Shown piece by piece: positions 1-64,000 of a stretch of DNA of 64,000 nucleotides. The translations under genes and the position numbers were made by a program. The stretch lies in the NCBI RefSeq assembly GCF_018873765.1, contig NC_057923.1:61808593-61872592 (forward strand). Reading direction: 5' to 3'. The notes beneath the pieces are model-generated. The model was not told where the DNA came from. It saw nothing but the letters and a program-made list of their open reading frames with translations, and did not search any database. Position 1 is the first letter of the stretch. Every line of letters begins with the position of its first letter. The DNA is from Telopea speciosissima. Its lineage: Eukaryota > Streptophyta > Magnoliopsida > Proteales > Proteaceae.

Positions 1-27
1 GGGTCGCCTTGCCGCCTTGACAACTAT
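1..27. mobile_element. Truncated end of an hAT-type MITE
   Basis: The first bases of the window read as a terminal inverted repeat ending CGCCTTGACAACTAT. The same terminus closes the complete MITE at 6788-6907. The rest of this copy lies outside the window, so its other end and target duplication cannot be checked. Confidence 0.5.
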
Positions 28-369
28 GCTTACATAGCCTAAATCGAAGAGTGTCTTCCCCAAATCTTGCTGGATTTGTTAGTTGCAGGAATCAATTTCA
101 GAATCTGGTTTTTTTGAACCAGAGTAGAGCATGTACCTACCGCCACATCTTCAATCAGGTTGATCTTATTCACTTGTTGCTTGCTCTTTGATCTGATACC
201 AGTTCTATTCAATAGGACTTTGAGTGCCGACTCTTCGCCTGAAATTTCAGGCCCAACCGACAGCAACTTAAGGAGTTCTTTTTCTCTCTTTTTCATGGGC
301 TCTGGTCTTCCACCTCCTTGTTTCGATCGGGAGGTTGAAGACAACCACCCTTTTTCTCCCACAAAATAA

Positions 370-1240
370 ACACCTTTGTGTTAACTTACTTCTTTGCAAA
401 CCCCCCCCCCCTTTTTAATTGACTTTCATACCCCCTTACTCCTTTATTCTAGCATTTCATTATTCTTGTTTTAATTCCAGAATTACCCCCAACTAGAACA
501 ATTGTCTCCTTGAAGTCCCAGTTCTTTTTTATACCGAAGGAACCTACACTGTTCATTATATTTACAGTTCTGCCACTCAATTCCGGATTTGAGTTATTTA
601 GTGTTTGTATGGGTTCATACCAAACCCAAATAGTGTTTTGCCACTCTTTTCTTTGGTTCTTTTGACATATTCACATTTCACAGTTCTGCCATTACATTAT
701 TACTCTTGGTTACCAACTATTTATGTACATGTGCTTTATATGAATATCTAGCCGTCAGATTATCACCAAGTTCTGCAGTAGACTTTGTTTGCCCGGCTAT
801 TACACTTGCTCAGAAAATTTTCCAGATCATTGTTTTTTCTCGGGTTTCTTGGTAACCTGCTGATTTGGTGCATGTACAATGTATTACAATCCGGCCGTTG
901 GATCAAGTTACAATTTTCAGCATATATTCTACACTATTAAAATAACACCCGTCCAAAGTATCATGCCATTCTGAGTAACCCCCCCCCCCCCTTATACTTT
1001 TGAGATATGCAATTTCACCTAAATCTGGACTTTGCATTCTGTTCTGACTGGGATATGATGATTGGACTGCACAAGTGCTTTTTGGTGTTCTCCCCTGCAT
1101 TATTTGTCCACATATAGTGCTACACGTGAGGGGGAGATTGGAGTTATCATCTGACATTCAGAGATTATTATTATTATATGTTCATGTCATCTGTGCTCTT
1201 GAAATCAGCAACGCATTTTCTTTTGAAGATTGTTACTTGT
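370..1240. other. Intergenic stretch, no supported gene
   Basis: I see no recognisable coding sequence here. There are C-runs near 400 and 980, and the short open frames on both strands look like chance. The open frames just left of it (about 39-369, both strands) also match nothing I know. Confidence 0.4.
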
Positions 1241-1252
1241 GGGTTTCAGCAA

Positions 1253-1383
1253 CAAAATTCTATCAGTGGTTCACAGCAACCTATTATGCTGAACTTTTAT
1301 TAGTGGTACGCAGCAACCTATGTTGCTCTTATATTAGTGGTTCACAGCAACCTACGTTGCTCTTTTATCAATGGTTCACAGAC
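1253..1383 (+). repeat. Minisatellite, about 35-bp unit, left part
   Basis: About 3.5 copies of a roughly 35-bp unit containing GCAACCTATGTTGCTC followed by TTTTATCAGTGGTTCA. The same unit resumes at 4010-4135, so the array is split by an insertion of about 2.6 kb that itself holds a Copia element. Confidence 0.75.
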
Positions 1384-1764
1384 ATGGCTCTAAATCTTGG
1401 TCAAAACTGCAGGTTTCGAACGAGATATCTCGGTTTCTCAAGAAACCAAGACAAATCTTAATGCCATCACTTTGCACCTGATTTCAACCAGGTTTCGACA
1501 TGTTTCGGCCATATTTTGGTAGTTTCGCAAGTTTCGACCTGAACCACCTATATAAATTCACTTATCCCCATTGAAACTTGACGAAACCTGGGAGTTTCAA
1601 CCTGAAAGCGGTTGAACCACCTTATTGATACCAAATAAATTTTTTATATCAAAACAAATATAAAAACATTTACTTAAATGATGTTTGGTATAAATAAGGG
1701 ATGATTCTGGTTCGATACCATTTCCAAGAACAGTATATACTATCAAACTTGGGTCAAAACTACA

Positions 1765-1969
1765 TGTTAGAATAAGTAGTTCTACCCGATAGGGGTAGTT
1801 TTGTCATATTTTATATTTGTTCTCCCTTAGCCTATTCTTATTTGGGTATTCCTAGGGCAGGGTAGCTTTCCTAATTCTAGTATGATTATTGTAACTCTTT
1901 GATCATAAATAAAGGAGCTTGGTGATCCATATTGATCACTCAAGCATTCAGATCTCAAGGCTGTTTACA
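1765..1969 (+). repeat. 5' LTR of the deleted Copia element
   Basis: A 205-bp LTR with TG...CA ends and a TATA-like ATAAATAAAG near 1907-1916. The primer-binding site follows at 1970. Its partner LTR is reduced to 3754-3774. Confidence 0.85.
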
Positions 1970-1982
1970 TGGTATCAGAGCC
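1970..1982 (+). promoter_or_regulatory. Primer-binding site (initiator Met tRNA)
   Basis: TGGTATCAGAGCC lies immediately after the LTR end and matches the standard plant Copia primer-binding site. Confidence 0.85.
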
Positions 1983-2396
1983 AATTCTGATCTAACAAAC
2001 AGCTTTCTCAGTTTTTGGTTTTTATTTTTTTCCCCCTCCCCTCCACGGTTTCTAGCTTTCTCTTCTCTATCACTCTCAGCTCTTCACTCTCATTCAGGGA
2101 AGCAACTATGAGGCGAATCTACTAAGGATTTAGATGCTGCCCTCCATACCACCTCATTAAATACTGAAGATCATTGGTGTGCCCTGATTCTGCTGGCAGA
2201 ACTTCTCCAACCTTGAAGATCGAGTTCTTACTACAATTGAAGATCGATTCGTCCTTTTTTTGAAGGTTTTTTTCTGCTATACTTGGTGCACACCTTCTTT
2301 GTTTGAAGACTGCAGGAGTGGATCACAATCAATTCAGATCCAGACCTGCAATTTCTCCAAACCCAGGTTTTCCTAATTTTTTATCTAATTAGGGTT

Positions 2397-2840
2397 TCTA
2401 ATTGGCTCATCCGACAGTACTGTTTTTTGCAGGACATATTCCCCACTACTAGAGGGAAACTTGACCTCAGTTTCAGTCTATTATGACGGCTGAAATTTCT
2501 GCAATCTCAAAACCCAGGATTCTCCTTGATTCTGACATCTGCCCTGTTAGGGTTTTTTATTTCTTCATCAGAAGTTGCTGATTTTTTTAGGACTTATTCC
2601 ATACTACCTGTAGAGAATTCGATCCAAGTTTGAGCCTATTCTGACGGTTCAATTTGTGGGAATTTCAAAACCCAGGATTCTACTCAATTCTGACATCTAT
2701 CCTGTTAGGGTTTTTTATTTCTTCATCAGAAGTTGCTGATTTTTTGAGGACTTATTCCATACTACCTGCAGAGAATTCGATCCAAGTTTGAGCCTATTCT
2801 GACGGTTCAATTTGTGGGAATTTCAAAACCCGTGTCTTCT
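2397..2840 (+). repeat. Tandem repeat, 158-bp period, in Copia leader
   Basis: Two close copies and one diverged copy of a 158-bp segment, each containing CCTGTTAGGG, GAAGTTGCTGA and TTCTGACGG words, lie upstream of gag. For example CCTGTTAGGG recurs at 2543 and 2701. They extend the untranslated leader and have no coding sense. Confidence 0.75.
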
Positions 2841-2854
2841 ACACTTTCGACATC

Positions 2855-3732
2855 ATGTCTGATCTTACTTCAGCTGACTCAGATGGATTTGCTCATCCAG
2901 AGTACCTTCCTTTTGCCTCTCCCACTAAACTAGATGGGACTAATTATTTGATGTGGTTAAGGTCTACTTACCTTACTATTGCTGGCCGTGGTTATACAAG
3001 ACACCTTACAGGCAGCCTTCTCAAACCTATTGAAGAAGGACCTGCCCTAACTCGGTGGTTATCTAATGACTCTACGGTAATGTCATATCTTACACATTCT
3101 ATGCATTCTTCCATTGCACCCGGTTATCTTCTCTTTGACACTGGAAGGCCGCAAAGGATACCTATTCCGAGGTTGGGAATAATGCTCAGGTATATGAGTT
3201 AAGAAAAAAAATTCATGACACTAAACAGAATGAGTTGACTATCTCTCAATACTATGCTGAACTTCGCAAGTGCTGGCAAGAACTTGATCATTACTCTGAT
3301 TATCAGCCCACTACTGCCAATGACATTGCTACGTACAGGAAGCATGTCGATAAAATTAGGGTTTATGATTTTTTGGCTGGCCTTAATGTTGAATAGGATC
3401 CAATTAGGGTTCAGATTCTCAGCAAGGATCCCTTCCCTACATTGGAATAGTCCTATACATTGGTTCATATTGAAGATCGACGACAAGGCACACTAAGGCC
3501 ACATGTTGGAAGATACATGGAAAACCAGCCGACTTTGAAGCTAAGCGTGCTGCTCAGAAATCGAAAAACAAGGCTAGTCATACTGAGGCTGTCACTACTA
3601 CTCTTCCTACTAACACTGGACTATCCAAGGATGAACTTCAGGCTTTCCGTCGTATGTTACAGGCTTCCGCTACTTCTACTACATCGACTCCTACCAGTTC
3701 TTCCAACCCTCCAGGTTCAAATTTAGCCCATT
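2855..3732 (+). pseudogene. Copia gag remnant
   Basis: Starts MSDLTSADSDG and includes the Copia gag signature LDGTNYLMW followed by IAGRGYTRHLTG. The first frame is lost near 3150-3200. The homologous reading continues in another frame as ELRKKIHDTKQNELTISQYY and VDKIRVYDFLAGLNVE, where a TAG stop interrupts it near 3394. The zinc-knuckle cysteines are gone, and the tail around 3520-3725 (GKPADFEAKRA-like, then GLSKDELQAFRRMLQ) matches the same region of the younger Copia at 21.3-21.5 kb. It cannot make a functional capsid protein. Confidence 0.85.
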
Positions 3733-4009
3733 AAGGTATTTTTTTTTGCTGGTCAGATCTCAAGGCCGTTTACACTACAACTGCCATTTTGAGTGTTCTT
3801 TATGCGAAACTAATGCATGGATTGGGTTCAAAATGTCAAAAATAGGCAACACAACAAAAATCAGGGGGAAAAAACAACTTATGGGCCTCGAAACCAAGGT
3901 TTCAAGTTGGTTTGGAGAAAGTACCAGGTTTTGACCGAGATATGGTCGAAACCTGGCATATCTCGGTTTTGGGGCTGGCCAAAACTGGCCTTGAAACCGA
4001 TATTTAGAA

Positions 4010-4135
4010 CCTTGTTTAGAGCAACCTATGCTGCTCTTTTATCAGTGGAATGTAGCAACCTATGTTTCCTTTTATCAGTAATTTGCAGCAACCTATGTGA
4101 CACTTATACCAGTAGTTCGTAACAATCTATGCTGC
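4010..4135 (+). repeat. Minisatellite, about 35-bp unit, right part
   Basis: About 3.5 diverged copies of the GCAACCTATG...TTTTATCAGT unit, continuing the array that starts at 1253. Confidence 0.7.
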
Positions 4136-4497
4136 ACTTCTATCTGTCTTCATTGTGGAGATACTTACCACTTGCCTTCCTTGAAGGGCTTATGATGTTG
4201 ATGTTTCTGTTGCTGCTATGATAATTTGGCTTGCGATTGGTGTTCTCTAGCACTTATTTTGTTCGTTGTTGTCTGGATTTATTGGATACAAAGATTTTTC
4301 TCTACTGTTGTTGTTGATAGTTGGTGTGCTTGTGTTGGTATTGCTACCAGAATGAAGTTCTCTCTGTGAACATTGGCATCGACGACTACTATATTTATGC
4401 AAGTTGGGTTCTGCTGGTTGTGTCTAGCTTTGTTGTTCCAAGATGAAGCGTAGGATATATATATATATGCTCCAGCTTGAAGGGGAGCGGGAGTCCT

Positions 4498-4716
4498 TGT
4501 TATGCTATGTCATTAAAGTTAGTTAGAGTTGGTTTTTACGCTTAGTCTAGTTAAGTCATTGTTGATCTTTTTTATTTACTTGGGTTGTAATTTGACCCTA
4601 AGAAAGATTCTTAATTTAATATAAGTAGTGGGCATAGGCCTCGATAGGTACGATTTTGAATCCTAGTACCCTTTTCTTCTATCGCCTCTCTCTCGGTTCT
4701 CTTCTTCTTCTTAACA
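4498..4716 (+). mobile_element. Copia-type LTR, 3' or solo
   Basis: A 219-bp segment starts TGTTATGC and ends TTAACA, with perfect TGTTA/TAACA inverted termini. It is preceded by a purine-rich tract (CTTGAAGGGGAGCGGGAG) typical of the polypurine tract before a 3' LTR. I find no readable pol sequence upstream and no partner LTR, so this is a truncated 3' end. Confidence 0.5.
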
Positions 4717-4738
4717 GGTTCTGGTTGCTGAGACCATA

Positions 4739-5553
4739 GTTCGAAAACTCAGCGAAATTTCGCCAAAATTTTCTAAATTTTCAGTAATATTGATGGCCCG
4801 AGATGAAATAACATACGAAACATGGGACTGTCATTGTTTCGCCCCGATGCATTCTATGTTATAAATATACACTGTTTCGCGAGTTAAGGTCGAAATATCG
4901 ACCAGAACTCGTTGGTTTCGGTGGTTTCAACCTAGAGAAGGGGAAAAGTGCTGAAAACTTGAATTTTTTGCCAGATCACCACTCTATACTACTGGAATAC
5001 ACTGCCAGGGGTTGCCACAACACTCCAAAGAGATCAGTTACTGCAAACTGGGGAAGATTTCGCCACATTCAAGTATCGTTCACTGTACTTGGGTGCCTAT
5101 GTATTGTTCATTGTACTTGGGAGCCTATGTATTATTCACTGTACTCTGTAGTTTGTAGTTTCTACTTTAACTATTTCTTAAATAATTGATCAATATTATG
5201 TTCCTACATCCATTGTTGCATAATTTACTTGTTTTACTTGTCAATCATGTCTTATAGTACTAACGTGTAGAATACACAATATTACATATGATATACAACA
5301 GGGTTCGACATTTACTGCCAACCAAGTGCAAATCCAAAACACCACTTTGTGTGACTTTTTTGCAATTTTAAGGGTTACATATGTTTATTTGGCCAAAAAC
5401 AAGGTTTCCCTAAAGTTTTGGAGCCTACTATGGCCATTTGCCCACTGAAACATCAAATCACAATAAGCCGGAGAAAAATGCATGGTTTCGGCGATCAGTG
5501 CTTCGGTGGTTTCGACCTGACCCAACACCAAAACGAGATGAGTTTTTGGACCT
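4739..5553. repeat. Dispersed TIR repeat, family B, copy 1
   Basis: The left end AGTTCGAAAACTC and right end GAGTTTTTGGACCT are inverted. The interior (TGCATAATTTACTTGTTTTA, then GTGCAAATCCAAAACACCA, then TTTTGGAGCC) is collinear with 15499-16258. No transposase was seen. It is probably a non-autonomous DNA element with unclear target duplication. Confidence 0.55.
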
Positions 5554-5769
5554 TGGTTGAGATCAGGTTTTGTCACACTGGTTATCTTCTAGAATGTAAA
5601 TTTTTTGTTATGCATACGTAACTCCTACATTTGCATAACCAAATTTCAGACAAAACAAACAAAAATGCAAAATTTTGTAGTGGTAGAAGTAGGCATCTCT
5701 GAGTCATGTCAAGGTTGAGGTCTATATTCAAGTGACAGGCATAGGTGCGGCTTAAACTTTGAAGTGTCA

Positions 5770-6780
5770 ATGTAACACATATGGCACTAATTGAAATTGA
5801 ATCTCTCGACCAACCCAGTCAATAGAAATACAAGGTGCGATGATATATTATTAAAATGAACTGATAAATCGGAGCAGTATCATTAAGGACAACTGTAATA
5901 GACAATCTGTTCTAACAGCTGATTGGAAATTCCCACTGGTTGAACAGTTTTTGCCAAAAAATTCCACTCAAGCCATCAGGTTGGGAACTCGATTGCCTGG
6001 ATTGCCAACAAGCTACTTGTGCCAGGCCTGTTTATAAAAAACATTGGAGCTGAGAGCCACAAAAGGTCATACTATCATATGGGTCTTACCTTTCTTTAAA
6101 AAACCAAATGAGTCGAACCTGAATGACAAGATGAGGTTTAGGCACAGTTGTCAAGGTGTCACCTACAACCCCTTGAGGTCCAAGCTGACCGGTCGCCTAA
6201 TGTGCCAAGAAACCCAGACGACCAGACCTAATACCCAATGTTCTTTGTTATAAAATTTCATTCATTTCCCATTTCTACACTTAAATGTTTCTACAATGGC
6301 ACAAACTCCCCCCTCATGTTCTATATTTTGACCTCTATAACCCTATATTTCATATATATTTCCATTTATAAGTTGAAAAGTTAATGGTGATTCTGAGTAA
6401 CCTACTGGATTTGGGCTAGAAACCTCAAATAAACCAGAATCACAAGAAGGTAGGATCCAGATTTAGGAGCAAACTTGTTAATGTAGCCAAAACAGATAAG
6501 ATGCGAAAGAACTTCTGGTCAAGTAGTCTATACAGGAAGTAGAATATTCCACCAAAGTTTGAAAATAATCTGAAGATTAGATTTAGAATTATATAAGAAT
6601 TTGAATGCAAGTAGGAAACTTGAAAAGTTAGGGTTTCAAACAGAATCAAGTACCAATCTGATTTAATGATTAAACAGCAGTCTGGATCCTAAAACAGTTG
6701 CAGGAATCAAATTCAAGAGATTGCCTCCAAAAAATCAGGATTTGAGAAATTGAATTTCAGGAGGATTTAGCATGCGGAGG
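5770..6780. other. No gene recognised
   Basis: AT-rich sequence with no convincing exon. A short segment near 6145-6205 (CAGTTGTCAAGGTGTC, then CGGTCGCCTAATG) loosely recalls the hAT MITE termini and may be a decayed copy. Confidence 0.3.
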
Positions 6781-6787
6781 AATAAAC

Positions 6788-6907
6788 TATAGTTGTCACG
6801 GCGTCTAGGCGAGCCAAGACATTGGAAGGGGCCTAGACGCAAGGCAAAACCAACAAGGGAACCAAGGCATCCAAGGCACCCGCCTAGGCAACGCCTTGAC
6901 AACTATA
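6788..6907. mobile_element. hAT-type MITE with 8-bp TSD
   Basis: A 120-bp element with inverted termini TATAGTTGTCACGGCG and CGCCTTGACAACTATA and a palindromic GCCTAGACGC-rich interior. A perfect 8-bp target duplication GAATAAAC flanks it (6780-6787 and 6908-6915). Eight-base duplications are the mark of the hAT superfamily. It has no coding capacity. Confidence 0.85.
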
Positions 6908-7197
6908 GAATAAACAAGTTCATATCTGAAACTGATAATGAAAGGTAATTACAGGATAAAAGTTAAAGTAATGACCTGATAATTCAACAAAGATTTAAGT
7001 GCAGGAGATAGTTGATAAAGAATCCACCAGATTACATGCGGAATCCACAGCAGAAACACATCTGAATCCACAGATGCAAACACCCTTGAATCCACAAGAG
7101 TTGGCCTGAATCCACAGAACCCAAATGGATTGAAGCCTTCATTCATTCATCTAAATTATGGGTAGGCTGTAGCCTCTTGCATACTTATTTTGAATAG

Positions 7198-8440
7198 TGT
7201 GATGCAGATAAATCACATAAATGAGATTATTTTAGTAGAAATAAACCTTGGGTTGGGCTTTATACATGTTGGGCCTCTGGTCAAGTGGAATAGGCTACTT
7301 TAATGGGCCTAAAATAGGGGAAGGAGGAATGGATACGGGATTTATTATTTACTGAAGTTGTGGGATCTATAGAATCTTTTTCCTTTAATTTTAGTTATTT
7401 TTAAAGTGTTTTGGTTGGCTGGATTAGGTCTCTATGAGTTCAGCCTTCTTTCAAGTTGTTTTCTCCATTATTTAATACTATCCTAGTCAATTAAGACCGC
7501 CTCTTGATGTAGACAAAGAAAGTCGACTGCCAAGATCGATTCTGGGTTGTTGAGGGTAAAGAGAAGAGGGCACTTATGGGAGGAGTTATGGAGAAATAAG
7601 GTTGTAAAGGAAAGAGGTTGCAGGGACTGATTGTAATGATGAACTTGCTGAATTAAGCTGCTGTGATTGATAGTTTAGCTTGAAGATATAAAGACAGGAT
7701 AGATAGTTCAGACAACTAGAGTCTTACTAGTGTCCCACCATAGGAGTCTCACCTAGGTCACACATTAGGAGTCTCACCCAAGCAAGCTTGATAAACTCAC
7801 AAGCACTCTTCAAAGAGAAGATGACAAGTTTTTTTCTTTTAATTCTAGCTGCAGAAACAGCCTCCACAATTTCTATATATAGGGTAGTAAGAGCTCCCAA
7901 AAACCCCTTAGATACACGTATGGTAATTAATAGACTGTTGGTATTCCCAACTTAGTGGAGTACCCATTACATAGAAAACATTCCCTTGCATCTAGGAACA
8001 ATAAACAAGAACCTAGGAACTAGAAACAAGAAAACTATAAGTAAATCTAGAAAGTTGAAAAGACTTCTAGGAAGATGAGAAGTCATAAACTTCTTGTTGA
8101 CTTGTGGGCCCAATGGCAGCCCCAAGAGTCCACGAGTGGACTGGTTGGGTCCAAAATAAAGCTTAGTTCTTGTTGGGCCCCATTGGGAACTTGGGCTGGA
8201 ACTTCTTGCTGGTCTGTGCATTCAGCTGCTGCTGGGCTGTGGGCTTAGACTGGGCCTTTTTTTGATGGGTCGGTTGCTGGATCTGAAGGATGCTCTGCAT
8301 CACCTCAAAGGTAAGCTATTGGCTGGAAAAGTTTTAGGCTTAGTTGGAGTCATATTTTAAATAAGTTTGTAAGGGGCTACAGCCCTGTAGACGAATTTGC
8401 GTTATAAAAATTGGTTTTGCCTTTGATTATGTGGTGATTC
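7198..8440 (+). repeat. Dispersed repeat family A, copy 1
   Basis: Starts TGATGCAGAT and contains CATGTTGGGCCT and TTTAATGGGCCTAAAATA, which recur at 25836 onwards. The tail AAGTTTGTAAGGG ... GACGAATTTG matches 26280-26320. The middle (about 7490-8310) does not match the other copies and may be a further insertion. It is probably a retroelement LTR or non-autonomous element. Confidence 0.5.
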
Positions 8441-10170
8441 AGAGCTCCCTGATGTGGTGATTCAGTAGGAACCCTGGTGGTCATTTTAGGAGCCCTTAGT
8501 GGTGATTCCAAGGCTGGGGTTACTGGTGTTGATTCAAGCCCCGTAGATCAGGTGGTTATTCTTGATCATGTCTTTTCTAAATTACTTTTTTCCCATAATT
8601 TCAGTTCCTATATAAGAGGCATAAAATGTCTGCCAGTTCTTTATTTTCTGGGTTTTAAGAATCCTAGCCTCAGAAGGATTCTCTCATTACTTCAAATCTG
8701 TCCATCAGATTCAGATCATATTTACAGGCTCAATCTATTGCTTGTATTGTTAATTTGACTAGAATTTCAGGCTGATCCAAAGACCTGGTTCTATCCTTAT
8801 ACCTGCAATCCTGTCACAAGCTAATCTCCCACTGGATTTACCCTGGTTCGAGTTTAGCACAACATAAAGTGATAGATGGACTCAGAATCAAGAAAGGAAA
8901 GGCCTAAACCAAGAATAGTAATAGATAGACTCAGACTCAAAAAACCAAAGGCCTCAACCAATTCTGAACTGAAAAGGAAACAGGAACTGGCAAGGAAGCT
9001 GAAATAATAAGGAAAACAGGACTGGAATTATAGTAACCTATTCCAACCTGACTAGTAGCAACATAGTAATAATAAATTAAAGAAAATATTCCTAAGTGGA
9101 GCTCATGATTGCTGGTTCCTTGGGCAAACCAGAACTGAACTGCAGGGTCTGGAAAGAACCAGAAAACTAGTTCGAAATTGAACCAGACCAAACTGCAAGA
9201 TATTCTGGCCTGTTTTATCTTCTTTCTTCTGCTGGACACATGGAACCTAAAACGGGCACCTTGGACTCCCCAAGGCATCAAGCTAACTGGTAATGACGTG
9301 CCTCACCATGGCACCTCGACAACCATGGGTTCAGGATTCAAGAGTTGAAACAAATAAGAATAATGTTATAAGGAATGTCAATTAAATAGAAGAATATTGG
9401 TATCAACAGACATCTAGTTGGGATAAGGCTGAGTTGAGTTGAGTTTGTACCAACAGAAGCAAATCTTACCCAGTGATCAAGCTTGTCTAGAATATTGGGT
9501 TCTTGCTTCAACACCCCCCTCCCCCCCAAAAAAAAAGGTATGCTTAAAATCGGTATTCAAGAAGGTAATTGGTTAACAAATGAAGAGTTCTTGATCCAAA
9601 ACATATGACCACACCATATCACCAGCAGAAGAACACCAAGAACATAAGGAGACATCATCATTCCAATTACAATATGCAACAACATGATAAGATAGAAGAG
9701 AATACAAAATAAAACTCCAGATTAGTAATTATTTGGGGAGAAAAATTGGATTCCCTATGAGTTGTGATGCTGATGATAACTAAAATAAGAATTAGCCAAG
9801 TCTTTCTGGTATGTAGTGTATATTCTAAGATCCTCTACCTGCTTCATCTTCACACCTGACATGATATTAGGAGCATTTTGGGCTTTGCAAGATACAAGAT
9901 ATGATCCAGAAAAATCATGATTTCTTGTAAAACATTGAGTGGGTAATAACAAATTTGATGGTTGTTAGAATATATATGGCCAAAAAGTTATATTATTTAT
10001 GTCAATCTACTACAAAGCTATTGTTGGCTCTCTATGATACAAAAAGAATGATTGATTCGAATAGGCAAGGAAAAATGTTTACATGGAGAACCATGAACTC
10101 CTACTCTATACTTAAATACAAATTTGAAAAGAAACAAGTCCTCGTACCCCAGTTTCTCAGGGAGCATGTT
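8441..10170. other. No gene recognised downstream of the apyrase gene
   Basis: Repeat-like sequence with poly-C/poly-A near 9514-9538. No exon is supported. The apyrase transcript presumably ends in the right part of this stretch, but I cannot place its poly(A) site. Confidence 0.3.
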
Positions 10171-13100
10171 CTAGACCTTCGCTATGTGTGACTCAGCCAG
10201 TGAAGAATTGAGGTCTTCTCTGGACTGTGATCTCCGGCTTTGAAGACGCATCTGACTTCTGTGAGGGGCCCAGAAGGAACCCACCCCACCATTATCAGAC
10301 TGCATCTGCCCCAAGCTACCAGAGGAGTAACTATGTGAGACACTACTGGTTGTCGGATGTAATGAATACTCAATGAGCTGAATGCTGTGCTCTCCCAAAC
10401 TGTGGTCCATACTGAACGGTTTTTGCTGAGAATGAGCAATGGTAGGACTCAGTGGCATCTTTACCCTCCCATCTCCTAGAACATCACAGTGAAATTGCTT
10501 GTAAAGGTCAAACATGGAGAAAAGCAGATGAAATAATATACATATATAAGAGAGAGAGAGAGAGAGAGAACTCCGAAGCATTGATTAGAAAAAACAAATC
10601 AAAGAAATTTGTATGCGGATCTCCTTTTTTTAAAACAAAACTTGAGTCTGCACAAAAATCCAATTCAGTGTATCAAACTATTATAGCTTTTCTTTCCTAA
10701 GTTGCAAGTTGCAACTTTGATCTTATTGATACAACCCATGATTAACTATAGAAACCTGATTTTACAGAATACTCCAGTCGTCGTGGCTTTGTGGCATGGT
10801 TAATACTACATGCATAAAACTGGAAGCTCGCTTTTTGAATGAGTTATAACAAGTTTGGTCATAGTAACTCATTCAAACAGCATAAAACCGGATGCTCCCC
10901 CCCACCCCCCAAAAAATATATATATATGGTCTTAACAAATCTTCAAACAGAAACATCAAGTGGCTTACAAGTTGGACTTCATTATTGAACATCTTTTCTG
11001 AAAATGTGGAGTACATTCTATGCAAAACATCTGCGGAAAAACTTGGCAAACTATTCATGGAGTTTGTTACCGTACAGTTATTTTTAATTTTTTTTTTTTT
11101 TTTTTTTTTGGGGGGGGGGGTGGAGGGGGTTCTGTAGCTTCATGTATGCTTTTTTTTAATCAGTAAGCTTGATGTTGTTAATTACTACTTGCCACAGAAG
11201 CTTCCCTCCATTCTTAACCAGTAGCAGTGAGCCTAACATATGGCACGTGATGCATCATCAAAGCCCCACATCAGTAGGAAGAAGAAGAACCAGCCCCACT
11301 CCCATGTGGGGCCCATTGAGTAGTTACCTAGGGTTGGCCCTTGCCCCCCCCCCCCATACTTAGTTAATAGCTTAGCAATTTGTTTACATTCCTATACTTT
11401 GTTTATTTTTTCTGTTTTTAATTGAACCGGTTCAAATTGGTTGCATCCAATTGGTTCAATTTAAATGAAGTGCTCCTATTGGCTAATAGGGTCTTAAATC
11501 CTATTGGTTGATAAGGAATCTTCTTTTAATTAGCTGTTTTGATTTGAATTCCTCCCTTTCCACGATTTTTAGAAGTGGAAATAGTTTGTAAGTCTTTTCA
11601 GCTAAGGAATCCTATTCCAAAGCTGAATCGACATTGGCCCTTGGCCTTATTATATAAGTTAATAAAATTTCAGAAGAGGATTAGCCTCCCAAAAATCGTG
11701 AATGTGTTTTGCTGCCATTGTTGCTGCTGTTCTGCTCTGCAGAGATTTTGCATCCTTGTGGTTCTATCAAGGTGGAAAAGGTAGGTGGATCTCCTACGAC
11801 TCCTTGCACCATGACAGCCGGGAAGATCCCTAAGATTGAAGATGGTTCTATCCTTCTCTGCTGTCCAAGCTTGTTACCAGTGGATTCTACTGTAAGTTTG
11901 AGACCCAATTCTGTTTCTAACACTCTACTCCCCCACCCCTAATCGATTCCCCTTTGTTTTTGTTTGAATTTCATAAACCCGTATCACCCTTAACCCTGTC
12001 CAGCATTAACCCATCATCAGAATTTCATCAGAATTGGACTACAGTTTCCCCTTAGCATCCCCTCCACTCGATCCCAGGCTGCTACCCCAAATTGTCATTC
12101 AAACCTTAATTCCCTCGTCAGTCTTCTCCATTAAAGCTCCACAAACCCTAAAATTTCCACAGCCTAACCTAACCATCAAAACCAGCCCAAAATTGGTTCG
12201 AACCTCCCTTCTACTGTCCCCTACACTTGATCCAAAGTGCATCCCAAATTCCCACCCTAAACCCTAGTTTCACCTACTTTCCTATTTCCAAAACCCAAAA
12301 CCCTAACCCTAAATTTTATGGAATTCTAATTTTTATTTAAACCTGATTAAACCTACTTCAATATCATCCTAAACACCTGACCAGCTTTACTGTTTATCAT
12401 AATCTCTCATCCCCTTCATCTTAACCCTAGAATTTGACCTAAAACTCCTATTCTGCTCTATTCAAACTGCAGAACCAGCAGCCCCTTTGGTCCTTTGTCA
12501 TTGGATCCTGGATAATTGGCCTCTAGTAGGACCTTTACTATCTAGAGCTACATTGGCACGGACTCTGCTGAATTAGCTGAGTGAATGATGATGCTATGAT
12601 GAATTAAACAACCACCGATTGGGGGGGAACACAGGCAAAGTTTCAATAGGCGAAGAAAAAACATATTCCAAATGATCAATCCAGTCTCTCTAAATTTTAA
12701 GATCTTTCTTGTTTAGCACTGGGTTAACATCATAGTTTTAACATCCACATAAGGTCTTTAAGTTGATCAAGGTCCCAACAAGTCACTACAGTATTCTATT
12801 CCATCATTTGAAGGTCAAAAGTAGTAAGAAATTAATCTCTTTCCCATAAAAGGTTAAAAATAAAACATCTGTCCCATCCAGAGTGATAAATGGCATGTCA
12901 ATTGTAGGAAGATGGAAACAGAGGGCAGAATCCATTCTGCTTAACCATTTTCCCTTAGAAAAATCAAAAAAATAACAAATGAAAAGTACCTTACCAATAT
13001 AATAGTACAAAAAGAAGAGATCAATATCCAAAAAGTTTGTGAGTAGAGGACTAACCAATCCTCGAACAAAAACTTACCAGTATTGATAGGACTCCAGCGC

Positions 13101-15037
13101 TGGAACCGGAACGGTGAAGAAATATTGCGAACAGAGGTCGCAGTTGCACTGTTATGCCTAAATAATGGGAGATAGGGCTTACGGAAAAATCTTGGCATCC
13201 AATTGCCAGTGCATGATAAGGCACAGGCTAGAAGTACCAGCGACACAATCACCAGAACAATTAGAAGGATTGGGCTCATCTTCATCTGGAGTATTCTATA
13301 GCTCTGAAGTGCCATTCGAGTTGATAACGACCCCCCAGCTTCCAAAAGAGCAACCCCAAGTGTCCAAGTAATACTACCAGAACCAATAAGCACCTGGCTA
13401 TCTGTTAAGTGTAATCCCTCTCTCAACAGCGATACAATATAAGGTGCCCTAAAGCAGTATTGTTCTATAAATGGCTGTGGTACCACACTATTCCTTGCAA
13501 CATCCCAAGTTTTTTCACAGAATTCCCGACCATTCTCCAATACATCATCAAGTGTATCTTCTGAGGACAAGTTAAAAAACCGAAACACCACATAGAAGCC
13601 AGACATCGCATAAAACTTCCCATGGGGACGAGGTAAGCTATCACTCAGGGCACAAGGTTGCAGCTCACAATCAATTCCTGGATTTGAATCTGACCATTCA
13701 GACAAATTAACCGCCACTTTTGCAAGCATGCTGCATTCTTCCCACTGTGGAGCACCAACAAGGCGGACAGCTATTCCAGGTTTTCCTCTTTTACCAATAT
13801 TTCTTCCTACCATCAAAGGGCTCTCACTTTCTTGGTTTAGTGAAGCACACTGAGAACAGATATACTTTTCCATGTACCCACTCTGCAAGCATGGATGTTT
13901 AAGTTCAATCTTTCCATTAATTAGATCAGCATTACTGATTCCTGGAAGCTTCTTGAGAAGATACACCACAGATTTATCAAAGGCATCATTCAAACCATAA
14001 CCCGACAAAGAATAGGCACTGAGCTGATGACTAACGGTTCCAATATTTAACTTTAAACCAGTCTCACCTTTTACCTGTTCCTCGGTCTCAAAAGTAACCT
14101 GCAATGATGAACCACCCAAATCAAGTGCACCAAATGTCGCTTTTGCTGGTTCTGAACCCAGCATACCCATGTGATAATTAAGAGCTATCCATCCATAATA
14201 AGCTTCCTCCATGCCTGAGATAACCCTAACCCAGTCCCTACGGCACGAAAATGAAGAATTCCTCAATATTGACCAAGCATTATCAAGAAGCCATGTGGAA
14301 TCATTACTTGGAAGTCTACGAACCCCAGCTGTGGCAAAAAGGAAGAGTGAGGTACTCTTATGAGATTGCTTGGGGATTTTCTCCTCTGCCCACTGAAGGA
14401 GAGGTTTCATCACTGCCTTCAACCCAGATGTATTTTGCACGAGTTTGTCAAACCCAGGCTCAGTTTCCATTCGAAGATAAGCACGCCCAGACCGTGCAAT
14501 AGATTTTCTTTCAGTCCCTTCTGGTAATGATCTCAAGATAATAGGAAGACTGCCATCTTTTTTGTGATCAATAGATGATTTATATACATAAACACGAGTT
14601 CCCGTACTTCCACAATCAAGTACCACATAAAATTTTGATGCTTCTTGAGACCAATAAGTACTTAAATATTTTGCACACAAGTAGATCAAGAAAAATAAGA
14701 TTAGTAAGCAAATGAGTGCCATGATTCTTCGAACCCATTTCTTCCATAAAAATGGTATTCCTGGCAAGTTTTTCTCCTTTGAGAAACTTGCTCCAGCCTT
14801 CTCTCTCTGTAAGGGATGAGGCACTTTTGCACGGGATGCAGTCCTGTTTAGTATAAGATCAAGATCATTTTCTTCTGGATCAAGTCCACGGAACGTTGAG
14901 AAATCTTGAAGCGATGATGAGTTTCGCAAGTTGTTCTTTTGTCCAGGATGGACTGTACTATAACCTGAAACTGAACCCACAGGGGGCAATAGTCCAGAAG
15001 ATGCTGATGATCCAGACACAGAACGTGAGGATGCCAT
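10171..15037 (-). CDS. APY7: Apyrase 7-type nucleoside phosphatase (GDA1/CD39)
   Basis: Coding exon 1 is 15037-13078 and exon 2 is 10475-10171, joined by a GT-AG intron (donor at 13077, acceptor ending 10476). The frame is kept across the junction and gives 754 residues, close to the usual length of plant APY7. Residues 104-123 form a membrane anchor behind a Ser-rich cytosolic tail. Apyrase conserved regions follow: DCGSTGTRV (141-149), ATAGVRRL (235-242), SGMEEAYYGWIALNY (274-288), ALDLGGSSLQ (304-313) and GSGSITWTLG (552-561). A second membrane segment lies at 588-608. The exon-2 tail (SHSYSSGSLGQMQ, SQMRLQSRRSQSREDLNSSL) is typical of the APY7 branch. The family hydrolyses nucleoside tri- and diphosphates, and the branch is linked to the secretory pathway and pollen wall formation. 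I chose the ATG at 15037 because the one 30 bp upstream lies across a likely 5'UTR acceptor (TTGCAG at about 15050). No disabling lesion was seen. Confidence 0.93.
10476..13077 (-). other. Apyrase intron with dispersed repeat family A
   Basis: The minus-strand intron begins GTAAGTTTTTG and ends TGATGTTCTAG, with a TC-repeat polypyrimidine tract (10551-10570 on plus). It contains a T-run/G-run at 11084-11120, a C-run at 11345-11355 and a copy of dispersed repeat family A (about 11400-12560). Confidence 0.85.
11400..12560 (+). repeat. Dispersed repeat family A, copy 2 (inside apyrase intron)
   Basis: Collinear with 26010-27010. Shared landmarks are AATTGAACCGGTTCAAATTGG, the TTGCTGCCATTG/TGCTGC stretch, GGTAGGTGGA followed by CTCCTACGACTCCTTG, and the closing GAACCAGCAGCCCCTTT-like block. 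It lies antisense to the apyrase gene. It may be a solo LTR, but no clean ends or target duplication were found. Confidence 0.65.
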
Positions 15038-15498
15038 ATGACAGACCTGCTGCAACAGGAGGAGCATCAGTGACCATAGTTAGCAAAAATAGGAACGGCA
15101 AAAAAACAAAAACGGATGGTACGAGGTTTAAAGATGTAGATTTCAAAAAAAGGGGACAAATAAAGGCAGCATACTCATATAAATTGATGAATTTTCACCT
15201 GAATCCCTACATCTAATGTTCAAAACAACTATAACATCCAACATTAATGCATATATCTTCCATAACCCATTATACGTTTCATGAAAAATAATAATACTAA
15301 AGGATAAAAATGAAATGAAAGGATTGTAGCTTTTGTATAGGGAACTATTTCAGTATAAGCAATTGAATCAATATGGTTATATATTAATTAGCACACGTCT
15401 CACATGAAAGTAGGAGTCTTATGCTCCCTTATCGGTATATACTCCATACACGTGAACCGCACATAGGATACATGAAACGTGAACGCATTTAATATGCG

Positions 15499-16258
15499 CA
15501 TAGTTCAAAAACTCGCCAAAATCTCAGCGAGATCTCGAATATCTCGAGAATCTCAAGCTCCTCGAGACGAGATGACATATGAGACACAAAACATGCACAA
15601 TTTCGAATAACTCGACCAAAATTTTGAATTATTCAAAAATCTCGGAAAAATCTCGAATATTTCAAGAATCTTGACCTCCTCAATACTCATAGAGTCATAG
15701 TATTGTATTGTTGGGACTTGAGAGTTGAGACGTGGAAGAATAGCGTATTAAGGTGTCTATGACTTATGTATTATTCATTGTACTTGGGTTTCTTACCCCA
15801 AAAAAAATTGTACTTGCGTTAGGTGTCTATGTAATATGCATTGTGAACACTTCACTGTATCTTGTGGTTTGTAGTAGAAATTTTAAGTCTTTAAATATTT
15901 CTTGAATAATTATTCAATTTTAGGTGTCTTCATCCATTATTGCATAATTTACTTGTTTTACTTGCCAATTATGTCTCATAGCACTCAAACAATGTGTAGA
16001 ATAAGCAATATCATATCAAGGGTTCAATGATTACTGTCAACCAAAGGTGCAAATCCAAAACACCATATTGGGTGCTTTTATTTTACAATTTGAAGATTTA
16101 AATATGTTTATTAAGCCTAAAACAAGCTTCCCTTAAAGTTTTGGAGCCAACTATGGCCATTTGCCAACCAAAACATCATACCAAAACAAAACAAAAAATA
16201 TACACTAACTCGTCAAGATCCCGGCCGTCTCAACCTAGTTGAGATGAGTTTTTGAACC
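15499..16258. repeat. Dispersed TIR repeat, family B, copy 2
   Basis: Left end AGTTCAAAAACTCG and right end GAGTTTTTGAACCT are inverted. The interior matches 4739-5553 in the same orientation. It lies just upstream of the apyrase gene's 5' end. Confidence 0.6.
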
Positions 16259-16378
16259 TTGAATACGCTTTTAAAACGCGGAAGATAAAAGTATCTACTT
16301 TTTTTCCCGTTCTTTTGAGAGGAATACGGCAAAACGTGTTTAAAACGTCAGAAAATAGGGACGGAGTTTTAAACGGAT

Positions 16379-16527
16379 TGTAATATGGGTACAAGGGTAT
16401 ATTTGTCCATTAGCGTTTAGTTGGTGTTGCCCTAAGGGTATATTTGTAACTTGTGCTTCATAAGGTTTATTATAAATAAAGAGGGTTTGTGACTCATTGA
16501 CATAAGTTCAATTCCCCAAATCCATCA
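16379..16527 (+). repeat. Putative 5' LTR of the old Copia element
   Basis: TG...CA bounded, about 149 bp, with TATAAATAAAG near 16472. The right edge is set by the primer-binding site. The left edge is inferred because the partner LTR has been lost. Confidence 0.5.
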
Positions 16528-16539
16528 TGGTATCAGAGC
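16528..16539 (+). promoter_or_regulatory. Primer-binding site (initiator Met tRNA)
   Basis: TGGTATCAGAGC directly follows the putative LTR, as in the Copia at 1970. Confidence 0.8.
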
Positions 16540-16954
16540 AAAGAATCGACATTGGGAGCTAAACCCTAATGAAACCCTAAACTTGTTGCCTCCTCTCTCT
16601 CTTTTGCGCTTCCACCTTCTCTCCCCCTCGGTTTCAGTGCCACTACCCATCGCCACCTCTCTTCCTCTCAGTTTCACCGCCGGTCACCACCACCTCCCTC
16701 TCCCGGGCACCACCACCACTTGCTTCCGTAGCTGCCACTAGCCACCACTATCGCCTTGCACTCCTTTCTCTTTTTCCCTTGGTGAATTCTTTCCCAGCAT
16801 GGGCTCTTTCTATTCTTATGATCTAAATCTCCTCTAAAGTTTTTTGAAAATTTTCATGTGGTAGGATCTCTTTTCGTGTTACCCATATCTCTATGATCAG
16901 CAGCAATGTTGGACGTGTCAACTGCATCTACTAGACAAGGAGTAGTCCTACAGC

Positions 16955-19438
16955 GTGAGCACGACTTCCCTCACTATGAGCTATGTCAAACTCGATGGGA
17001 GTAACAACCTGATGTGGTCTCGGTCCTGTTCTCTTGCTGTGGCTTCCCGTGGTCTGTCTGGCCACCTTACAGGGAATTCTGTCAAGCCTAATGCTGCTGG
17101 TCCTGCTCAAATTAAATGGAATACTGACAATTGCCTTGTTATGTTGTATCTCCTCAACTCTATGGATCCTATCATTGCACAGGGATATCTTCTCCTTGAC
17201 ACTGCTGCAAAAATCTAGATGGCTGCAAAAGAAACTCATTCCCAAGTTAGTAATGACGCACAGTGTTATGAACTCCGAAAGAAGATCCATAACATACAAC
17301 AGAAGATTTATCTTTGTCTCAATATTACTCTACTATGCGAGGTCTGGGGCAGACATTAGATTTTTATGGGAGATTTTCTGCTACTTGTGATACACATATT
17401 GTTGCGTTTCACAAGTGGGAAGATAAGCTTCGTGTTTATGACTTTCTTGTTGGTCTAAATATGGAGTTTGATCAGATTAGGGCTCATGTCCTTAATCGGG
17501 ATCTTTCTCCTACTGTTGAGCAAGTTTATGCTATAGTACAATCGAAGGACAGCCATCGTACTGCTATGGTCCATCCTGTGCCCATGGAACGTTCAGCCCT
17601 TTACACTGGTCCAGGCACTACATCTCGTGGGAACTCTTCCTATGGGAATGTTTCTCGTGGTAATGATAATTCTGTCCCTAAGAAAGTTCCTATGAAGTGT
17701 GATTTATGTGGGAAGGAACATCATACCAAAGACACATGCTAGAAGTTATATGGGCGTCCTCCTCTTTCTCGCAATCGTGGGCAGGGTCGTCCCACTGGTG
17801 CTGCTGCCCATCATTACTACTGATGATACTCCTACAGACACTCCTCTCTCTTTAGATGAGCTACTCCACCTACGTCGCTTAATGTCCCGGCTGGAGACTT
17901 CATCTTCCTCAGCGCCATCTGTCGGTGCAACTTCTGCAACCACCATGCCACCGTCCTCTAGTTCTTCATCTCCATCCACTTCAAGTATTTCTTTCGGTGG
18001 CCATTGTGCCTTAGTCGATTTCATTCCTTGGATAATCGACTCAGGTGCCACCGATCATATGACTGCGTCCTACTCTCATTTTTTTCAATATTATCCTTTG
18101 TCAGGTATTAGTCGAGTTCGTGTTGCCGACGGATCACTTTCCTCTGTTTACGGAAAGAGGTCTATCAAGTGTTCGTCCACTTTATCTCCTTCCTCTGTTC
18201 TTCATTTCCCTAATTTTTCTACTAACTTATTGTTTATTAGTAGTTAATGGCCCCCAACCCAAAATCCCTAGCTTCTGGGTAGAAAGGCCCTTCCAAGGTC
18301 AAAAGCCAAAGTGTCACACACTACCTGACCGATGTGGGACTAAACTCCCCTCCTATTTCTGGCCATGAAGCGCATTCACTGCATCAACTCCCCCAGTTTT
18401 GGGCCATAGACCCCCACATGGCCGGTGCACGAACAACCCGCTCTGATACGACTTAATGGTGTCCAACCCAAAAGCCCGAGCTTCTTGGTGGAGAGGCCCT
18501 TCCAAGGTCATAAGCCAAACTACCGCACACTACCCGACCGATGTGGGACTAAACTCCCCTTCCATTCCTGGCTATGGAGTGCATTCACTGCATCAGTAGT
18601 CTAACAAGGGATTTAAATTGCAAAGTGACATATTTCCATCTCACTGTATTTTTTAGGACTTGGAAACGGGACGTACGACTAGCAATGGTAAAATGGATCG
18701 TGGTTTGTACTTGCTTAAGAGCTCTCCATCATCTTTCACAACCATTGCTTCTCTTTCTGGTTCGTCTACATTTGCGTTGTCGAAGCTACACAGATGGCAT
18801 CGTCGTTTGGGTCATCCCCCTTTAGGAATGTTATCTAGGCTTTTTCTTGATTCAGTGAAACAATGTCATCCCAATAGTTTCTTTTGTGACACTTGCATTT
18901 TACAAAGCAGACTAGAGTTGTTCATCCTATTTCAGATAATAGAAGTTTGATTCCGTTTGGTGTGGTTCTCTTTGATGTATAGGGCCCTGCCCAGTGTGTG
19001 TCTACTTCTGGGTATCGATGGTTTGTTACATTCATAGATTGCTTTAGTCGCACCACTTGGATTTACCTGTTACGCCAAAAGAGTGATGTTTTTCCCTTTT
19101 TTCAATCTTTCCATAAGATGTTCCACACTCAATTTGATGCCAAGATTAAGATTCTTCGAACAGATGATGGTAAGGAGTATAAGGACAAATCTTTCAAATT
19201 GTATTTATTAGATCATGGGATAATCTACCAGACTAGCTGCATTGACACACCTGCACAGAATGGGGTTTGCCGAGCGTAAGAATTGCCATCTCTTGGAAGT
19301 GGCTCATTCCATCATACTTGACATGACAGTTCCTCCTCGGTTTTGGGGTGATGCGATTCTCCTGGCAGCATATCTTATTAACAGGATGCCATCCCGTGTG
19401 TTGGCATCTCACTGTCTACTAGATGTTCTCTTGGGTTC
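16955..19438 (+). pseudogene. Old Copia gag-pol, disrupted
   Basis: Gag opens with MSTTSLTMSYVKLDGSNNLMW, shifts frame near 17210-17310 and continues as LRVYDFLVGLNMEFDQIR to a zinc knuckle CDLCGKEHHTKDTC (about 17697-17738), followed at once by a TAG stop. The protease motif WIIDSGATDHM is at about 18030. Reading into the pre-integrase zone (RWHRRLGHPPLG) is split by the TRIM at 18245-18595. Integrase follows with WFVTFIDCFSRTTWIYLL, RTDDGKEYK and DTPAQNGV, and a one-base shift near 19265 before AERKNCHLLEVAH. It ends at the younger Copia insertion in the DVLLG motif. Non-functional. Confidence 0.9.
18245..18595 (-). mobile_element. TRIM (miniature LTR retrotransposon) with 5-bp TSD
   Basis: Two 142-bp direct repeats (18245-18386 and 18454-18595) flank a 67-bp centre. 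Read on the minus strand, the repeat starts TGATGCAG and ends CCATTA. Directly after the 5' copy comes TCGTATCAGAGC, one base off the Met-tRNA primer-binding site, and before the 3' copy comes a purine tract AAAACTGGGGGAGT. This layout defines a TRIM. The 5-bp duplication GTAGT flanks it (18240-18244, 18596-18600). Removing the element plus one duplication restores the Copia reading LLFISSLTRDLNCKV. By eye the two LTRs differ at about 20 of 142 sites. Confidence 0.9.
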
Positions 19439-19756
19439 TGTTAGAATATATGGGCCAGAATACCATAGGGGTATTCTGGTCCTTTTTCCCACTTTCTCCC
19501 TCTTTATTTTCTGTTTTTATTATTCTGTAATTTTACTTTTATTTCTGTATTTTTCCCCTTGTCAATCTCTATTAGAATAGACAAGGGGAGCACTTCTAGT
19601 TTGACTAGGAGTGTGCATTCCTAGTTGTTTCTATTTCTGTTATTAGCACTCCTACTTTGATTAGGAGTTGTACTCTTTGATTCTATTACTATAAATAAAG
19701 GGCTAAGTGATAGGATTAATCACTTAAGCATTAATCAACTAGTTGTTCTCTCAACA
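19439..19756 (+). repeat. 5' LTR of the young Copia
   Basis: 318 bp with TG...CA ends. A TATA box (CTATAAATAAAG, about 19688) marks the likely promoter. Short inverted words such as CCTTGTC/GACAAGG occur inside. Confidence 0.95.
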
Positions 19757-19768
19757 TGGTATCACAGC
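19757..19768 (+). promoter_or_regulatory. Primer-binding site
   Basis: TGGTATCACAGC adjoins the LTR and differs by one base from the Met-tRNA complement TGGTATCAGAGC. Confidence 0.85.
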
Positions 19769-20472
19769 TACGAATTGATCTAACCTAAATTTTTTTTTTC
19801 CCACCCTCCCATCGTGTTCTCTTCTCTTTCCCCTCTCTCTCGATCTCTTTTCTCTTCCTTCTCCTTGCTTCTTCTCCTTTTCTAAGGGCAGCACTACAGA
19901 GGTGATCTTATGATCTAGTTGCTGCCCCTTCTCACCTCTTTTTTTCCTAATTCATGACCTAATTTTCCTGTTCGATGGCTGCTGCTGGTTCCCTCTTGCG
20001 GAAATTGGAGCTTCCATATTTTATTGCAGATCAGGCCTGAGTTTATTGGGACTGCTGCTCCCTATATTGGAGCACTTCTGCGACACTAGACTGCTGTTTT
20101 CCAGCCTCATATTGGTACTGAAGACCCCTTCTCCCACTCGATCTCTTATTTTCAGGGTTTTCCTACAACAAAACCCTAAGCCTTATCGATATTGGGATTA
20201 GGGCTGATTACAGTTGCTGTTTGTTTTTGGTTTTATTCTTCATCAAAGGCATACCCTGCAGGCTCTTGGACTGATTCACCTGGCTTCATCTGCAGCATAG
20301 TTTTGGTTTACTCTCCCCCCGTCAATTGCTTTTTTGGGTTTCTTCCAAACCCTAATTTAATCAATATTGGGGAGGGCTCCTTATTTGCTGCTGGTTTTTT
20401 GGGTGGTGTGTTTTCCATCCCTGGTTTGGCTTCTTCAGTGGCTTTCTCTGCTGATCAGCTCCTCTCTGCACT

Positions 20473-23400
20473 ATGGGTGACTCCACTGATATCTCCACTG
20501 CCACATCTGCTCAGGTTACCAATGACAAGTCTGATTTTCGTGATCTCCACCCTAACCCTATCAAGTTAGACGGCAGCAACTATCTTCTATGGTCTCGATC
20601 AGCCTCTTTTGCTATTGCTGGTCGTGGCCTCACTGATTATATTGATGGGATTATTCCTATGCCGACTACCCCTGGTGCTGCCCGGACTAAATGGCTAGCC
20701 CACAATGGTCTTCTTATGTCCTATTTGGTTGGTTCTATGACTTCAGATCTTGCACAGGGTTTTCTTTTACTTGATACGGCTTCTCAGATTTGGGCAGTGT
20801 GTAAGGAGACATATGGGCAGCTTGGTAATGATGCTCAGGTTTATGAGCTTCGCAAGAAGGTTCTTCATACTACTCAAGGGGACCTAACTGTGTCTAAATA
20901 TTATGCCACTCTCCGCAGCTTCTGGCAGCAATTGGACCATTTTTCCGATTATCACCCTGATACCGCTGCCAACATAGTTGCATATAAGAAGCATGTTGAC
21001 AAGATTCGGGTTTATGACTTCTTGGCTGGGTTGAATGTTGAATATGACCAGATACGTGTTCAGGTGTTGGGCCATTCACCTTTTCCCACACTTGAACAAT
21101 CCTATGCCCTGGTCTCTTCAGAAGAAAACCGTAGGGCTGTTATGTTACATCCTCCTGTTTCGGACAGATCAGCTCTCCAGACTGCTGCCCCTATTGGTAC
21201 GTTATCTGTTGGTAGTTCTACTTCCAGTCCTATTACATGTGACCACTGTCACAAACCTTACCACACCAAGGACAAATGCTGGAAGCTTCATGGGAAACCG
21301 GCTGACTTTGAAGCCAAGCGGGCTGGCAAGAAAAAACCTAAGAGCAAGGCACATCAATCTGAATCTGTTGCTACCCATGACTACGGACATTGGTCTATCC
21401 CAGGATGATCTACGAGGCTTTCTGCGTGTACTAAGGTCTTCTGCTGCGCAGCCTCTACTACTTCCGTTGCTACTGCCAATTCCTCGGCTCCTTCAGGTTC
21501 TTATTTTGCCCGGTCAGGTATCCCTTTTGGTGGTCATTGTGCTTCTGTAGCTTCCCATCCCTGGATAATTGATTCCGGAGCTACGGATCACATGACTGGC
21601 TCTTCTAGCTTATTTTATAGATACTCTCCCACTTCTGGGAAAGACAAGGTCAAAGTGGCTGATGGTTCCCTTTCCTCTATCTCTAGCAAAGGGATCATCA
21701 ACTGCACTTCACACCTCCCTTTGTCTTCTGTTTTACATATCCCTAATTTTACTACTAACCTCCTTTCCATTAGTAGTATTACTCGTGATCTTAACTGCAA
21801 GGTAACCTTTTTTCCTTCCCATTGTGTTTTTCAGGATCTGGCGTCTGGGAAGACGATTGGATTGGGTAAAGTTCACGGCGGGCTGTATCTGCTTGATGAT
21901 GGTCATCTCTCTCCACCGGTAACTTCTCCACTACATCAGAACTCCTTGGTCTCTTCTGAACTTTACCAGTGGCACTCTAGATTAGGTCACCCTCCATTAG
22001 GAATTTTAGCACATTTATTTCCTTCTTTAGTCACCAAATGTAATAAGGATAACTTTTTTTGTGAGGCTTGTGTTCTGGCCAAACAGACACATGCAACTTT
22101 TTCTTTATCAAATAAAAGGAGTTCTTCTTGTTTTAATTTGGTGCATTCGGATGTTTGGGGACCTAGTCGTAAGACCTCTATTTCTGGCCACCGTTGGTTT
22201 GTCTCATTTATTGATTGTCATTCTCGTAATACTTGGATTTATCTTCTTCAGTCTAAAAACCAAGTTTTTTCTTGCTTTCAACATTTTCATAAAATGATCC
22301 AGACCCAATTCCAGGCCACTCTTAAGGTTTTACGGAGTGATAATGGCACTGAATATAAAGAATCCCAATTTCAACATTACCTTGTTGATCATGGGATTAT
22401 ACATCAGCCTAGTTGCGTTGATACCCCAGCCCAAAATGGTGTGGCTGAAAGAAAGAATCGCCACTTGTTGGAAGTGGCCAGAGCTTTAATGTTTGCTCGC
22501 CATGTTCCATCCCAATATTGGGGTGATGCTGTTCTCACTGCAGCTTACCTTATTAATAGGTTACCTTCACGGGTTCTGGATTCCCGTAGCCCCGCTGACC
22601 TTTTACTTGGTGATTCCTCTTTTGTGGTCCCTCCCAAGGTCTTTGGTTGTGTCTGTTATGCTAGGGATACTCATTCCCCTGGCAAACTTGAACCCCGGGG
22701 GTTGAGGTGTATTTTTTTGGGTTATTCTCCAACCCAGAAAGGTTACAAGTGTTACCACCCTCCTACCCGCCGTACTATGGTCAGTATGGATGTGGTTTTC
22801 CATGAAACCCTTTCCTATTATTCTTCCCCACCTCTTCAGGGGGAGCACTCTAATGAAGATGTGGTTCATCCTCTTGGGTTTCCCTTCCCAACATCACCTA
22901 TAGCCACCAACCAGCCTCCCATAACTGCTGTCCAGCCTCCCGAGGCTGCTGTCCAGCCTCTCGAGGTTGTTGTGTAGCCTCCCATGGCTGCTGCCCAGCC
23001 TCCAGTAGCTGCTGTCCAGCCTCCCGAGGCTGCTGTCCCTTCACCTGGGGGGATTCCAATATAAGGGGAGACCTTGGAAATAGGTGGTGGTAATGTTCCT
23101 ACTCAGGGGGAGCTGACTCCAGTACAGAGGACCATTCGTAACTTTCAGAGGACCATTGACAATTCCACCATTCTCACTTATAACTGGAGATGTTCTAACA
23201 GAGGGCAGAATCAGTCTACTACAGCACCGATACCCATCCAGTTGCCGCCTCAGGATCCAGATCCTCCTCCTGGTGAGCCCTCCTCTTCTGATCTACCCAT
23301 CGCACATCGCAAAGGTACCAGGACCTGCACTTTACATCCTATTTCCCATTTTGTTTCTTATAGTTCTCTTTCTCCTTCTTTTCGTACTTTTGTTTCCTCC

Positions 23401-24948
23401 CTTTCTTCTGTTTCCATTCCTAAAAATTGGCAGGAAGCATCTACAGATGGGAAGTGGAAGGCCGCAATGTTGGAAGAAATGAGAGCATTGAACAAAAACA
23501 ATACGTGGGATCTTGTAGCTCTTCCTCCAGGGAAAAAAACAGTGGGTTGTGAATGGGTGTTTGTGGTCAAGCAGAAGGCAGATGGTACAGTGGATCGGTA
23601 CAAGGCACGTCTAGTTGCTAAAGGCTTCACTCAGACATATGGCATTGACTACCAGGAGACTTTCGCACCAGTAGCAAAACTCAATACTGTCAGGGTATTG
23701 CTATCCTGTGCTGTGAACCTTGGATGGGATCTTCAGCAGTTGGATGTGAAGAATGCCTTCCTCCATGGTGAACTAAGAGAAGAGGTATATATGGACATTC
23801 CTCCAGGTTTTTCAAGTCCTGCTACCAAGCGTAAGGTTTGTCAACTGAAGCGTGCACTTTATGGCTTGAAGGAGTCACCAAGAGCTTGGTTCGATAGACT
23901 TCACAGGGCTATGCTTTCAGTGGGCTACCAGCAAAGCAATGCTGATCATACCTTGTTCATCAAACGTATGGGTGATAGGGTTACTCTCCTCATAGTTTAT
24001 GTTGATGATATTGTAGTGACCGGCAATGATGGTGATGAGATAAAAAGGTTGAAGCTGTTTCTTGGCCGTGAGTTTGAAATTAAGGATCTGGGGACTCTAA
24101 AATATTTTCTAGGGATAGAGGTTGCTCGCTCTTCAAAGGGCATATTTCTGTCTCAGAGAAAGTATGTCCTGGATCTACTATCTGAAACTGAGCTGCTAGG
24201 GTGTCATCCTTCAGACACTCCCATAGAAGCTACGACAAGACTCAAGGAGAAAGAAGGCACACCAGTTGACAAAGGTCGTTATCAGCGGTTGGTCGGCAAA
24301 CTTATCTACCTATCTCACACTCGGCCAGACATTGCCATTGCAGTTAGTATGGTCAGCCAGTTTATGCATGACCCTTATTCTTCTCATATGGAGGTGGTTC
24401 TTCGCATCTTACGATACTTGAAGTCTGCTCCAGGACAAGGAATTCTTTTATCTTCCAATGGTCATATGAAGGTTTAAGCATACACTGATGCAGATTGGGC
24501 TGGTTCATGTGATCGGAAGTCCATCTCTGGATATTGCTCTTTTGTAGGAGGTAACCTCGTCACCTGGCGTAGTAAGAAACAGAATGTGGTGGCTAGGTCC
24601 AGTGCTGAGGCTGAATTCCGTGCAATGGCGCATGGCATCTGTGAATTGTTGTGGCTTAAAGGGTTGTTGCAAGATATTGGGGTTGCTGTCCAACTTCCAA
24701 TGATGTTATATTGTGACAATAAGGCTGCCATAAGCATCGCTCATAATCCTGTCCAACATGATCGTACAAAACATGTGGAGGTAGACCGACATTTCATCAA
24801 GGAGAAACTTGAAGCTGGACTAATCTATGTTCCCTATGTGAAGTCTACTAATCAACTGGCTGATGTGTTCACAAAGGGTCTGAGTAGCAAAGTGTTTCGT
24901 CCTTTTCTAGCCAAGTTGGGCATGTGCGGCATCTTTGCACCAACTTGA
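20473..24948 (+). pseudogene. Young Copia gag-pol polyprotein with stops
   Basis: One frame runs 1,492 codons from MGDSTDIST to the stop before the polypurine tract. Domain order is gag (LDGSNYLLWSRSASFAIAGRG), zinc knuckle CDHCHKPYHTKDKC (21238-21279), protease IDSGATDHM (about 21568), pre-integrase HSRLGHPPLG, integrase (HSDVWGP, SDNGTEYK, DTPAQNGVAERKNRHLLEVAR), a Pro-rich repeat linker, reverse transcriptase (DVKNAFLHG, YVDDIVVTG) and RNase H (AYTDADWAGS ... YCDNKAAISIA). The protease-to-RT order gag-PR-IN-RT-RH defines Ty1/copia. Four in-frame stops occur at 21406 (TGA), 22975 (TAG), 23062 (TAA) and 24475 (TAA). Around 21390-21450 the true reading (GLSQDDLRGFLRVLRSSAA) is in another frame, implying two compensating indels. 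Confidence 0.93.
22908..23040 (+). repeat. 24-bp tandem repeat coding a Pro-rich linker
   Basis: About five to six copies of a 24-bp unit coding roughly AVQPPEAA lie between the integrase and RT domains of the young Copia. One unit carries a CAG-to-TAG stop (22975). Confidence 0.8.
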
Positions 24949-24955
24949 GGGGGAG
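24947..24955 (+). promoter_or_regulatory. Polypurine tract
   Basis: GAGGGGGAG directly precedes the 3' LTR. It is the plus-strand primer site and overlaps the polyprotein stop codon. Confidence 0.85.
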
Positions 24956-25273
24956 TGTTAGAATATATGGGCCAGAATACCGTAGGGATATTCTGGTCCT
25001 TTTTCCCACTTTCTCCCTCTTTATTTTCTGTTTTTATTATTCTATAATTTTACTTTTATTTCTGTATTTTTCCCCTTGTCGATCTCTATTAGAATAGACA
25101 AGGGGAGCACTCCTAGTTTGACTAGGAGTGTGCATTCGTAGTTGTTTCTATTTCTGTTATTAGCACTCCTACTTTGATTAGGAGTAGTACTCTTTGATTC
25201 TATTACTATAAATAAAGGGCTAAGTGATAGGATTAATCACTTAAGCATTAATCAACTAGTTGTTCTCTCAACA
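24956..25273 (+). repeat. 3' LTR of the young Copia
   Basis: 318 bp. Differs from the 5' LTR at seven positions by my count. Confidence 0.95.
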
Positions 25274-25314
25274 GGTTCCTCTCTTTTATTGTCCCGCCGA
25301 AGGTATTTTGGTTT

Positions 25315-25432
25315 TGACACTATTCATGTGAACAGTATTTTAGTCTTCAACTTGGGTCTTCTAGAAGGATTCCCATCAAGGCAATATGGGCTGTGATACT
25401 GTTCATGTGAACAGTATCACATGAACAGTAAT
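25315..25432. repeat. Palindromic CTGTTCATGTGAACAG cluster
   Basis: The near-perfect palindrome GATACTGTTCATGTGAACAG plus TATC occurs at about 25396. A partial copy follows at once (CACATGAACAGTA) and another lies at 25318 (ACTATTCATGTGAACAGTA). This type of palindrome is common at edges of plant repeats. Confidence 0.6.
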
Positions 25433-25624
25433 TCTTGACTCTTCTCTTCTTCATGCTTCGATCTACATCATTATTTCCTAACATAACTACCCATATAACT
25501 ACAATAAAATAAAATAATAGTCTAGCCCCAAAAAAAAGTACAACAAAATAATAACAAGAACTACAAATAATATTGGTCATCTAGCCATAAAGAAGTGACA
25601 TGTGACTGCGTATGTCTGTGTCTC

Positions 25625-27010
25625 CTCTGATAAGTCCTAAATCCTTGAGTTATGTACTCATTAGTTATATTAGTATCGGGCCTTTAGTCCAATAGATTTT
25701 CTCTTTGTAATAGGTCACTTTAGTGGGCCTAAAATATATAGGTAGAAGGTAAAATACAGGATTTACTTGCTAAGTTTAGTCTAGATTGTTTTATCTCCTT
25801 GTTTTATTATTTATCTCTTTACTTGTAAAGGTTGATGATGCAGATTCATCACCAAATAGGGCTTGTTTCATTGAGAATAAGTCTAGGGTTGGGTTACATA
25901 CATGTTGGGCCTTTGATCCCATGGGTTCCTAATGGAATAGGCCACTTTTATGGACCTAAAATATGGGTATATAGGTTGCATACGGAATTAGCCCAATACT
26001 TAGTTTATTTTTATGTTTTTTAATTGAACCGGTTCAAATTGGTTGCATCCAATTGATTCAATTTAAGTGATCATGTGACTTGGTTAAGTGGTCATGTGAC
26101 AACTTAAGTGGTCATGTGATGTAAGTTGGGCTGGATTAAGACTCTATAAGTCCAGCCATGTGTTGAGTCTATTTCCTTTAGTATTCTAGTTTCCTAGACA
26201 GTTTAAGTTACCTAATAGGTTAGGGATAGGGTTAGGTCATTCCTTTTTAGTGTCTAAGTCTATTTTTGAGTCTTCTATATAAGTTTGTAAGGGAGGCCAG
26301 CATTAAATACGAATTTGATTAATAAAAATTAGCTTTATGCTTGCTGCCATTGCTGCTGCTCTTTGTGAGTGTATATCCTTGTGGATCTCAAGGTGGTAAA
26401 GGGTAGGTGGACTCCTACGACTCCTTGTATTGTGAAGATCGGGAGGCTCTTTCAAATCATCAAGCTGCTGCCATTGTCCTGCAATACAGTGAGTTTGAAC
26501 CTGTTTTCTTATTTTAAACCTTCTTCTAGCATCCTTCATCTTCCCTTAGACCTAATCCACAGTACCCTCCATCCATCAAACCCTAATTCTCCATTAAACC
26601 TGCACTCCAACCTCCACTAGGACTCCCCCATAACTCCAGTTTTAGCCATCACTTTCGAACCCTACTTCCAGCTTATATTCCCCACACCAATCCCTACACT
26701 CGACCTTAAACCCAGCCCTTAGTCTCCTCTACAACCCCTCCATTCCTCCACTCCATTAAAACCCAAAACCTGCAACTCATTGCAGAATTTTAAAACCTTC
26801 CCAAATTTAATTATTTTTATCCCATAATAGCCCCCTAGACCTGCATATTAAAGCCATATAAGACCCATTCCCAAATTCCCATCCTAAACCCTAGAATTAA
26901 CCTAAATCCTAGTGCTGTCCATTCGAACCAGCAACCCCTTTTGCGATTGATCCTTTTGTCTGGCTCCTAGGAGGTCTCCTACCTATCTAGGACTGCATTA
27001 GTTGAATAAA
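25625..27010 (+). repeat. Dispersed repeat family A, copy 3 plus a partial copy
   Basis: A partial copy (about 25625-25830) with GGGCCTTTAGTCCAA and TAGTGGGCCTAAAATAT is followed by a fuller copy from 25836 (TGATGCAGATTCATCA). The latter shares its first part with 7198 onwards and its second part with 11400-12560. This shows that those two regions belong to one family of at least 1.2 kb. Confidence 0.65.
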
Positions 27011-28048
27011 GTCTTGTCTGAATAACTCACCCTCCTAGTTTGGATAGACTTTTAGACATTTGGGATACCTATTCTAACTAATTCGATAATATAGAGTTTT
27101 AGTCATGTGGGACACCTATTCCTACTTTGGATAGAGTTTCCTACTTCTTTCCTGTTTCAATTTCAACAAAAGCATTGTAACGTTCAAAAGCCCCACAGTT
27201 TTGCTAGTTGAATAAAGTTGGCTTTTTCCTCCAATGTTCTGTGAAATGCTGTGCAACCCTTGATGAGATGCTAAGGGTGCGTTTGGTTGCGTAAATCAAC
27301 AGAACGTTATTCACTTGGATCGCAATTCTAAGAAAATTAAACTGTTTGATTGCCTAATTCCATTGGATTACTAGAATTACATAATTCTGATTTTATAACT
27401 AAACACAATCCATATCTGAGTTCACCTCTATAGGTAAACTCAGATATGGATGATGATTCAAAGCTTAAATACAAATAGTGTGATCCAACTTTGAACAGCC
27501 ATATGGGCTTTCCTAGTTCGAAAAACGCAAGAACACTCAAGTCATTTTCCAAAAACGCGAAGAACACTCAACGCCGAAGAAGACCTGCAAATCGTTGAAG
27601 GAGGTGCTTACGTCGTCTATGTCTCTCTATCTCCCTCTCAATTTGACCTCTGTCCCTCTCTCTGCATTAAGATGGTGGGGTTTTCTTCAAGATTTCAATT
27701 TTTGGATTTCAGGGCTGCCCTAATTCGAAATCGTGAGAAGAGATTTCTGGGAAAAACACTCGATCCTTTAGCCGCCGTGGCTCCTTTGAAACCTGAAAAT
27801 CGTTGAACAAGGTATGACATCTTCTCTGTCCCTCTATCTCTCTCGTTATCTTGTCTCTCTCCCTCTCTCTACGATTTAGGGCTTTTGTTTTTTAAGGTTT
27901 TTAAGGAAGCGACTTTAGTTGAATTTTGTTTTTCTACTTTGTGGCGCTTTAGTTGTATTCCCTTTTAGAAGCCTTTTTTTTTGTTTTCCTTTCTTTTTGG
28001 TAGAGTTTAGAAGCTTTCCTTCAGTACCTGAGCAGCTGAGCTTCAAAC

Positions 28049-28399
28049 ATGGCTTCTATGGCATCACCTCTCACAAGACACGGCAACTGCTTTCGTAGGT
28101 ATGGTAATGGTTACAATGGTCGCTCTCCTATTTCTCGCATTGCCGCTTCTCAGCAGGAGCACCCGCAACAGCTTCAGCCGGAGCAGAGGAAATCGAACAA
28201 CCAAATGGGTCGACGGTATTGTATCTTCGCTTCTTTTCTTTCCATTACTTTCTTTCTCGGCATCGAAGCCCTATATCTCTCTTGTTATTATCTTCCACGA
28301 AAGTGATGTTTGTGCTGAATCTGTGAACTACAAATAATTGTAAATTTGAAGGGAGATTGTGTTGAGGAGCTGCGAAATCGCAGCTATCCTCAATTTAAG
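28049..28399 (+). pseudogene. Captured gene fragment with transit-peptide-like first exon
   Basis: Exon 1 (28049-28215) codes MASMASPLTRHGNCFRRYGN and a Ser/Arg/Gln-rich stretch with almost no acidic residues, like a plastid transit peptide, ending NNQMGRR at a GT donor. Exon 2 (28352-28399), after TTTGAAG, can continue in frame as EIVLRSCEIAAILNL. A third exon-like piece (about 28708-28760, GCCTTGCGCTTGG...) stays open only in a frame not consistent with exon 2. I do not recognise the protein firmly. It lies wholly within the 27275-30681 element, so I read it as a captured, probably inactive, gene fragment. Confidence 0.5.
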
Positions 28400-29882
28400 G
28401 TATTTAGTTCGAAAAAATCCATATACCCACATTCTAGCTCTGTTCCTGTCTGTGTCGATGATACGTTTGGAGTTATGCTTGTGAGTACATAGATTTTCGA
28501 ACTATATTTGTAACATGGAAAGGTAGGCAGTTGCTTCTTGTAAAACTCCATGTGGCAGAGTGAGAGAAGAAGTGTTACCCAAGAGTAATAAAGTAATGAG
28601 GAAGAATGTATTAATGCATGAAGATCTTTTAAAGATGGCAATGCTTTGTCCTTGTATCCTGTCATAATTGGTCATCTAATTCAGAACTTCCAATTGCTTC
28701 ATAACAGGCCTTGCGCTTGGAGTTAGAGAAGAAAGGATGGGCTTCAGAGGGCAGCTTCTAAAGACTTCATTCTAGACCTGTAACAATTTGCTGTTAATTA
28801 ATCAATGAAGGAGAGCAAGTTGGGGGGGGAGTGAGATTGTCTAATTTGTACCAGTTTTTCAACTGCAGGTAATTGTTGGGTTTTGGAAACATTGGTGATT
28901 GATTTGAATGATTTTTGTTAGCTAATTTAAATTTTAGAACAGTATTTCTGAAAAACCATGACAAAATTTGCCTCCTTGATATACTTCTGCTCTCCACAAT
29001 TCAGTAAGAGGTAGAGCAGAAGAGAGAGGTCAGACTCTCCTAAAGGACCACAAGGTTACAAGCTGATCTTGAACCAATATATTAGTGATGATTATGTATT
29101 GGACTTCATCTTACTTAAGCTGATCAAAACCTTAAAAAACAAATGAGAGAATGGATTAGCTATCCTATGTTCACAGAGAGAGACGGGTATGCGTAGTTGG
29201 GTGTAGGTATTCTCCAAACAGTAAAAATTCAGAGAACTGCAGTGGGTCTGTGTCATTATCCATCTCTCGGCAGGCTATAAAACAGAGTTTATTTTATCCC
29301 CTCTGCAAGAGACTACTTGGATGCTAATGTCTCTTGTGAAACCAAAAGCTGAATGAAATTCACATCCACCTAAATTAGTGGATTTTAAACTCTAACGAAG
29401 TGCGTGAGTTATCAATATGGTTGGAATCTAAATTGACAACTAAGGCCAATGTTATCATTATTTAACAAACATCTTAAGATTCAAATCTAGCCTTAGAGTA
29501 AATTACAAAACTAATTTGATTATCAGCGTTGTCTCATGATCTTATGTATATTGGCTGCATTGTGATGCTGGTTGGGATCAGCATGTGGGTAATGGTCACA
29601 ATTAATGGGAAATAGAGAGAATAGAAGGAGAAAAAAGGATTTTGTAGGGACTAGGGAGAGGAAGAAACCATCATAGTGAAGAGAGAAGAAATATGGCTGG
29701 TAAAAAATATAGGATCGCAGATATTAATTCTAAAATTGATGTTGGCTAAAGAAAGAGAAAAAAAATAGGCTCTTAGATTTTAATTCTAAAATTGATGTTG
29801 GATCTGTGGGTTGGCTTCAAATGTTTTTTTCGTTCTTGTTAAGCTTTTATATGTTTTTATGACATGGTTTATATAGGTAGGT

Positions 29883-29954
29883 GAGTCTTTAGCTCAAAAG
29901 GAAGAGCACCTGGGTTTGTTCCCAGGAGATGATGGTTCGACTCCATCACGACTC
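29883..29954 (+). tRNA. tRNA-like pseudogene
   Basis: The 72-nt sequence has an acceptor stem GAGTCTT/ACGACTC (one mismatch), a D arm GCTC/GAGC and a T arm GATGG-TTCGACT-CCATC with a perfect B box GGTTCGACTCC. The anticodon arm is abnormal: CCTGGG/CCCAGG closes a six-base loop TTTGTT. It is either a decayed tRNA or a tRNA-derived SINE head. Confidence 0.4.
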
Positions 29955-30404
29955 TCATGTAGCAGTAGCTTCTTATTTAATTTCTTATCTTGAAGTGAAC
30001 TAATTTATCAATCAGAATAGGATGAGACTTGGGGGAATCTGAACTTTTGTTTTACTTAAAAGAAAGCTATTGAGTCATACTGAGTCATACCCTTTATGTT
30101 GTCATACCTGAGCACTCACTCACCCCCACCCCTTGCTACCTCTACACCTGAACACAACACTGACACCGTCACCCTCACCCCTTGTTGCCCCTATTCCTGA
30201 GCACACACTCAACCCCACCCCTTGCTGCCCCTCTTGCTGCCCCTACACCTAAGCTCACACTCACACATAGCAATGGCATATTAATAATTTTAGGTTAAGT
30301 TTGAGTGGTAATTGGATTTAATTAATTATATTAGAACATTAATATGGTAATCGTATTTTTTTTGGTTAATGTGTCTTATACTTTTAAATGTAATGTTTAG
30401 TAAC

Positions 30405-30600
30405 TGATAGAATTAGGGTAACCAAACAGTTATTCAGGTAGATTCAGGGTAAATCCAACTGATAGACTCAGGGTAACCAAACAGTTTTTCAAATAGATTC
30501 AGGGTGAATCCAACTGACAGACTCAGGGTAACCAAACAGTTTTTCAAGAAGAATCACGTCACAGAATCATGATAACCAAACAGTTTATTTTCTAGAATTA
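30405..30600 (+). repeat. 55-bp subterminal tandem repeat
   Basis: The GGGTAACCAAACAG unit recurs with a 55-bp period about three times just inside the right end of the PIF/Harbinger-like element. Subterminal repeats of this kind are usual transposase-binding regions. Confidence 0.7.
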
Positions 30601-30689
30601 CGATTCAACTGATGGTAACTCAAATGGATGACCATCCACAATCAGACCACATCCAAAAGATTTACGCAACCAAACGCTTCCTAAGGTAG

Positions 30690-31900
30690 GGCTAATGGGA
30701 TTTCAGTCTAGTTCCAGGTGAGATGCTTGGTCCATATTGTTATACTTCTCTTCCATTCTACTTCATTTGTTCACCATTAAATCAGGTCAGTAATTTGGTT
30801 TCTATTCTCTTCTTCAACATACCCTGCTTGCTGGAATTTCAATTTCTCCATTGTTCTCATCAATGATTCCAAATTTGATTTCATATTTGGTAATCGGATA
30901 GTATTCTAAACACAACCCCCCCCCCACACACACACACACAGTTACAAAATTTGATTTTTGTGCTAATTTCTTAGAATTCTATTTCAAGTTGGATTTGTAA
31001 TTCTACTGTATTTTAAGATCAGATTTGATTTTCTGTTTCAGTTCAGTATCCTTACATTATTTCTGAAATCTGTTGTTTTGATGCACTTTTGATTACTGTT
31101 TTGAGCCCATTAAGATCTGCTATCAGTAGTCAATTCTGATTTCTATTTTAAAGAATCTTATCCCCAAAATGAATACATATCAAACCATCAGATCAAACTC
31201 ATCTTTTGAGGCGGCATTCCTCTCTACAAATCGAACCTTCAATATCAGTTTCTGACCATTATATATTTAGTTTCTCTTCAATCAGGTCCTTTTCTCTTCA
31301 CTGCGATTCTGGTTTTCAACTGAGTTTCTGAACCTAATCCCTTAGGCTTCTAGAAACCCATCGGTAAAGTTGCTCACCCCCCACATACAAGCAGGAAGGA
31401 ACCCATAGGATTGCAAGTACCAGTTTCTTTTTATAAGAATTTATTCACAACATGCACACAACTCATCGTAAGTTCAATATTTGTTCTTTTGCTTAGATCT
31501 GTTAACTAATGTCATTATTTCATATAGATTCAACAGAAATATTAGGTGGAGAACTGGTGTCTAGATGTGTACCAGTTCATCATAACAGCTCAAACAACCT
31601 TACAGGCCACTCCCCGAACTTTAGAAGAGATATAACATAAAACACAAGCAATGAACATTAATGTGTCGTCAACATAGAAAATCTGAATGTGATGTAAATT
31701 CTAGTTAATTAGTATACAAGGTACAAATTCCTAATGTGACAGCTCAAAAAGTCAAAAAAGCCCCCAGAATCGATCTAAGGAGACACCTAACCTTTAGATG
31801 CAGGGTGATCCTTCCATCAGTTGGGTCAGGTAATGATAACCTTCAACATAGCAAGGATCAGTGGATCAATGCTCCCTGTCAACATATAAATACTCAGAGG
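30690..31900. other. No gene recognised
   Basis: AT-rich sequence with a C-run and CA repeat near 30916-30940. No exon is supported. Confidence 0.3.
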
Positions 31901-31905
31901 CACTT

Positions 31906-33216
31906 TCATGGAAATACTGAAATAGAACCAATGCCTTTTGTAAAAGGAAAAGTTAATTTACTAGGATCAGGCCTCCAAACCTCTTGGATGGCCTTATGGA
32001 CCGATCCTTCCAACTTTCTGTCTTGAGCTGCAGATGCTTCGTAAAACTGAATGGTAAGTTTGCAGTGGCTAAAGGGTAATCTCCTCTGTTTCACCAACCA
32101 GAGGCCACCTGAAAATGTCACATGATTATAGAAAACCATAGGACATAAAAAGGCGTTTCTAACCATCAAAATAAGTTGAGATACAAGGACTAAAAGATAA
32201 TTTTTCAAACATAATATATATATATATATATATACACACACATATCTCAAACAAGATATTAAATAGAACTTCAAAACCTTACTACTGATTCCTCAATAAA
32301 TAAACCATTTCCAAGATACAGAGAATGACAAAAGATGATCATAGAACTTGAGAAGTCAAGTGTTGCCTAAGCTGAAGTAGATATTCCTCATATGAAAGGA
32401 ATGGTATAATAAAAGCCTGAATAATTGATTTATATGCATGTAGCTCTGGTTTATGAATGTTGGCTTCTAGTTCATATTCCACCCAGGAGGGCAAATATTT
32501 TCTCATGGGCACAGACAGTCACCCGGCATCATTTAAAGAGCAAACACCATTAAACCCAGGGTATTTTTGGGATTTCCAATCATCATATTCCCCAAAGTTG
32601 TTGCAACTAGAAGTAGCACATTTAGAATGCTCAAGAAGCAATCAAGGTTAGAGAACTTGGTTTCATTTTTAAGTAGGTTCTTCTATTCACAATATTATAA
32701 GACTCACAATATGAAAGCATTGTCCAATTAGCTTAAAATAAGCCTTAAATTTGAAACATAGTATCAGAAACAGTGGAAAGCAGTAACCAGTTCAAAGACA
32801 GCATTTTCTGTGAATACAATCAGTTAGTAGTGAAATAATACTGTACCAAGGAAAACCAATTGCAATTTTGTGCAACCCACGTTTTCTTAATTCTAATGTA
32901 ACCAAACAAGGGAAAGTACCATATGGCTGGTGTGTGAACAATGTTTTTTAATTCTTGTGTGCTGAACTCCGATAATGTAGCCATACCTTTGCTTAGTCAG
33001 TAATAAATTATCTGGATCAATTTATAAAGAAAATAAAAATTTGTGTTATTTATAACAATTGAAGCATGTGACCATAGCCAATGGAACTTATAAGTTCAAT
33101 GTTACAGGCATACAAAATAGAAATCTATGATTGTGAAGGGAAACACCTGAACCCAGTGCTTTTGCCTCTGAATGTTCACTAGTTCATGAGCTACTATAGT
33201 CTCAAGTTCCCCATCC
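31906..33216 (-). CDS. Unrecognised multi-exon plant gene (3' part)
   Basis: Three exon-like segments on the minus strand join in phase: 33216-33147 (DGELETIVAHELVNIQRQKHW), 32629-32548 (HSKCATSSCNNFGEYDDWK, PGFN) and 32108-31906 (GLWLVKQRRLPFSHCKL, FYEASAAQDRKLEGSVHKAI, EVWRPDPSKLT, stop). Each has a plausible AG acceptor and GT donor, with phases 0 and 1 matching across the two introns. The composition is protein-like, but I do not recognise the family. An upstream candidate first exon (33468-33435, MASRSAIFCGE then GTAAGC) is out of phase with the first segment, so the 5' end is unresolved. Several GT donors at 33540-33600 suggest spliced 5' leader exons. Confidence 0.4.
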
Positions 33217-34059
33217 CTGCAAAAACAAATATAGCGAAGCGAGTCACCGACATTCGAAAAAAGAGGGGGGGAACCATTGATCCTTCTACTTCATTGGCAT
33301 TACAGATCATCACCCGAAAATGAAAAGATCTGGGGCGACGGCAGATCTGGAGCAAAGGGAAAAGAAAAATGAAAAAGAACATAAATAGTGGAGCTTTCGT
33401 GGACTAGGCTATACACTTCGTCGGCAACGCTTACCTTCGCCACAGAAAATTGCGGATCTGCTAGCCATGGCTCTGAGGGACGAACCTCACCTCTGCAAGT
33501 GATCGTTGCAGATGGCTGTGACTTGTGACTGACAACTTACCGACGTAAGCAAGAGAGCAAGCGAGAGAGAGAGAGAGAGTGAGTGAGGTACCTGAATCGA
33601 TCGAACCCTACTGCCTCGTACGGATGAAGCAAACGAAATCAACTTGGCAAGTGATCGTCTTCGGTTTGATCAAAGAGGCAGAGAGAGAGCGAGAATCCAT
33701 AGTTTTGGGACTTGGGAGTATCCAGCCGGGTAACGCGGGTGTGCCGTGTGCATTAGCGTACTCGGACCAAATCCTTGTGAAAGTTGAGCGATTTTGGTTT
33801 TTTTTGTTTTTTTTGTTTTTTTGTTCCTTTTTTGGGATAAATTACATCTGAGGTACCCAGAGTTTGAAAAATATATCTTTGAGGTTCCTTAAGTTTTAGA
33901 AATGACGTTTAGGGTACCTTGTGAGTTTAGTCCTATCCCCAAACTAACATTTTTCCAAGTTGGCCCTTGTCAACTCGACTCCCATCCCTAAACCATCTTC
34001 ACCTCTACATCCGTCACCACCCCCCACCCACTGTCGCCTCCACCACGAATCCGACTCCT

Positions 34060-34241
34060 CTACTTCCAAGGCGGGTAGTACTTCTGTACGCCCAACTTTG
34101 CCCCGCATACAAGGCGGGCGAAAAGTAACACCTTACCCCCGCTCGAGTAGGGCGCTCGGGCAGGGGCAAGGCGGTACTTTCCTCTGCCTTGTATGTGGGG
34201 CCAAGTTGGGCGCACGGAAGTACAGCCCGCCTTGGAAGTAG
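34060..34241. mobile_element. Long hairpin (fold-back) element
   Basis: A 182-bp near-palindrome starts CTACTTCCAAGGCGGG and ends CCCGCCTTGGAAGTAG. Its arms also pair through GTACGCCCAACTT and GCATACAAGGC words. The centre TTACCCCCGCTCGAGTAGGG / CGCTCGG resembles the centre of the hairpin at 43438-43546, although the outer arms differ. Confidence 0.7.
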
Positions 34242-35035
34242 AGAAGTCCCTTCCCTCCACCACCAAAAGCTAAAAACCCATTATCGGTTCTTGTTTCAAG
34301 GTCAAAAGTTACTCAAAAACTACAATGGCCACCACGACCACCCACCCCCAACTGAGAAAAATCAAAACACATTCCCAAGGAATGCAAGTTGTGCATTTCC
34401 ATTGATGAAGAAGGTACTAGAGCATGAACCGAAGATGATGCCATGCCACGCATCAGCGTCTCTGTTATCCCCCAGTTGTCCACTATTGATGTGTCTCGTC
34501 TTGGGCCATTGATCAAGGTATCGGATCCTTGCAATGTTCTTGCTCCACCACCATTGTTGCCACTATGTAGGAGCTTCTCCTAAAATGCTTTCGACGATGA
34601 TCGAAAGATTATGGAGGTTTTCCTGATCAGGCATGGTGAGTGTGGCATCTAAAGCCATATGTGATGTTGGGTGGAGCTATGAATTTTTATCACCTGTGGT
34701 TCCAGTGCCTCTAATAAAAGGGGTGGACCCCACCCAAGAACTGCACAACCGTATCGGGCAGGGGAACCGCAAGTGATTAAGGTCCATGGAGCTACCGCAC
34801 AATTTCAAAAAAAGGCTATAAGAAATATTCTTGCAGCAAAGAATAAGGAAGAAGAAAGAAAGTAGAGAAGAAGAGGAGAGGGTGGAGGGGGTGTGAGATT
34901 ATTATCTCACATGATCAAGGGTACGAGGAAGGGAAAGGTAGGAAAAGATTACAAAGTTGTTTGAATACATTTTAAGTCAAAACCACCCAATTTTGGTCAA
35001 CTTAAATCCCTATTTTTATTTACCAAAAGGTCCTA

Positions 35036-35765
35036 AGGCCTGATTTGGTATGATTTCTATTTCAATTTCAGGGGGTGATTTCTATTTCTGAAATTGTTTG
35101 GTTTGATTTTTGCACCTTATTTCAGTGAACTAGAAATCAAGTGAAATAGAAATTCTGAAATAGCTGAGGAGCTGTTTCAGAATTTCTATTTCTTTTGATT
35201 TAGTACTCTTGCTCTTGAATGAACACATGGTTAATTTCATGGGCAAAGTAGTAATTTCATGTTAAAAATAAAACACCACCCTTCTTCTCCTAATGGTCTC
35301 ACCATCACCATCCCACTCCCACCATTGCCACCACCACCACTACTACCCTGTTACCACCACTACCACTACCCCGCTACCACCACCACCACCACTATCCTGC
35401 CATCACCACCACCGCCACCACCACCATTGCCATCACCACCACCACCACTACTACCCCGCTACCACCACCACCACCACTACCGCTGCCACCACCACTATTA
35501 CCATCGCCACCACCCCCACCCCCACTACTTTCACGTCACCACTACCCTACCACCACCGTCACCACCACCACTACCCCGCCGCCGCCACCACCACCACCAC
35601 CACCACCATTACCACCACCACCATTCTTCCCAAAGAAATATAGAGAATCTATTCTTAGAATTTGAACTATCAAATGGATTTTTTTATTCTTGAAATATTT
35701 CATATTGATACAGCCAAAACAATTTTAATTTTTTGACCAAAAATCTATTTGTTGACTATTTCAAG
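35036..35765. repeat. Dispersed DNA-element fragment with CCA microsatellite
   Basis: Starts CCTGATTTGGTATGATTTC and contains ACACATGGTTAATTTCATGG, the CCA-rich array, and AAAGAAATATAGAGAATC. The same order recurs at 47930-48430 and, less the array, at 36575-36965. No target duplication was found. Confidence 0.5.
35290..35632 (+). repeat. CCA/CAC trinucleotide microsatellite
   Basis: About 340 bp of imperfect CCA/CCG/CTA triplets. It yields His-, Pro- or Thr-rich open frames on the plus strand that are low-complexity artefacts. Confidence 0.9.
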
Positions 35766-36574
35766 GTATATCTTTGTTGATTAGGTCATTGATTGTGTCC
35801 TAGGTGTCTATAGTGTGAGAATCACGATAGATAGAATTTACAAGAGATATACAAATTACATAGTAATCATTTTTGCTGGAATGGAATATTTCCAATAAAC
35901 TTGGTCTTACACAAGACACATGATTTCCATTGAAATGTCACTTGCCGTCTCTGATGGATGATCAAGAACCTTGATTAACCATGAAGTCTATCACACCCCA
36001 CTTCCTGTAACACAAGAGATGTGACTAGGATGCCTACATCATCCTACTCAGCCTGCCAAAATCTCTGATGCAGTATCTTAACAACACAATTTGTACTCAA
36101 AACAATAAATAAATCAGAGCATTGGAATATAATATATATAAAATCACAATTATTACATAACCAAGTTTATTCTTTCTTGTTCTTTATACCAATACTCAAA
36201 ATATAATAATAAGAATATCATTTATACAACCATGTAATACCAAGAAAGGTATGAGGTTAGAGATGAGGTTGCAGGTCGTTAATGGCACCTTCTTCTTTCC
36301 CCGCCTTCTTCTTTCTCTCGATTCCCCTGTTGCAAGGGAAAAAATGCTTTTGTTTTTTTTTTTTAATTTTAAACTCCAATTAAAGGGTAATATCGTCTTT
36401 TGAATTGTTGTTTTAACACCGTTAGCCACTTAGGGTACAATTGATAGAATCTTTCAAAATTAAGGGAGGACATTATCATTATTCAAAACCCAGGGAAGGG
36501 GTTTGATATTATGAATACTTAGAGGGGAGGGGATGATATTTACTCTAATGATAATAATAATAATAAGGGCTCTA

Positions 36575-36965
36575 TTTGGTATCATTTCAAAGAGAGACCT
36601 TATTATATTTTAGTCCAATATATAATAATTATATTTTACTAACCGTCAAACCCTTATTATTATTTTTAATCATTGTAAAATAATTATTAGTATTTATATT
36701 TATTATGAATATTATTATTTTATTAGTATTATCATTATTCTTATTGTACCATTCTCATCATCATCATCATTCTTCTTCTTATTCTTCTTCTTCTATATAG
36801 AGAATCTACTCTTAAAATTGAACTACCAAATAGATTTCTTATTCTTAAAATATTTTAAATTGATGAAACAAAGCAATTTCAATTTCTTGACAAAAAAGTA
36901 TTTTGTTAATTTATTTTAAGAAATCAATTTAAAATAAAAATAGAAATCCAACCAAAGAGAGCCTA
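36575..36965. mobile_element. MITE-like element related to the 35-kb repeat
   Basis: Left end GGCTCTATTTGGTATCATTTC and right end GAAATCCAACCAAAGAGAGCC are inverted. The flanking bases are TAA on the left and TAG on the right, suggestive of a PIF/Harbinger-type target. Its right third matches 35640-35760. No coding sequence. Confidence 0.5.
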
Positions 36966-37680
36966 GGGTTGAGAATTCTCACCCTCTCTTTCTTGTAAAG
37001 AAAGATTTCTTCTTTTCCCTCCTTATATAGAGAAGGTATTCTCTCTCCTTATAAATAGTTGTCAGTGCTGTCCTCCCTCTTATCTCTATAAATTGTGAAC
37101 ATGTTCAAGAGCTATATTTCTGAAGAATATTTACACTTATGGATCTAGGTAACTCTAAGCTTTATCATGTAATGGATTGAATATCCTAATATTACGTGAA
37201 TTACGCTCAATGAAATAAAAATTTTGGAAGATCATTATTGACCAACAAATCCATGGGAAAACATATTCTTCTTTTCCAAAGGGATTGTTTGTTTGATAGG
37301 GTGGGATAGTTGAACGAACCATTCTAACCCATGGGATTTTGAGGTTGTTTGATCATATGGGTAGGAAATTATGGAAACATTAAAAAAAAAAATATCTCAC
37401 TTTTTTTATCGGTCTATGGAATGGTAAAGTTAGGGAAAAAGATTGCTCCCCACATGAGGACGCATTTTTTTGTGGATCCCAATCCTATAAGAGTTTCACC
37501 CCCGCTAAACAAAAAGGATTCCGGATCAGCCAGCCACAAGCACCCACGCCCCATGGAGAGGTCAGATCTGTCCCCACCCATCCCCATGTGGGTAGCAGAT
37601 CGGGAACTCAACAAAAAGGGCCAAAGAGACTAACGATCTACACCAAACCAAATTGCTGAAATCTGTTAACTTTAAATACA

Positions 37681-37806
37681 AGGCTACGTTTGGAAGTCAA
37701 TAAAAGAAAAGAAAATAAACTTTTTATGTGTTTATCTCTCTCCTAAGATTAAAAATTTTAAATTTTTTTCTTTTTCTTTTCTTTTCTTGGCATCCAAACG
37801 TAGCCT
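37681..37806. mobile_element. Short MITE with 35-bp inverted termini
   Basis: AGGCTACGTTTGG followed by AAAGAAAAGAAAA at the left is mirrored at the right end (TTTTCTTTTCTTGG then CCAAACGTAGCCT). It is 126 bp long and noncoding. No clear target duplication. Confidence 0.6.
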
Positions 37807-38609
37807 TAGGCTTTGCTTGGGAACCAAGAAAAGAAAAGAAAAGAAAAAATTCATACAAAATTGAATTTGAAAAAAAGAAAGAAAAAAGAAAGGATAATTA
37901 ATCATTACTTCATTTTTGACTAAAATCAAATCCAATGATTTAACCAGCCAAATCTATGCCCTATCAGTTTGAAAAAAGTGTAGACCATTGAATGGTTTCA
38001 TAATCCATTGTTATCTGGCTTTATTCAGCCACCATCCACATCTATGGTGATTCATCTGGAATACAATATAAAGATGAGAAACACAGTTACACTTGTCCTG
38101 ACAAACTTTTGCCATATCAGCTAAAACTGCCCCTACCCATGACATGTGTCGGCAATCTTAAGCCTTCACAAACCTGGCTGTGACAAGCATTTCTTCTTTG
38201 GTTGAGTTGGGAGTTGTCAGCAGATTAAGAGGGACAAGAGGTGGAGGAAGAAGATAAACATGTAACTTTATCTGCTTTGAATGAATCCCAGTGGATAAGC
38301 TTCCAATTCTTGAAAACTGAACTGGTCCTAATATTTCTGACAAGGACAGAACCATCCTTAGCTTAACCTCTTCCATTCCTTGCTCTTGGGGCATGTCTAC
38401 CTCTGCTAATGTCAGTTTCCACTTTTCCCATATATTGCATAAATACTCCAAAAAACTCTCCTCCTCTCATTCTCAATCTCTCTGTCAAGCTTAATAATCA
38501 TGTGATACAATTGTACAGAGAGAGTGGTTCATAATTTGAGATTCTCCAATGAAGCCAATCAGTAGGGGTAGCTTCAATAATATAAATTTTTGTTTCACTG
38601 ACCTTTATT

Positions 38610-38765
38610 AGTTTCTGGTCCACAGTTTTTTTATTTTTTATTTTACCCTTTCTCACATTAATTATTATGATTCAGATCAAGAAATTAGTATCTGGTCCAC
38701 AGCATTTTTATTTTTAATTTTTCCCTTTTTCACATTAATTATTATGATTCAGATCAAGAAATTTC
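38610..38765 (+). repeat. 77-bp tandem duplication
   Basis: CTGGTCCACAG ... ATTATGATTCAGATCAAGAA is present twice with a 77-bp offset. Confidence 0.7.
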
Positions 38766-39172
38766 CAATCTTCTATCCTTATAATATATAGAAAAAAATT
38801 ATTCCTTTCCACTATAAATATTTACAAAAGATCGTAGGATACACTTTGATTATAAATGGATGGCTCATTTTTAGCCACCATTCAATAGCATATTACTCTT
38901 GGTCAGTAGCAGATGCTGCCTCACACACAAATCCCATGTCCTCAATAATTGTACCCTGATTATTGGTTTTGAGTCCTAGTTTGTGATTTAAGACTTGGGA
39001 GTTGGGACCTTTGAGCCTAATTCAACAGGTAGCTTTACACTTGCAGAAATTGGTTGAGTCATTTTGGTTAACAATTTAGACTGAATTATAGGCTTCAGAA
39101 TTGTGATCAATTCTTATACCATTGCAGTATTCATGTCAAATCTATGCCATATCAGATCTAAGGTGGTATGTA

Positions 39173-39950
39173 TGGCTTAGTCAATTGATACGATCTTCAA
39201 ACCAAAGCCAACTTGGAATTTCTGAAACTAACTTAGAAGTTTTGAAACTAATCTGCATAGATTTACCTGAAAGACAAGGAAAGTACCACTTGGGGTTCAA
39301 AGATTGTACCTGACAAATGTTTAGTAACACAAATAAAAGAGAAAAGAGCAATCACTCATCATAAACATGAACAAACAGACGAATGCATTATTTAGTTAAC
39401 CAGTGTAGATAACTAACAGTCATACAAGTTATCTACAAACTACCGATCTTTGCCTCAAATGCAAGTATATTAGTCTCATTTGAATCTTAGATTTTTCTTG
39501 TTTCTTCTTCCTCTTCCCCCTCACCTTCCTCATCTTCTCATTTGAAACTATTGTTGTAGTAAAAGAATTACAGATCTCAGGGGAGACTGGCTTAGTCAAT
39601 TGATATGATCTTCTAACCAAAGCCAACTTGGAATTTCTGAAACTAACTAGAAGTTTTGAAACTAATCTGCATAGATTTACCTGAAAGACAAGGAAAATAC
39701 CTCTTGGGGTTCAAAGATTGAAGCTGACAAATGTTTAGTAACACAAATAAAAGAGAAAAGATCAATCACTCATCATAAACATGAACAAAAAGAAGAATGC
39801 TTTATTTAATTAACCAGTGTAGATAACTAATAGTCATACAAGTTATCTACAAAATAGCTATCTTTGCCTCAAATGCCAAGTATATTAGTCTCATTTGAAT
39901 CTCAGATTTTCTTGTTTCTTCTTCCTCTTCCCCCTCATCTTCCTCCTCTA
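39173..39950 (+). repeat. 415-bp tandem duplication
   Basis: A segment running from GGCTTAGTCAATTGATA through AACCAAAGCCAACTTGG, CATAGATTTACCTGAAAGAC and CTTCCTCTTCCCCCTCA occurs twice with a 415-bp offset (about 39173-39538 and 39588-39950). It lies 3' of the DUF1685 gene and has no coding sense. Confidence 0.8.
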
Positions 39951-40154
39951 TGCCGCCCATTTCCATCAGTAGCCATGGCCATAGTCATCAGATACCCAGC
40001 CCCGGCCAGACCCCTGTAACAAAAGAATTGCAAGAATTTGCATCCTGCAGATACTGGCCTTGGCGATATCAAGTAGAGATTTCCCTCTATAAATAAAGCT
40101 TGGACATCAAGTTGCAGCTGAAAGAATATATATAGCCATTACATTCCATCACTG

Positions 40155-41540
40155 TCAGCTGCATAACTTAACTGTGCATGCCACTGCTTGAGCCCAAAAC
40201 TTCAGCCTTGCTTTAACTTCATCCGGATCATCACCTGCAATGGGAATTAAAAAAAAATTCAGTTAATATTTCAATAGCCAGATTTTAATTCTCCGTATCT
40301 ATCAAGTTTCAAAAGAGATTGAATCTCAGAAAGACAAGTCAAGATATCAGGAACTAAAAGAATTGACATAATTCTCAAAATAAGTTCATGGATTAAGGTT
40401 AAAAAAATTTGTATCTAGAGTAATATACAAGTTAGATCGAAGTGTTATTGGATTCTTTGAGAATTACAACTTCAAATAAAGGGTAAAACATATGCAGGCA
40501 CCCCTCATAAATAAAAAAGGAAATTACTTCTCATTTTATTATATAAAACAGGGGGGATTACAATTTCCAATACCTTATAATGCAGATCTCTGCACATTAA
40601 AGAACTCAAAATTTCTAACACTACTTATATGGGCATCAAATCAAAGAACCCAATGTGCCAATGTATTTACTAAATTATCCTATAAGACAAGATTATAACC
40701 TGACACACTCATCAGAGCTTCATCTAGATAGATCAGTTGATCCAGATTAATTCTGCAAAGAAACAAAACATCAATTTGCAAATCTTCTAGTTGTGAAAAC
40801 AAAAAGAATCTATCGAAAAAAAAAAAAAAAAACCCTAACATAGTTGTTTATCAGATCAAACTCAAAACTAATTAGGGGAATCAATCTAGTCCACAAAATC
40901 CATTGATATCCAGTTAGACCACAAACAAGATGAGGAATGCCCAAAAGTGTTTATTCAGAATTTAAAATCAAACTCGATTTAGTAGTATCACGTACACATT
41001 CAAAAACCCCAAGAAAAAAAAATTCATAATTTTTAAGGATAGAATGAAAAGGAAGCAGCTTTGCATACCAGGGCTAGAGATCTTCCAGTTGGCAATCGGA
41101 CCTGAAGAAGAAGAGCAGGTCTCAGAAGTAACTGAAGAAACCGTAGATGTCTCCAGAGACTTTTGTTGCTCATCCATAAACCTCTGACTCATGGAGTAAC
41201 AAAGCTCCAGAGCAGGTAAGGTGTTGCAGAGCTCAGGGATTTCATCATAACTGAAACCAAACCCCAGATCCAAACAACCCTTCAACTCATCAAGATCATC
41301 ATCAGTCAAGCTCTTCGTCCTTGAGAACCCATTTGATCCTCCTTGTTCTTGGTCCTCCTCATCACCTGCTTCAACATACCCTTCAAGAAAAAATTGGTTT
41401 TTCTTCTTTTTCTTAGACCAAGGATCTCTATCTCTGAACCCAGCTCGTGGGCTCCTCTCTTCTGCAACTTCTTCATCTGAGACAAAGCTATCATCCCAAA
41501 TCGACGCCCTTGTTTCTGTATCAGACGAGAGGCTCTCCAT
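40155..41540 (-). CDS. DUF1685 family protein
   Basis: Exon 1 is 41540-41069 and exon 2 is 40234-40155, with donor GGTATGC and acceptor ATTGCAG. The joint is in phase and the protein is 183 residues. The N-terminal third is acidic and Ser-rich with a Lys run near residue 45. The DUF1685 core begins KSLTDDDLDELKGCLDLGFG and continues YDEIPELCNTLPALELCYSM. Exon 2 supplies the conserved tail GDDPDEVKARLKFWAQAVAC TVKLCS. This is a plant-specific family of unknown biochemical role. No transit peptide or membrane segment is evident, so it is probably nuclear or cytosolic (inference). Both exons are intact. Confidence 0.88.
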
Positions 41541-42066
41541 CTCTCGCTCTCTGTGCTGGCTGCTGAGTGTGCTATTGGGGACTTAAAGCCCTGTTTTTAA
41601 ACTAGAGAAGAAGCCCTAGCCAATGAATGGCGGTCATCATGTATGTATAGGATGGATGTATGTATGTTATGTGTAAGATGGTATACATACATGGATGGAT
41701 GATGGATGTGATGTGATAACAGCTGGGTTATGGGTGATAATGAGTGGAAATGACTTAACACGTGGAATTCTTTTTAAGAGCCGGTGGTGCATTAAATACG
41801 AAAGGATATGGGACCGAGCTAAGGGGGCCCCACCACGTTCTCTTCGATTTTGTTTCTGTTTGCAATCAAAATGACGATTTTACCCATGCTTTGATTTTAT
41901 ATGTTTTAAACGCTGTCCTAGTTTTTGGCAGCGAGGATAACCGAATCACCGTTGATTTTGCCCCTGATTACCTTGTAGCTTGTACTATTATATGTGTATG
42001 TAGTCGTCTTAGCTGGCAGTCCTAGTGATATGGAAATGTTGCATTTAAGAAATGATATAAAATATT

Positions 42067-42249
42067 GGGAGAGATTTCTTTGTGGGGGAGCGTAGGGGCA
42101 CGCTCACATGGCAACCAATGAGAGCGTGTTGATATCTCGGGGTAGAAATTTCGTCTTTCATGGGGTTGGGACTTGGGTTGGTCAATTCGGACCCTATTGT
42201 GTCTGGGCGTGGCCTGCGCCCCCTCCCCCCACCCAGAAAACATTTTCCC
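42067..42249. mobile_element. Mutator-type MITE, copy 1
   Basis: Starts GGGAGAGATTTCTTTGTGGG and ends CACCCAGAAAACATTTTCCC. The perfect 9-bp target duplication TAAAATATT flanks it (42058-42066, 42250-42258). Nine-base duplications point to the Mutator superfamily. 183 bp, noncoding. Confidence 0.85.
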
Positions 42250-42262
42250 TAAAATATTTTAT

Positions 42263-42399
42263 GGGAGAATGTTTTCTATATCGAAGGCATAGGCTGCGCC
42301 AGACATATAGGGGTGGGCGAAATGGCCATCCTACCCCTCTGAATGGCAGGCCCATGTGTCTAGGTGCAGGTTGCGCTGCGGCACAGAGAACATCATCCC
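42263..42399. mobile_element. Mutator-type MITE, copy 2
   Basis: Starts GGGAGAATGTTTTCTATA and ends CAGAGAACATCATCCC. The perfect 9-bp duplication ATATTTTAT flanks it (42254-42262, 42400-42408). Its left duplication overlaps the right duplication of copy 1 by five bases, so one element landed in the other's target repeat. Confidence 0.85.
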
Positions 42400-43437
42400 A
42401 TATTTTATTTATGAGAGAAAGAATTCTACCTAATCATGTGCGATTTACAACTCCAATGTCTAGAAACAAAACTGCATAAAATGATCGCAACACCCCTGGA
42501 AAGACAAAACTTGCTATGAACGCTACAATCATTTCATGTGACCAGAAATCTAGGCTAAGGAGGTCCACGCCCCACGCTCTCAGGAAGCTCTCTCTTGCCC
42601 TTTTTTACGTTGATGTTGGATTAATAATGTCTTTGGAGTGATAGAATGGTGGTGGGCCGTGATGGCTTGGCCATTGGTTTGGTGTTAATAGAATAGAATA
42701 AGTGCCACTTGGGTTATTGTTTAAAATTTAATTTTTGATTGAATGTCAGAACCATGTGTCTTTTTTAATAGTTTTAAAGCCTAAAAATAGGTAAATTTTT
42801 TTTGTTTTAATGGGAAAAACTAGTTGTCAAATGCATACTAAAATGGGCATTAAAGTGTTGTAACCAAGTTTTAGTTGTACAAGATACCCAAGATATGATT
42901 TCTTTTTTTTTTTGGGTAGAATACCCAAGATATGATTGATCAATATTAAAACCCAAGATATGATTAATCAATATAAAAACAGATATGTAGTTTCACAATT
43001 TTAAAATAAAGAATAAAAAACTATGAATCTTTAACTTTAGAGGTTATAAGTGTAACTATACTTTTTCTTGTTATGTTATAAAATAAAACAATATAGTATT
43101 AGTTTGGGAATATTCTCTCACCATCATCCTTCTCCACTTTGAAAACAGGGCCGAAACATGGGAAAGAGACAGGTGTGACTAGTTGGTGGTTGGCGGCCAA
43201 TAGACAAGTGAATCAGCGGCTAAGGGCAGCTTGGGGAGGAGGGGGGGAGTTGGCTGTCCTCATGCATTGCTGGTTGGCTGGTATGACTCCGTCAATTGCT
43301 TACTATGGCTGCAAGTGCCGATCACCACACGAGAGAGAGAGTCCCACAAGTTATAGCAAGATCCTTTCATAATTGTGTAGACTTGAGCTCATTCTTGGAT
43401 CCAGATCATCTACTGTGCGTTGTCTCAATTGCGTCGT

Positions 43438-43546
43438 GCTGCACAAACAGAGGGCCGTGCACAATGACCACCATTACCCCCACTTGAACAAGGCGCTCGG
43501 ATAAGGGTAAGACGGTCATTGTGCGTGGCCCTGTGTCTGTGCAGCA
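43438..43546. mobile_element. Hairpin element related to the 34-kb hairpin
   Basis: TGCTGCACAAACAGAGGGCC at the left is mirrored by GGCCCTGTGTCTGTGCAGCA at the right. The centre CATTACCCCCACTTGAACAA / GGCGCTCGG resembles the centre of the 34060-34241 hairpin. AATGACCNCCAT inside also recurs in MITE copy 4. Confidence 0.65.
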
Positions 43547-43559
43547 AGATAGTTGGGGC

Positions 43560-46500
43560 AGCCCGCGCAGTACAGGGATATGATCCCTCATTCTCACATG
43601 AGCTTAGCCTACTTCTCATTATAGATTTCTTATCTTCCTATAAACCTTTCTATTTGTTAATATTATTTCATGCATGCACGTGTAGTAGGAAATTAAGGTT
43701 TTATTGTACACGAATTTTATTTCTGTTTATTAGTATTATTTCATGCATGCATGCATAGTAACAAATTAAGGTTTCATTATACACGAATTTTCATATTTGT
43801 TTTAATTGTAACATCTTTTAATGGTTTTCTTTGTTTAAATCATGTCATGGTAAGTTAGGATATCTTCATCTTATTTTTTTATCTCTTGTATATTAGTTAA
43901 GGTTTCGCATGCAAGGGCATTAAGATAATTTTAATCTATTTATGTAAATTCAAATTTTGTAGTATTTTTGTTATTTTTATTTGATGTTACACTCTATTTC
44001 TGAGCATTTATATCTTCATGATACAATTTTGATTTAATAAATCTATCTTTGTTCCATTTATTGATGACATATTGATAGTGACATAATAGTCATTAATTTT
44101 CAATGGCTCCATTCCACCAGCTCTTTCCCCACTCCTATATATATGTATCTTTTGGCTTGTAACACAAAAGAAGAATTTGACTTCAATGTAACATCTTGTT
44201 ATGAGTGAGTCCCCTCTTAAGTTTAGGGAGTTCTTATTTGAATTTTAGGTCCTTGTGTGGTTGTGTGAGTTCTCAAGTGATCTCAGAGTTAAGTGGTCCT
44301 ATTTGACCCTTGAGTTAAGCGATCTTCTCTGACCCTTTGTTATCTTGTACTTCATTTCTCATTATGGCAATAAAAATTCTTTTACATTTTCAAGTTTGTT
44401 TTTGAGTTGCACATATTTCATGTTAATTTTATGCTTACAGTAAAATTTTTGGAATTGACTACATCTATGTACTAACGTCCTTGTTCGTAATATACTATTT
44501 AGATGATAATGGTAGTTTAACATAGGTTTAAGGCATTTTTTTATTATTTTCATGTATACTAATCTTTGTATTGTACATGTAGCTGGATAGAGATAACGTA
44601 TTTTTACATCTCATTTTTCGGCTGGATATAGGTAAAATGTTCATATTCCTCCCTTTTTCTTTTGTGTACTATTCTTTTGTCAAACAGAACATAATGCATT
44701 TCAATAGCATTCCTAATGGATTGAGTCCGATTTAACTGGGTGGACCAAGGTGCAATACCTTTTGTTCGTAACTTGGCACGAGTCCGATCTTTGGTCAGAT
44801 CAGTTCGGGTGAACATAATTTTATTTGTTGATCCGAGACCCTAATCTAAGTATCGATTCTATGTCATTGAGTCCAGGCCTTTTCAACTTACTGTTCTCAC
44901 ATGAGATGAAAAAGAATGAAAGTAGTTGGGATGTCATAATGGAGGAGAACGAGTTGTGCAAGATGATGATGGGGGAAATCACATGCTATCTCTCTCTCTC
45001 AAACATGCTGGAAGATTCAAAAACCCAAATAGTTCCATCAAACACCGTTTAACAAACACAATCACCTCCACATCTAACTACTATCTAAGTGATCCAACGT
45101 GTCAAAACTCCAATTATATGCAATCAAGTTAGGTAAGTTTACATCACGATTTCGTTCAGTTTATAGTTGGTTTTGTTGGTTCCAAACCGACAGTTTGTTG
45201 GTTCAAAATTGAACCAAACCAATGTTTCATAGCTCTAAACCAAAACCAAAATCAAAATCAGAATGATTATTTATGTTTCAATTCTGTCCAATTTTAAATA
45301 GTTGCTTCAATTTGATTTTAATCAATCAATTTTAATTTAGTTTCTAAGTTACCATTCCAAATTAACAGAGTCACTCTCATGCCAAGCCTAAAGTGCACAA
45401 GAGGAAGTGCATCATGATTTTTATATGACAAACCCACATGGTCAAGAAGAAGAGTTAGTTCAAAGAGAGTCAAAGCGGAGAGAGAGAGAATCAAAGATGT
45501 CGTGTACTATAATTTGTAAATCAGTTTTATTTTAATCATATTCTAAAAAAAAAATCTTAAAAGACAATTATACAACCATCATTGCAAAAATTCCAATTTT
45601 CTTTTTGAGGTTGATTTCGCTTCCCTTCCCTTCCTTTGCAAGAAGACGGAACTTTGTACATTTCTCTTGGGTTGAAAGGTCAAATTTTGTTGCCCATGAT
45701 TGCCATTAGAGCTTCCGTCTCATTTGTCAAATTTGAGAGAATAAAAATCAAGTAAATGAAGTGACAACAAAGCATTTCAAAGTCTCATAAAATTTAAAAG
45801 GGGAAGAGACACTAATCGGTCTTGTAACTCATACACTAGTGTGGGGGACCAATAAGAATGCGTGTAGAAGCATTTACCTGAATGAGATTTTTAAGTTCAT
45901 CACAAGTTAAATAATAATTTTGCACAGTTTTGTATCTAGATGCATGAATCTCGTGATTGTTTAGCATTCTTTTACCTAGTTATAATAAGGCACTTCTACT
46001 TATTTTGGATGATCATCGAGATGGAAAAGGATATTCTATTGTGCATATCGCATAGAACCCATACTTATCGTCAAGAATACCTCCTACATATTTGGGATGA
46101 TCACTTAGATTGTAAAGGATATTCTATAGTATAGAACCCAAATTTATAGTCAGGTATATAGTGCTAAAAGGAATATTCTTAAAAGGTTCAAAAGGTCAAA
46201 GTTGTAATTTTATGCTCTTCGATGCCTCGGTGTACGGCATGATTTTATTGCATGGTATCAGATTGGATATCCCATATCCATCCTTGCAAAATTGATACGA
46301 TATCCACACAGATTGAAACCGATATATATGATACGTATTGCCTGATACATGCGATATCAATACCTCAAACCATATCGCAGGGCCATGCCACAGGCAGCGT
46401 TTTTTTCATTTTTTTTTCCGGTTCAGAAAATTTAACCAAACGAGTGGGTGAGCCAGCCGAGTCCAGCTGGCACGACTTTGGCAGAGGGTTGGTCATCATC

Positions 46501-47640
46501 TAACCATCCCACAGACCTGGCATCGCTTTCGGAGATATGACATCATCATGGATGCATGCCATTGCCATTCATAATGCAAAATAATGCCTTGGCCATGCAT
46601 GCATGTATGTAATACATGACTGCAAAGGAATCGGTATCAGATGCCATGATTCATGACTCATGAGAGCATGAGACGAGGAGAGCCTACTTGGTGACTCTTC
46701 TGCTGGAATTGGCTTTCCGAGAAGACAAACATAGCCCTAACCCATGTGGCCTATCTTTATCGGCCCAATAATTTCATGAGAAACTCCAGTCAGCATTTGG
46801 TGAGCGAAATTAATACGGCAGAGAAAAAAAAAATGTTGCACTTGACCTAAATATCTAGAATGTTCTATCTCGTTCATATGAACACAAAAACTAATCATAT
46901 GGTTAATAGAATTATTAATTTAGACTGATCAGTGGACAATGATTTAGTAGGTGAGCTCTATTCCCTTGTTTGAAAATATATTTATCTTAAAGGGAAAAAG
47001 CTGGGTACGCTGCGCTGATAGGTGCCCTTGCATGTTTCATCCTCTCACTTCCTCTTTTAGAAAAAGATCCATTTATCTTTTCGTGTCCAATCTTGTGAAT
47101 GGTGTATGTTGCTAATGTATCAAAAGCTGACGATATGTAGTTTTTGTGTTTATCAATATTAAAAAAAATGTTGCATTGGATCACTTGGTGTGTGGGTTTA
47201 GTCCCACATCAGATGTGTGAGTGTGGTGTGTATTGTGTATATCTGTTATTACATGATCCCAACAGTTGATTAACCTTTTATATATAAAAAAAGGGGAAGT
47301 GTTCATACACGGTTGTGTAAGCATGTACAGTCGTGTCCCCTCTCACAAAGAGTTAGAAAAATCATAAACCCTCACCTATTAATTAATGTCTAGAAACTCC
47401 CACCCTCTCACATGTAAGCCGTGTATGAAAATTTTCCCCATAAAAAACAAACCTTCTCATATCTTAAACGGTAATGCTTTATGGATCTTTTCCATTCAGA
47501 GGCTCAAGCTAGGCCTAACATGGGGGTATAAAGGCCTCATTGTCTGGCTAGGTGAGGTTCACTCTTGGTGCCTAAGGCTTACATCCTGGCATATTAGAAA
47601 TATGGGCTAGGATGGTTCATCAGTCAAACATTGTTTCTTG
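43560..47640. other. Gene-poor AT-rich stretch
   Basis: No exon is supported. Visible structure includes an 80-bp duplicated CATGCATGCA/CACGAATTTT segment (about 43660-43790), an approximately 89-bp duplicated TTTGGATGATCA...AAAGGATATTCTAT segment (about 45998-46130), and TTTAGTCCCACATC near 47198, a word shared with the TRIM. Confidence 0.35.
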
Positions 47641-47653
47641 GATAATATATTAT

Positions 47654-47814
47654 GGGAAGCAGTTCTCTGTGGGGGAGCTCAGGGGCCACGTGCACATGAC
47701 AGCCAATGAGAGCATGCGCTTATGCATCTCCGGGGCGGGGCAATCATTTTGCCCCCACTGTGTTTGGGTGTGACCTGCATTCCCCCCCCCCCCCCGCAAA
47801 GAGAACATTTTCCC
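47654..47814. mobile_element. Mutator-type MITE, copy 3
   Basis: Starts GGGAAGCAGTTCTCTGTGGG and ends GCAAAGAGAACATTTTCCC. The perfect 9-bp duplication ATATATTAT flanks it (47645-47653, 47815-47823). The interior CCAATGAGAGCATGCG matches copy 1, and there is a long C-run before the right end. Confidence 0.85.
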
Positions 47815-48167
47815 ATATATTATCTGGCATGAATTTCCGAAGCTTGTCTTGAGAGTCACCCCTTTTTGAGGCATACGGTGTTGGAAATGTGTCCATCAAA
47901 CTCGAATACTTAGAACTAATTTGGTATTATTCCAATTTCAATTGCATGGGTGATTCCTATTTTGGATATTAGTTGATTTGATTTTTACACTTTCTTTTAG
48001 TGAAATAGAAAACAAATGTGATAGAAATTCTGAAATATGAGGAGATATTTCAATTTGAAAATAAAATTAATTTCACTCTTGCTGTTTAATGAGCACATGG
48101 TTAATTTTTATTTTATTTTTGGTAAAAAGCACATGGTTAATTTGATGGGCAAGGTAGTATTTCTTAT

Positions 48168-49022
48168 TAAAAATAAAACGCTATCCTTCTTCTTTTGTTA
48201 ATGGTCTCACCACCACCATGGCTCCCCCACCACCTCCCCGCTACCACCACTACCCTTTCTCAAAGAAATATAGAGAATTATTTTTAGAAATTGATCTACC
48301 AATTACCAAATGGATTTCTCATTCTTGAAATATGATGCAACCAAAACAATTTTAAATTCTTAACCAAAAGTTTATTTGTTGACTATTTCATGAAATCAAT
48401 TTGAGATAGAATTAGAAGTCAATCCAATTATGACATTAAATTAAATTGTTAAATTTATTTAACTAATTAACATGATTTATTATTGAGCCCAGGAAGCCTA
48501 TAGGTTTTTTAACCTAAAACTGTTCACGAAGAGGGATGCAATTGACAACCTGTTTATATGGTCGTCACATTGTGTGTACCTAAGAATGGTGATTCCTATA
48601 ATTTTTTATTAAAAATAAACACTACCCTTCTTCTTGTGTTAATAGTCTCATCACCACCATGCCTCTGCCATCACCACCACCCTCTCCCAAAGAAATATAA
48701 AGAATTATTTTCGTAAATTGATCTACCAATTACCAAAGGATTTCTTATTCTTGAAATATGATGTAACCAAAACAATTTCAAATTCTTGACCAAAAGTCTA
48801 TTTGTTGACTATTTCATGAAATCAATTTGAAATAGAAATAGAAGTCAATCCAAATATGATCTTAAATTAAATTGTTAAATTTATTTAACTAATTAACAAG
48901 ATTTATTATTGAGCCTAGGTAGTCTATAGGTTTTTTAATCCTAAAACTATTCACAACGAGGGATGCAATTGACACCCCGTTTATATGGTCGTCACATCGC
49001 GTGTACCTAGGAATGGTGATTC
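48168..49022 (+). repeat. 427-bp tandem duplication
   Basis: Two collinear copies, the first including TATGGTCGTCACATTGTGTG at 48557 and the second TATGGTCGTCACATCGCGTG at 48984, a 427-bp offset. Each contains a short CCA-rich array and GACTATTTCATGAAATCAAT. The family also occurs at 35036-35765. Confidence 0.75.
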
Positions 49023-49938
49023 TGGGGCACATGTGCATAAGTGTACGCATTGTGTGTGCATTGAACTGGAACATTCGAGAATTTCTCATGTGGTCATTTT
49101 AATTGAAATGAAATCCTTGCAAGTTGTGTACGTTCGGTCCCTTGACCTGAGGGATCTTTATCTATGTGATTTTGCACTGTGTGTTTTGGTGCACCAATAG
49201 TTGATATCTTCATGACTATATATCAGTACACTGGATTCACAGTATTTGGCCATAAGACATTCCCAACGTGGAATTCACTGTCCTAATTGGTTGAATATTG
49301 AAAAAAGAGAATATCTGTAATAGATTGGACATAAATTCGAAGTTGGTGATATTTTTGGTACAATGTTTCAAAATGCTTTAAAAGTTAATATAATTAATTA
49401 TTATTTATATTGACAAACATTTTGAAAATTGTTTTCTCGATCAAATCAGAATTATAGAATCTTTGTAATAGCATTTCCAGTGTACTGGGGTCTTGACAAC
49501 AATTTTACACATGCTCTATAATGAACCATGCGATATTGTACAGAGGGAAACTGATCCGTAATTAAGTACTTAAATTGGGTTTTATTAGTTGTACCTACTT
49601 GGCAGCATATGTGTTGCCAGGGAATATGGTGTTGGACTGACACATGGTGCGCTAGGTGGAATCCCAATGGGATCCTACTCCTTTCTTATTAGTCCTACCC
49701 ATATATGTAGCACCTTTTATTATTGGCCATAGACCATTTTTTTATGGTCATTGGATGAGATTCTTTATGTGAGATGAGATCTCACATAAAGATAGAGGGA
49801 AATGTTAAGAAAAGGAATCTTTTCTTTGCATCTTGTGGGATTGAGAATCCTATTGCAATAAAATCACATCCTTTAAAGTGAAATATTTTGATTGGTTCCA
49901 ATTTGGACACCATATCACAACACTTGCCAAAAAAAGTT

Positions 49939-51710
49939 GGGAAATTTATGCATACCACCCCTGAGGTTTGATGAAAGGATATTTTCACCCCCTAGGTTTG
50001 GAAAATTCTACGTACCCTCCTGAGGTTTGCAAACGGTAACAGATAGGTCCATTCCGTCAGTTCATGACTAATACTGTTAAAAAGTAGACTTGAACTGACG
50101 AAATTGCCCATACAAAAAAAGAAAAGAAAAAAAACACCTGCAACTCATCTTCCCCAATCGATTTTGGGGAAGATGAGTTGTAGGTTTCAAAACCCTTTCA
50201 ACATTGATTCTTCACCTCATCTTCTTCTTCTTCCTGGTTCTCACGTTCCTTTTCTAAACCCTAACCTAGAACCAAGTGGGAAATAATTTTCCAATTCCAA
50301 TCGATTCTCAGTAGAATTTGTGTAAATATAACAATTGAAAATTTGCTGAAATTCAAGTACACCAACATTGCCCGCCCAAAGTACAGAACTCACTATACAT
50401 TCATGGCAAAAATAGAAAAACAAGGGATCCACCCTTATTTATGGGTACATTGTTGCTCCGGCAAGGAGCTGTCGAGTCAAGATAACTCAACAGAGGCATA
50501 ACACCTTTTTCCCTTTCACTGGATGAACAAGAACTTTCTGGTTTCTTTTATTTTCTCTTGTTTGTCCTTGCGAGAGTGTAAGGAGATTCAAAGAACCGAT
50601 TAACCAAGGTGAGATCCAGAAAAGTAACAGAGATTGTAGCCACATTACAGATAGATGAAAAATCGCATCCCATTTACACCAAATTAAGAAAATGAAAGTG
50701 CAGAATATAAATACAAATGAAAACTAACCGATTCCAGTAGTCGTGTGGATACTCTTTTCGATAAGGAACAGAAAGGGCACGAAAACCGCAAAGAAGAGGA
50801 GAATTACGACAGGTACACTACTCCGACCGCATCTGTTCTTCTGAAGGCCAGCACCAGAGTATCCCCGTTTCAAAGCCATGGTTAATTGGTCAGATCAAAA
50901 CCACCTTTTCTGGCCAGGAAGGGTTTAAAAAAAAGTAATTGTCATTTGAAGAAAAATTTAAAAAGAGAAACAAAGTGAATGAACGGTGAATTGAAGTACA
51001 GATCTTTGCCTAATCCAACCTCAGATGCTTAGAATCGATGACCGTCATATCCAGAAGAGAGAAAAGGATAAAAGAATGTAAAAAATGAGGGATACGACAC
51101 GAAGACGCCAAGCCAAAATGACAGTAAGTTCAACCGTTCAAGAACAAGAGTTCCAGTAGTGATAAGTGAAGAACTGCTAAGGAAACGAAGGAATGTATGA
51201 ACACAGACTCAGAAAGTGTTGAATGTCTCTGTATGAGTCTCAGACTCTCAAGCTCACACACAGAGGGAGAAGACGACATCAATAGGTTTTGTTTGTTTAA
51301 AAGGCGATAAAATGGAAGGAAACGTAAACTTGAAGCTTGTCGGTGAGTAGTTCCAAACTTTCGATGTAGTTCTCACACTCCATGTGCTTCTGGTTTGGAT
51401 ATTGTTTAAGAAAAACCCAAAACCTGCAACTCATCTTCCCCAATTCGATTGGGGAAGATGAGTTGTAGGTTTTTTTTTTTCCTTTGTAAGGGTAATTTTG
51501 TCCATTCATCTTTTATTTGTTTTTGGATTCTTCATAGAAGGGCAATTCCGTCAGTTCAAGTATACTTTTTAACAGTGTTAGTCATGAACTGACGGAATGG
51601 ACCTATCTGTTACCGTTTACAAACCTCAGGGGGATACGCAGAATTTTCCAAACCAGGGGGGTGAAAATATCATTTCGTCAAACCTCAGGGGTGGTATGTG
51701 TAAATTTTCC
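49939..51710. mobile_element. Pack-MULE with captured GAUT1-like exon
   Basis: A 1,772-bp element with long inverted termini of over 200 bp. They begin GGGAAATTTATGCATACC / GGAAAATTTACACATACC and share CACCCCTGAGGTTTG, GTCCATTCCGTCAGTTCATG and CAACTCATCTTCCCCAAT. Flanks AAAAAAAGTT (49929-49938) and AAAAAAAATT (51711-51720) form a 10-bp duplication with one mismatch. Long termini with 9-10 bp duplications define Mutator-like elements. No MuDR-type transposase is present; instead the centre carries a host first exon on the minus strand. Confidence 0.85.
50729..50879 (-). pseudogene. Captured first exon of a GAUT1-like galacturonosyltransferase
   Basis: The 151-bp exon reads MALKRGYSGAGLQKNRCGRS followed by a hydrophobic signal anchor VPVVILLFFAVFVPFLFLI, then a GT donor (GTTAGT). 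This matches the start of plant GAUT1-type homogalacturonan galacturonosyltransferases, type II Golgi proteins of pectin synthesis, which begin MALKRG with a Ser/Gly/Arg run and anchor. The glycosyltransferase-8 domain is absent from the element. It lies fully inside the Pack-MULE, so it is a captured fragment; the reading frame and donor remain intact. Confidence 0.75.
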
Positions 51711-52315
51711 AAAAAAAATTTTGGAAAGAATTTTGTTAAAAATTGACAAGAATTGTCAGTAGCAACACAAGAGAACTCTCCAAAATCATTTTGGCTCTCC
51801 CTCTCTTCACGAGAAATTGATATCCCTCTCACTTGTGCCCTAGAGTGGTGGTGAGGTTAAGATTTTTGTGAAAAACATTTAAGTGTTAGCTATAGGATTT
51901 ACATCATCGGGACCATATCCCTATGTCTGTGGGAAGTACCAATTGTGAAAGAGCTAAGATCGCGATTATGTCTTGTATGATTGAGGCTTAATGTAACCTC
52001 TAATCCCTCCCTTTATATGGTTGTAAAAATTTTGATTGGTTGTTCCAACTAGTAGGACGATCCATCCGTTGCCGCACTCATTCAATGGTATCAAAGCCTC
52101 CCACCGGTGGGGGTGGGGGATTTTCAATTTATTTCAATGTCTTATTGCATTTGATCCATTTTATTTCATTAAAATTTTATGTTATGGGCCAAAGTGTTTT
52201 GAGATCAAGTGGGGCTTTAAGGAGTTTCTGGGAGGGTTGCTCCTTGGGTATAACTGTTGGATTTTACATATAATCCCATTAGCCTTCATTTTAAATGGTT
52301 CAGTGTTATTTATAT

Positions 52316-52490
52316 GGGAGAATGTTTTTTGCGTGGGACGCAGGGGCCACGCCCACGCACAACAGGGGCCGGAATGACCGCCATCCCCCATGTATGGCAA
52401 AAATTCCACCCCCTTTTGTGCAACCGCATGCACTCTCATTGGTTGGTGCACATGGCATGGTCCCTGCGTCTCACCCAGAAAACAATGCCC
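52316..52490. mobile_element. Mutator-type MITE, copy 4
   Basis: Starts GGGAGAATGTTTTTTGCGTG and ends CACCCAGAAAACAATGCCC. The perfect 10-bp duplication TTATTTATAT flanks it (52306-52315, 52491-52500). The right half contains the ACTCTCATTGG motif of copies 1 and 3 in inverse orientation. Confidence 0.88.
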
Positions 52491-52861
52491 TTATTTATAT
52501 ATAACAATGGGCCATTAAGCTATATGTCACTATATTGCATTCTTGTCTTTTTTAGAAAGCTGTATGAGCCAAGAACTTTAACCCTATCAAATTATATGTG
52601 ATTTAATGTTGGAGAAAATGTTGGGGGTATGCTTTTCAGCATGTACATGAGATGATGGTATATTATGTGATAATGTGCCATATATAATTTACTAAGAGTA
52701 AGTAAACTTTACTTTTTTGTCTTGTTTTGTTGAGAAAAGTTAGTAACCTTTACATGTGTTTTTATAGATGTTGTTTTCACATGAATAAAATGAAATGAAA
52801 GGATCAAATGCATGATGCAGTCAGCGGTTATGGGATTTAAAATTCCTTATGTGGATGATAT

Positions 52862-53028
52862 GGCGAGGGCGGCCTTGGTGCAACGGTAAGGTTGTTCCAT
52901 TGTGACTACGTGGTCACGAGTTTGAGTTTGTAACAGCCTTTCAGTGAAAGCATGGGTAAGGTTGCATACATTATGACCCTCCCTAGACTCCGCTCTGGTG
53001 GGAGCCTCATGCACTGGGTACACCCTTA
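52862..53028 (+). mobile_element. Au-type SINE with 15-bp TSD
   Basis: GGCCTTGGTGCAACGGTAAG followed by TTGTTCCATTGTGAC, GGTCACGAGTTTGAGTT, GGTAAGGTTGCATACA and GGAGCCTCATGCACTGGGTA matches the Au SINE family of flowering plants. The A box is TGGTGCAACGG and the B box is worn (GAGTTTGAGTT). The 15-bp target duplication TTATGTGGATGATAT is perfect (52847-52861, 53029-53043), as left by LINE-type integration. Confidence 0.92.
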
Positions 53029-53049
53029 TTATGTGGATGATATAGCATG

Positions 53050-54220
53050 CATGTGATGATGTTCCTCTCTCTCTCTATCTTTTTACAAAGGTTGTACTCC
53101 CCTCGGGCAACCCAATTTGTGGGTCGGTTTCCCAAGGTTTCTTTATTTAAATATTGTAATAAATAAAATTAAGATTTTCTTTTTACTTGATCGTGAGTTG
53201 ATTGGGGGCGTTGATTGAGAGAACATCGATGGCGATGATCAAGGGATGATCGCTTGCTTCAAGTTTCTGATGAAGTTTATATTTTCATTATTTCCAATGT
53301 AAATGTTATATTTGGATGTAATTTGCATTTGTATTAACACTTAAATTTAGTTGTATAGGAGTAACTAATAAGGATATGTTGCTCCCACCCATCTTGGAAT
53401 CAAAGTGACTTGCATGAGTTGCAAAGTCATTTTGACTTCAGATGCCATCCCATAACCACTAAAGTAGTTTAATCTCTTGTGATGTTTGTTTTATATGCTA
53501 TCATTTATGTTTGCTTTATTTAATATATACATGTGATGTATGTATTACAATACGATTGTGTTTGTATGTGCGTTCCTTATTCTCTCATTGCAAAGCAAGT
53601 GTGATATGAAAATTGTAACATGTGGGATTCTCATGGCCTCTCGTGATCAGTGGGTGTAGAGGTTTTGCCGATGCCGATAGGATAATGCTTTAGTAGTTTG
53701 ATGTGATAGCCTACATTCATCTCTTGTGTAATAGGAAGTGGACATGGTTAGTGCAGACGTACTATGATAGTAGACGCTAACCCATAATGTCATGATTCAC
53801 TCCAAGATAACATGGTAATTGGAATTGATAAAAGAAGAAGACACAGTATAAACAAAAGAAGCTAATTCATTGAAATTAAAATTATTGTTAGCATCAAATT
53901 CTAACATACTAGACTCATACTAGAGTAAATAGGAGAGGATGACAAAGAGAATCTAACTCAGACTCAGAACTACTGGTACTCTCATAGAAATGATAAGCTT
54001 TCAATTTGATCCAATTGAGAATGACTCCTGCTGGAGGGTTAGAGACTCACTCCTTGTTTTCACTCAATATTGCAACTGCTTCTTTGAATAGTTCTTCTTG
54101 TTAAAGGCTATCTCTTTGTCCTGACAATCTTATTGGAGTCCATGAGATCTTCTTGAGGAATCTTCAACCAATCCATATTGTCTAGGAAGATTTCAAGGCT
54201 TGACAACATTTTTTGGAAGA
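53050..54220. other. No gene recognised
   Basis: AT-rich intergenic sequence between two SINEs with no supported exon. Confidence 0.3.
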
Positions 54221-54234
54221 TTTCATCAAACTAT

Positions 54235-54360
54235 TTTTTTTTTTTGATAGGTAGGGGGGATGTAGGATGTGAACCAGGAGACTTGAACTCAAGACCTCCT
54301 GGTAGCAATGGACCTTTACTCACCACTAGCTACCAAGTGCGCTAGGCACTTGACCACGAC
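54235..54360 (-). mobile_element. tRNA-derived SINE, minus strand
   Basis: Read on the minus strand it starts GTCGTGGTCAAGTGCC, has an A-box-like TGGTAGCTAGTGG and a B box GAGTTCAAGTCTCC, and ends CCCCCCTACCTATC plus an A-run. The flanks TTCATCAAACTAT (54222-54234) and TTCATCATATTAT (54361-54373) look like a 13-bp duplication with two changes. Confidence 0.65.
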
Positions 54361-54374
54361 TTCATCATATTATG

Positions 54375-55310
54375 GTTCACTAAAGCCACAATATGGGAGA
54401 GTGTCTCCCTTTCTTTCTTTTATGAAATACCCATTTAGAATTTTTCAGTAGGGACTAAGGGTATTTACCTGTTTGTGTTGATGTTTTTTTTTTTTTGCTT
54501 TCTCAAGTTCTTGTATTTTTTAAGGGTTTAGTTTCTATAACTTCCTCATGGCAGTTTCTTTCTTTCTCGTCTCTACAAGTTTGGCAAGGTCCTCCGGTGG
54601 AGGTGTAAATCCTAGGCTATAGTACTCATTGATGGGGAGTGTCAAAACTTTTGAGTTTCCTTGAAAGTGCTTGCCTAGTCCCATACTCAAGAAATATCCC
54701 ATTTCTTTGAGCATATTGGGGACAACCGTTTTGCGACTATTCAATTGAGTAATTCAGGGATTCTTTTAGGGGTTGAGCTGGGTAGATGGCACACATAGAC
54801 TAGAATCGAAATCCACCTGGATGGTATTCACATGCTTCACCACAGATTGTTAACTAACTAGATTCCACATTGGCTAGAGTGTTCACAAATTCTGGGTCCC
54901 CCATAATGGTAACTAACTTATTATCTACTAAGAACTTGAGTTTCTGATGGGGTGAAGACGTAATTGCCCCCACCAAGTCTAATCGTAGACTATCGAGGAG
55001 CATGTTGAAAGAGGAGGAATGTCAATAACTTGAAACTCAACTTTGACCTTGACTGATCCTACAATAATTTTAGTATTGAGGATTCCTATCACATTCCTCC
55101 TAGTATTGTAGTATCCACATATTCATTGGGTTGATTGTTATAACTTTTCTAGGTCAAAACCCAAAAATTAGGCCATGTTTGTTTAGTGGGGTCTTAGGGT
55201 TGGGATACTTGTGGGATTGGGACCCACATGGGCATGGGGTGGGAATCGTAAATTGACAGGAATAAAAAAGATAAATTTCTCCTTAATTTTACCAAATTTT
55301 GCTATTCTAC
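54375..55310. other. No gene recognised
   Basis: Possible decayed retroelement sequence: one minus-strand frame (54744-54535, YFLSMGLGKHFQGNSKVLTL) looks protein-like, but I cannot place it. AATTAGGCCATGTTTGTTTA at 55168 begins another repeat. Confidence 0.3.
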
Positions 55311-55323
55311 AGTTGTTTGGTTG

Positions 55324-55325
<2 letters not shown>

Positions 55326-55361
<36 letters not shown>
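55326..55361 (+). repeat. GA microsatellite
   Basis: About 17 GA units. Confidence 0.95.
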
Positions 55362-55364
<3 letters not shown>

Positions 55365-55612
55365 TGCAAAGTCCCATCTTCATCATCTTCTTCTTTCTCC
55401 CTTTCCCCGTTGTTCACCGCAGGCCTACAGGTGCTGCCTTGGGTGGCACATCGTAATGGTGATGTACATCCACTGGATAATCAAGAGCCACATGAGAACC
55501 AGGGCTTTGTTGCAGATATTGATGATTCTAATAACTCTAATATGGAGATTACCTAGAAAAACAACAATGTTGATGGGGGGTCCCCAAAAAAGTAGATTTA
55601 GATTGAAGCTCC

Positions 55613-56955
55613 TGTAGACGCTGAATTTTGTCACCCCCCGGCGATGATGACAATAGGATACAGACAGACATCGATATCTCTCTCAAGAAGGACTTTTGTC
55701 CCTACATCTGAATCAAATCACCCTAACATCCCTAAAATGACTTATCAGACCCTTTTACTAAACACTGAAGGAGGTACTGCTCACCCTCCCCCACCACGGC
55801 GGTCCCGCTAGCTGGTTAGTGGACCATGGGGGTCTAGGGGGGCAGGCAGCCCCCCTGCGGGAGGTGTAGGGGGGCGGCGGAGCCCCCAACAAAAAATTTT
55901 CTGAAGAGTCAGAAGGGAGACAAAAACCCAAAAAGACCACGCCTATGGGCCCAGACAGAACCCCATTAGAGCCCATTTCAAGCCCAAAACAAAGGGAAAA
56001 AAGCACTGCGCTCCCACGGCGCCGTGCGGCTCCTTCCCACGGCACCGTGGAGATGTGTACCTGATTTTCATGGTGCCATGAGGGGGTGTAACATCAGCGC
56101 CGTGGACACCTCCACGACACCGTGGAGGATTTATCTAGCCAGGAGAGAGAAGGGGCCCCTCCCTATAAATAGGAGGGTCTCCCTCCCTCATTTCTCAAGC
56201 TTTTCTCAGTTAGGGAGACCCTCCAGGGCTTGTTTTGCCTCCTTTTCACCCTCTTTTCCTCCTTCTTTCCCTCATGAGTATGTGAGTGAGTGGAGTTCTT
56301 CGACGTGGGTAGATCCTTCAGTTATCCATCCAAGCATAGAGTGATTCTGCTCTTGGGTATTGTTATCCCGTCAGTGTACGGATAACGAAAACCCCCCTTC
56401 ACAGCTGTTATTCTGTCTGTATACAGATAACAAGAATCCCTTATATAGCCGTTACTCTGCCCGAAGTTTGTGTAGTGAAACCCATCTCATATAGTCCTTA
56501 CTCTGTCCGACAAGAGAGAGACAAGTCGATCGTCCGTCTCCACCAAAGCCGTGGGACATCACATATTTTGCACTCGGTGCGCTTTCATTTATTTCGTGTA
56601 TTTCTTGACAGGTATTTGTATCTTTCCTTCTTATTATTTTTGGCATAATGTAGACAATTAAAGTAACTCGTTTTAGTGTACATAGTAAATGATTTTTCTT
56701 TCTTTGTCATGATTAGTGCATCATAACTTAGCCTTATATGTTAGTATGTGATATATTATTAAGGAAGAATATTCGAAAACCAGCATCTAGTAGAAAGACC
56801 GGTTTATCCGGGCGAGGTGGGTGCCTAACACCTTCCCACCCTCGTAACCTGACTACTTACCCTGAATCTCTGACCAGACCATATGGAATCACGTAGCCCT
56901 TTCCGCTAACCTCGGATGGGGTTACACTCATTAGGTCCTAGGCCCTAACCCTAGG
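55613..56955 (+). mobile_element. Ty3/gypsy LTR, Tat/Ogre-like, plus leader start
   Basis: Starts TGTAGACGCTGAATTTTGTC and ends before TGGCGACTCC, the primer-binding word used by Tat/Ogre-type elements. Near the right end it carries GGGTGCCTAACACCTTCCCA and TAACCTGACTACTTACCCTG, also typical of that group. TATAAATA at 56164-56171 is the likely promoter. Leader sequence follows to about 57070. No pol or second LTR is in view, so this is a truncated element. Confidence 0.7.
56013..56127. repeat. Cluster of CACGG-CCGTG near-palindromes
   Basis: Five imperfect palindromes: CCACGGCGCCGTGCGG, CCCACGGCACCGTGGAG, CATGGTGCCATG, GCGCCGTGG and CTCCACGACACCGTGGAG. They lie within 115 bp upstream of the TATA box of the gypsy LTR. 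Confidence 0.75.
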
Positions 56956-56965
56956 TGGCGACTCC
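56956..56965 (+). promoter_or_regulatory. Primer-binding site of the gypsy element
   Basis: TGGCGACTCC follows the LTR end. This word is typical of Tat/Ogre elements. Confidence 0.6.
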
Positions 56966-57079
56966 ATTTCTTTATAAAGCATGATCCCAATCCCCATGAT
57001 GATATATATCGAAGCCAATTCTTATCGTCATAAGGCTGAGGAATCCTCGTCCCGAGGACCACGGTACTTACAGCTCCTA

Positions 57080-58730
57080 ATGGTGCATGTTGTAAAAGAA
57101 GGATGTCTTGTTGATGCTATGGGGGGGTGGCTTCTCTTTTGAGAAGAAAGAAGTTCCTGATTATAATGTAAGAAATAAATATCACTATAGGAAAGAAGTA
57201 AGACTTATCTTATGGCAAGTAATGTTAGAAAAGGAAAGATGTTGGGTCAATATTGGATATTAGACCCAATATTGGATTCCTCTAGCAATAAAGATTTTTT
57301 CTTAGTGGGAAAGATTGGATGGATTGGTGATTGAGTCCCAATAGGAAACTTAATATTCCTTGCTCATATGTGCTACCAATTTGGGAGTGAGAAGGCAAAT
57401 CACATATATTTATGAGATTGCCAAAATTCAAGAAGCACTCTCTCATCCTTGAAAAATCGGTGGAGCACTCCCCTCCCTAGAACCGTTCTCTCTTCCTCTC
57501 CTTCTCTTGGTGTTTGATCTTAGAGAAAGTTTGGGTTTTGAGAACCCTTGTATGTGGAGGAGTTGGCTTGATCATGTGGGAACGTCAAGCTTTGCGTAAT
57601 GCGCGGAAAAAGGGCTATCATCTGTTGGAGGTCTTGCATCTGTGAGATTCTAGGTAACGATCGATTCTCCTGTTGTTCTAGATAATTTAATAGCATTCTC
57701 CATTGATAGAATTGATCCTACCATGCTTCCGCAGATTTATGTTGATCGCCTTCAAGTAATTCTTCAAACAACGTCACACTTAAGAGAGTTGGTCTTCAAG
57801 TTACGATCATGAACATCAACGGTAGAAACAACAAGATTGAGGCGTGCCAATCGGCCACTCTCCTTAAGATTATATTAGCCCCCTATAGGTGTAAACTGGT
57901 TTATTTGTAAACTAATCTCCCAAGATACAACAATCTTTACAAGCCCACCCAAGAGTCCTTGCACTTGACTTGAGGGCCACATCGGTAGATTAGGTAACGC
58001 TCAATATTAAAGCAAAACTCAGAAAAGGTTTGAACACTATTCAACTTTTTCTATGTGAAAAAAGATACAAGAAAATATTTTAAAGGTATTTGAAGCAACA
58101 AAACATATGGATGGTTTGAGACAAAATGCAAAATCACTTTGCACATGAGGGTAATATTCCTATAAATAGAAGATCGAGTGATACCTCCTCAAGACATCCT
58201 TCCAATAAAACCTCAAAAGTCACTTCTTTTTTAAAACAACATTTGAAAGAAGAAAAGACACAACCATGTGAAAATGTGTCAAACAAACAATTCGGATTTG
58301 ACTCTCGAGAACCAACAATTTTTTAATTGTACTTTTCGATTATGAACGTTAAAACCATATTATTCCTACAAAGAAAAGAAAACTTGAATATTAAGAAGCA
58401 GTTGAGAGCAATAAACCTCCGAGAAGAATGCATCCATGGGATTCTGAAAATATATCAAAGCTTGCAGGTGATTTCACTTCTACAAGGGAATTCCTAGGAG
58501 TTTTGGCAAAATCCCACCAAATCAATGAGACTTTACACAGGGGTGGGGTGGGAGAAACTAAAGGCCACGTGGATAAGAAAAAGGTAAGTGTTTTTTATTA
58601 CCTCCCCAGTTTCCTACCCCATGTTACCAAACGAATTCGAATCCCATGTTGGTGGGATAATTCATACAACTATCCCACCCTTTAAATCCCATACTATCAA
58701 ACAAACAGATCCGTAAAATGATTCGCATTT
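57080..58730. other. Repeat-like sequence, no supported gene
   Basis: An LTR-like stretch (about 57225-57760; TGTTAGAAAAGG start, CCATGCTTCCGC near the end) and two short plus-strand frames (58126-58326, 58428-58685) that I do not recognise. The right end GTTTGTTTGATAGTATGGG, seen on minus at about 58710, resembles 37289-37310. Confidence 0.35.
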
Positions 58731-58900
58731 CTCAAGAGATATCCGGATCAGCTACCCACATGGGGATGAGTGGGGACAGATCTAACCCCTCTATTGGGCT
58801 TGGATCCCGCACGCTAGAGGTGGGTCCCATACCCCCATGGAGGGTTCCGATCTATCCCCACGTGGTTAGTAAATCTGAACTCGCCAGTCAATCTAAGCAG

Positions 58901-58983
58901 CGAGTCCGAATCAGCTACCCACATGGGCAGGAAATTTTACACCCCACATGCCCTCTTTACGTAACATCTGTCCAGTGGCAAAC
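58901..58983 (+). repeat. Left arm of 83-bp inverted repeat
   Basis: CGAGTCCGAATCAGCTACCC through GTCCAGTGGCAAAC. Its reverse complement, about 90% identical, lies at 63489-63570. Related TCCGGATCAGCTACCCACAT sequence also begins a hairpin-like repeat at about 58742. Confidence 0.85.
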
Positions 58984-59410
58984 ATAATTAAACAAAAGAG
59001 ATAGTACTGTTAGTTCCTTATTTCAATTTTTTTTTTGGTTCTTATCTAATTTCTTCTTAGTAATTTGCCAAATGTGGCCAATACGTTTCTCCTTGAAACA
59101 CGACTCCTTTTCTGCACTAAAAAACACACAGGCCAGGAAACCTCTCATGTCTCGTCGAGTACGACAGTTGCCCCTTCTCTCTTCCCGTCTCCCTCTCTCT
59201 CTCTCTCTCTCTCTGTGCAAATTGAAAGTTCGAGAAGATAAAGTCGACAGGAAACATCTCGTATCTCACCTCTAAAATTTTCAGATTTAGATCATCATCT
59301 AGAAAACCTCGATCTGAAAATTGGGAACAAATCATCATCCAGAGAGAAGAAAAGCTTTTCTTTCTTTCTTTCGAACAAAAAACTAAAAATTTGGAGAGAT
59401 TCTATTAAAG

Positions 59411-59674
59411 ATGGGATATTACAGCGTGCAGAAATCTAACATTTTGTTTATGAATTCGGAAGATTCTGATCCGGGCTCCTTTGGTTTCCTTCCTAATTTG
59501 TCCAGGCTTAAAGAGAATGACTTGGGATTGGAATTTTGGAAGCCATTGCGAGACCTCAAGTTGGAGCAGGAAAAAAAATACAACTTTTTAAAGATGGACA
59601 TTGGTGGGGCTGTTAATCCGTGCCCAAACCCTGGTTTAAAGCCCGATCTAACCGGTCTGGTTAAACTTGTGTAG
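59411..59674 (+). pseudogene. Unrecognised gene fragment, copy 1
   Basis: Reads MGYYSVQKSNILFMNSEDSD, then FGFLPNLSRLKENDLGLEFW and KPLRDLKLEQEKKYNFLK. The central part (59486-59580) recurs on the same strand at 62994-63095. I do not recognise the family. A CT microsatellite and a leader-like region precede it. Its duplication inside an inverted-repeat block suggests transposon capture. Confidence 0.35.
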
Positions 59675-59890
59675 AATCGACGGCGGTGTACTCCAGGGAG
59701 CTATGGGCAATGATACTCAAACCGTCCCATAAGATCGTTAACTTTGAGACGGGGGAGGTCATCGAGAATAGGTTCATCGACAAGACAGGGGGAAGTTTGT
59801 CAACAAAGGAGTGTTCTTGGCATACCCTCCGCAGGCAGACCCGCAGGGCCAGGCCCAATTCGATGTACCTCTTTACGACGACTGGGAGTA
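59650..59890 (+). pseudogene. Frameshifted last-exon fragment of a host gene
   Basis: After an acceptor-like TTGTGTAG the frame reads TAVYSRELWAMILKPSHKIV then NFETGEVIENRFIDKTG. A one-base shift at the G-run near 59787-59792 moves the reading to GKFVNKGVFLAYPPQADPQG and QAQFDVPLYDDWE with a stop. The text looks conserved, like the C terminus of a soluble protein, but I cannot name it. The LTR-like insertion begins about 40 bp further on. Confidence 0.5.
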
Positions 59891-59928
59891 AGCCATTATT
59901 CTTATACTCCATTTATAGCATAGATAAT

Positions 59929-62795
59929 TGATAGGGCTTGGGTGTGTAGCACACCCTTTAATTAAAGATAGAGATGGTCTGTGGGCCTCATAAAGTTGAG
60001 GCCCAATAACTTGAACATGAACCTATGGTTTGGTGTCCAATCAAACAGACCCTAGAGCATTTAGGCTTAAAGACCAACACCCAGCCAAACATGCCCTAGG
60101 GACCTTTTCAAATAGATAGGTCTAAGACCACTATTCCCATATCACTCTAACCCTAAATCGATTTGGGGAGGAAAAGAAGAAAAGAAGAGAAGAAGAGAAG
60201 AAGAGAAGAAGAGAAAGAAGGAGAGGAAGAAGGAAGAGAGGAAGGGAGGAGGATTCACTCACTCACTATCCCCACTTGGTAAGTTCCTCACCTAACCGTT
60301 GTCCTTTCTCTCATCCCCATTAATCCTTACACTCTTGGATCTTGGATGGTGTCCTACCATTAATGGCTTCACCAATCTATTGGAGGAACCATTAATGGAA
60401 GGTACTAAAACCTCCTTGATATGGTAAGTAAAGGCTTCCATCCTCCCCATTTGATGACCTAAGCCATCAATGCCAACTCTAGCTCAAGAATACATTAGCT
60501 AGGGTTCATTGATTCCAATCTATCACCCATCTCTTGTGTAAGATTGGATTTATAAACCTTCTTGATGGTAAGATCTAAAACCCTAGACTAGGGTAACATT
60601 CTTGGCCATCATTGTATGGCATGACCTTAGAACATACCCATTTGGGCCATGAGACCAAAGCCCCAAGCCAAATATGCATTATAAACTTGTTTATGTAAAA
60701 AGGTAGTTACAATCGGGCTAAAACGGTAGGAGCAGCCCAGGTGCCTTCCTACCTTTTTAAGCCCTGCCTTCCAACCTTTTTCTCTCGGTGAAATACGGTA
60801 GGAACAGTCCAGAAATGCATCTACCGTTTTACCAATTTCTTCCTACCGTTTTATAATATTTACACTTTTGAAACCCTATTGATGCCTACCCTTTTGGGGA
60901 CCTTAGTAGTAGTCTCTTGTGTGTCTTTTTGTGCACCTAGGGCACCCAAATACGGGGGTCAGCTCACGTTTTAGCGCGCCAGATCATTCACGATTCGATC
61001 AAACCAAAACTCAAGGTGAGGAAATCGGATACCCGAACCTATTTGCATTTCATTATATGATTGTCATACACGTACATGTATGTTTACTTGTCGAAAAATC
61101 TATTGTTTAGTGATGAAAACTCTTCCATGTTGAGTGTAGACACTAGGTTGCACTTTATTTTCAATTACTGTTATGATGTGATATTTGACTGAGAATATGG
61201 TGATGTATATTGTGAATGACAATGTTATGCGATTTGACAATGATGGAATCCATATGTTATAGTGTACGTACACCACTAGACAACAGGTGTTGTGGCTAGG
61301 CATTGCGTACCCAATGCTACGACCCTTGCCAACAGGGGTTTACGTGTTGGATGATCCCCCACTGAGAAACCAGCGATTCTGATTGAGGACTGGGATCGGC
61401 GATGGAGGACCGAAACCGTGGCAGTGGGGTTAACCTTGGGGGTTTGTTGGGTAAACCAGCGATTCTGGTTGAGGTACTGGGACCGGCGAGTCCGATTGAG
61501 GATCGAGACCAGCAAACTCCCTGTGCAACTCGGGTTTGACATCTCCGGATATGCCATCTGCGTGTGAGAGATGGAGGGTCGGGGATGCTACCTATGGCAT
61601 TGTAATAGTACTATACCTGACTTAGGCATTTCTTTGGTAGGTAGATAATGTGCACGTGTAAGTTAGAGGGCGCGAGAGGATAGCGAGCCAGACGTGGAGG
61701 GACTATGGAGTCGACCTCTGACCTACGTGTGTACGTACCTTAATATGCATTAGATGTATGCTGGTTAGGATGATACTATACCCAGTGCTACGACCCTTGC
61801 CAACAGGGGTTTATGTGTTGGATGATCCCCCACGGGGAAACCAGCGATTTCGATTGAGGACTGGGATCGGCGATTTCGATGGAGGACCAGAATCGTGGCA
61901 GTGGGGTTAACCTTGGGGGTTTGTTGGGTAAACCAGCGATTTTGGTTGAGGTACTGGGACCGACGAGTCCTATTAAGGATCAGAACCGGTAGGCTCCCTG
62001 TACAACTTGGGTTTGACATCGCCGGATAGGCCATCCGCGTGTGAGAGATGGAGGGCCGGGGATGATACCTAGGGTGTTGCAGTAGTACTATACCTGACTT
62101 AGAGGTTAGAGTTAGGTGCACATGTAATCATTGTTTCATGCATCATAACATTATCATCCCTGCATATTGTAACCCTTTGCATGATTTGATTTACTCATTG
62201 GGCTCAGTGGAGCTCACCCCTCGTGGAAACTTCTTTTTAGATGATGATGCAAGTTTGGTGGAGCCAATCGGCTCAGAGCCTATGGCCCCTGAAGGCGGCA
62301 GTGGCAAGGACTGGTGGGCCCCTGAGGAAGGGGAGCATGGACCAGACTGCTACTGTGAGACTTGCGCCTTAGGAGAGTAGCTTCTTGAGATATTGGGCCG
62401 GTGGCCCCTTTTTGGATAATTACCTTTTTGGGATATTTATCTTTTTGGATATTACTTTTGATACTAACTATCTCATTATTTTGATCCCGTCATGAAGAAT
62501 GTATTATTTATACAGTATGTAATGCATAAGTCCTGATGAGATGTCATCATGGTTTCGTGTGTGTTTGTGGCGGATTATTGAACAGGGATAAACATTGACA
62601 AGTTATGTTATTATATTATCATTTAGCTTCCGTTACTCTGATTTAATTATATTATATCTTCTGCTGATCATTTATGTCTTGTGCGGTGTGGATGAGTTAG
62701 CTTAACTACTGCATCTGTGATCCTGGCGGTAGTGCAAGAGCGTATTTGTATACTCTGATCATAGATTCCGGTGGTTTGGAATTCAGGGTGTGACA
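59929..62795 (+). mobile_element. LTR-like retroelement insertion
   Basis: The segment from TGATAGGGCTTGGG to AATTCAGGGTGTGACA separates the two gene-fragment zones and contains GGGCTCAGTGGAGCTCACCC and GTGATCCTGGCGGTAGTGCA, typical of plant gypsy solo LTRs. Ends are TG...CA, but no target duplication was found, so the left edge is uncertain. Confidence 0.4.
61310..62105 (+). repeat. 471-bp tandem duplication
   Basis: Copies at about 61310-61630 and 61781-62105 share TGCTACGACCCTTGCCAACA, GTGGCAGTGGGGTTAACCTT and CTATACCTGACTTAG. Each copy also contains two internal CCAGCGATT...TTGAGG...ACTGGGA repeats. Confidence 0.85.
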
Positions 62796-62984
62796 GGGGC
62801 GGTGGTGAAGAAGCAGAGGAAGTGGGAAAATTGAATATATATATATAAGGGATACAAACCGGTTGGATGATTTTACAGTGGAGAAAAAAAATTAATAAAT
62901 TAGAGGGAGGGAGAGAGAGAGATGAACACTACAACCGTAGAACTCCATTCCCATAAATCCCTCATCTCGGGTCTCTATTCACTG

Positions 62985-63095
62985 TCGCAACCCCTTTGGC
63001 TTCCTTCCTAATTTGTCCAGCCTTAAAGTAAAATGACTTGGGATTGGGATTTGGGAAGCCATTTCAGGTCCTCAAGTTGGAGTAGGAAAAAAATA
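62985..63095 (+). pseudogene. Gene fragment, copy 2
   Basis: Collinear with 59486-59580: TTCCTTCCTAATTTGTCCAG, then GACTTGGGATTGG and CCTCAAGTTGGAG. It has indels that break the reading frame. Confidence 0.6.
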
Positions 63096-63488
63096 ATCTA
63101 AAGACGAAACAGCGGTAAGGTGGCGTTGCAAAAGATTGGGGTGGAGCAGGGTCGAAGCAGAAGCAGTGGAAGGGAGAAATTGAGGGATGATATCAATGGA
63201 CAAATTCTGTGCATTTAAAAATGCACAAGGGTTGTTCGGTTTTAGCCTAGCAATAAAGGAGTTGCAGCGGCGACTTAAACTGAGTTCGACAGCGAGATAC
63301 AAGAGGTTTCTAATGTCGAGTATGAAAGTTGGAGCGACGACTTTTATCTTCTCTGACATCTAATTTGCGGAGACACGGAGGAGGGAGAGAGAAAATGAGG
63401 GGTGGGAAAAAATTAAAAAAAGGAAAATAAGGAACATTTGTTTGAAAAAACGAGCTAACGGAGACGGTTCTCATCTCCGTTTAGTTCC

Positions 63489-63570
63489 GTTTGCCATTGG
63501 ACAGATGTCACATAGAGGGGCAGGTGGGGTGTAAAATTTCCTGCCCATGTGGGTAGCTGATCCGGACTCG
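63489..63570 (-). repeat. Right arm of 83-bp inverted repeat
   Basis: Reverse complement of 58901-58983 with about eight differences. No direct duplication was seen outside the arms. Confidence 0.85.
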
Positions 63571-63851
63571 GCCACAACTGCACAAGAATTAAAAAGACAA
63601 AAGGGTAAAATTGTCCACGCAGTTCTTCCAATCCTTTCTTCTATATTCTTTTGTCTCTGAAAGTTTAGGCAACGCGGTGACGCCGAGTGGGGAGGAGTCA
63701 CAGGGTTGCAGCGGCGACTCCCACGGTGCTTTTGCGACAACAACTGAGTACTCTCTATCTGATTGAATAAGCGAAGGAATTTTGAGTTTTAGATTGCAAG
63801 CAGCGGTAGTCTGGTTCCTTTAGCAATAGATCTGGTCTCTCAATTGCAGCA

Positions 63852-64000
63852 ATGGGAAGCACCGACAAAGGTACTCTCTCTCTCTCTCTCTCTCTTATAC
63901 ACACACCCCAACTAGTTGTTTGATTGAGATCTGAAAAGTATAAACCTAACTTTAGCTCTTGATCCATCTCAGAAGCCCAAGTCGATTCATTTTTGCCAAA
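63852..64000 (+). CDS. 5' end of an unidentified plant gene (runs off window)
   Basis: Exon 1 (63852-63870) codes MGSTDK and ends at a GT donor (GTACTC). After a CT-rich intron and CATCTCAG acceptor, exon 2 starts at 63973 and continues in phase as EAQVDSFLPK to the window edge. The phases agree and the leader upstream is free of repeats. Only about 16 residues are visible, too few to name the product. Confidence 0.5.

Follow-up and report, generated by a model that had tools for sequence, protein, structure and literature searches.

The stretch of DNA analysed here, referred to below as the window, comprises 64,000 nucleotides of contig C8 in the genome assembly of Telopea speciosissima, and the assembly that was searched contains 822.9 Mb in 1,287 contigs, with C1–C11 each 57–88 Mb long. 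A long open frame on the minus strand (12941–15079) encodes an apyrase-like GDA1/CD39 nucleoside phosphatase (PF01150, E 6e-60). On the plus strand, a Copia-like retrotransposon with long frames occupies 20455–24948; its integrase core and gag-pre-integrase were matched within 21409–22977, and its other frames were assigned by inspection. A tRNA gene match (29883–29955, plus strand; RF00005, 48.7 bits) follows. An exon of a DUF1685 gene (40968–41582, minus strand; PF07939, E 9e-26) lies approximately 8.4 kb from the left end of a transposable element at 49939–51710 and shares the strand of the gene fragment which that element carries. The features of the element are listed below, with the strand where a feature has one.

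49929–49938: left target-site duplication, AAAAAAAGTT, A-rich
49939–50109, plus strand: left terminal inverted repeat (TIR), its end common to the sister copies
50136–50185: subterminal stem-loop with a 22-bp stem (single-strand DNA fold −22.9 kcal/mol, z −7.7)
50205–50314: remnant of an older captured fragment in the left arm, contiguous with an older piece (C4p1) in loci L032 and L033 and in the elements on C4, C3, and C5
50315–51365, minus strand: captured GAUT1 fragment (5' flank/5'UTR, exon 1, and the start of intron 1), 96% identical to C6:61093717–61094761
50727–50728, minus strand: 5' splice donor GT (GTTAGT), identical in the parent and in all five copies
50729–50879, minus strand: GAUT1 exon 1, 151 nt, with ATG and, by inspection, a hydrophobic stretch; the donor phase of the parent fits exon 2
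51361–51365: TCGAT microhomology at the right GAUT1 junction, present in the GAUT1 parent and in C4, C3, and C5 (TTGAT in C7, C783, and the C1 locus)
51366–51391: 26-bp scar left by an earlier capture; in all six non-GAUT1 sequences it adjoins the older piece without a break
51419–51473: subterminal stem-loop with a 26-bp stem (single-strand DNA fold −27.2 kcal/mol, z −11.2)
51540–51710, minus strand: right TIR, its end common to the sister copies
51711–51720: right target-site duplication, AAAAAAAATT, matching the left one at 9 of 10 positions

The element is a non-autonomous Mutator-like element (MULE) of 1,772 bp. Both of its termini, at 49939 and 51710, coincide in the alignment with those of four sister copies elsewhere in the genome. 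Its inverted arms (49937–50109 and 51540–51712) are 173 nt each and 92% complementary; TIRs of Pack-MULEs are usually 100–500 bp long. Judged by the length of open reading frames, no transposase gene is present in the element, as the longest of 15 frames between 49900 and 51750 was 70 aa. A match of 9/10 between the flanking duplications had a frequency of 0.0004 among random pairs of local 10-mers, and three of 4018 flank 10-mers were within one mismatch of the left duplication, a count that includes both duplication copies. The duplication of the window copy is, however, of low complexity and matches at only 7/9 positions when aligned over 9 bp, the register that gives the best match in the four sisters (C1a 9/9, C2 9/9, C1b 8/9, and C9 7/9). 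Two weaker stem-loops were folded as single-strand DNA within 50040–50115 (z −3.3) and 51535–51608 (z −6.8), in addition to the two strong ones listed above; the C9 copy is without the second half of the right strong stem-loop. Duplications of 8–11 bp flank Pack-MULEs according to PMC4858842. From its long TIRs, a duplication in this range, its lack of a transposase gene, its host gene fragment, and its transposition together with that cargo, we concluded that the element is a Pack-MULE. The first-pass annotation had proposed a Pack-MULE at these positions with long termini and a near-perfect 10-bp duplication; the ends proved exact, and the duplication stands with the A-rich composition noted above.

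The cargo consists of approximately 1.05 kb of GAUT1, a gene for an enzyme of pectin synthesis, on the minus strand: approximately 0.49 kb preceding the ATG, the 151-nt exon 1, and 0.41 kb of intron 1. The exon translates as MALKRGYSGAGLQKNRCGRSSVPVVILLFFAVFVPFLFLIEKSIHTTTGI and is followed by GTTAGT; if it is left unspliced, the frame stops after 51 aa. Hence, the start codon and 5' splice donor that had been claimed for a GAUT1-like first exon are present, and the signal anchor claimed along with them is putative, since it was assigned from the hydrophobic stretch by inspection. A Pfam search with the 50-aa exon gave no match for either the window or the parent sequence. We also considered whether the exon could be part of an intact GAUT gene in the window, i.e., one continuing into a GT8 domain. 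This was rejected, as a GAUT1 query matched exon 1 only (E 2e-5), the next match in the window having an E value of 2.7. The captured part of the parent has a GC content of 40% (exon 1, 50%), compared with 39.6% for the window and 33% for the 1 kb upstream of that part. We therefore rejected a strong preference for GC of the kind reported from grasses, the signal here being weak at best.

A parental GAUT gene had been predicted for this exon, and it was found on contig C6 of the same genome: positions 50314–51360 of the window are 96% identical to C6:61093717–61094761 (C6:61093710–61094761 in another search). The captured span of the parent covers approximately 487 bp before the ATG, exon 1 (L009:6198–6348), and 414 bp of intron 1, and TTTAAA is located at L009:5775 in the region upstream of the ATG. 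Exon 1 of the parent ends in phase 1, and after an intron of 13,337 bp a CAG acceptor is followed by the frame DPNKIQTGADIQ, which continues the reading. Further downstream (L018), stretches match PF25557 (GAUT_1, E 2e-24) and PF01501 (GT8, E 8e-53). An Arabidopsis GAUT1 protein aligns in order along the locus, at 44% identity for exon 1, approximately 30% for a gapped block, and 74–88% for four further blocks. On this basis the parent is presumably GAUT1 rather than another GAUT. The first intron of this gene is 13.3 kb long (C6:61094348–61107684, from L009 to L017).

Two other loci, C8:53171676 and C1:79968030, are related to the captured fragment and were rejected as the parent, because they are mostly 72–73% identical to it (one 71-base piece, 85%) as against 96% for C6. 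The stretches that resemble the captured GAUT1 5' end are L048:3177–3969 and L049:7531–8269; L049 has an open exon 1, and that of L048 is interrupted. Neither GAUT1 exons past exon 1 nor the TIR of the window element's family was found in the 9.9 kb examined of each, and these loci may be paralogous genes or relics.

All eight candidates scored in the search with the GAUT1 fragment were accounted for by these two loci, the parent, and five copies of the element, which are located on C8 (the window), C1 (two copies, C1a and C1b), C2, and C9 with different flanking duplications. One-third of Pack-MULEs are multicopy according to PMC8277862. The GAUT1 junctions are identical in all five copies, and 21 sites separate the five from the parent, with 14–19 private sites per copy. 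These shared junctions and differences indicate a single capture, and several independent ones were rejected on these grounds.

The arms of the five copies were also found, around a different interior, in elements on C4, C3, and C5, the interior being exchanged at the same two junctions. The interior of these three sisters is composed of three pieces of different origin. Piece 1 is contiguous with the left arm and also occurs in L032, within another MULE, and in L033, whose TIR-like flanks are weak (approximately 75%). Piece 2 is the first part of a gene with a 64-aa frame in L036 on C10, where TIR matches are short and A-rich only. We take this gene to resemble an arabinogalactan peptide; piece 2 in the sisters includes the start codon and a signal-peptide-like stretch, and the L036 frame is donor-like. 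Piece 3 matches C1:78279224–78279670. A match of TIR length was not found at the GAUT1 locus L009 or at the C1 locus L034. The three sisters are themselves Pack-MULEs (L014:2286–3873, L015:2263–3839, and L016:2266–3938), carrying the start of the arabinogalactan-peptide-like gene on the minus strand.

The order of the two cargos was read from the edges of the GAUT1 fragment. The left edge lies at the point where the arm would otherwise continue into piece 1. On the right, 11 sequences were compared, six of them non-GAUT1 (C4, C3, C5, C7, C783, and the C1 locus). In those six, piece 3 runs directly into GTAGTTCTCACACTCCATGTGCTTCT or a single-change variant of it, and the five GAUT1 copies retain only the 26 bp of GTAGTTCTCACACTCCATGTGCTTCT from that older stretch. 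Because both edges of GAUT1 interrupt sequence that is contiguous elsewhere, the older mosaic appears to have preceded GAUT1, and the GAUT1 piece appears to have overwritten it. A tree of the arms agrees with this order, as it places the five GAUT1 copies apart from C4, C3, C5, and C7 (support 93; C7 by its right arm only). The five copies and this layered history of the cargo go beyond the first-pass annotation.

Short similarities were found at both joins. At the right join, TCGAT is common to the parent and to C4, C3, and C5, and the chance of at least 5 bp at a random junction was 0.006; if the ancestor had TTGAT, the identity is reduced to GAT (3 bp), for which the chance of at least 3 bp was 0.06. 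At the left join, GA(A/T)TTTGC is common; from L032 and L033, exact identity is limited to approximately 2 bp (GA) and then broken by a mismatch. Joins at short similarities and stem-loops beside the slot fit gap repair with template switching. PMC3310237, from 2012, described the mechanism by which MULEs acquire gene fragments as yet to be understood. Theoretic models, with gap repair acting on stem-loops or at excision sites, are cited in PMC4858842, from 2016. Gap repair with template switching has been proposed for Pack-MULEs and is supported by microhomology in animals (PMC8277862, PMC4858842).

Here, we propose that GAUT1 replaced the older cargo by a repair-based process and that the resulting element then spread to five sites in trans, a model that we hold with good confidence. 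A non-autonomous Pack-MULE already carrying pieces from several sources would have acquired a 1.05-kb copy of the GAUT1 5' end from C6. The new piece would have replaced nearly all of the old cargo, breaking one older fragment at its left edge and leaving the 26-bp scar of another at its right. During gap repair inside the element, template switching probably occurred at GA(A/T)TTTGC and TCGAT, the short similarities of the left and right joins. The new element would then have been moved to its five sites, probably rapidly, by transposase supplied in trans. The main rival to acquisition by gap repair is recombination between two MULEs, in which the initial capture of GAUT1 was made by a different MULE that has since been lost or has escaped detection, and the present structure arose by recombination of that element with a C4-like one. 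The sister cargo is itself a mosaic, with pieces also occurring in other MULEs (L022, L025, and L032), as such a history would predict; however, GAUT1 and the older fragments are in direct contact, without intervening sequence of another MULE, and the eight scored candidates of the fragment search yielded no other carrier, the two related loci being without this family's TIR in their 9.9 kb each. We therefore consider a two-MULE recombinant improbable. More tentatively, the family could be viewed as a MULE chassis whose cargo slot is fixed between the two subterminal stem-loops and is overwritten by gene 5' ends through microhomology-guided template switching, with the GAUT1 and arabinogalactan-peptide-like families as two fillings of one slot; this broader model is possible, though somewhat less likely than not.

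Dating of the capture by divergence had been suggested in the first-pass annotation and was carried out on the captured part, for which K2P distances were 0.031–0.040 between copies and 0.039–0.044 between copies and parent. Under a simple clock, these values suggest that the capture only slightly preceded the spread. Substitution rates of 7e-9 changes per site per year, and of 1.5e-9 for trees, are in use; the copies would thus be about 2–3 million years apart at the former rate and up to about 13 million at the latter. The tree of the captured part was nearly star-like, with internal supports of 38–59. The arms of the five copies (49939–50314 and 51366–51710), however, differ by 4.3–11.6%, as against 3.1–4.0% for the captured part, and C2 branches first in the arm tree, outside the other four copies (support 92). 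Spread in a single burst is therefore uncertain. The excess divergence of the arms may reflect their faster decay or exchange with other family members.

Selection on the captured exon was investigated by counting changes relative to the majority of the copies. Changes were found at 17 of 755 exon positions and 79 of 4460 positions in the rest of the fragment, and the exon changes comprised 12 non-synonymous and five synonymous ones (75% non-synonymous expected); in these small numbers, purifying selection on the exon was not detected. The window copy holds six of the 17, five of them non-synonymous, and C1a has ACG in place of ATG, so that the start is lost in one of the five copies. As no constraint was detected and one copy has lost its ATG, the exon is most likely a neutral passenger at present, and a function for it is unlikely.

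Two possible roles were nevertheless weighed. If the captured 5' end served as a mobile promoter with a start codon and a signal-anchor exon, it could trap downstream exons of neighboring genes. The window copy retains its start codon, an uninterrupted frame, and the donor, approximately 0.49 kb of sequence preceding the ATG was captured with them and contains TTTAAA in the parent, and the DUF1685 exon lies on the same strand approximately 9 kb past the donor. That exon is far off, however, and appears to have its own ATG, and the undetected constraint and the start lost in C1a argue against such a role, which we regard as very unlikely. Alternatively, the five copies could be a source of small RNAs acting on GAUT1. 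Cross-talk with the parent is possible because 431 of the 1028 21-mers of the window fragment (275 of the 612 upstream of the donor) still occur without a mismatch in the parent. C>T and G>A account for 47 of the 96 changes relative to the majority of the copies, as would be expected of methylated DNA, and maize Pack-MULEs are among the elements reported as siRNA reservoirs in PMC13317346. The fragment is not in an inverted-repeat arrangement, though, and from the sequence data we consider this role unlikely. The neutral passenger thus remains our preferred reading of the exon.

The Pack-MULE is of an ordinary, known type; what is unusual is how clearly the apparent replacement of an earlier cargo can be traced. 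A single genome preserves the arrangements before and after, together with both junctions and the gene that served as donor, and the elements have strong stem-loops adjacent to the slot. If the proposed replacement is true, the family offers a small system in which repair-based capture can be examined, and it shows that a new capture can remove existing cargo and not just extend it. Among the titles and abstract openings listed in searches of the open-licence literature, none mentions this element or a Pack-MULE with GAUT1, which does not prove absence.

Pack-MULEs of rice and other plants are likewise non-autonomous MULEs with long TIRs, 8–11 bp duplications (PMC4858842), and host gene fragments. 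The GAUT1 family differs from them in that its arrangement before the acquisition survives in three sister elements, and both junctions therefore record the replacement. PM-ZIBP of tomato, likewise a Pack-MULE family of a dicot, carries a single gene fragment and has been amplified to 14 copies; it is marked by tandem TIRs, whereas the GAUT1 family is marked by replaced cargo and subterminal stem-loops (PMC3310237 for PM-ZIBP). In Oryza, 5–10% of MULE-derived genes are reported to be chimeric with at least two parents (PMC4858842), and the C4, C3, and C5 sisters similarly join three pieces of different origin; unlike the Oryza chimeras, the GAUT1 family lost most of its chimera rather than adding to it. 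Finally, short common sequence at capture breakpoints is shared with the Pack-TIRs of animals, for which gap-filling and template-switching models were described; PMC8277862 deems the application of these models to plant Pack-MULEs worth exploring.
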